From the IMG/VR virus record IMGVR_UViG_3300036817_000262, positions 1 to 23,553 of that record: a DNA stretch of 23,553 nucleotides. One strand, written 5' to 3'. Shown piece by piece: positions 1-23,553 of the stretch. Below the pieces are notes generated by a model. That model worked only from the letters and a program-made list of their open reading frames with translations, was not told the origin of the DNA and did no database searches. Position 1 is the first letter of the stretch, and every line of letters begins with the position of its first letter. A program made the translations under genes and the position numbers. Origin of the DNA: a virus.

Positions 1-204
1 CCCGGTGGATTCTTCGTGCACTACGACCCGCAAGAGAAGCTCACGCCGAAGGGCACCTATGAGCGGGGTGAGAGTCCCGGAATTGGTCCCAGTGGAAAAC
101 CGAAACTCGGTCCAACGATCCCGCAGAACCGCACGGTCGTGATTGCGCCGCAGGGAAAACCGAAACATGTGAAAGACAACGACGGCAAGAAGGTCGAAGC
201 GTAA
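1..204 (+). CDS. C-terminal end of a phage protein, probably the portal protein (5' truncated)
   Basis: The frame is open from the first base to the TAA at 202-204, so this is the tail of a longer gene that begins outside the window. A GTG at 16 is only an internal codon. About 67 residues are visible, low in complexity and rich in G, P and K, with a repeated GKPK element (around residues 32 and 58 of the visible part) and a basic end. The fragment itself has no diagnostic motif. The portal call rests on position: it lies directly before a small ORF, a scaffold-like gene and a P22-type coat gene, where portal sits in this phage type. It overlaps the next gene by one base (TAATG), which suggests translational coupling. 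Confidence 0.5.
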   Translation, partial: PGGFFVHYDPQEKLTPKGTYERGESPGIGPSGKPKLGPTIPQNRTVVIAPQGKPKHVKDNDGKKVEA

Positions 205-434
205 TGCCGAAGCAGCAAGACCACACCGTCATCGATCCCGATGGCATGTCGATCGATGACTTCTATGCGCAGTTCGAGAACCTCGATCACCACAATGATC
301 CAGGTGACTACGTCAAACCGAAGTGGTGGGAACTGCAGGGCATCACGCCGACACCACCTGCGCCGCAAGCGGAACCGGAATCGCAACCATTGATTGATCC
401 ATTGGACAGGCTGCCAGAGATGGCAGCGAAGTGA
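204..434 (+). CDS. Small hypothetical protein between portal and scaffold
   Basis: This 76-residue ORF starts on the last base of the upstream stop (TAATG), which favours a real, coupled gene. It is acidic and rich in D, P and W. It contains a SIDDFYAQFENLD stretch (about residues 16-28), a KPKWWEL segment (about 39-45), and a proline-rich linker followed by an amphipathic C-terminal end. I do not recognise a family. Its place between the portal end and the scaffold suggests a small head-assembly or accessory protein, but no function can be read from the sequence. Confidence 0.65.
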   Translation: MPKQQDHTVIDPDGMSIDDFYAQFENLDHHNDPGDYVKPKWWELQGITPTPPAPQAEPESQPLIDPLDRLPEMAAK

Positions 435-440
435 GAAGGT

Positions 441-1454
441 ATGCCCAAAGTAATCACAGGCGCAGGCCTGAATGAGTTCATCTCGTCAGGCAAGGTCGAT
501 GAGATCAAGGCCGATCTGAAAGCACCCGTCAAGAAGGATCCACCGGCACTCGAAGTGGTCAAGGATAAACCCGCAAGTGACGTCGAACCCGTTGTCAATG
601 CACCTGCAGAAGATGTCCAGGACGATGACGACACGCAAAGTGCCATGGCGCAGTCGGAAAAACTGCGCGATGCCATTGCGCGAAAAAACGCCACCATCAA
701 TCGCAAGCATCGAGAAATGCGCGAGGCGCAAGAAGCCGCGCGCGAGGCAGAACGGTTTGCCGAGAATCAATACAACCGTGCACGCATGGCGGAAGACCGT
801 GCGGCGCAGATCGAGAAAGATTTAGCAGAAGCAAAAGGCAAGGCTGCGCCCGCAGCAGAGACCGCGGTTTTGGCAAAACCAGATCCGCAGAAGTTTTATA
901 ACGAGAAGGGTGAGTTCAAGGCATTTGAATACGCCGAAGAGTTAGCAGCATATGCCGCGAAAAAAGCGGTCGAGGACGATCGATCGAAGCAGGTAGCAGA
1001 GCGTCAAGCTGCGGAGACCGCACAAGCGGAAGCCGCTGCTCGAGCGCGGATTGCAGACACCATCAAGAAGCATCCCGATTTCGAGGAAGTCATGCGCGAT
1101 ACCACATTGCGCGTGCACAACCGAGTGCTGGAATATTTATCAGCAAGCGAAAACATCGGGGAAGTTTCCTACTACCTCGCCAAGCATCCTGACTACGTCG
1201 AGCGTATCAACAAATTGCATCCGCTCAAGGCAGTTGCCGAGATCGGAAAACTTGAACTGACCTTCGAGAGCAAAGACACCAAGGCTGAAGAGCCGAAAGT
1301 CATTGCTGCGAAGGTTGTCCCAGGAGCGCCGCCTCCGATCACGCCGCTGACTACCAACGCGGGGACCGTCAACACCAATACGGATCCTTCGAAGATGTCA
1401 TTCCGTGAACTACGAGCATATGAGAGATCTCGCGCCGCCGCGAAGCGACGTTGA
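441..1454 (+). CDS. Phage scaffolding protein (putative)
   Basis: This 337-residue, highly charged, low-hydrophobicity protein precedes the coat gene, the standard place for a scaffold. The N-terminal 65 residues are acidic and proline-containing, with a run of four D near residues 61-64. Residues about 67-135 and 165-210 are K/E/R/A-rich with heptad character and should form long coiled coils. The last 18 residues are strongly basic (RELRAYERSR, then KRR at the end), like the basic C-terminal coat-binding segment of P22-type scaffolds. Its expected role is to co-assemble with coat subunits inside the procapsid and then leave. A GAGAAGG purine run ends just before the ATG. The scaffold role is inferred from composition and synteny rather than a family signature. 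Confidence 0.75.
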   Translation: MPKVITGAGLNEFISSGKVDEIKADLKAPVKKDPPALEVVKDKPASDVEPVVNAPAEDVQDDDDTQSAMAQSEKLRDAIARKNATINRKHREMREAQEAAREAERFAENQYNRARMAEDRAAQIEKDLAEAKGKAAPAAETAVLAKPDPQKFYNEKGEFKAFEYAEELAAYAAKKAVEDDRSKQVAERQAAETAQAEAAARARIADTIKKHPDFEEVMRDTTLRVHNRVLEYLSASENIGEVSYYLAKHPDYVERINKLHPLKAVAEIGKLELTFESKDTKAEEPKVIAAKVVPGAPPPITPLTTNAGTVNTNTDPSKMSFRELRAYERSRAAAKRR

Positions 1455-1488
1455 TTTCTCGCGCTCCTAACACCTAGGAGTAATCGAG

Positions 1489-2844
1489 ATGGCAAATAAC
1501 CTACTCACCATGAGCTACATCACCAATGAAGCTCTGGTGGTGCTGGAAAATGAATTGGTGATCGCGAATCGCGTGGAGCGTCAATACAGCTCCGAGTTTG
1601 CGCAGACCGGTGCGAAGATCGGGAACACCTGCAACATCCGCAGACCCCCGCGCTACATCGGTACCTACGGTCCACCGCTGAATGTCGAGGACAGCAACGA
1701 GACCTTCCTGGCAGTCGCATTGAACTACCAGTTCCATGTCGATGTGCAGTTCACGGCACAAGACTTGGCACTATCGATGGACATGTTCAAGAAAAGAATT
1801 CTCCGACCGCAGATCGCAGCCTGTGCCAATAGGATCGACAGCGATACCGCGCAGTATGCGTATCTGAATACCGCGACCACCGTGGGACAATTCGGTACTT
1901 CCCCGGCAAGCTACAAGATCTTCTCGGATGCGCGTGCGTATCTGGCATCGGAAGCGTGTCCCACGGAAGGTGAGAAGAATTGCGTACTGGATCCCGTGTC
2001 CATGTCGGCGGCGACGGATTCCATCAAGGGACTGTTCAACCCGCAAGCGCAGATCGGGGATTACATCGAGAAGGGCCTCGTCGCGCGACAGTTCGCGGGC
2101 CTCGATTGGTGGGAGGATCAAAATATTCCCACCATGCAGACGGGATTGCAGGGCGGTGCGCCGACAGTGACGGCAACGCCGACCGGGACTGCGCTGATCT
2201 CCACCGGATGGGCACAGCAAGGCACTCTGTCAACGGGTGGCTGGACTGCCTCAACGGGTGTGATCAAAGTCGGTGACACGATCCAGATCGCGGGTGTGTA
2301 TCCCGTGAATCCGCAGAACCGTTTGCAATACGGCAAGATCCTGAAGCAGTTTGTCGTACTGCCTCCCGGCGGATTTGTGACGCCACCGAATGGAGCTGCG
2401 CAACCAGGACTGACCTTTGGCGCAGCAGCGCTGACCCAAGGAACGTTTAATCCTGCGACCGGTGTTTACACCTCGACTGCGGGTGGTCTGCTCACACTCA
2501 CGATCGGCGAAGCAGTGATCTCGGGTGGACAGTTCCAGAACGTCACCGCAGCGCCGGGTGTCAGCGCCGCGATCACCGTCAATGGTGGCACGGGCAATGC
2601 GAATGTCACCTCGCCGCAAGGGTTGGTGTTCCACAAGTACGCGTACGCACTCGCGTTCGCCGACTTGCCGCTGCCGCAGGGGGTCGAGATGGCAGTACGT
2701 GCATATGATGACGAGGACGTGGGGATGTCGATCCGGTGCGTCACTCAATATTCCATCAATAATGATAGCGAACCCACACGGGCAGATATGTTGTACGGAC
2801 CCGCATCGCTCTATCGTTCACTCGGCATCCGAATCGCCGGTTAA
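1489..2844 (+). CDS. Major capsid protein, P22 coat (gp5)-like, HK97 fold
   Basis: This 451-residue protein has an N-terminal LTMSYITNEALVVLENELVIA helix (near residue 6) and an RPPRY segment at 52-56. The stretch VDVQFTAQDLALSMDMFKKR (about 84-103) aligns in character with the ADDL region of P22 coat. Residues 180-213 (FNPQAQIGDYIEKG..ARQFAGLDWWED) match the P22 pattern of FGRIPEEAYRDG followed by RQVAGFDD. The segment KVGDTIQIAGVYPV (260-273) matches the P22 element RGDKISFAGVKFL. The call is therefore a P22-type coat protein, the main icosahedral shell subunit. It is somewhat longer than P22 coat (about 430 residues); a beta-rich G/T/A segment at about 290-390 may account for the extra length. 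AGGAG at 1476-1480 sits 8 bases before the ATG, a strong ribosome site fitting high expression. Confidence 0.9.
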   Translation: MANNLLTMSYITNEALVVLENELVIANRVERQYSSEFAQTGAKIGNTCNIRRPPRYIGTYGPPLNVEDSNETFLAVALNYQFHVDVQFTAQDLALSMDMFKKRILRPQIAACANRIDSDTAQYAYLNTATTVGQFGTSPASYKIFSDARAYLASEACPTEGEKNCVLDPVSMSAATDSIKGLFNPQAQIGDYIEKGLVARQFAGLDWWEDQNIPTMQTGLQGGAPTVTATPTGTALISTGWAQQGTLSTGGWTASTGVIKVGDTIQIAGVYPVNPQNRLQYGKILKQFVVLPPGGFVTPPNGAAQPGLTFGAAALTQGTFNPATGVYTSTAGGLLTLTIGEAVISGGQFQNVTAAPGVSAAITVNGGTGNANVTSPQGLVFHKYAYALAFADLPLPQGVEMAVRAYDDEDVGMSIRCVTQYSINNDSEPTRADMLYGPASLYRSLGIRIAG

Positions 2845-2856
2845 AGGAGAACATTT

Positions 2857-3318
2857 ATGCCTTCAGTCAATCCAGGACCGGCAGCTACCAGCAATGCGAA
2901 TACGGTTGCTAGTTTGATTCCGGTGAACACTCAGACGAGTTCGCAACCCACGCAGATCAATACTCTGCGCTGCATCGCTGAAGCACGCGCCATGAGTCTT
3001 GCCATAGCGGGTGATGCGGCAGTCATGCCTCTCATCAATTGCGGCACGTATATCGTGTTCTCAATCATCGTCGCGAATGCGCAAGGAGGATCCGCTGCGG
3101 CGGGAAACATCACGCTCAACACAGGCCCTGCGGTCACGGGAACTCAGTTCCGTGCTGCCGGTGTTCTTGCGGGTGTGACCGGACCCACCACCGGGGTGGC
3201 GCAGACCGTCACGAGCGGCAGCGTCGTCAATAGCGCGCAGTCGATCTACGTCAACGTGAATGCGGCAGTTGCGGGTGTCACGGTGGACGTCTTCGTATAC
3301 GGATACGACACCACCTAA
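2857..3318 (+). CDS. Hypothetical small structural protein, possible capsid decoration protein
   Basis: This 153-residue protein is rich in A, T, V, N and G with few charged residues, typical of an all-beta virion protein. After a flexible N-terminus (about 35 residues), residues 60-100 hold alternating hydrophobic strands (CGTYIVFSIIVANAQGG) and the C-terminal third ends VTVDVFVYGYDTT. No family was recognised. It begins 12 bases after the coat stop behind a near-perfect AAAGGAG at 2843-2849. It shares the coat transcript upstream of the intrinsic terminator at 3343-3366, so it should be made at coat-like levels. This fits a decoration or cement protein, but that is inference from context only. 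Confidence 0.7.
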   Translation: MPSVNPGPAATSNANTVASLIPVNTQTSSQPTQINTLRCIAEARAMSLAIAGDAAVMPLINCGTYIVFSIIVANAQGGSAAAGNITLNTGPAVTGTQFRAAGVLAGVTGPTTGVAQTVTSGSVVNSAQSIYVNVNAAVAGVTVDVFVYGYDTT

Positions 3319-3342
3319 GCAGTAAAAGAGCTTTCGCCCTAT

Positions 3343-3366
3343 GGCCCCTACGGGGGCCTTTTTTTT
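3343..3366 (+). terminator. Intrinsic terminator inside the structural operon
   Basis: A perfect 6-bp GC stem (GGCCCC at 3343-3348 pairing with GGGGCC at 3353-3358) closes a TACG tetraloop. It is followed at once by eight T residues (3359-3366). This is a textbook rho-independent terminator on the + strand. It lies between the coat/decoration-like pair and the next structural gene, whose ribosome site follows within a few bases, so it would act as a partial terminator that lowers expression downstream. Confidence 0.88.
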
Positions 3367-3378
3367 GGGAGCATAGAA

Positions 3379-3726
3379 ATGCCTTCAGCCACACTTGCGA
3401 CCGGCAACGGTCGCTTCGACACTTGTATTCAAGTACCCATCACGCCACCGATCAGTCTTGCTGCCGGTGCAACCGTGACATCCACATACACGATTCAGGG
3501 ATTGCAAGTCGGTGATGTCGTCACTGAATGTTTTCAAGCAGCGCAACCGGTATCGACAGTCACGCTGTCGATCTGGGTGTCAGCCAATAACACCTTGAGT
3601 GTGCAGTGGTACAACGGCACCGCAGGTGCGAGTAGCGGCAGTCCTATACCGATCGTCGCACTCTTCGAGGTGTTCAGGCCTGAAGTGCAACCTGCCGTCG
3701 GCAATCTGCCCAGCTCCATCTTTTAA
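3379..3726 (+). CDS. Hypothetical small beta-rich phage protein
   Basis: This 115-residue ORF has a GGGAG ribosome site at 3367-3371, right after the terminator T-tract. The protein is almost free of charged residues and rich in T, V, A, S and P. It has alternating beta-strand patterns (TVTSTYTIQGLQVGDVV at about 34-50, VSTVTLSIWVSANNTLSVQWYN at about 58-79) and ends in a proline-rich tail. No family is recognised. It starts MPSA, like the MPSV of the gene at 2857, and may be a distant paralogue, but the resemblance is too short to prove this. Its neighbours are all structural, so a virion or tail-accessory role is likely but unproven. Confidence 0.62.
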   Translation: MPSATLATGNGRFDTCIQVPITPPISLAAGATVTSTYTIQGLQVGDVVTECFQAAQPVSTVTLSIWVSANNTLSVQWYNGTAGASSGSPIPIVALFEVFRPEVQPAVGNLPSSIF

Positions 3727-3737
3727 GGGAGCGCGCC

Positions 3738-4088
3738 ATGGAAACTCGAGCCTTTGCGCCGCTGTATTCGCCTTCCACGAGTAGCGCACCGGGAAGTCTT
3801 CTGCCGAGTGTGACGGTCGCGGCAACTGCGGCTGCTGCGCCTTCTGCGGTCTTCCCCGGGATGATGCAGAACCAATTCGTACAGATCCAAATTTCCAATC
3901 AAAGTGCATCGTGGGCCTTCGTGAATTTTGGTGTGTTTGGTTCCGTCGCGGCGGCGACGATCAATTCGTATCCCGTGGGTCCGGGTGCGGTGGTAGTGGT
4001 GAGTGTGGCGGGTGAAGTCACGGGTGCGAGTGTGATTCTTGGCACTGGCACCGGCAATGTGACCTTCACACGGGGTGAAGGGTTATGA
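3738..4088 (+). CDS. Hypothetical small structural protein ending in a TRGEGL motif
   Basis: This 116-residue, beta-rich, alanine-rich protein contains a QFVQIQISNQSASWAFVNFG core (about residues 46-65), a YPVGPGAVVVVSV stretch (about 77-89) and a C-terminal GTGNVTFTRGEGL. From memory, small phage proteins with a 'valine strand - aromatic - PPGA-hydrophobic - G(E/K)G end' layout recur near tail-fibre genes, but I cannot assign a named family or function. A GGGAG ribosome site lies at 3727-3731. The stop overlaps the next ATG (ATGA at 4085-4088), so it is probably translationally coupled to the glycine-rich protein. Confidence 0.62.
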   Translation: METRAFAPLYSPSTSSAPGSLLPSVTVAATAAAAPSAVFPGMMQNQFVQIQISNQSASWAFVNFGVFGSVAAATINSYPVGPGAVVVVSVAGEVTGASVILGTGTGNVTFTRGEGL

Positions 4089-5158
4089 GCCTCAAGTCCG
4101 TTGGTGGCGGCGGCGGCACCGGGACCACCTCACCGTTATCAACCAAGGGTGACCTCTACACGTATTCATCGGCGAATGCTCGCCTGCCGGTAGGTCCCGA
4201 TGGGGATGTGCTGGTCGCCGATTCAAGTCAAAGCACGGGATTGAAATGGGGCGTGCCGACACTCCCGACGCAAATCCAAGTCTTCACGACGTCGGGCACG
4301 TGGACCAATCCCGCGCCGGGCGGCGGCAAAACGATCCGCGTCATCACCATTGGTCCCGGCGGCGGCGGCGGCTCGGGCGCGAGTCTCGCGAGCGGCACCA
4401 GCTCCTCGGGCGGCGCGGGCGGCGGCGCGGGCGCTTATAACGAAGTGAGTTTCCCATCGTCCGCATTGCCCGCGACGGTGAGTGTCACGGTGCCGGTGGG
4501 AGGTGTGGGTGGCGCATCGGTCACGAACGCAGTCGGCAATACGGGCGCGCAACCTTTGAGTGATACGTTGTTTGGAACCTTCTTGAGTGGCTTTGGCGGC
4601 GGTGCGGGAGCAGGTGGCGGGAGCGTTGTGAACTCCGGTGGCGGCGGCGGCGGCGGTTTCTCGGGGCATGGCAATGTGGGTGTGGGTGCGACCGGCGGCA
4701 CCTCGGGATACGGCGGCAGTGCCGGGGGTTCGGGGGTGGCGAGTGGTACCCCGGCATACCCCTGGGGCGGCACGGGCGGCGCAGGCTGCGGCGCGACGGG
4801 CGTTGCCACGGGGTCGAGCGGCGCGTTCATGGGTGCCACGGGTGGTGGCGGCGGCGGCGGTTTGGCGGGCACGCCGGTTGCGCTCAATGGCGGCAATGCA
4901 GGCGGCTTGAACGATCTGCAGATCCCTGCGGTCGTGGGCGGCGCAGGTGCGGGCGCGGGCGGCAATAGCGCCCCTGGCTACACGGGCGGCACGGGGGGCG
5001 CGGGCGGCGCATCGAGTTCCGGTGCGAACGGATTCAATGGCGGCGGCGGCGCGGCGTATGGGGGTGGTGGCGGCGGCGGCGGCAGTTGTCTGGCGGCTCA
5101 ATCAAGTGGCGCTGGTGGCCAGGGAGGGCCGGGACTCTGCGTAGTCCTGAGCTTTTGA
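4085..5158 (+). CDS. Glycine-rich phage tail/fibre-like protein
   Basis: This is a 357-residue protein. Residues about 17-55 (LSTKGDLYTYSSANARLPVG..GDVLVADSSQSTGLKW) match a module common in phage tail proteins. It is followed by TSGTWTNPA and IRVITIGPGGGGGSG (around 70-100), the start of the glycine-rich domain found in fibres and collar proteins. The rest is over 200 residues of G/A/S-rich polyglycine-type repeats ending GLCVVLSF. At DNA level this is a long (GGC)n-rich tract, prone to slippage. It starts within the ATGA shared with the upstream gene. A host-surface or fibre role is likely. The stop context is TTT TGA C, and the next ORF lies in the +1 frame without an obvious start, so a frameshift fusion is possible (see findings). 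Confidence 0.78.
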   Translation: MSLKSVGGGGGTGTTSPLSTKGDLYTYSSANARLPVGPDGDVLVADSSQSTGLKWGVPTLPTQIQVFTTSGTWTNPAPGGGKTIRVITIGPGGGGGSGASLASGTSSSGGAGGGAGAYNEVSFPSSALPATVSVTVPVGGVGGASVTNAVGNTGAQPLSDTLFGTFLSGFGGGAGAGGGSVVNSGGGGGGGFSGHGNVGVGATGGTSGYGGSAGGSGVASGTPAYPWGGTGGAGCGATGVATGSSGAFMGATGGGGGGGLAGTPVALNGGNAGGLNDLQIPAVVGGAGAGAGGNSAPGYTGGTGGAGGASSSGANGFNGGGGAAYGGGGGGGGSCLAAQSSGAGGQGGPGLCVVLSF

Positions 5159-5159
5159 C
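5150..5159 (+). other. Candidate +1 ribosomal frameshift site (AGC TTT TGA C)
   Basis: In the glycine-rich frame the last codons are AGC (5150), TTT (5153) and TGA (5156), followed by C. A +1 slip of the Phe tRNA from TTT at 5153-5155 onto TTT at 5154-5156 gives GAC as the next codon. It then runs in frame through residues DTPLSASPIPAGAQA into the GH16-like ORF. The layout resembles the RF2 (prfB) shift site, where a slippery codon precedes TGA-C. No internal Shine-Dalgarno lies at the RF2-like distance; an AGGGAGGG run lies about 25-30 bases upstream. This is a hypothesis only. Confidence 0.35.
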
Positions 5160-5201
5160 ACACCTCTCTCAGCCTCACCGATTCCGGCGGGCGCGCAAGC
5201 G

Positions 5202-6233
5202 TTGGGATTGCAGAACCGCATCATCAACATCAATCCGACGATTGCAGATGTGGGATTCAACGGTCACACGAACAACCCTAATTTCGCGCTCTATTCGGGC
5301 ATCTGGTCGTCCGGTTCGACACCGGATATCACGCACTTTGTAAATACTCCGGGTGTTCCTCTGCAAATTCATCTGCATGGAACGGATGGAATTTCGAACA
5401 CATGGGTTTCAACGGAGCAACAGAATCAGACCGGCGGCACGGTACCCTTCATTAATGGCTCGCGTCCCTTCTACTGCGAATTTGATTTGCAGCATGATAG
5501 CTACACGTCGGACATGTTCACGTCGTGTTTCTTAGAGCCGCAGCAGCACAACAATACACAGGACGATATTCTGCCGAGTCCACCTGCACCCCTCGGCGCA
5601 GTGAAGTATGAAGCGTGGATGGAAATCGATGTCATGGAGTCGAATGGCTCCTATGAGCAGTGTGCGTCCACGACTCACCAATGGCAGGGACAGTATTCAG
5701 GGATTGCATCTGCGGCATCCTCCTCGCAATCGGGCACGGTGTTCACCACTGCTGCGAATGCCTTCACGGCGAATCTATGTCTTTTCATTACGGGCACCGC
5801 ACCGAGTGGCTTTGCACTCTTAACACCGTATTACGTTCTCGCGGCGGGACTCACCACCACGACGGTCTCACTCGCGGCAACGCCGGGAGGTGCTGCGATC
5901 TCGGCGGCATCTTCCACGTCTTGCACGTTGGTCCCTGGTTACTCGCACGTCTTTCAGTCGAACATCAACACGCCACCCGCGATTGATTTTACGCAGCGGC
6001 ATCGATTCGGCGTGAGTTACAACCCAGCGAAGCGACTCGTCACGTACTACGTGGATGATGTGCAGACGTTTCAGCATTCCTCCGCAGGACCGGGAGGGCC
6101 TGGGAATCTCATTACCGGATACGACACTTGGTCGGCGCAGCCGTATAACTATTACATGATCTTGTATCCGCAAACGCACGGCGCGAACACTCAGTACACC
6201 ATGACGGTTTACAACTTGCAGGCGTGGCAATAA
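5202..6233 (+). CDS. GH16-like glucanase/concanavalin-fold protein, putative tail-associated depolymerase or lectin
   Basis: The ORF gives 343 residues from a TTG at 5202. The frame is open back to 5151 and contains no ATG or GTG. Residues 141-146 read E-I-D-V-M-E, the ExDxxE catalytic signature of glycoside hydrolase family 16 (nucleophile and acid/base glutamates). Downstream, FTQRHRFGVSYNPAKRLVTY then YVDD (about 268-290) matches the GH16 element 'dfHtYgveWtpdkirfyvDg'. Between them, residues about 177-243 form a T/A/S-rich beta insertion (GTVFTTAANAF, GTAPSGF, YYVL, ATPGGAAIS) resembling modules scattered through phage structural proteins. It may hydrolyse beta-glucans of a capsule, or bind sugars. 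No Shine-Dalgarno precedes the TTG; the true N-terminus is uncertain and may come by frameshift from the upstream gene. The stop abuts the next ATG (TAAATG). Confidence 0.72.
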   Translation: MGLQNRIININPTIADVGFNGHTNNPNFALYSGIWSSGSTPDITHFVNTPGVPLQIHLHGTDGISNTWVSTEQQNQTGGTVPFINGSRPFYCEFDLQHDSYTSDMFTSCFLEPQQHNNTQDDILPSPPAPLGAVKYEAWMEIDVMESNGSYEQCASTTHQWQGQYSGIASAASSSQSGTVFTTAANAFTANLCLFITGTAPSGFALLTPYYVLAAGLTTTTVSLAATPGGAAISAASSTSCTLVPGYSHVFQSNINTPPAIDFTQRHRFGVSYNPAKRLVTYYVDDVQTFQHSSAGPGGPGNLITGYDTWSAQPYNYYMILYPQTHGANTQYTMTVYNLQAWQ

Positions 6234-7223
6234 ATGGCAACGACAGCGCTCGATATCATCAGCGGCGCACTCCTCAACATCAATTCGTATTCTCCGGGTG
6301 AGCCGCTGCAGCCCCAGGATGCGCAGACCGGACTCGATGCACTGAATGATCTCATCGATTCTCTCGCGAACGATGAGTGCTTCATGTACGTGCAGCAAGA
6401 GACGGTCTTCCTGTGGGTCAACGGTCAATATCAATACACCGTCGGCAATCCCGTCGGCGGCACGTTCTTAGGGACCGTCACGGGCGGCAGCAATGTGATC
6501 ACCGGCATTGCGCCGATGCCTCCCGACATGATCGTCGGTGGCACGTTGACCGATGTGGGTGCTGTCATTCCGGGTGGCACCGCGATCGCGCCGGTACCGA
6601 CAACCATCACGGCGATCGGTGTGAGCAGCATCACGATGTCGGCACCCGCCTCTGCAACCCCTGCCATCAATCCCGACAAGATCACCTACACGGTTCCCGG
6701 CAACATCGTCATCGGCAATGTCCCCGGACGTCCTTTGCGTTTCCGTGATGGCTTTACGCGGGCGACGGCGAGTGGCAATGCGAATTTGGATTATGCCTTC
6801 GAGATGATCAGCTTCGATCGCTACAAGGAAGAGCTGCTCAAGAACATCCAAGGACCCTGGCCTTATGTGGCTTCCTATCAACCAACGTTCCCGTACGGCA
6901 CGCTGTATGTGTATCCCGCACCGAGTGCGAACTACACCGCACACATCTTCACCGACATCATCATCGATCGCTGGCCCACGACGACGACGGCATACAACCT
7001 GCCGCAAGGATATTCGCGTGCGCTGAAGAAGTTGCTTGCGCTCGAGTTGGCACCGAGTTACGGCAAGACGCCGAGTCCGTTCCTGGTGACGCAGGCGAAG
7101 GAAGCGAAGGATCTGATCAAGGGTACGAACGATGTGCCGGTGGTGACGCTGCGCTTCGACAGCGCGATCGCCCGATCGCAGACCAACGATGCGGGTTGGT
7201 TCACGCATGGCGGTTTCCATTGA
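6234..7223 (+). CDS. Head completion / tail accessory factor, P22 gp4-like
   Basis: This is a 329-residue protein. The N-terminus (ALDIISGALLNINSYSPGEPL then DAQTGLDALNDLIDSLAN, residues 5-46) is the helical start typical of the P22 gp4-type packaged-DNA-stabilisation family. The C-terminal half has a YPAPSANYTAHIFTD strand region and a helix pair (NLPQGYSRALKKLLALELAP, then TQAKEAKDLIK) also typical of this family. In P22, gp4 binds under the portal and starts tail assembly. It is longer than P22 gp4 (about 166 residues). Residues about 78-154 look like an inserted beta module (GSNVITG, IVGGTLTDVGAVIPGGT, SSITMSAPAS), similar to one in the next gene. It starts directly after the previous stop and overlaps the gp10-like gene. 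Confidence 0.8.
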   Translation: MATTALDIISGALLNINSYSPGEPLQPQDAQTGLDALNDLIDSLANDECFMYVQQETVFLWVNGQYQYTVGNPVGGTFLGTVTGGSNVITGIAPMPPDMIVGGTLTDVGAVIPGGTAIAPVPTTITAIGVSSITMSAPASATPAINPDKITYTVPGNIVIGNVPGRPLRFRDGFTRATASGNANLDYAFEMISFDRYKEELLKNIQGPWPYVASYQPTFPYGTLYVYPAPSANYTAHIFTDIIIDRWPTTTTAYNLPQGYSRALKKLLALELAPSYGKTPSPFLVTQAKEAKDLIKGTNDVPVVTLRFDSAIARSQTNDAGWFTHGGFH

Positions 7224-8958
7224 AATGTACACCGGGAGCGATTTCGGTTTCGTCGGTCAATCCTACGAAGCACCGATGGTGCTGCAGGATACGCAGCGCT
7301 TGATCAATTGGTATGTCGAGATGGATCCGAACCCGGAGGCGAAGGAGCAGCTCGCGCTCTTAGGGTGCCCCGGACTGCTTGCCGTGGCCTCGACCCTCCC
7401 GGGGCAGGTGCGCGGCATGTGGGTCCTCCCAGGCTCCCAGGCAGCACTCGTCGTCACGGGCGCGACCGTGTGGCTCATGACCATCACGGTCCCGGCAACC
7501 GCCAACTCGCTGCCGAAGTATGCGACGCGCCAAGTGGGGAACCTCTTAACCAACGCAGGCCCGGTCTGCATCCGGGACAACGGGGTGCAGCAGAACGGTC
7601 TCGGTGGCTTTGCCGTGATTGTCGATGGCACCTACGGGTATTACTACCTGCTGTCGGGTGTGCAGCAGACCGTGACCTTTGGTGCCGCGACGACCTTTGG
7701 CAGCAACGTGATTGGCTTCCCCGGTGTGCTGCCAGCGGGTCTCATCGTATCGACCGCAGCGACCTTGAGCGATACCGGTGGTGCGATCGCTCCCGGCACG
7801 GTATTCACCGCAATCAATTCCACTTCGTTGACCGCGACGATGTCGAAGAACGCAGGCATCAGTGTGGCGAGCGACACGATGACCTTGACGATCCCGCCCT
7901 TTGGACAGATCACGGATCCCGGATTCTTAGGTGCCCAGCGCATCGCGTTCATCGAGGGGTGGCTTGTTTTCAATCTGCCGAACACGCGCACGTTTTATTC
8001 CACGGGTCCGACTCCGTACCAGATGATCTTCCCGGGTGCGTTCTTCGCTCTGAAAGACTCCTCGACCGACAACTTGATCACGCTGCAGGAGAACAACCGC
8101 GAGCTGTGGCTGATCGGCGAGCGCACTGCAGAGGTCTGGTACAACGCGGGCGGCATCAACTTTCCCTTCCAGCGTATCCCGGGTGTGGGTCCGCAGGTGG
8201 GCTGCGCTGCGGTGTACTCATTGACGCGCGTCGGGACGGAACTGGCGTGGCTCGCACGCAATGAGCAGGGACAGAACATCGTCGTCATCACTGAGCAATA
8301 TTCGTACAAGCGCATCTCCACCCATGGTGTCGAGCAGGCGATCGCGAGCTATCCCGTCGTGAGTGATTGCATCGGGTACGGGTATGAAGAGGCGGGACAC
8401 GGGTTTCTGGTGATGGTGTTCCCCACAGCGGATGTCACTTGGGTGTTCGATATCACGAGCGGCGCATGGCATCAGCGTGCGAGCTTTCAGTCAACGACCG
8501 GACAGTTCCACCGGCATCGCGGCAACTGCTTCATGGATTTCGGCGACGTGCGACTGGTGGGTGATTACCAGACCGGACAAATCCATCGCATGTCGCGCGA
8601 TTACTACGACGACAACGGTGCGCCATTGGTGTGCGTGCGACGTACGCCGCATGTGTGGACCAAAGCGAATCGAGAGCGCGTGTTCTTCTCGCAACTCCAG
8701 ATCGAGTTCACGCCCGGTGTGGGCCTGCAGGTAGGACAAGGCTCCGATCCGCAGTTGATGTTGCGCTGGAGTGATGACGGTGGTTTTACGTGGAGCAATC
8801 AGCACTGGGTGACGATCGGTAAAGCGGGACAGACCCGCAATCGTGCGATCTTCCGGCAGTTGGGCCGCGCACGCGATCGGGTGTGGGAGGCAACGTTCTC
8901 CGATCCCGTACAGCGCGACATCATCGGCGCGACATTGTTTGCGGAACCGACTGCATGA
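7189..8958 (+). CDS. Packaged DNA stabilisation protein, P22 gp10-like tail hub
   Basis: The ORF gives 589 residues from the ATG at 7189. ATGs at 7207 and 7225 are equally good starts (no clear Shine-Dalgarno for any), and all overlap or abut the gp4-like stop at 7223. Features of the P22 gp10-type family include a PGLLAVASTLPGQVRGMWV early strand region, LITLQENNRELWLIGERTAE then VWYNAGG (about 303-328), and a propeller-like series ending FSDPVQRDIIGATLFAE. In P22 this protein forms the hexameric hub next to gp4 and seals packaged DNA. Residues about 160-235 hold a T/A/G-rich insertion (FGSNVIGFPG..LPAGLIVSTAATLSD, SLTATMSKNAG) akin to the gp4-like insertion. The family call is firm; the start is not. 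Confidence 0.82.
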   Translation: MRVGSRMAVSIEMYTGSDFGFVGQSYEAPMVLQDTQRLINWYVEMDPNPEAKEQLALLGCPGLLAVASTLPGQVRGMWVLPGSQAALVVTGATVWLMTITVPATANSLPKYATRQVGNLLTNAGPVCIRDNGVQQNGLGGFAVIVDGTYGYYYLLSGVQQTVTFGAATTFGSNVIGFPGVLPAGLIVSTAATLSDTGGAIAPGTVFTAINSTSLTATMSKNAGISVASDTMTLTIPPFGQITDPGFLGAQRIAFIEGWLVFNLPNTRTFYSTGPTPYQMIFPGAFFALKDSSTDNLITLQENNRELWLIGERTAEVWYNAGGINFPFQRIPGVGPQVGCAAVYSLTRVGTELAWLARNEQGQNIVVITEQYSYKRISTHGVEQAIASYPVVSDCIGYGYEEAGHGFLVMVFPTADVTWVFDITSGAWHQRASFQSTTGQFHRHRGNCFMDFGDVRLVGDYQTGQIHRMSRDYYDDNGAPLVCVRRTPHVWTKANRERVFFSQLQIEFTPGVGLQVGQGSDPQLMLRWSDDGGFTWSNQHWVTIGKAGQTRNRAIFRQLGRARDRVWEATFSDPVQRDIIGATLFAEPTA

Positions 8959-9287
8959 CGCGCACGGTACCGACTTACACGACGCCCTGGACTCCGGGGA
9001 ATAAAAACGATTCGACGTGGTATCGCTATTTTCAAGCGATCGAATTGGGGGAGCCTCCCGGTGGCGAAGTCATCGTCACGCCAACCGCATCACCGTTTGT
9101 ATTCACCGCACCGAAGCAGGGATACATGGTGATCTCGGGCGGCACCGTCACTTCGATCATGATCTCTCGCACACCACCGTCGTATGTGCTGACAGATCAG
9201 ACCTCGGGAGTGTTCCCACTGTCGCAGAGTGATCTTTTGAAGGTCACCTACACCGCAGCTCCAGCGATGACGTTCTTTCCAACATGA
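8955..9287 (+). CDS. Hypothetical small beta-rich protein
   Basis: This 110-residue ORF starts at the ATG inside the ATGA shared with the gp10-like stop. A longer in-frame version from 8883 would run deep into the gp10-like gene and is rejected. The N-terminus (TRTVPTYTTPWTPGNKNDST) is polar and is followed by WYRYFQAIELGEPPGGE. Beta-type segments (SPFVFTAPKQGYMVISGG, SIMISRTPPSYVL) come next. A TSGVFPLSQSDLLKVTYTAAP end suggests a small virion-surface or tail-accessory protein. No family is recognised. Its stop overlaps the SET-domain start (ATGATGA), so it is probably coupled to it. Confidence 0.65.
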   Translation: MTRTVPTYTTPWTPGNKNDSTWYRYFQAIELGEPPGGEVIVTPTASPFVFTAPKQGYMVISGGTVTSIMISRTPPSYVLTDQTSGVFPLSQSDLLKVTYTAAPAMTFFPT

Positions 9288-9667
9288 TGACGTACGAAGA
9301 GATGATCAAGGCCGAAGGCTGGGAGACGCTGGAGAAAGCGTTGCGACCGTTCTGGGAAACACTCGATGACGTGCGACCGATGCCGGGACACTACGTCGTG
9401 CGACCCTCGCCGATCCACGGATTCGGACTCTTCGCATCGCAAGATCTTGACGCGGGCGAAGTCATCGGGCCTGCCCGCATCAACGGCATTCGCTCTGAAC
9501 TCGGTCGCTACTGTAACCACAGCTCAGATCCCAATGGCAAAGCGGTGCGTGACAACAATGAGGATCTGTACTTTGTCGCTCGCAGACCGATTCTCAAAGA
9601 TGTCGAGATCTGCGTCGATTACCGGCAGGTGTTTGCCGTGAACAAGGAACTCCACGTATGCAGATAA
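9284..9667 (+). CDS. Minimal SET-domain protein, putative protein-lysine methyltransferase
   Basis: This is a 127-residue protein (127 from ATG 9284, or 126 from ATG 9287). Residues 38-51 (VVRPSPIHGFGLFA) carry the SET N-motif with the GxG SAM-binding loop. Residues 54-61 (DLDAGEVI) match the following 'dI..GE.I' strand. NHSSDPN at 78-84 is the SET NHSxxPN pseudoknot motif. YFVARRPI (96-103) and VDY (111-113) match the 'xxAxrdIxxGEExxxDY' end, though the second GEE is replaced by DVE. The segment between the two halves is very short (about 12 residues), so this is a minimal SET. Expected activity is SAM-dependent methylation of lysine; the substrate is unknown. It sits in the late operon where P22 has gp26/gp14 and overlaps the cupin-like gene by 10 bp, suggesting a joint role on a virion or host protein. 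Confidence 0.8.
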   Translation: MMTYEEMIKAEGWETLEKALRPFWETLDDVRPMPGHYVVRPSPIHGFGLFASQDLDAGEVIGPARINGIRSELGRYCNHSSDPNGKAVRDNNEDLYFVARRPILKDVEICVDYRQVFAVNKELHVCR

Positions 9668-10128
9668 TTCCGAGATGGGATCAATATCCCACGCTGTCAT
9701 TTCGCGACAAGGTGGCTTACCTCACCTACGAATTGACGAAGTTGCCGCAGGTAGAGATGCCGCTGCTGCATATCTTCGAGAACGGCTTCTACATCCGCGA
9801 GATCGAGATTCCGGCAGGCACGTTGTTCCTGGGCCGCATGCATCGGCATGGGCATCGCTGCGAGTTGATGAAGGGATCCTTGGTGCAGGTGTTGCCGGAT
9901 GGTTCGAAGCGTGAGGTGCATGCGCCATTCGGGGTCGATACGCAAGCAGGATTCCACATGGTGCTGTACACGTTGACCGATGTGGTGGGTCGTACGATTC
10001 ATCCCAATGGTGGCGAGTCACGTGACATCGTCGCCCTGGAGGATGACATCTTCGAGTCGGTCGAGGCGCTGCTGATGCTGGGTGAGCAGATCGCGCAGCG
10101 CTTGCTGCCGAGTGACGTCGCCGCATGA
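9658..10128 (+). CDS. Cupin-like phage protein
   Basis: This 156-residue protein has a central part following a small phage beta-barrel family. REIEIPAGTLFLGRMHRHGH starts at about residue 47 and is followed by a C-E-L-M-K-G element. The HRHGHRCE piece fits the cupin motif 1 pattern HxHxxxxE, a possible metal site. A later HAPFGVDTQAGFHMVLYTL segment and an IHP motif (VVGRTIHP) would supply the second barrel half and another histidine. The C-terminus is helical and acidic (ALEDDIFESVEALLMLGEQI). From memory, proteins with this 'PAGT..GkiHk..H' layout recur in tailed phages without an established function. The ATG lies 10 bp inside the SET gene and the stop overlaps the next ATG (ATGA), so all three are coupled. 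Confidence 0.68.
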   Translation: MQIIPRWDQYPTLSFRDKVAYLTYELTKLPQVEMPLLHIFENGFYIREIEIPAGTLFLGRMHRHGHRCELMKGSLVQVLPDGSKREVHAPFGVDTQAGFHMVLYTLTDVVGRTIHPNGGESRDIVALEDDIFESVEALLMLGEQIAQRLLPSDVAA

Positions 10129-10910
10129 GTGGCGCAGCAGTCGGTGTGACCGCACTCGCCGCAGGCGCGGTGGGTGCTGTGGGTTCGATCGCAGCGGCAG
10201 ATACCCAGGCGGGAGCTGCGCGACATGCGCAGAACATCGCACAATCGCAGTGGCAGCAGACGCAGGCCCTCCTTAAGCCCTATAACGTCGCAGGAACCGG
10301 CGCACTCGGTGAACTGCAGTACCTGATGGGTGAGGGCACCCCGGGGGCGGGAGGCGTTGCACGGTCTTCTGCGGCGGGCGGATTCGGATCCTTGAATGCT
10401 CCCTTCACTGCCGACATGATGAAGCAATACTCACCCGCGTATCAGTTCCAGATGGCGCAGGGACAGCAGGGGGTGCTCAATACCGATGCCAGTGCGAGTG
10501 GTGCGCTCTCGGGAGCTGCGCTTAAAGATCTGACCTCCTTCAATCAGCAGTACGCGAACACCGCGTTCCAGAACGCGTTCACGCAATACCAGACGCAGCA
10601 GCAGAACGTGTACAACCGACTCTCGGGCCTCGTGAATACGGGTGAGGCGGCAGCAGCGGGTACCGCCGCGACGGGTGCCCAGCTCGCCGGAACCGCCGCC
10701 ACCGCAGCACAGAACGTCGGCACGGCACAGGCAGGCGGCATCGTCGGCGCATCGAATGCACTCAGTGGCGGCATGACGAACGCTGCGCTGTGGGCACAGT
10801 TGGGGGGTGGAGGTTTCAATGGCTTGAACACTGCTACTTCTGGTACGACGCGTATTGCACCAACGCAAGCTGATTACGGACAAGTTTATGTACCACCGGC
10901 ATCCAGCTAA
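10125..10910 (+). CDS. DNA ejection protein, P22 gp7-like
   Basis: This is a 261-residue, Ala/Gly/Gln-rich protein. The N-terminal 25 residues are a small-residue hydrophobic stretch (GVTALAAGAVGAVGSIAAAD) of membrane-inserting type. AQSQWQQTQALLKPY (about 39-53) matches the P22 gp7 element QQWNAIMANLKPF. SPAYQFQMAQGQQGVLNTDA, SGALSGAALKDLTSFNQQYA and the following FQ/YQ/N-rich helix (FQNAFTQYQTQQQNVYNRLS) are the usual core of this family. An A/G-rich region (about 170-215) follows. In P22, gp7 is carried in the virion and ejected with the DNA to help it cross the cell envelope. A post-assembly cleavage cannot be judged here. The start overlaps the previous stop (ATGA). Confidence 0.78.
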   Translation: MSGAAVGVTALAAGAVGAVGSIAAADTQAGAARHAQNIAQSQWQQTQALLKPYNVAGTGALGELQYLMGEGTPGAGGVARSSAAGGFGSLNAPFTADMMKQYSPAYQFQMAQGQQGVLNTDASASGALSGAALKDLTSFNQQYANTAFQNAFTQYQTQQQNVYNRLSGLVNTGEAAAAGTAATGAQLAGTAATAAQNVGTAQAGGIVGASNALSGGMTNAALWAQLGGGGFNGLNTATSGTTRIAPTQADYGQVYVPPASS

Positions 10911-12265
10911 TGGCTGACAGCGGAATCCCATCGATCTCTCCGGTCGCGGCAGACATCAAAACGCCGGATGTCATGGGCACCCTTGGCAGCATCATGGACC
11001 TCATGGGCAAGCGGCAGGACATTGCCGTCAAGCAGCAGCAACTGCAGCAGCAGGCAATGGTCACGCAGAAGATGCAGGAGATCCGAAATTTCCACAGCAC
11101 TTATAAGCCGCTGAACTACATCGGACCCGATGGCACCACTGACATCGATAAGGTGACGGATTCACCTGAGTTCAAGAAGTTATCGCTTGCGCAGCCAGAC
11201 ATTCTGGATCAGCTCTACAAAACGAAAGGTGATCAACAGGGAATAAAACAAAGCGTATTGAAAATTGCCGGTGATCAGCGGCAGCGAGCGGGTGATTCGA
11301 TGGCACCATTTCTGGGTGACCCTGATGTGCAAGCAGGCAATCCTGAAGGTGTACGCAAACTTAAAGAAGGATGGGAAAACACCTGGAATCAACCGGGCAT
11401 GGATCGCAATGGTCCCAACATGCAAGCGCTGCATCAGATGTTTGCCGCAGTGGAGAACGCCAAGGGAGATCAACTTCTCCCGGCGTTGCGATTGGGTCTG
11501 AATTATTTGGGTTGGTCACCGAAGAATGTGCCGCTCGCTTCAGGACAAGTGGGACTGCAAGAACCGTCAGGATTTATTCGCGAACCTCCATCAGAGCAGA
11601 TCGGTGGCAGACCTACTCCGAGTTTCAACCCATCGCAGCCGTATGTTGCGGGGCAAGCCGAATATGCGAGAGGTCAAGCAGAAAGCGACAATGCCCGTTC
11701 GAACTTGGTGAGCAATGCCGTCGAGCCATCACGCAAAGGCATCACGTATGCGAATGACATCCTGGCAAAGGCACACGAAATCAAAACTGGCAAATGGTCT
11801 CAAGCCACAACGGATTTTATGACCAACGCACACCTCGACAGTCCAGAGGCAGCAGCGCGGCAACTCGTCGGCAAGGATCTGGAGAATTTGCAATCTTTGG
11901 CGAGTGTGGGTGCACCCGACGCAGAAGCAAGAGAGAATATCCGAAAGGGTTATCCGAGTCTGTCAATGCAACCTGATGCATTGAAAAATGCCACGGAAAT
12001 GGTCAAGGGTAACTTGATGCAGAATCTTTCGAGAGCTGCCAATCAGCGAAGGTTTACTGACATGCACGGCAGCAACCAGGGATTCCGCAATGCCGATGAT
12101 AAGTTCACCTCTCAAGCAGATTCACTGATGTACTCGTATAACGATTTGAAGACCGATGCTGAGCGAAAGGAGTTCATCGGAAGACATTTCAGATCTCGTG
12201 CAGAGTTCGATGAATGGTTAGGTCGCAAGAATTCATTGGCGCATTTTCATGGGTTTGAGCAGTAA
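10910..12265 (+). CDS. Putative internal virion / DNA ejection protein (gp20-like position)
   Basis: This is a 451-residue polar protein. Near the N-terminus a Gln-rich heptad region (KQQQLQQQAMVTQKMQEI, about residues 42-59) is probably coiled coil. It is followed by mixed alpha-helical sequence with many Q, N and K and no membrane segment. No enzymatic motif is visible, including no lytic transglycosylase signature. The C-terminal domain (QADSLMYSYNDLKTDAERKEF, then RSRAEFDEWLGRKNSLAHF) is helical. It lies directly after the gp7-like gene (TAATG overlap) and before another large protein, the order of gp7-gp20-gp16 in P22-type phages. The ejection-protein assignment is from synteny and composition. 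Base composition here is less GC-rich than in the flanking genes. Confidence 0.6.
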   Translation: MADSGIPSISPVAADIKTPDVMGTLGSIMDLMGKRQDIAVKQQQLQQQAMVTQKMQEIRNFHSTYKPLNYIGPDGTTDIDKVTDSPEFKKLSLAQPDILDQLYKTKGDQQGIKQSVLKIAGDQRQRAGDSMAPFLGDPDVQAGNPEGVRKLKEGWENTWNQPGMDRNGPNMQALHQMFAAVENAKGDQLLPALRLGLNYLGWSPKNVPLASGQVGLQEPSGFIREPPSEQIGGRPTPSFNPSQPYVAGQAEYARGQAESDNARSNLVSNAVEPSRKGITYANDILAKAHEIKTGKWSQATTDFMTNAHLDSPEAAARQLVGKDLENLQSLASVGAPDAEARENIRKGYPSLSMQPDALKNATEMVKGNLMQNLSRAANQRRFTDMHGSNQGFRNADDKFTSQADSLMYSYNDLKTDAERKEFIGRHFRSRAEFDEWLGRKNSLAHFHGFEQ

Positions 12266-14486
12266 CGATTCTGCACTTGCCGATCAAGTGTTCTCAACTA
12301 CGACTGATGCACCTACGGATGACACAACCGCTGCACCTGCCAGCGATACAGCTCTTGCAGATCAAGTCTTTGCTGGTCCAGGCGGCACACCTACAAAAAG
12401 TGACATCTATCCCAAGAGGACGCCGCGCGAAAGTCCGTACGATCCGAATCGCTACACCATTGGACAGGAAATTCCTGAAGCACTGGAGTCGTTGTATCAC
12501 CGAGCGGTCGCGGGATGGAAAGGACTGTATGTCGGTGGGCACCTGCCTGGATTGTCGTTATTGGGTGCGAGTACCGAGTCGGATCCCGATGCCGCAGCAA
12601 AAGCCGTTAGGGATGAGTTAGCGAAACAATCGAAGTATCCCGCGCGACCGGCGGATTTTGGTTTTGATCCTTTCAATTACCGAAAGACTCATGAAGCAAA
12701 TCTTGCAGCTCAACAACGCGCGAAGCAGCAGTACTACGCAGCGCATCCTGACATTGCCGCGCGCGATGCGAAGATCGATGCGATGTTTCAGGATCCCGGG
12801 CGAGCTGCGGGCGATTTAGCAACGAGTCTGGGAGCGACACCGGGACAGGCTGCGGTCGCATCCGCTGTTCCTGCAGCGGTTGCGGCAGGTGTCGGCACGA
12901 GTCCTGGCTTTACTCTCGGTGGTGGCGCAGGGGTATTCGAACGACCTCCACCTCGCACCGCAGGATTACCTGTTCCCCCACCAATGAGGGCACCCGTCGA
13001 TTTCCCCTCACGGTCGATGGGTGCTGCAGAAGCCCTTCCCGATCTGTCGGGAACCTCGCCGGAATTTCAGGCTGCGCACACAGAGGCACAGGCTCGAGGT
13101 CCGATCAATCCCGAAGTTCGCGCGCGTCACATCAGAGCGGAGAATTTGCCGGTGCCTGCAGGCACGCCGCGACTGCAGCTCGATGAAGGACAGGCGACAC
13201 ATGATCCGGCATTCATCACTGCTATCAGCGATCTGAAATCAGATCCAGCGGTGCAAGGCCTGCTCACCGCACGACGTGCAGATCAGGAGAATGCACTCGT
13301 CGGCAGCATGGGAGAGATCCGTCGCCTCGCGACTCCCGGCATCGTTCACAACACCAATGTGGAGCATGGGCAGAACGCAATCGATGCCATGAAGGAAGTA
13401 GATAACGCACGACTCGATGACATCTCCAGCAAGTATCAAGCAATGAGAGATGCGAACAACGGAGAGTTCCCGCTCGACACACCGAAACTACTGGCGAATG
13501 TCAATTCTGAATTGCATCGGCAGATGGAATTTGACGACGCACCCGCATCGGTGTTGAAGAAGCTTAAAGAGGTTTCCGACCGGGGTAACATGACGTTCGA
13601 AGAGTTCGAACAGATGCGAAGCAAACTCGCACGCCTCCAGCGCACTGGTCCTACCGAAGGCAGATACGCAGCGGGCATCATTCGCGATCAGTTAGAAGAG
13701 GTTCCATTGACGGGTGATGCAGCGGGTTTGAGAGATCTGGCGGATGTAGCGCGAAAAGCAAACAAGGCTAGAGAATCAGATCTGCGTCAGATTCCGGCAT
13801 ATCGCGCGGCAATCAAAGATGGCAATCCATTGGATGACGACGGGCGGCACGTCATCGGCGAACCCTCACTGCAAGCACCGGCATACATGGACAAGTATTT
13901 CACCGGCACGGGCACTGCTGCGACGTCCTCTCCCGCAGCCATCATGCGTGCGAAGAATCTGATGCAGGGACATCCTGCGTTCCATGATGCCGTCGAGGCA
14001 GCGACACTCAACGATCTATCAGATGCGGCGGGCGTGAATACCGCGACCGGCGAAACACGCAAGTTCAAGTCAGCGACCTACGGTGATTATCGCCAAGCAC
14101 TCGATGACAAGATCAATCTGCTGGTGAAGCCGGAAACGGCGCAGCGCACGCAGGATCTCGCTGGCGCTGCCGCCGATGTGCATCACACCGGAACTGCAGA
14201 TATCAATACGTCGGGATCCATCAATGCTCTCAAGCGTTACTTGGAGGGTGACGTACCATCAACGCCTGCAAGTGAGACTGCAGAGGATCTCGGTGCAACG
14301 GCAGCACATGCTGCGGCTTCCTTTGCATTGGGTGACGTCACGGGCGCAGCGCTATCGCGCGTGGGTGCCAGAATACTCAAGGGAAAGAGCGTGGCAAAAG
14401 CACGCGCAGAAGCAGCGCAGAGAAAATTAGATTTCGCCCGTCGCGTCACTAAGCCGGGTGCTGGACTTAACTACCCAACAAAATAA
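12249..14486 (+). CDS. Large putative internal virion / ejection protein (gp16-like position)
   Basis: This is a 745-residue protein. The N-terminus has a 9-residue duplication: DSALADQVF (7-15) and DTALADQVF (33-41), joined by a T/D/P-rich linker. A small-residue hydrophobic stretch, VASAVPAAVAAGVG (about 203-216), is followed by a proline-rich part. A long helical region covers about 290-600. A second small-residue stretch near 690-715 (GATAAHAAASFALGDVTGA) precedes a basic helical C-terminus. No transglycosylase or peptidase motif was found. Size, order after the gp7-like and gp20-position genes, and hydrophobic small-residue segments fit a gp16-type ejection protein that enters the host envelope, but this is inference. 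The ATG lies 17 bp inside the previous gene; the stop abuts the next ATG. Confidence 0.62.
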   Translation: MGLSSNDSALADQVFSTTTDAPTDDTTAAPASDTALADQVFAGPGGTPTKSDIYPKRTPRESPYDPNRYTIGQEIPEALESLYHRAVAGWKGLYVGGHLPGLSLLGASTESDPDAAAKAVRDELAKQSKYPARPADFGFDPFNYRKTHEANLAAQQRAKQQYYAAHPDIAARDAKIDAMFQDPGRAAGDLATSLGATPGQAAVASAVPAAVAAGVGTSPGFTLGGGAGVFERPPPRTAGLPVPPPMRAPVDFPSRSMGAAEALPDLSGTSPEFQAAHTEAQARGPINPEVRARHIRAENLPVPAGTPRLQLDEGQATHDPAFITAISDLKSDPAVQGLLTARRADQENALVGSMGEIRRLATPGIVHNTNVEHGQNAIDAMKEVDNARLDDISSKYQAMRDANNGEFPLDTPKLLANVNSELHRQMEFDDAPASVLKKLKEVSDRGNMTFEEFEQMRSKLARLQRTGPTEGRYAAGIIRDQLEEVPLTGDAAGLRDLADVARKANKARESDLRQIPAYRAAIKDGNPLDDDGRHVIGEPSLQAPAYMDKYFTGTGTAATSSPAAIMRAKNLMQGHPAFHDAVEAATLNDLSDAAGVNTATGETRKFKSATYGDYRQALDDKINLLVKPETAQRTQDLAGAAADVHHTGTADINTSGSINALKRYLEGDVPSTPASETAEDLGATAAHAAASFALGDVTGAALSRVGARILKGKSVAKARAEAAQRKLDFARRVTKPGAGLNYPTK

Positions 14487-16385
14487 ATGACGACTGCATT
14501 CCTCGCACCCACCGCTAAATTCAAGGCGTTTGGGAACGATGGTGCGCCTCTGGTGGGTGGTCAATTGTTCACGTATGGCGCGATGACCTCGACGCCGATC
14601 GCGACCTGGACTGATGCGGGCGCGGGCACACCGAATGCGAATCCAATCATCTTGGACTCGCGTGGTGAAGCGAATCTCTGGATCCTGCCGAACACGGGAT
14701 ACAAGTTCGTTCTGCAGGATGCCGTCGGCAACGTCATCTGGACTACCGACAACATCTTCAACTCGCAGCTCCTCACGTTGTTCGGTGGTGTCGATAGTGG
14801 TGCGGCGAATGCGTACGTCCTGAACTTCAACACACCCTACGATCACTACACCGACGGTGAAGTGATCTTCTTCATTCCGAGTTCCACCAACACAGCGACT
14901 CCCGCACCGACGTTGAACGTCAACGGGCTGGGTCCGATCCCGATCGTCAACATCGACGGCAGTGCGGTGGGTGCCGGTCAGATCCAGAAGAACCAGACCA
15001 CCCAGGTGATGTACTTCAACGGGGTGTTCCAACTCATCTCGATTGGATCGATCACCGGCAGCACGATCGGCACATTCGGCAAGGAAGTGGCGATCGCGTC
15101 CGCTGCCACCACAGATCTTGGCAGTCTGCTTGCGCATGTCGGATTGGTCACCGGCACCACCACCATCACGAGTCTCGGCAATTCGGCGAACCTCTCTGCG
15201 CCAATCTACATGATTCGTTTTGCCTCCTCGCTGATCCTCACGTACAACGCGACCTCATTGCAGTTACCGACGAATGCCAACATCGTCACGCAGCCGGGAG
15301 ATGCGGCGATAGCGCAATTTCTGGGCAACGGTAACTGGAAGGTGAACTTCTACCAGACGAGTGCGGGCGGTGCGCTGACCAACGTCAAGATCAAGCCGAG
15401 TGATACCGCGATCAGCGCCAGCACGACCCTCACGCCGGATCCCGACTTGCAGAGCAATACGCTGCTCGTCGGTCGCTACAACTATGAACTCTTCCTGATC
15501 TTCGACTCCGTGTTGCCAGCGGCGGGATTCAAGTTCACGAAGACCGGCGGTGCGGTGGATTCCCGGGGCGTCGCACCGGCACTCGCCTCAGGTTTCATCA
15601 ACGGTGCAGCTTACGTCAAGACCGATCCCTTCTACGGCATCACGGTGAGCTATACGACGGTCTCATCCGCTGCCAATAGCAACACTGCGCTCTACACCGG
15701 ATCGCTGCTCGTATCGACTCCTGGGACGTTTGGCATTAGCTGGGCACAAGTGGCATCGGATCCAGGGGCGACGACCTTGCGCGCCGGGAGTTATCTCGCA
15801 GTGAACCTGCTCACCACCGGCACGACGGCATCGACGGTCTTGCGGATCTACAGCACTGCGGGCAGTGGCACCGAGACCGTTCCTGCGGGTTACACGACGG
15901 TGACGATCGAGATATTCGGCGGATCCGGCAACGGTGGATCGGGCAACACCAACTTCACCGATCTCTTAGGAGGAGGCGGCGGCGGATCCGGCGGGTATGC
16001 GATGTCGCAGTACAGTGTCGGAGGCCTCGGGGGCCGCACCATGGCTTATAGCGTGGGAGGTGTGAATGGAGCTTCTACCGTTTCGAGTGGCACCCTGACC
16101 ATCACCACCATGACTGCGACTGGCGGACTCAACGGTGGCAACGCGACGCCTCTGGTAGGAGGCGCGTCAGGTCCTCCCGGCAACGGATCGGGCGGCACCG
16201 TGACGAATATCGCGGGCAATGCCGGGGGCATCGGTGGAGGTCGCCCGTTTGGTTTCCCGGGCGCAGGGGGCGCAGGCGTCGCGGGGGTCAATGGTGGCGG
16301 CACAACCGGCGGCGGCGGCATTGCGGGTCCTGGATCCGGCTTCCCGGGCAATCCCGGTGTCGTCATCTTCAAGTACACCCCATGA
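14487..16385 (+). CDS. Tail protein: podophage adaptor domain plus glycine-rich C-terminus
   Basis: This is a 632-residue protein. Residues about 10-95 form the N-terminal adaptor common in podophage tail proteins (FKAFGNDGAPLVGGQLFTY, STPIATWTDAG, NPIILDSRGEANLWI, YKFVLQDAVGNVIW, DNI). The following 300 residues are beta-rich with fibre-like repeats (TPAPTLNVNGLGP, ITGSTIGTFGKE, TTDLGSLLAHVGLVTGTTTI). From about residue 450 there is VLRIYSTAGSGTETVPAG..TVTIEIFGGSGNGG, the entry to a glycine-rich domain that runs to the end (VVIFKYTP), like that of the protein at 4085-5158. The likely role is an adhesin or fibre attached to the virion neck or tail. The gene starts immediately after the previous stop and overlaps the next start (ATGA). 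No chaperone or peptidase end domain is visible. Confidence 0.8.
   Translation: MTTAFLAPTAKFKAFGNDGAPLVGGQLFTYGAMTSTPIATWTDAGAGTPNANPIILDSRGEANLWILPNTGYKFVLQDAVGNVIWTTDNIFNSQLLTLFGGVDSGAANAYVLNFNTPYDHYTDGEVIFFIPSSTNTATPAPTLNVNGLGPIPIVNIDGSAVGAGQIQKNQTTQVMYFNGVFQLISIGSITGSTIGTFGKEVAIASAATTDLGSLLAHVGLVTGTTTITSLGNSANLSAPIYMIRFASSLILTYNATSLQLPTNANIVTQPGDAAIAQFLGNGNWKVNFYQTSAGGALTNVKIKPSDTAISASTTLTPDPDLQSNTLLVGRYNYELFLIFDSVLPAAGFKFTKTGGAVDSRGVAPALASGFINGAAYVKTDPFYGITVSYTTVSSAANSNTALYTGSLLVSTPGTFGISWAQVASDPGATTLRAGSYLAVNLLTTGTTASTVLRIYSTAGSGTETVPAGYTTVTIEIFGGSGNGGSGNTNFTDLLGGGGGGSGGYAMSQYSVGGLGGRTMAYSVGGVNGASTVSSGTLTITTMTATGGLNGGNATPLVGGASGPPGNGSGGTVTNIAGNAGGIGGGRPFGFPGAGGAGVAGVNGGGTTGGGGIAGPGSGFPGNPGVVIFKYTP
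14712..14731 (+). repeat. 20-bp perfect direct repeat, copy 1 (in adaptor of first tail gene)
   Basis: This block encodes LQDAVGN and is identical over 20 bases to 16604-16623 in the second tail gene, same orientation, about 1.9 kb apart. The flanking adaptor DNA is only partly alike, so this is the best-conserved core of the duplicated adaptor domain. Confidence 0.85.
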
Positions 16386-18529
16386 GTGCAGCACTCTCAC
16401 CCTGTCCCCTGTTTCGCGGCGTCGCGAACGATGGCAGCGCACTCGTCGGCGGGAAGCTGTCGACGTTCATCGCGGGCACTTCGACGCCGCAGGCGACCTA
16501 TGTGGACTCGACGCAGACCACACCGAACACCAACCCGGTGATTTTGAACGCTCGCGGCGAAGCACCCGTGTGGCTCGATCCCACCAAGACGTATCGGTAC
16601 CTGCTGCAGGATGCCGTCGGCAATCAGATCTGGTCCGTCGATAACATCGCGAATCCTCAAGCGGTCGTGTTCTATCCGCAAACGCCTGCGGAAGCGAACG
16701 CGGGGGTGACCCCTGCGAGCTTCAATTATCCGCCGGGAGATGTGCGCCGCTATGGTGGCGTGCTGGATGGCTCGACCGACTGCGTCGCTGCGATGGTCCA
16801 GGCCTGCAGTGTCGGACAACCCGTCACCATTCCCGGCAACATGGCACTCGCCAGCGCATCGCTCGCAGCACTCACCAACAAAGCCATCACGCTCGTGAGT
16901 GGCACGACGATCCAGAGTTACTCCGCGTACACCACCACCGTCACTGGCACGACACCGTGCAATGTGTTCTGGTGCATCAACGCGAGCAACGTCAGGTTTC
17001 TCCCAGGCTTTGTGTGCGTGGGCAATGGCTCGAGTTCGGCAACGTCATCGACGGGATTCTTCTGGTATCTGCAGGGCACGGCTGCGCAGGCAACGGATTT
17101 CGGCGACTGCGGTTACGATGGGATCACGCTCAAGAATTTCGCGGGCTTGTACTGGATCTACGTCGACAACTTGAATGCGACGAGCGCTGCGTACGTGCGC
17201 TTTCGCGGCGGCAACGGCACGTTCATCTCGCAGCCGGGGAATTGCCAGACCGCAGGCTTGACCACCATCACGACGACCGCATCGGTGTTCGGCTTCTCAG
17301 GATCCGACACCAACCTGTCGATCTATACCTTGAAGGATGTGGAGCTGTTCAACAACGTCGCATTCGGCAACTACATCAAGAATTTTGTTTACTTTTGGGC
17401 CGGGTGTCTGCGCTGCAAGGCATACAGCAACATACTCATCGGCTTTGGCACCGATCCCAGTATCAGCGATGACACGGGCTGCTATGCGCTGTCGACCTAT
17501 AATCATGGTCACATCCCCGGATTACCGCAGCCGCAGGAGATCGAGTTCTACGACAATACGATTGATAGCGTGCGTGATGCTGGTATTTACTGTGCGTCCG
17601 CGAATGTGCTCACTATCCAGAACAATCGCTTTCAAGGGCAAACGAGCACCGCCACCACGCTACTGCCGAAAGGCGCAATCTGTTTTGCGGGCAGTAACGA
17701 TGTCACCTGCGTGGGCAACAAGATGGTGAATTGCGCGATCGGTATTTACGCGACTCAAGACCCCACGTCGCTGCGCTTTGACATACGGAATACTTCGATC
17801 AGTCAAGTTCCCGCGAATGGTACAGGTATGTGGATCTCCGGGACGACGGGTGGTCCTGCCACTAACATCAACGTCGATGGCATCGATATCCTTAGCAGCA
17901 ATACCACCTCGCGTGGCATTCACATCAGTATGACCTCAGCGGTGGGCATCAATAACTTGAGCATCCAGAATTTCAGCATCACGGGCGGCGGCACCGCGTT
18001 TGATTTGTTCGCTCCCGATGCGTCGGTCCCTGCGATGGGTAATGTTCGCATCGGACAGGGCCGCATCCGCAGAGCCACCAATAACAATTTGCAGTGGCTC
18101 AACTGCACCAACCCCAACAGCCGTTCGACGTTCGAGAATATTGACTTCATGGACATGCAACCGGGGGCAGTCGGTTTCTACTTCGTCAATTGCGTGAACA
18201 TCACGATTCGAAACCTGACCTTCTACGACATGACCTCGGGAGCCACCTTCTGCTGGTATGGCTCCGGTGCGCAGGGCCGCGTCATGGGGGTGCAGTACGT
18301 CAATGTCGGCGGCGCGAACCGCTTCAGCGGCGCAGGCACGGAACTGGGGGTCAATGCTCCCGGCTGGACCGGTGCCACTAATGATTTTGTGCAGGACTTA
18401 AATCCCATCCTGTTGACACAAACCATCACCGGCAGCGGCGGCACCGACAGCTATACCTACACGCGCTCCGGGTGGGTGTGGGATCGATTCAATTCCCTGT
18501 GGCGTGAATCGCGGGGGCTGATCGTCTGA
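16382..18529 (+). CDS. Tailspike: adaptor domain plus parallel beta-helix, putative depolymerase
   Basis: This is a 715-residue protein. Residues about 8-95 repeat the adaptor of the previous gene (FRGVANDGSALVGGKLSTF, STPQATYVDS, NPVILNARGEAPVWL, YRYLLQDAVGNQIW, DNI). At 117-138, PPGDVRRYGGVLDGSTDCVAAM is the usual entry of pectate-lyase-like right-handed beta-helix tailspikes (GD-V-yGg-DG-tD). From about 150 to 620 there is repetitive N/T/G/I beta-strand sequence with helix rungs (EIEFYDNTIDSV, IYCASANVLTIQNNRFQG, VTCVGNKMVNCAIGIYA, NVDGIDILSSNTT, NNLSIQNFSITGGG). Such spikes bind and cut surface polysaccharides; the catalytic residues cannot be picked by eye. The C-terminal about 60 residues (LTQTITGSGGTDSYTYTRSG, ending in W-rich sequence) may be a trimerisation part. 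It is the last late gene and meets csrA tail-to-tail with no gap. Confidence 0.85.
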   Translation: MSAALSPCPLFRGVANDGSALVGGKLSTFIAGTSTPQATYVDSTQTTPNTNPVILNARGEAPVWLDPTKTYRYLLQDAVGNQIWSVDNIANPQAVVFYPQTPAEANAGVTPASFNYPPGDVRRYGGVLDGSTDCVAAMVQACSVGQPVTIPGNMALASASLAALTNKAITLVSGTTIQSYSAYTTTVTGTTPCNVFWCINASNVRFLPGFVCVGNGSSSATSSTGFFWYLQGTAAQATDFGDCGYDGITLKNFAGLYWIYVDNLNATSAAYVRFRGGNGTFISQPGNCQTAGLTTITTTASVFGFSGSDTNLSIYTLKDVELFNNVAFGNYIKNFVYFWAGCLRCKAYSNILIGFGTDPSISDDTGCYALSTYNHGHIPGLPQPQEIEFYDNTIDSVRDAGIYCASANVLTIQNNRFQGQTSTATTLLPKGAICFAGSNDVTCVGNKMVNCAIGIYATQDPTSLRFDIRNTSISQVPANGTGMWISGTTGGPATNINVDGIDILSSNTTSRGIHISMTSAVGINNLSIQNFSITGGGTAFDLFAPDASVPAMGNVRIGQGRIRRATNNNLQWLNCTNPNSRSTFENIDFMDMQPGAVGFYFVNCVNITIRNLTFYDMTSGATFCWYGSGAQGRVMGVQYVNVGGANRFSGAGTELGVNAPGWTGATNDFVQDLNPILLTQTITGSGGTDSYTYTRSGWVWDRFNSLWRESRGLIV
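16604..16623 (+). repeat. 20-bp perfect direct repeat, copy 2 (in adaptor of tailspike gene)
   Basis: This is the second copy of the identical 20-base block at 14712-14731, encoding the same LQDAVGN core. Recombination between the two copies would delete or swap the C-terminal part of the first tail protein while keeping the adaptor. Confidence 0.85.
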
Positions 18530-18712
18530 TCAAGTTTCTGGTTCGTTCTCTTGATTCTTGATTTTGAGGTAGATCTCTTCACGATGCACAGTGACATCGC
18601 GTGGCGCTTCGACGCCAAGTCGAACCTGTGAGCCGTGCACACCTAGAACAACCACCTTGATGTCGTTACCTATGATCACGGTCTCACCCACTCGTCGTGT
18701 CAGTATCAACAT
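18530..18712 (-). CDS. csrA: CsrA-family RNA-binding translational regulator (phage-encoded)
   Basis: This 60-residue protein begins [15 protein letters not shown] and continues [20 protein letters not shown] then HREEIY, a full-length CsrA/RsmA match. The RNA-contact residues L4, R6, V42 and R44 of E. coli CsrA are all present. CsrA homodimers bind GGA motifs in mRNA leaders and usually block or stabilise translation of metabolism, biofilm and motility genes. The C-terminal tail after Y48 is short and charged. The gene has a near-perfect AAGGAGGT ribosome site 3 bases before the ATG, starts 15 bp after the triple-HTH gene, and its stop directly abuts the tailspike stop on the other strand. 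Carriage by a phage suggests control of host or phage mRNAs; which ones cannot be seen here. Confidence 0.95.
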
Positions 18713-18743
18713 ACGACCTCCTTGGAATTAACCTCCAGTCAAC
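18713..18743 (-). promoter_or_regulatory. csrA leader with two GGAGG elements, candidate CsrA autoregulation site
   Basis: On the - strand the csrA leader reads ...TGGAGG, about 10 bases, CAAGGAGG, TCGT, ATG start. The proximal element is both the Shine-Dalgarno and a match to the CsrA core pattern CANGGANG. The distal GGAGG lies in the last codons and stop of the upstream gene. Two GGA sites about 15 bases apart are within the range a CsrA dimer can bridge. TGGA and TCCA could also pair around the distal site. Confidence 0.5.
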
Positions 18744-19525
18744 GTGCGCAAGGCCTGCAGCACGAGCAAGTGCTGCTCTTCAAACCGTTTGATCTTACCC
18801 TCCTGCAGATCCCCATACATCGCACTCTCCGCATGCTTCAAGAGCGCCACTGCATCGCGCATGCGGATGGAGAGAACCGGCGCAGTCTCTTCAACATTGT
18901 GATGTCGCGCTAATCCTCCCTTACGCCCTGCCGCCACTAGCTGCCTGCGTCGCTTAGCAGCTTTGCTAGTCCAGTTGTAAATATTGGAGACATTGATCTT
19001 CAGATCCTTGGCAATGTCCTTTGCCAACTCGCCTGCTTCGAATCGTTCTATTGCCGCCTCTTTGAATCGATCCGTGATGCTTGGTTTTTTGGCAGGCATT
19101 TTTTTGTGCGAACGTTTCTTCGACATGAGTTCCTTCTTCTTGGTGGGATGAGTGTTGGGAGTGCCTCTGAGAGCATTTTTTTGCCACTGATACAGCATGC
19201 TGTTGCTGATTTTGAATTCTCGCGCGAGAGCCATGGCAGTCTCTCCCGCTTGCATGCGACGCACGACTTCCTGCTTGAACGCTGTGGAGTACACGCGGGT
19301 GCCTTTAGGTCCCATGACGAAACCCGTCTCTGGAATCTCTGTCTTCAGATCGCGACCCCGTACCCAGGAGCGAATGTGGGTCGCGTGTGCACCCGTCTCT
19401 TGAGCGAGAGCTGTTGCGGTCTCCCCTTTCTTGATGCGCTCAATGATCCTTAACTTGAAAGCGTGCGAATATTTTCGCTTACCCTGTGGTGTTAGCGTTA
19501 CGCCGTCTGGCAACGGGTTTGGCAT
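18728..19525 (-). CDS. Protein with three tandem transposase-type helix-turn-helix domains
   Basis: This is a 265-residue basic protein. Three homologous HTH units of the IS3/IS911 OrfA (homeodomain-like) type start at about residues 18, 78 and 149. Each has a conserved F, a GE(T/L)A turn, a helix A.(A/D)(L/I)A, and a final W. The F-W distance is exactly 31 in all three (F23-W54, F83-W114, F154-W185). Units 1 and 2 are exactly 60 residues apart. A lysine-rich linker (about 128-148) precedes unit 3. The C-terminal 80 residues include a basic RRRQLVAAGRKGG segment and a predicted helix. There is no DDE catalytic domain, so this is not a transposase but probably a multi-site DNA-binding regulator. 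GAGGA precedes the ATG. The gene overlaps the zinc-ribbon gene by 47 bp and precedes csrA. Confidence 0.78.
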   Translation of the reverse strand: MPNPLPDGVTLTPQGKRKYSHAFKLRIIERIKKGETATALAQETGAHATHIRSWVRGRDLKTEIPETGFVMGPKGTRVYSTAFKQEVVRRMQAGETAMALAREFKISNSMLYQWQKNALRGTPNTHPTKKKELMSKKRSHKKMPAKKPSITDRFKEAAIERFEAGELAKDIAKDLKINVSNIYNWTSKAAKRRRQLVAAGRKGGLARHHNVEETAPVLSIRMRDAVALLKHAESAMYGDLQEGKIKRFEEQHLLVLQALRTLTGG

Positions 19526-19766
19526 ATGCGGTCCTCATAGTTTTTTCACGTTTTGCTTTTCGATACGCAGGCAGCTCTTGATCCTCATGACGCTCCTCGA
19601 TGTGCGCGATTCGGAACAATCCTTTCTCGCGCCGATAGCGGGCCTCAATGATTTCGGCGGGCGTTTTTTGGTCCCAGTAGTACATCGCGTGGCGGCACTT
19701 GATGCAGTACTTGCGGCGGGAATTGACAGTCAATGTTTCGGTGCACCTGAACGTTGGGCACTTCAT
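19479..19766 (-). CDS. Small zinc-ribbon-like protein, first gene of the csrA operon
   Basis: This is a 95-residue basic protein. The N-terminal part has cysteines C3 and C8, then C21-x2-C24 (YCIKCRHAMYYW), a plausible four-cysteine zinc site. The rest is rich in R, K and E, with a REKGLFRIAHIEERHED helix and a very basic C-terminus. No named family is recognised; it could be a small nucleic-acid-binding protein or regulator. It has the strongest ribosome site in this operon (AAGGAGGAGGACCG before the ATG), which also contains three consecutive GGA triplets and may be a CsrA target. Its 3' end overlaps the HTH gene by 47 bp in another frame. Confidence 0.68.
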   Translation of the reverse strand: MKCPTFRCTETLTVNSRRKYCIKCRHAMYYWDQKTPAEIIEARYRREKGLFRIAHIEERHEDQELPAYRKAKREKTMRTAYAKPVARRRNANTTG

Positions 19767-19808
19767 CGGTCCTCCTCCTTACTTGTTGAAGATTCAAGGC
19801 AGCTTACT

Positions 19809-19820
19809 CTCGAATTCGAG
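19809..19820. promoter_or_regulatory. 12-bp perfect palindrome, operator candidate (leftward)
   Basis: CTCGAATTCGAG is a perfect 12-base palindrome. It sits in the spacer of the weak leftward promoter candidate, about 45 bases upstream of the zinc-ribbon start. A second, smaller inverted repeat (TTGAA-GA-TTCAA, 19786-19797) follows downstream. It could be a repressor site for the csrA operon. Confidence 0.4.
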
Positions 19821-19833
19821 CGGTTCAACCGTC

Positions 19834-19871
19834 GAATGTGATTGAATGTGACTTCCAGGCAAATCATGTGA
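19834..19871 (+). repeat. Helically phased short direct repeats (GAATGTGA and ATGTGA)
   Basis: GAATGTGA occurs at 19834-19841 and again at 19844-19851, a 10-bp period. The ATGTGA core recurs at 19866-19871, a further 20 bp on. All three would face the same side of the helix. They could be arm-type integrase or excisionase sites or regulator boxes. Confidence 0.5.
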
Positions 19872-19886
19872 ACCATTTGTTACCAA
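19872..19886 (+). repeat. 15-bp direct repeat, copy 1 (ACCATTTGTTACCAA)
   Basis: This is identical to 20056-20070, 184 bp apart, in the gene-free region just upstream of the integrase. It may be an integrase arm site, a regulator box or an att-related core. It abuts the third ATGTGA element. Confidence 0.8.
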
Positions 19887-19953
19887 GGGCACCCACAAGT
19901 GATTGATTTAAAAGGTAGTTTTTTCTCCTCTTGTTCAAGCCAGATGTCTGATT

Positions 19954-19972
19954 TACCATGTACATCATGGTA
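19954..19972. promoter_or_regulatory. 7-bp inverted repeat with 5-bp spacer, operator candidate (rightward)
   Basis: TACCATG (19954-19960) and CATGGTA (19966-19972) form a perfect inverted repeat around TACAT. It coincides with the -10 of the weak rightward promoter candidate, so a dimeric repressor bound here could control the integrase. The half-site TACCA also appears in the 15-bp direct repeats nearby. Confidence 0.5.
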
Positions 19973-20055
19973 CTTAGTGTGAAAGACCCAGAAATCGTGT
20001 GGCAAGCAAAGGCTTATTTTCCTAGGGTTTCGTTACACTGCCATTTTCGCTTGAT

Positions 20056-20070
20056 ACCATTTGTTACCAA
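20056..20070 (+). repeat. 15-bp direct repeat, copy 2 (ACCATTTGTTACCAA)
   Basis: This is the second copy of the element at 19872-19886, ending 24 bases before the integrase ATG and just upstream of its ribosome site. A protein bound here could directly limit integrase expression. Confidence 0.8.
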
Positions 20071-20094
20071 CGTCGATTTTGAGGAGTACAAAAA

Positions 20095-21255
20095 ATGACC
20101 ATCGTTAAGCGGGGTAATTCTTTGCGCGTCGTCGTACGCGTCACTGGTCAAAAACCCGCCACCCGCACCTTCGCGAAAGATGAAAAGGCACAAGCGCTGC
20201 TCTGGGAAGAGGAGCAGAAGTTGCGGATGAATTCACGCAAGCAGTTTACCCGTGGAGTAACCCTCGGCATGCTCTGCCGTCGTTACCGCGACGAGGTCGA
20301 GAAGCCGGATCCCACTACCACCAAAGGTGAGATCGCGATGTCGAATCGTTTCGCGATCGACTTCGCCGAAACGGATCTGTCCGAGATGACGAAGAAGTGG
20401 TGGATGGACACCGTCGAGGGCTGGCACCACTTGAAGCCTTCCTCGCGCACTCGCTACATGTGGCGCATCAATGCCGTGCTGCGCGTCGCTGCCGAAAAAG
20501 AATGGAACAGTTGCAAAGTGGATTGGAAGAGTTTCTCCGAAGCGTACACAGCGCTCGAAAAAAAGGGAGCCATCGATGGTGGCGACCCGCGCGCACGTCG
20601 CGTCAGCCAAGTGGAACTCGATCTACTCAAGAATCGATACCGTGGCTCCTCCCCGCAACTGCTCGACATCATCGACTTTGCCGTGATCTTGGGATTGCGC
20701 CAGGGTGAGATCGCGAAGCTGACGTGGAGTGACATCAAGGATGCCGACACCGATGAGCCGATGCTCCTGGTCAAGAAGCGCAAGAACCCCAAGAAGAAGA
20801 TCACGGGTCTCGTGCCGCTGCTCGATGACTCGCTGCAGATCCTGCAGCGTCAACCGCGCCCGAAGGATCTGGTGTCCGATCAGCGCATCTTCCGCATGGA
20901 TGCGCAGCAGATCTACACCGCATTCCATGTGCTGGTCCGCACGCTGCAGGCCGAAGGCAAGTTGAGCAAAGCAGAAGAGGACGATCTGCGATTCCACGAT
21001 CTGCGTCACGAGGCACTGTCGCGTCTCTTCGAGCGAGGCTTCAGCATTCCCGAAGTGCAACTGGTGTCGGGACATAAGGAGTGGGAGAGTCTGAAAATCT
21101 ACACCAACTTGAAACCGAGTGGACTGCATCAGGGTCCGCTCGCGCATCAGCAGTTGATGAACGACGATCGGCAGCTTGAGAAGCTGCTTGAGAATCCGAA
21201 GCTGCGTGCGAAGTTGATTGTGCTGTTGAACTCGCAGGAGAAACGCGCAGCCTAA
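20095..21255 (+). CDS. int: Tyrosine recombinase (phage integrase)
   Basis: This is a 386-residue protein. Its N-terminal about 60 residues form a beta-rich arm-binding-type region (VKRGNSLRVVVRVTGQKPAT..F). The core-binding helical region (about 65-165) includes a KPSSRTRYMWRINAVLRVA segment. The catalytic domain has R202 (LGLRQGEI), H301-x-x-R304 (HDLRH), H327 (SGHKEW) and the nucleophile Y336 (KIYTNLKP), with K residues in the preceding beta-hairpin (LLVKKRKNPKKK). All the usual catalytic residues are therefore present. It carries out site-specific recombination between phage attP and host attB. GAGGAG lies before the ATG at 20095. It is divergent from the csrA operon, and its stop overlaps that of a HTH gene on the opposite strand. 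Confidence 0.95.
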   Translation: MTIVKRGNSLRVVVRVTGQKPATRTFAKDEKAQALLWEEEQKLRMNSRKQFTRGVTLGMLCRRYRDEVEKPDPTTTKGEIAMSNRFAIDFAETDLSEMTKKWWMDTVEGWHHLKPSSRTRYMWRINAVLRVAAEKEWNSCKVDWKSFSEAYTALEKKGAIDGGDPRARRVSQVELDLLKNRYRGSSPQLLDIIDFAVILGLRQGEIAKLTWSDIKDADTDEPMLLVKKRKNPKKKITGLVPLLDDSLQILQRQPRPKDLVSDQRIFRMDAQQIYTAFHVLVRTLQAEGKLSKAEEDDLRFHDLRHEALSRLFERGFSIPEVQLVSGHKEWESLKIYTNLKPSGLHQGPLAHQQLMNDDRQLEKLLENPKLRAKLIVLLNSQEKRAA

Positions 21256-21515
21256 GTTGAGCCGAGGGTGGCGGCGCGTCTGCGCCGCCGCCGATCCGGG
21301 CGCGGCGGTCCCGGGTTCGCCAGTTTCGCCATTCCCTCCTGCCGCCGATCCATAAAGTACTTGTCCATCACGTCACGATCGATGACGTGACTTTTCCCAA
21401 GCTTGTAGGTCGCCACCGGGAAGCGACCTTCGAGGATCGCATTCTTCGCGGACTCAAACGACATGCCAAACATCTTGCAGGCATCACGGAGTGAAATCCA
21501 AGGTTGAGTGTTCAT
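21252..21515 (-). CDS. Small helix-turn-helix DNA-binding protein, excisionase-like
   Basis: This is an 87-residue protein. Residues about 6-52 (WISLRDACKMFGMSFESAKNAI..GRFPVATYKLGKSHVIDRDVMDKYF) have the MerR/excisionase-like layout: helix-turn-helix followed by a wing ending in a HVID-type strand. The C-terminus is proline-rich then has six consecutive arginines. Being next to the integrase, it could be a recombination directionality factor (Xis), but it could equally be a regulator of the early genes. It converges with the integrase (stops overlap by 4 bp) and its start overlaps the ParB-like stop by one base (TGATG), so it is the last gene of the early leftward operon. Confidence 0.72.
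   Translation of the reverse strand: MNTQPWISLRDACKMFGMSFESAKNAILEGRFPVATYKLGKSHVIDRDVMDKYFMDRRQEGMAKLANPGPPRPDRRRRRRAATLGST
21270..21289. repeat. GC-rich perfect hairpin at the int / HTH convergent junction
   Basis: GGCGGCGC (21270-21277) and GCGCCGCC (21282-21289) form a perfect 8-bp stem with a 4-base loop, just past the integrase stop. It lies inside the arginine-run coding end of the HTH gene. No T-tract follows on either strand, so it is not a standard intrinsic terminator, but it could slow polymerase or protect mRNA 3' ends. Confidence 0.6.
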
Positions 21516-22384
21516 CAGTAGATCCTAATTTTCTGTTCATCGTCGGCGCGTATCGCGACGATGGTGCGCGTGCAGGGCTTGTTCAAATTGCGCCGTGCCC
21601 AGTTCCATCCCTTGATCACCATTCGCATGCGGATGGCGAGCGAGTACCTCGCCATCTTTTCCGCATCGCGGATGAAAGCGCTGCGCAGAATGTATTCAAC
21701 GTCAGACCGTATCAGCTCCTCGCCGCTGTACAAGCGGCGCATGAAGCGCTCTGCTTGTTCTTGATGTCGGCGCGAGAACATCTCATAGAGCGCGGTGCCG
21801 CAGCCCAATGACAACGGTCGCGACTCGGCAGGGAAGGATGCCAGGGTCTCGGCGCATTGCAGAAGGGATTTGTGCTTCTCGACGTAATCGATCACATCGG
21901 TGTTGGAGAGTTTGATCTTGCCGTGCATCACACCGAGATCGAAACGATGGCACCACTGCACGGCAGTCGCCGCAGCTTTGATGATGTACGCGGGCGAGTC
22001 ATGGAAGTACAGACAGAGCGCATCCGCACCCGTGCGTACCGCCCCGGTGTCGATCGTCTTGAAGGCTTCCGGGGTGATGCCGTACACCACCATCGATTCG
22101 ATCGGGATCCCAGCTTCGATGATCGCGAACAACCGGTGCTGACCATCCAAGATCTGCTCATTGTCCGCGATGACGATCGGCTGACCGTTCAACTGCCAGT
22201 TGCCGTTCTTGATTTCATCCGACAGGAACTCGATGTGCCGTTTGCGCAGCGGGCGATTGATCTTATTGCACTTGAGCCAGTTCGTCGCATCGGTGGGAGT
22301 GATCTTCATCACCTCGGCGACGATGTCCTTGTTGGTGCCGTAGATTTTCGCCGCATGCGGGAACTTGATGATTTTGGAATTCAT
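21515..22384 (-). CDS. ParB/DGQHR-type phage protein
   Basis: This is a 289-residue protein. Residues about 43-92 (NRPLRKRHIEFLSDEIKNGNW, NGQPIVIADNEQILDGQHRL) form a ParB/Srx-like N-terminal fold with the DGQHR signature at 80-84. This is followed by FKTIDTGAVRTGAD (108-121), an 'ID.G..R...D' element seen in many phage proteins of this type. The C-terminal part is helical with RH- and R-rich stretches and lacks an obvious DNA-binding HTH. Its role in phages is poorly defined; DNA binding or nucleotide-dependent regulation is possible. It lies in the early leftward block between a very small ORF (ATGA overlap) and the HTH gene. It should not be read as a partition protein, as no ParA gene is present in this window. 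Confidence 0.75.
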   Translation of the reverse strand: MNSKIIKFPHAAKIYGTNKDIVAEVMKITPTDATNWLKCNKINRPLRKRHIEFLSDEIKNGNWQLNGQPIVIADNEQILDGQHRLFAIIEAGIPIESMVVYGITPEAFKTIDTGAVRTGADALCLYFHDSPAYIIKAAATAVQWCHRFDLGVMHGKIKLSNTDVIDYVEKHKSLLQCAETLASFPAESRPLSLGCGTALYEMFSRRHQEQAERFMRRLYSGEELIRSDVEYILRSAFIRDAEKMARYSLAIRMRMVIKGWNWARRNLNKPCTRTIVAIRADDEQKIRIY

Positions 22385-22521
22385 GTTTTCACCGTCCCTC
22401 CGATGTAACTGGTCACTCCTGCCTTTGGGGTCGCGTAAGCAACATTCTGTGTGCTGCCTGCGGTGTTCATCATCATGGCTTGCAAGTGAGTTTCCGTTGG
22501 AGTTACCGACGCAGATCTCAC
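22381..22521 (-). CDS. Very small hypothetical ORF upstream of the ParB-like gene
   Basis: This is a 46-residue ORF from GTG at 22521, or 31 residues from the triple ATG at 22476. The frame runs into a TGA that overlaps the ParB-like ATG (ATGA), like most real gene junctions here. It fills an otherwise empty gap of about 155 bases. The product contains SASVTPTETHLQA, MMMNTAGSTQNVAYATPKAG, then VTSYIGG. No family is recognised and there is no strong Shine-Dalgarno. Its support is the overlap and the open frame only. Confidence 0.42.
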   Translation of the reverse strand: MRSASVTPTETHLQAMMMNTAGSTQNVAYATPKAGVTSYIGGTVKT

Positions 22522-22538
22522 TGCGCGTCTTGCGTCGG

Positions 22539-22745
22539 TTACTCGAAAGGGCGAACGATCACCTTGACGCGATTCATGTCCACGTCACTCGGCAGGCCTG
22601 GGTCGCGACCGGCGACGAGCGCTGCGCCTTGATTGTCGCCTGCGATGATTGCTTTGGGACCCAGCAGCAGGGTCTCTTTCTCGGTGCCTTCCTCGACGCC
22701 TTTCTTTGTGGGCATCAGCACTGCGGCAACTTCAAATAGCGGCAT
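22539..22745 (-). CDS. Small hypothetical early protein
   Basis: This is a 68-residue protein starting MPLFEVAAVLMPTKKG, with an acidic EEGTEKET segment, an LLLGPKAIIAGDNQGAALVA core and an MNRVKVIVRPFE end. It has an AGGAG ribosome site about 8 bases before the ATG. Strand-like hydrophobic stretches suggest a small alpha/beta fold. I do not recognise the family. It lies between the SSB-tail protein and the very small ORF, in the same orientation as the recombination genes, so it is probably part of the early operon. Confidence 0.65.
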   Translation of the reverse strand: MPLFEVAAVLMPTKKGVEEGTEKETLLLGPKAIIAGDNQGAALVAGRDPGLPSDVDMNRVKVIVRPFE

Positions 22746-22760
22746 GGTAAATCTCCTGGT

Positions 22761-23024
22761 TCAAAATGGAATGTCATCATCATCGAAATCGGTTTTGGTC
22801 ACGCTCGATTGCGGGCGCGAAGGTGGCATCGATTCTTCAGGCACCGGTTTGAAGCGCAGGCTCTTGTACGGTGTCGAGGGAATGCCTTGGCTCTGGTTGT
22901 TCCACAGATCGATGTAGTAGCGCTTGCCATGGATCTGGCATTTGCCACTCCAGTCCGGTCGCGACTCGATGCCTTGCTTGTCATGCTTGAACAGCACGCC
23001 ACGCATCTCATCTCGATCAGCCAT
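22761..23024 (-). CDS. Small early protein with an SSB-like acidic C-terminal tail
   Basis: This is an 87-residue protein. The core has MRGVLFKHDKQG (about 7-18), a RPDWSGKCQIHGKRYYIDLW stretch (22-41) and YKSLRFKP (53-60). The overall pattern is that of small phage proteins with a '..LFKN....PD.SG...I.GK.Y....W....YLSL' layout. The last nine residues are DFDDDDIPF, which matches the acidic tip (DDDIPF) by which bacterial SSB recruits its partners. It is too short and lacks the usual OB-fold length of a full SSB. It may act as a small single-strand-binding or partner-recruiting factor with the YqaJ nuclease, whose stop it overlaps by 8 bp. Confidence 0.72.
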   Translation of the reverse strand: MADRDEMRGVLFKHDKQGIESRPDWSGKCQIHGKRYYIDLWNNQSQGIPSTPYKSLRFKPVPEESMPPSRPQSSVTKTDFDDDDIPF

Positions 23025-23553
23025 AGGTCACCTCCATGATGTCGTCGTACTGCGCCTGGACCTCATTGAGAAACTCGAGCGCAGCCTGTTCATACGCAGC
23101 GAGATCCGCGTCATAGCGCTCGATGCGTACGGTGAGGAGCTGCTTGTGTTTCGGCATGCGGTCATCGAAGGAAATGAGATCGCAGAACGCGGCACCGGAG
23201 ATCCACAGGTTGTGCTGCACCTGTGCCCAGTACTCATTGCGCAGCAGCGTCGGATCCGCAAGGTAGGTCAGGTGTGTTGCCATCTTGGGACACTTCAATT
23301 CAATGATCCCGGAGAAGTCCCCGATGTCCCCATCGAGCGAGCAGCCCGCCATCAAGGTCGTGTGCTGCAGGAAGCCTGTCTTGCGCACCAACTCACCGGC
23401 AGCTTCGTAGGTCGCGAATGCCATCGGCTCGATGGCAAGGCCGCGTTCCATTTCCTTGGTGAAGAAAATATTCTCTTGCGCCTCACCGGCAATGCGCTCG
23501 CTGATGAGTTGCAGCCGATAATCACGACGGGCGACCGACTCCTTGCCGCTCTT
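23017..23553 (-). CDS. YqaJ-family viral recombinase / exonuclease (5' truncated at window end)
   Basis: The - strand frame is open to the window edge, so the N-terminus lies outside. An ATG at 23451 is internal, since the upstream 34 codons continue the family pattern (YRLQLISERIAGE..N..F). The visible protein has an MERGLAIEPMA then YEAAGE segment, GCSLDGDIGDF, and IIELKCPK, giving the D and ExK catalytic residues of the PD-(D/E)XK YqaJ fold. It continues with a YWAQVQHNLWISGAAFCDLISFD stretch typical of the family, and a helical C-terminus. Such proteins digest one DNA strand to allow annealing-type phage recombination. It is first in the visible early block and overlaps the SSB-tail protein. 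Confidence 0.9.
   Translation of the reverse strand, partial: KSGKESVARRDYRLQLISERIAGEAQENIFFTKEMERGLAIEPMAFATYEAAGELVRKTGFLQHTTLMAGCSLDGDIGDFSGIIELKCPKMATHLTYLADPTLLRNEYWAQVQHNLWISGAAFCDLISFDDRMPKHKQLLTVRIERYDADLAAYEQAALEFLNEVQAQYDDIMEVTYG

Follow-up and report, generated by a model that had tools for sequence, protein, structure and literature searches.

A conserved operon of zinc-finger-like, HTH-array and csrA genes beside the integrase of a temperate podophage lineage

Genes for CsrA homologues have been catalogued in phages (PMC7366521), and in Lessievirus JC1 the gene has been called a moron (PMC9144972). The locus described here raises the question of whether a phage csrA that shares an operon with two other small genes, next to the integrase, is cargo or belongs to a regulatory unit. 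The window, meaning the whole stretch of DNA analysed, is a 23.5-kb fragment (23,553 nucleotides) of an IMG/VR viral record. Its rightward head and tail genes, among them those for the phrog_283 major head protein and phrog_578 head closure, end at 18529, where csrA directly adjoins the stop codon of the final tail gene. Between this last late gene and the integrase lies a leftward operon of a zinc-finger-like gene, a helix-turn-helix (HTH) array gene and csrA (Table 1). The open reading frames of this operon, the 47 bp overlap of its first two genes and the 15 bp gap before csrA were all confirmed as the first-pass annotation had described them. The strong ribosome sites that it reported are present at the zinc-finger-like gene and csrA, while that of the HTH gene is weaker. 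The two tail genes (14487-16385 and 16382-18529) stand in tandem and have the phrog_26190 anchor domain in common at their N-termini, an arrangement known from tandem receptor-binding proteins.

Table 1. Positions of the operon, its domains and the neighbouring elements in the window.
Feature	Position	Strand	Basis
Gene 1, small basic zinc-finger-like protein, 95 aa (P0003)	19479..19766	-	Open frame; AAGGAGGAGG ribosome site; 14 further records have homologues
C-x4-C-x12-C-x2-C motif of gene 1, residues 3-24	19695..19760	-	Four Cys invariant in aligned homologues
Gene 2, HTH-array protein, 265 aa (P0002)	18728..19525	-	Three HTH_Tnp_1 stretches; AlphaFold2 model; homologues with 2, 3 or 6 units
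HTH unit 1, residues 16-56	19358..19480	-	Unit profile; model helices 21-32, 37-44, 48-56
HTH unit 2, residues 76-117	19175..19300	-	Unit profile; model helices 81-92, 97-104, 108-120
HTH unit 3, residues 147-188	18962..19087	-	Unit profile; model helices 152-163, 168-175, 179-202
C-terminal helical tail domain of gene 2, about residues 216-265	18731..18880	-	Predicted helices 220-241, 250-263; kept in all arrays
Gene 3, csrA, 60 aa (P0001)	18530..18712	-	PF02599 E=1.1e-24; AAGGAGG ribosome site
Promoter-like TTGAAC-N16-TAAGCT before operon (inferred, weak)	19801..19828	-	TAAGCT recurs at matching place
Probable attP region	19872..20070	.	Two exact copies of 15-nt ACCATTTGTTACCAA (19872-19886, 20056-20070) between integrase and operon
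Tyrosine integrase	20095..21255	+	PF00589 E=1.2e-17; phrog_1 integrase E=5e-34; divergent from operon

The first gene encodes a basic protein (pI 10) in which C3, C8, C21 and C24 are invariant in the homologue alignment; a second group of homologues carries the variant motif C-x2-C-x13-C-x2-C. No family match was found among Pfam, PHROG and NCBIfam profiles, and comparison with solved structures gave no significant match. The protein had been described as zinc-ribbon-like; the AlphaFold2 model is mostly helical and of low confidence, so 'zinc-finger-like' is the safer name. In the 14 other records, its homologues immediately precede the HTH array. Phages more distantly related to the lineage (L124-L136) have a weakly matching zinc gene as well, but beside an XRE-like regulator in the array's place and without csrA. 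Since these relatives pair the zinc gene with another type of regulator, partnership of the zinc protein seems to extend to DNA-binding regulators in general.

The second gene was first seen as encoding a three-headed DNA binder, which fits the three units found here but is only one state of an array with two, three or six. The three HTH_Tnp_1 stretches (Pfam E=1.6e-20) agree with a unit profile and with the AlphaFold2 model, in which three trihelical units are joined by flexible linkers, the first two units are preceded by beta-hairpins and the C-terminus forms a helical hairpin. The pLDDT is about 80-89 within the units, and at a pTM of 0.32 the mutual arrangement of the units is not fixed by the model. 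Against solved and viral structures, the whole protein gave no structural match beyond single HTHs. Among relatives, most arrays have three units, while L116, L118 and L159 have two and L123 has six, with the C-terminal helical tail constant throughout. Units of three-unit arrays usually match units in the same position elsewhere (46, 51 and 56 of 72), meaning that the triplication is old. The recognition helices are well conserved among close relatives and within clades, whereas the linkers vary; the idea of hypervariable recognition helices was rejected, as these are among the better-conserved parts within clades. All arrays and all zinc proteins have a pI of at least 10. In L134 (5428-5982), the array's C-terminal tail is joined at its N-terminal side to a different domain, which is DNA-binding-like and looks like a winged helix; a ParB-like gene follows directly downstream. 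The best domain matches of gene 2 are transposase HTHs, and each unit resembles IS3 OrfA and IS66 TnpA by its HTH_Tnp_1 fold (by profile). However, the view that gene 2 is a decayed or incomplete IS3/IS66 TnpA-like transposase that came to rest next to csrA is hardly tenable and already contradicted, given an intact gene under purifying selection, tandem units in orthologous positions and the lack of a catalytic domain, with no match to a DDE domain in any cassette gene among Pfam, PHROG and NCBIfam profiles. Gene 2 further differs from these transposase proteins in its 2-6 units per protein, its conserved helical tail, the lack of a catalytic partner and its obligate zinc partner gene.

The identification of the third gene as csrA is secure. 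It scores 86.5 bits against PF02599 (cut-off 27), exceeds the cut-offs of NF002469 and TIGR00202 (NCBIfam), and matches the solved CsrA 2bti by phmmer (E=2.3e-20). Across the first seven cassettes, residues 1-8, V42, H43, R44, E46 and I47 do not vary, and solved CsrA has the same residues. The segments LILTRR and VHREEI (strands 1 and 5), which we take to be the RNA-binding surfaces, are intact in the window. Elsewhere, the CsrA of L123 has D at position 43, and the L118 gene (L118:9835-9960) is truncated after about 30 residues, without the second RNA-binding segment. An 88-aa phrog_8785 gene lies 3' of this truncated csrA, and in the 133-kb contig discussed below (L030) between the array and csrA. 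At the operon's own ribosome sites, no CsrA-type GGA hairpin was consistently placed. A survey of target hairpins at phage ribosome sites yielded a few candidates, and those in the SSB leader were set aside as lying inside the upstream coding sequence and not clearly conserved. In clade 2 (L041, L011, L085), two GGAG sites flank a GGCGC-N5-GCGCC hairpin in the leader of the zinc gene, an arrangement that could serve CsrA autoregulation. The end of csrA also overlaps the last convergent late gene tail-to-tail, by 4 nt in L002 (5384), L011 (6192) and L085 (4947) and by 20 nt in L041, and abuts it in the window; with such an overlap, each transcript would enter the other antisense.

Relatives of the cassette were reached through searches with the zinc gene and csrA, and later with a ParB-like bait; a search with the single HTH protein sequence of the window found none. 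The zinc-gene search led to three contigs that share the order of all three genes. The cassette was also present in a 133-kb contig and in two podophage loci anchored on csrA, and L085 came from a further zinc search. As an unbiased test, the neighbouring ParB-like gene was used as bait, counting contigs of at least 60% identity that extended past the integrase. All 12 contigs reaching the spot contained the zinc gene and array, and five of them were new (L115, L116, L118, L121, L123). The phrog_5931 ParB-like protein itself (window 21515-22384) is 60-74% identical across the lineage. The final two viral scans added L159 alone and no other family. Altogether, the cassette occurs with the same gene order in 15 viral records, window included, with the zinc-finger-like gene directly upstream of the HTH gene in every one (15/15). 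One of the relatives, G001, is a circular 41-kb contig with 127-bp terminal repeats, across whose ends the cassette spans. A single temperate podophage lineage accounts for 14 of the 15 records, and the other is the 133-kb contig, which represents a different, myophage-like virus judging from its baseplate genes and integrases. Its presence there as well suggests that the cassette can move as a unit. Beyond these records, alignment searches of GTDB species genomes gave no match to the zinc gene and only an unrelated transposase-like match to the array, INPHARED held no relative of the array or zinc gene, and a zinc-gene search of PLSDB had no match.

The homologues of the three genes thus co-occur elsewhere, and the linkage of the HTH protein with csrA that the first-pass annotation had proposed as a check holds in 13 of the 15 records, where an intact csrA lies downstream of the array; csrA is truncated in L118 and absent from L159, which retains the zinc gene and array as a pair. 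The zinc gene and HTH array are therefore the constant core of the cassette. The annotation's suggestion of accessory genes at a common cargo spot did not survive the bait search within the lineage, and the cassette is a core, co-inherited part of this lineage rather than sporadic cargo. That unrelated moron genes came to lie side by side by chance is likewise very improbable. In its favour, csrA in phages frequently stands alone amid differing neighbours, and PBR31, a related phage, has different genes at the cassette position. The co-occurrence contradicts this explanation, however, as the linkage persists down to about 30-40% array identity among linked relatives, in which the zinc and HTH genes overlap or nearly abut.

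Selection on the three genes points the same way. Among close pairs, dN/dS is about 0.03-0.17, and at most 0.20, for the zinc gene, 0.08-0.27 for the array and 0-0.10 for CsrA (about 0-0.27 overall), and all three cassette genes are under purifying selection. With the gene order kept in 15 records and dN/dS well below 1, the operon is more than a chance arrangement, and the proposal of a conserved, co-inherited operon of predicted nucleic-acid-binding regulators in a temperate phage is upheld. Pairwise distances of the zinc gene correlate with those of the array (r=0.81), as do those of the array with the ParB-like protein (0.84), while CsrA distances follow the cassette less well (r 0.63-0.65).

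The operon reads against the late genes, beside a probable attP. A promoter of its own is weakly supported: the TAAGCT of the promoter-like element is found at the matching place in L002, L003, L004 and G001, with the variant TATAAGCT in L115, and a consensus scan of the region found no promoter. GGTAAC/GTAACA words are enriched between the integrase and operon of several relatives, and the repeats in this region differ from phage to phage (ACCATTTGTTACCAA in window 19767-20094, GGGTAACA in L002:3585-3974, GTGTTACCA in L104:1040-1285). These repeats read like integrase arm sites, so attP is probably located there, and the operon would sit at one end of the prophage. No tRNA genes were found as an att site, and an Rfam search gave no match. 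The divergent arrangement with the integrase, across a common 328-bp region with repeats, could indicate integration control, with the array bound to the repeats and controlling either integrase expression or the direction in which recombination runs. This role is quite unlikely. In L121 the usual integrase is replaced by an unrelated P4-type integrase and the cassette is kept, which speaks against an integrase-tied function, and the cassette flanks examined in the myophage-like contig, roughly 6 kb, showed no integrase. Additionally, an excisionase-like gene is present separately, relatives with similar recognition helices have different repeats, and CsrA would be left unexplained. Nor is the array the lysogeny repressor, as G001 has its own XRE-type repressor and a Cro-like gene at a divergent locus elsewhere.

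Counter-defence offers another explanation. In an operon of the anti-CRISPR/Aca type, gene 1 would be the inhibitor, the HTH protein an autorepressor of the operon promoter, and CsrA would lower the expression of host immunity such as CRISPR-Cas. A small gene of no known family followed by an HTH gene resembles the acr-aca order, and in clade 1 (L002, L003, L004) each genome has a single copy of a perfect palindrome, TGTGTGTATACACACA, located between the first ribosome site and the promoter-like element. Furthermore, RsmA represses CRISPR-Cas and has phage homologues, and phage RsmA has been proposed to act as an anti-CRISPR by lowering CRISPR-Cas expression (PMC8450108). The palindrome is confined to these three phages, however, being absent from the window and the other clade, and it was not found as an operator common to the repressor region. 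A PADLOC scan (2023 copy) gave generic HTH matches only, with no acr or aca family member, and the strong conservation and very basic character of the zinc gene contrast with fast-evolving inhibitors. Aca proteins are small single-HTH dimers, whereas the cassette encodes a multi-unit HTH protein, has no known Acr match and adds CsrA. Taken together, we consider an operon of this type unlikely.

Of modest but better than even probability, in our judgement, is a phage regulatory operon that would act on DNA through the array and its zinc partner and on mRNA through CsrA, apart from the CI/Cro switch. What is established is the order of its genes, their co-inheritance and purifying selection, and their domain make-up; their functions are proposed from sequence and models. 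The operon would form a self-contained regulatory unit of three nucleic-acid-binding proteins, co-inherited in the podophage lineage, with a putative promoter of its own next to the probable attP and separate from the CI/Cro switch. Gene 2 would bind an extended DNA site through its transposase-type HTH units, three in this phage, with the helical tail as a predicted interaction domain; phage DNA and host DNA are equally possible as the target. Gene 1 would be its obligate small partner, presumably coupled to it in translation. CsrA would bind GGA motifs in mRNAs and alter their translation, adding a second, post-transcriptional layer. This RNA layer would not be indispensable, since csrA is lost or truncated in two of the 15 records, and it is made plausible by plasmid RsmQ, which re-programmes its Pseudomonas host by binding host mRNAs (PMC9928087), and by the proposed action of phage RsmA on CRISPR-Cas. 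The net effect would likely be an adjustment of host physiology, or of host defence, in lysogeny or early infection. A bolder form of this proposal, which we hold only tentatively, is a previously undescribed two-tier operon for host take-over or counter-defence, in which a modular array with 2-6 HTH units, together with its own zinc-finger partner, might read a long host or phage DNA site, and the co-expressed CsrA might seize the translation of host mRNAs.

The first-pass annotation knew of no described system with this make-up. A literature search for the zinc/array pair or the three-gene cassette likewise found no description, although phage csrA by itself has been described (PMC7366521, PMC8450108, PMC9144972). 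The CsrA/RsmA homologues of Pseudomonas RsmM phages and of Lessievirus JC1 and its relatives resemble the present one as small genes of the same family, close to bacterial CsrA (PMC7366521, PMC9144972, PMC8450108). In Lessievirus JC1, however, csrA lies between head genes, and the other csrA-bearing viral loci inspected have varied neighbours, none with an HTH array, unlike the cassette. In one such phage contig (L052:3486-4957), a small CxxC-rich gene lies 3 nt upstream of csrA, and the opposite strand holds a zinc-like gene and then an XRE-like regulator. A zinc-finger-like gene followed by an XRE-like regulator, with no array or csrA, is also seen in distant relatives of the lineage at L125:7461-8534, L126:7402-8359 and L132:7562-8639. 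RsmQ of plasmid pQBR103 is likewise a CsrA/Rsm homologue that rewires the translation of its host from a mobile element, but it is plasmid-borne, and an array or zinc partner was not found described with it in the portion of that report drawn on here (PMC9928087). Phage-borne csrA alone is thus already known, and for the conserved zinc-finger-like/HTH-array/CsrA cassette no earlier counterpart was found. Reports of phage CsrA go back years without assigning it a function; here it has fixed partners and a fixed address across a whole phage lineage. This fixed cassette makes the targets of the array and CsrA and the timing of the operon testable, and HTH arrays that differ in unit number among relatives provide a natural test bed for modular DNA recognition.

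Follow-up and report, generated by a model that had tools for sequence, protein, structure and literature searches.

The window analysed here is the entire IMG/VR record IMGVR_UViG_3300036817_000262 (23,553 bp, apparently a fragment), from a temperate soil virus of bacteria whose plus strand carries P22-like podovirus structural genes. On its minus strand lies a three-gene operon (the cassette), whose middle gene encodes a chain of three helix-turn-helix (HTH) heads, the array, which from its sequence is most likely a DNA-binding regulator of the lysogenic state. It belongs to an undescribed regulator family with a varying number of DNA-reading heads, kept in cassette form by temperate phages of unrelated types and adjoining the integrase wherever that flank is present. 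The parts are ordinary; their combination is undescribed and conserved. We favour, tentatively and with less than even confidence, a multi-head regulator of a mobile temperate-phage cassette that most likely reprograms gene expression in the lysogen, above all that of host genes, in parallel with CsrA. The operon and the neighbouring integrase are as follows.

18530–18712, minus strand: 60-aa CsrA, encoded at the end of the operon (PF02599, 1.1e–24)
18728–19525, minus strand: triple-HTH array protein, 265 aa (ORF, Pfam, AlphaFold2 model)
18737–18868, minus strand: C-terminal helical hairpin of the array, residues 220–263, common to all members (alignments, AlphaFold2 model)
18956–19081, minus strand: HTH head 3, residues 149–190 (Pfam, AlphaFold2 model)
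19169–19297, minus strand: HTH head 2, residues 77–119 (Pfam, AlphaFold2 model)
19349–19477, minus strand: HTH head 1, residues 17–59 (Pfam, AlphaFold2 model)
19479–19766, minus strand: four-Cys Zn-ribbon-like protein, 95 aa, first gene of the operon (ORF and conserved homologues)
20095–21255, plus strand: tyrosine integrase, divergent from the cassette (PF00589, 1.2e–17)

A sequence-only reading had described three transposase-type HTH units with an F-to-W distance of 31 residues in each and 60 residues between units 1 and 2, and had proposed a profile search and a structure prediction; both return three HTHs. Pfam HTH_Tnp_1 (PF01527) matches the protein in three separate stretches rather than one (E = 1.6e–20, 73.5 bits against a cut-off of 24.1), the F-to-W pairs (F23–W54, F83–W114 and F154–W185) are indeed 31 residues apart, and the unit starts are separated by 60 and then 71 residues. 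The AlphaFold2 model, built on a seven-member alignment (pLDDT 72, pTM 0.32), has trihelical HTHs at residues 21–55, 81–120 and 152–186, a beta-hairpin preceding heads 1 and 2 (the duplicated unit of 60 residues) and, at the C-terminus, a hairpin of two helices (220–241 and 250–263); because of the pTM of 0.32, the domains can be taken as modelled but not their relative placement. The hairpin matched no Pfam family above cut-off and is a possible oligomerisation or partner surface. Foldseek, run with the array and with its Zn-ribbon-like partner, gave no confident full-length match. The earlier claim that the chain has no catalytic domain and serves no linked transposase also holds, the DDE domains rve (PF00665) and IS66 (PF03050) being absent from the window and 14 related records in searches that detected their positive controls. 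With its matches to PF01527 and phrog_151, the array shares its HTH family with the IS3 OrfA and IS66 TnpA proteins (PF01527, NF047595, phrog_151), but differs from them in its three heads, its extra C-terminal domain, the lack of a transposase, and scores below the NCBIfam equivalog cut-offs (NF047595, 53.7 against 74; NF033516, 40.6 against 160). Of the suggestion that it is a domesticated transposon DNA-binder acting as a phage regulator, the transposase-type ancestry of the HTHs thus stands, and domestication is plausible, judged from the HTH family alone.

Single-protein searches with the array recovered no close relatives in IMG/VR or INPHARED. Relatives were gathered via the major capsid protein followed by a PF01527 search, which gave nine with arrays in one frame, and further members were added through partner and C-terminal alignments. 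The same architecture was found in 15 IMG/VR records including the window, carried by a family of P22-like podoviruses, a siphovirus of HK97 type (G043, which encodes a major head protein of that type and a tape measure) and a third phage (G045, with primase and helicase genes), the last two having no podovirus capsid protein. When bacterial genomes were searched with alignments of the Zn-ribbon-like protein and the capsid protein, neither a cassette-bearing prophage nor a host came to light. All members have the C-terminal hairpin motif, while the number of heads varies: two in G016, G025, G038 and G045, three in ten records, and six in G005 (509 aa, with six stretches matching PF13384 and five matching PF01527), such that the three-headed form, which had seemed special in isolation, is one state in a range from 2 to 6.

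The heads were said to have clearly arisen by duplication, but this was not a recent event, since only 11–16 of 44 residues are identical between heads of the window chain. A tree of 41 heads from various phages, with few columns and many open forks, is poorly resolved overall, yet heads cluster in it by position, with supported clades for head 1 (four members, 97/91) and head 3 (five members, 96/94) and, for G001, G003 and G008, one clade per head position. Recent intragenic duplication is rejected on this tree; because the heads are orthologous by position, their multiplication predates the divergence of these phages. In the recognition region, heads at matching positions are 58% identical and heads at different positions 24%, and each head probably retains its own specificity. 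Since each head has a position-conserved recognition helix, one composite site is favoured over a repeated site, so that of the long or repeated operator once envisaged the former is preferred. The array would then probably read one composite site, as does the archaeal protein Cbp1, whose three tandem HTHs are aligned along one repeat (PMC10883916), and by analogy it may work most like Cbp1. Like the array, Cbp1 of Sulfolobales is a stand-alone three-HTH chain that arose by domain duplication and has no catalytic domain; in Cbp1 the heads line up on one repeat and a partner protein is recruited by one of them (PMC10883916), as may be the case for the array. It differs from the array in being archaeal and cellular, in binding CRISPR repeats, and in having no operon with Zn-ribbon-like and CsrA genes; phmmer found no match between the array and Cbp1 in the PDB, and the Foldseek match is weak (E = 0.21). 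If the specificities of the heads sum to a longer address, the array would represent a modular reader of DNA of natural origin.

The sequence-only reading had taken in neither the operon partners nor the variable head number of relatives. The Zn-ribbon-like gene overlaps the start of the array gene by 47 bp, and a homologue (72–100 aa) lies directly upstream of the array in 15 of 15 records, the four Cys positions being conserved among these predicted proteins; it is likewise absent in nine full-length relatives that have no array. It had no match in Pfam or NCBIfam, and none in PHROGs better than E = 0.01. The window CsrA scores above both the PF02599 and the NCBIfam csrA equivalog cut-offs. 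Directly downstream of the array, csrA occurs in 11 of the 15 records (in G007 across contig ends); G025 has a csrA remnant, G038 and G043 have none after the array, and in G045 csrA is located elsewhere, near int. (In that phage a predicted secreted protein, L170:5603-6355, follows the array in the place of csrA.) Phage csrA is common, with 86 INPHARED records, and the two that were checked have the gene close to the repressor, within the early region. Because the array is always beside the Zn-ribbon-like protein and usually beside an RNA-binding regulator, the cassette probably serves gene control during dormancy.

Two known systems resemble this arrangement in part. CsrA-linked repressors derived from transposons exert dual transcriptional and translational control of flagellin (PMC13418256), and these csrA-associated TldR loci are like the array in linking a transposon-derived DNA-binding regulator to CsrA; the TldR of the FRphi prophage is a case of lysogenic conversion. 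TldRs are, however, RNA-guided and TnpB-derived, as opposed to the HTH array here, and the csrA-linked ones are chromosomal (PMC13418256). On Legionella integrative elements, LvrC/CsrT likewise places a CsrA paralogue on an integrating element; these elements are conjugative, and the available text of the reports describes no HTH array or Zn-ribbon-like partner (PMC3218107, PMC5655016).

In the podoviruses the cassette sits between the end of the late genes, which it faces, and the divergent tyrosine integrase. An integrase is present in every cassette record except one 25-kb fragment. Among near-complete podovirus relatives, nine have integrase and cassette, two the integrase only, none the cassette only, and 11 neither, an association with Fisher P = 2e–4 when the relatedness of the phages is ignored and with 2 of the nine having themselves been found through the cassette. 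The cassette is optional, occurring in only some relatives and in a variable slot, and is not a core gene. The tailspike–int interval of P22-like phages is occupied by gtr conversion genes common to unrelated phage types (PMC2629481); gtrABC is thus like the cassette in its slot and in being shared by unrelated temperate phages, but encodes O-antigen modification enzymes rather than regulators (PMC2629481). Xanthomonas phage PBR31 has a putative surface-modification gene in the slot beside int.

The divergent region between cassette and integrase, 19767–20094, contains the following candidate elements.

19786–19797, no strand assigned: inverted repeat TTGAAGATTCAA, candidate operator, between the candidate promoter and the start codon
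19801–19828, minus strand: candidate operon promoter, TTGAAC, 16 nt, TAAGCT (found by eye on alignments)
19872–19886, plus strand: ACCATTTGTTACCAA, candidate integrase arm site, P side
19897–19907, plus strand: AAGTGATTGAT, candidate attP core
20056–20070, plus strand: ACCATTTGTTACCAA, candidate integrase arm site, P' side

The TAAGCT hexamer of the candidate promoter recurs in G031, L149, L150, L165 and G007; a consensus promoter scan called no promoter for the operon, and terminators were at chance level. TTGAAGATTCAA, taken in the window alone, is not beyond chance (P = 0.08), and stronger palindromes occupy its position in G031, L149 and L150 and in G003. The region at the partner gene's start, including the palindrome GTGTGTATACACAC next to it, is common to L149, L150 and G031, so that the promoter-side palindrome goes with the cassette; the promoter palindromes were not found elsewhere in the DNA examined of the same phages. 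Further out, TGTTACC-type repeats (15 bp, at 19872 and 20056) stand on either side of the conserved AAGTGATTGAT next to int, a layout of integrase arm sites and core. The repeats had been proposed as sites where the array might bind, but they follow the integrase. L149 and L150, with arrays 98% and partner proteins 99% identical and integrases only 43% identical, have different repeats (TGCTACCAG against TGTTACCCG), which assigns the repeats to the integrase, while L150 and G031, whose integrases are 63% identical, have the same repeat type and position. The cassette and its promoter region thus stay constant while integrase and attP are swapped. As operators of the array the 19872 and 20056 repeats are rejected, and the sequence from 19872 to 20070 is best read, with this correction, as a putative attP. 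Relative to the arm repeats, the putative core has the inverted orientation in G031, L150, G007, G008 and G005 and the direct one in others. A second arm-arm-core composite (TGTTACCA twice plus AAGTSATTGAT), without the other arm, was seen in early noncoding DNA at G016 21713-21757 (L123), G025 31492-31536 (L125) and G007 8885-8930 (L120), and in G016 and G007 it is near the DnaA-box-like TTATCCACA.

We propose that the heads would bind next to one another along a single composite site, every head reading a separate segment, with the C-terminal hairpin and the Zn-ribbon-like protein adding oligomerisation or partner contacts. The cassette would have a promoter of its own, lying ~100 bp away from the attP core; with that spacing integration would leave it whole, at the far end of the prophage from the integrase, and it could be expressed in the lysogen, where the array would reprogram gene expression, host genes first, and CsrA would act on translation in parallel. 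We prefer host genes as targets, given that the cassette is optional, occupies a conversion slot and occurs in unrelated phages, that csrA is usual, and that CI-like and Cro genes coexist with the array in three relatives. Dual control cannot be general, since in G038, G043 and G025 CsrA is either absent or degraded. A fuller version, in which an array of 2–6 heads reads a long composite address, the Zn-ribbon-like partner and CsrA join it in dual reprogramming of the lysogen, and changes in the number and identity of its heads retarget it, strikes us as rather unlikely in its entirety. If the heads do sum to such an address, the array together with CsrA would extend the recent idea of prophages and mobile elements joining transcriptional and translational control of the host.

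The array might instead act on promoters of the phage itself, to maintain lysogeny, time induction or silence late genes, which we regard as less probable than action on host genes but a real possibility. It comes close behind because four relatives (G003, G008, G016 and G038) have no CI-like gene in the usual, canonical place, where the array could be the repressor, and because the window ends before that region; the tie of the array to integrase-bearing relatives also speaks for such a role, and the palindromes by its own promoter (G031, L149, L150 and G003) hint at autoregulation. Against it, in G005, G007 and G025 a CI-like HTH_3 gene adjoins a Cro gene, separate from the array, which is not encoded beside Cro in these relatives; promoters differ between the unrelated phages that carry the cassette; and the promoter palindromes do not recur elsewhere in the DNA examined of these phages.

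It is improbable that the array serves the adjoining integrase by binding attP in an architectural or directionality role. Its position beside attP in podoviruses, the integrase linkage and the repeated motifs next door are consistent with this, but near-identical arrays accompany the divergent integrases of L149 and L150 with their different arm sequences, the L170 phage has another integrase and 77 bp before the partner gene without these repeats, and an excisionase-like gene is already present on the other side of int. Slightly less probable still is a chromatin-like silencer or bridger, whose several heads would bind degenerate sites and coat or loop DNA as in Cbp1–Cren7. The variable head number, the basic linkers in the sequence and the Cbp1 precedent (PMC10883916), Cbp1 being also the closest solved fold, if weakly so, fit this idea, but the position-conserved recognition helices suggest specific reading.

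A small terminase subunit or packaging factor is very improbable and, as a terminase identity, rejected by position: single heads weakly match the HTHs of small-terminase PHROGs, but in G003, G005, G007, G008 and G016 another conserved protein (149–209 aa), by its position the presumed TerS, is encoded immediately upstream of the large terminase, and related phages that must also package have no cassette. The gene at G003 37358-37762, conserved just before the large terminase with homologues in G005, G007 and G016, has no significant Pfam match in its G003 copy, and its PBR31 homologue is annotated GroES. A functionless, decaying insertion-sequence OrfA remnant, which the IS3/IS66 accessory type of HTH might suggest, is the least probable of all, since the frame is open and, together with the partner gene and the C-terminal domain, conserved across 15 records, and there is no transposase. 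A defence protein was rejected, PADLOC giving only weak HTH-level matches.

Two further genes of the window were noted. A SET-domain protein (PF00856, 46.8 bits against a cut-off of 22.4) is encoded at 9284–9667 on the plus strand, amid phage tail genes. A strongly conserved ParB-like protein (21515–22384, minus strand; phrog_5931, 6.6e–52) adjoins the excisionase-like gene, an arrangement seen in the ten cassette-bearing podovirus records that were compared first.
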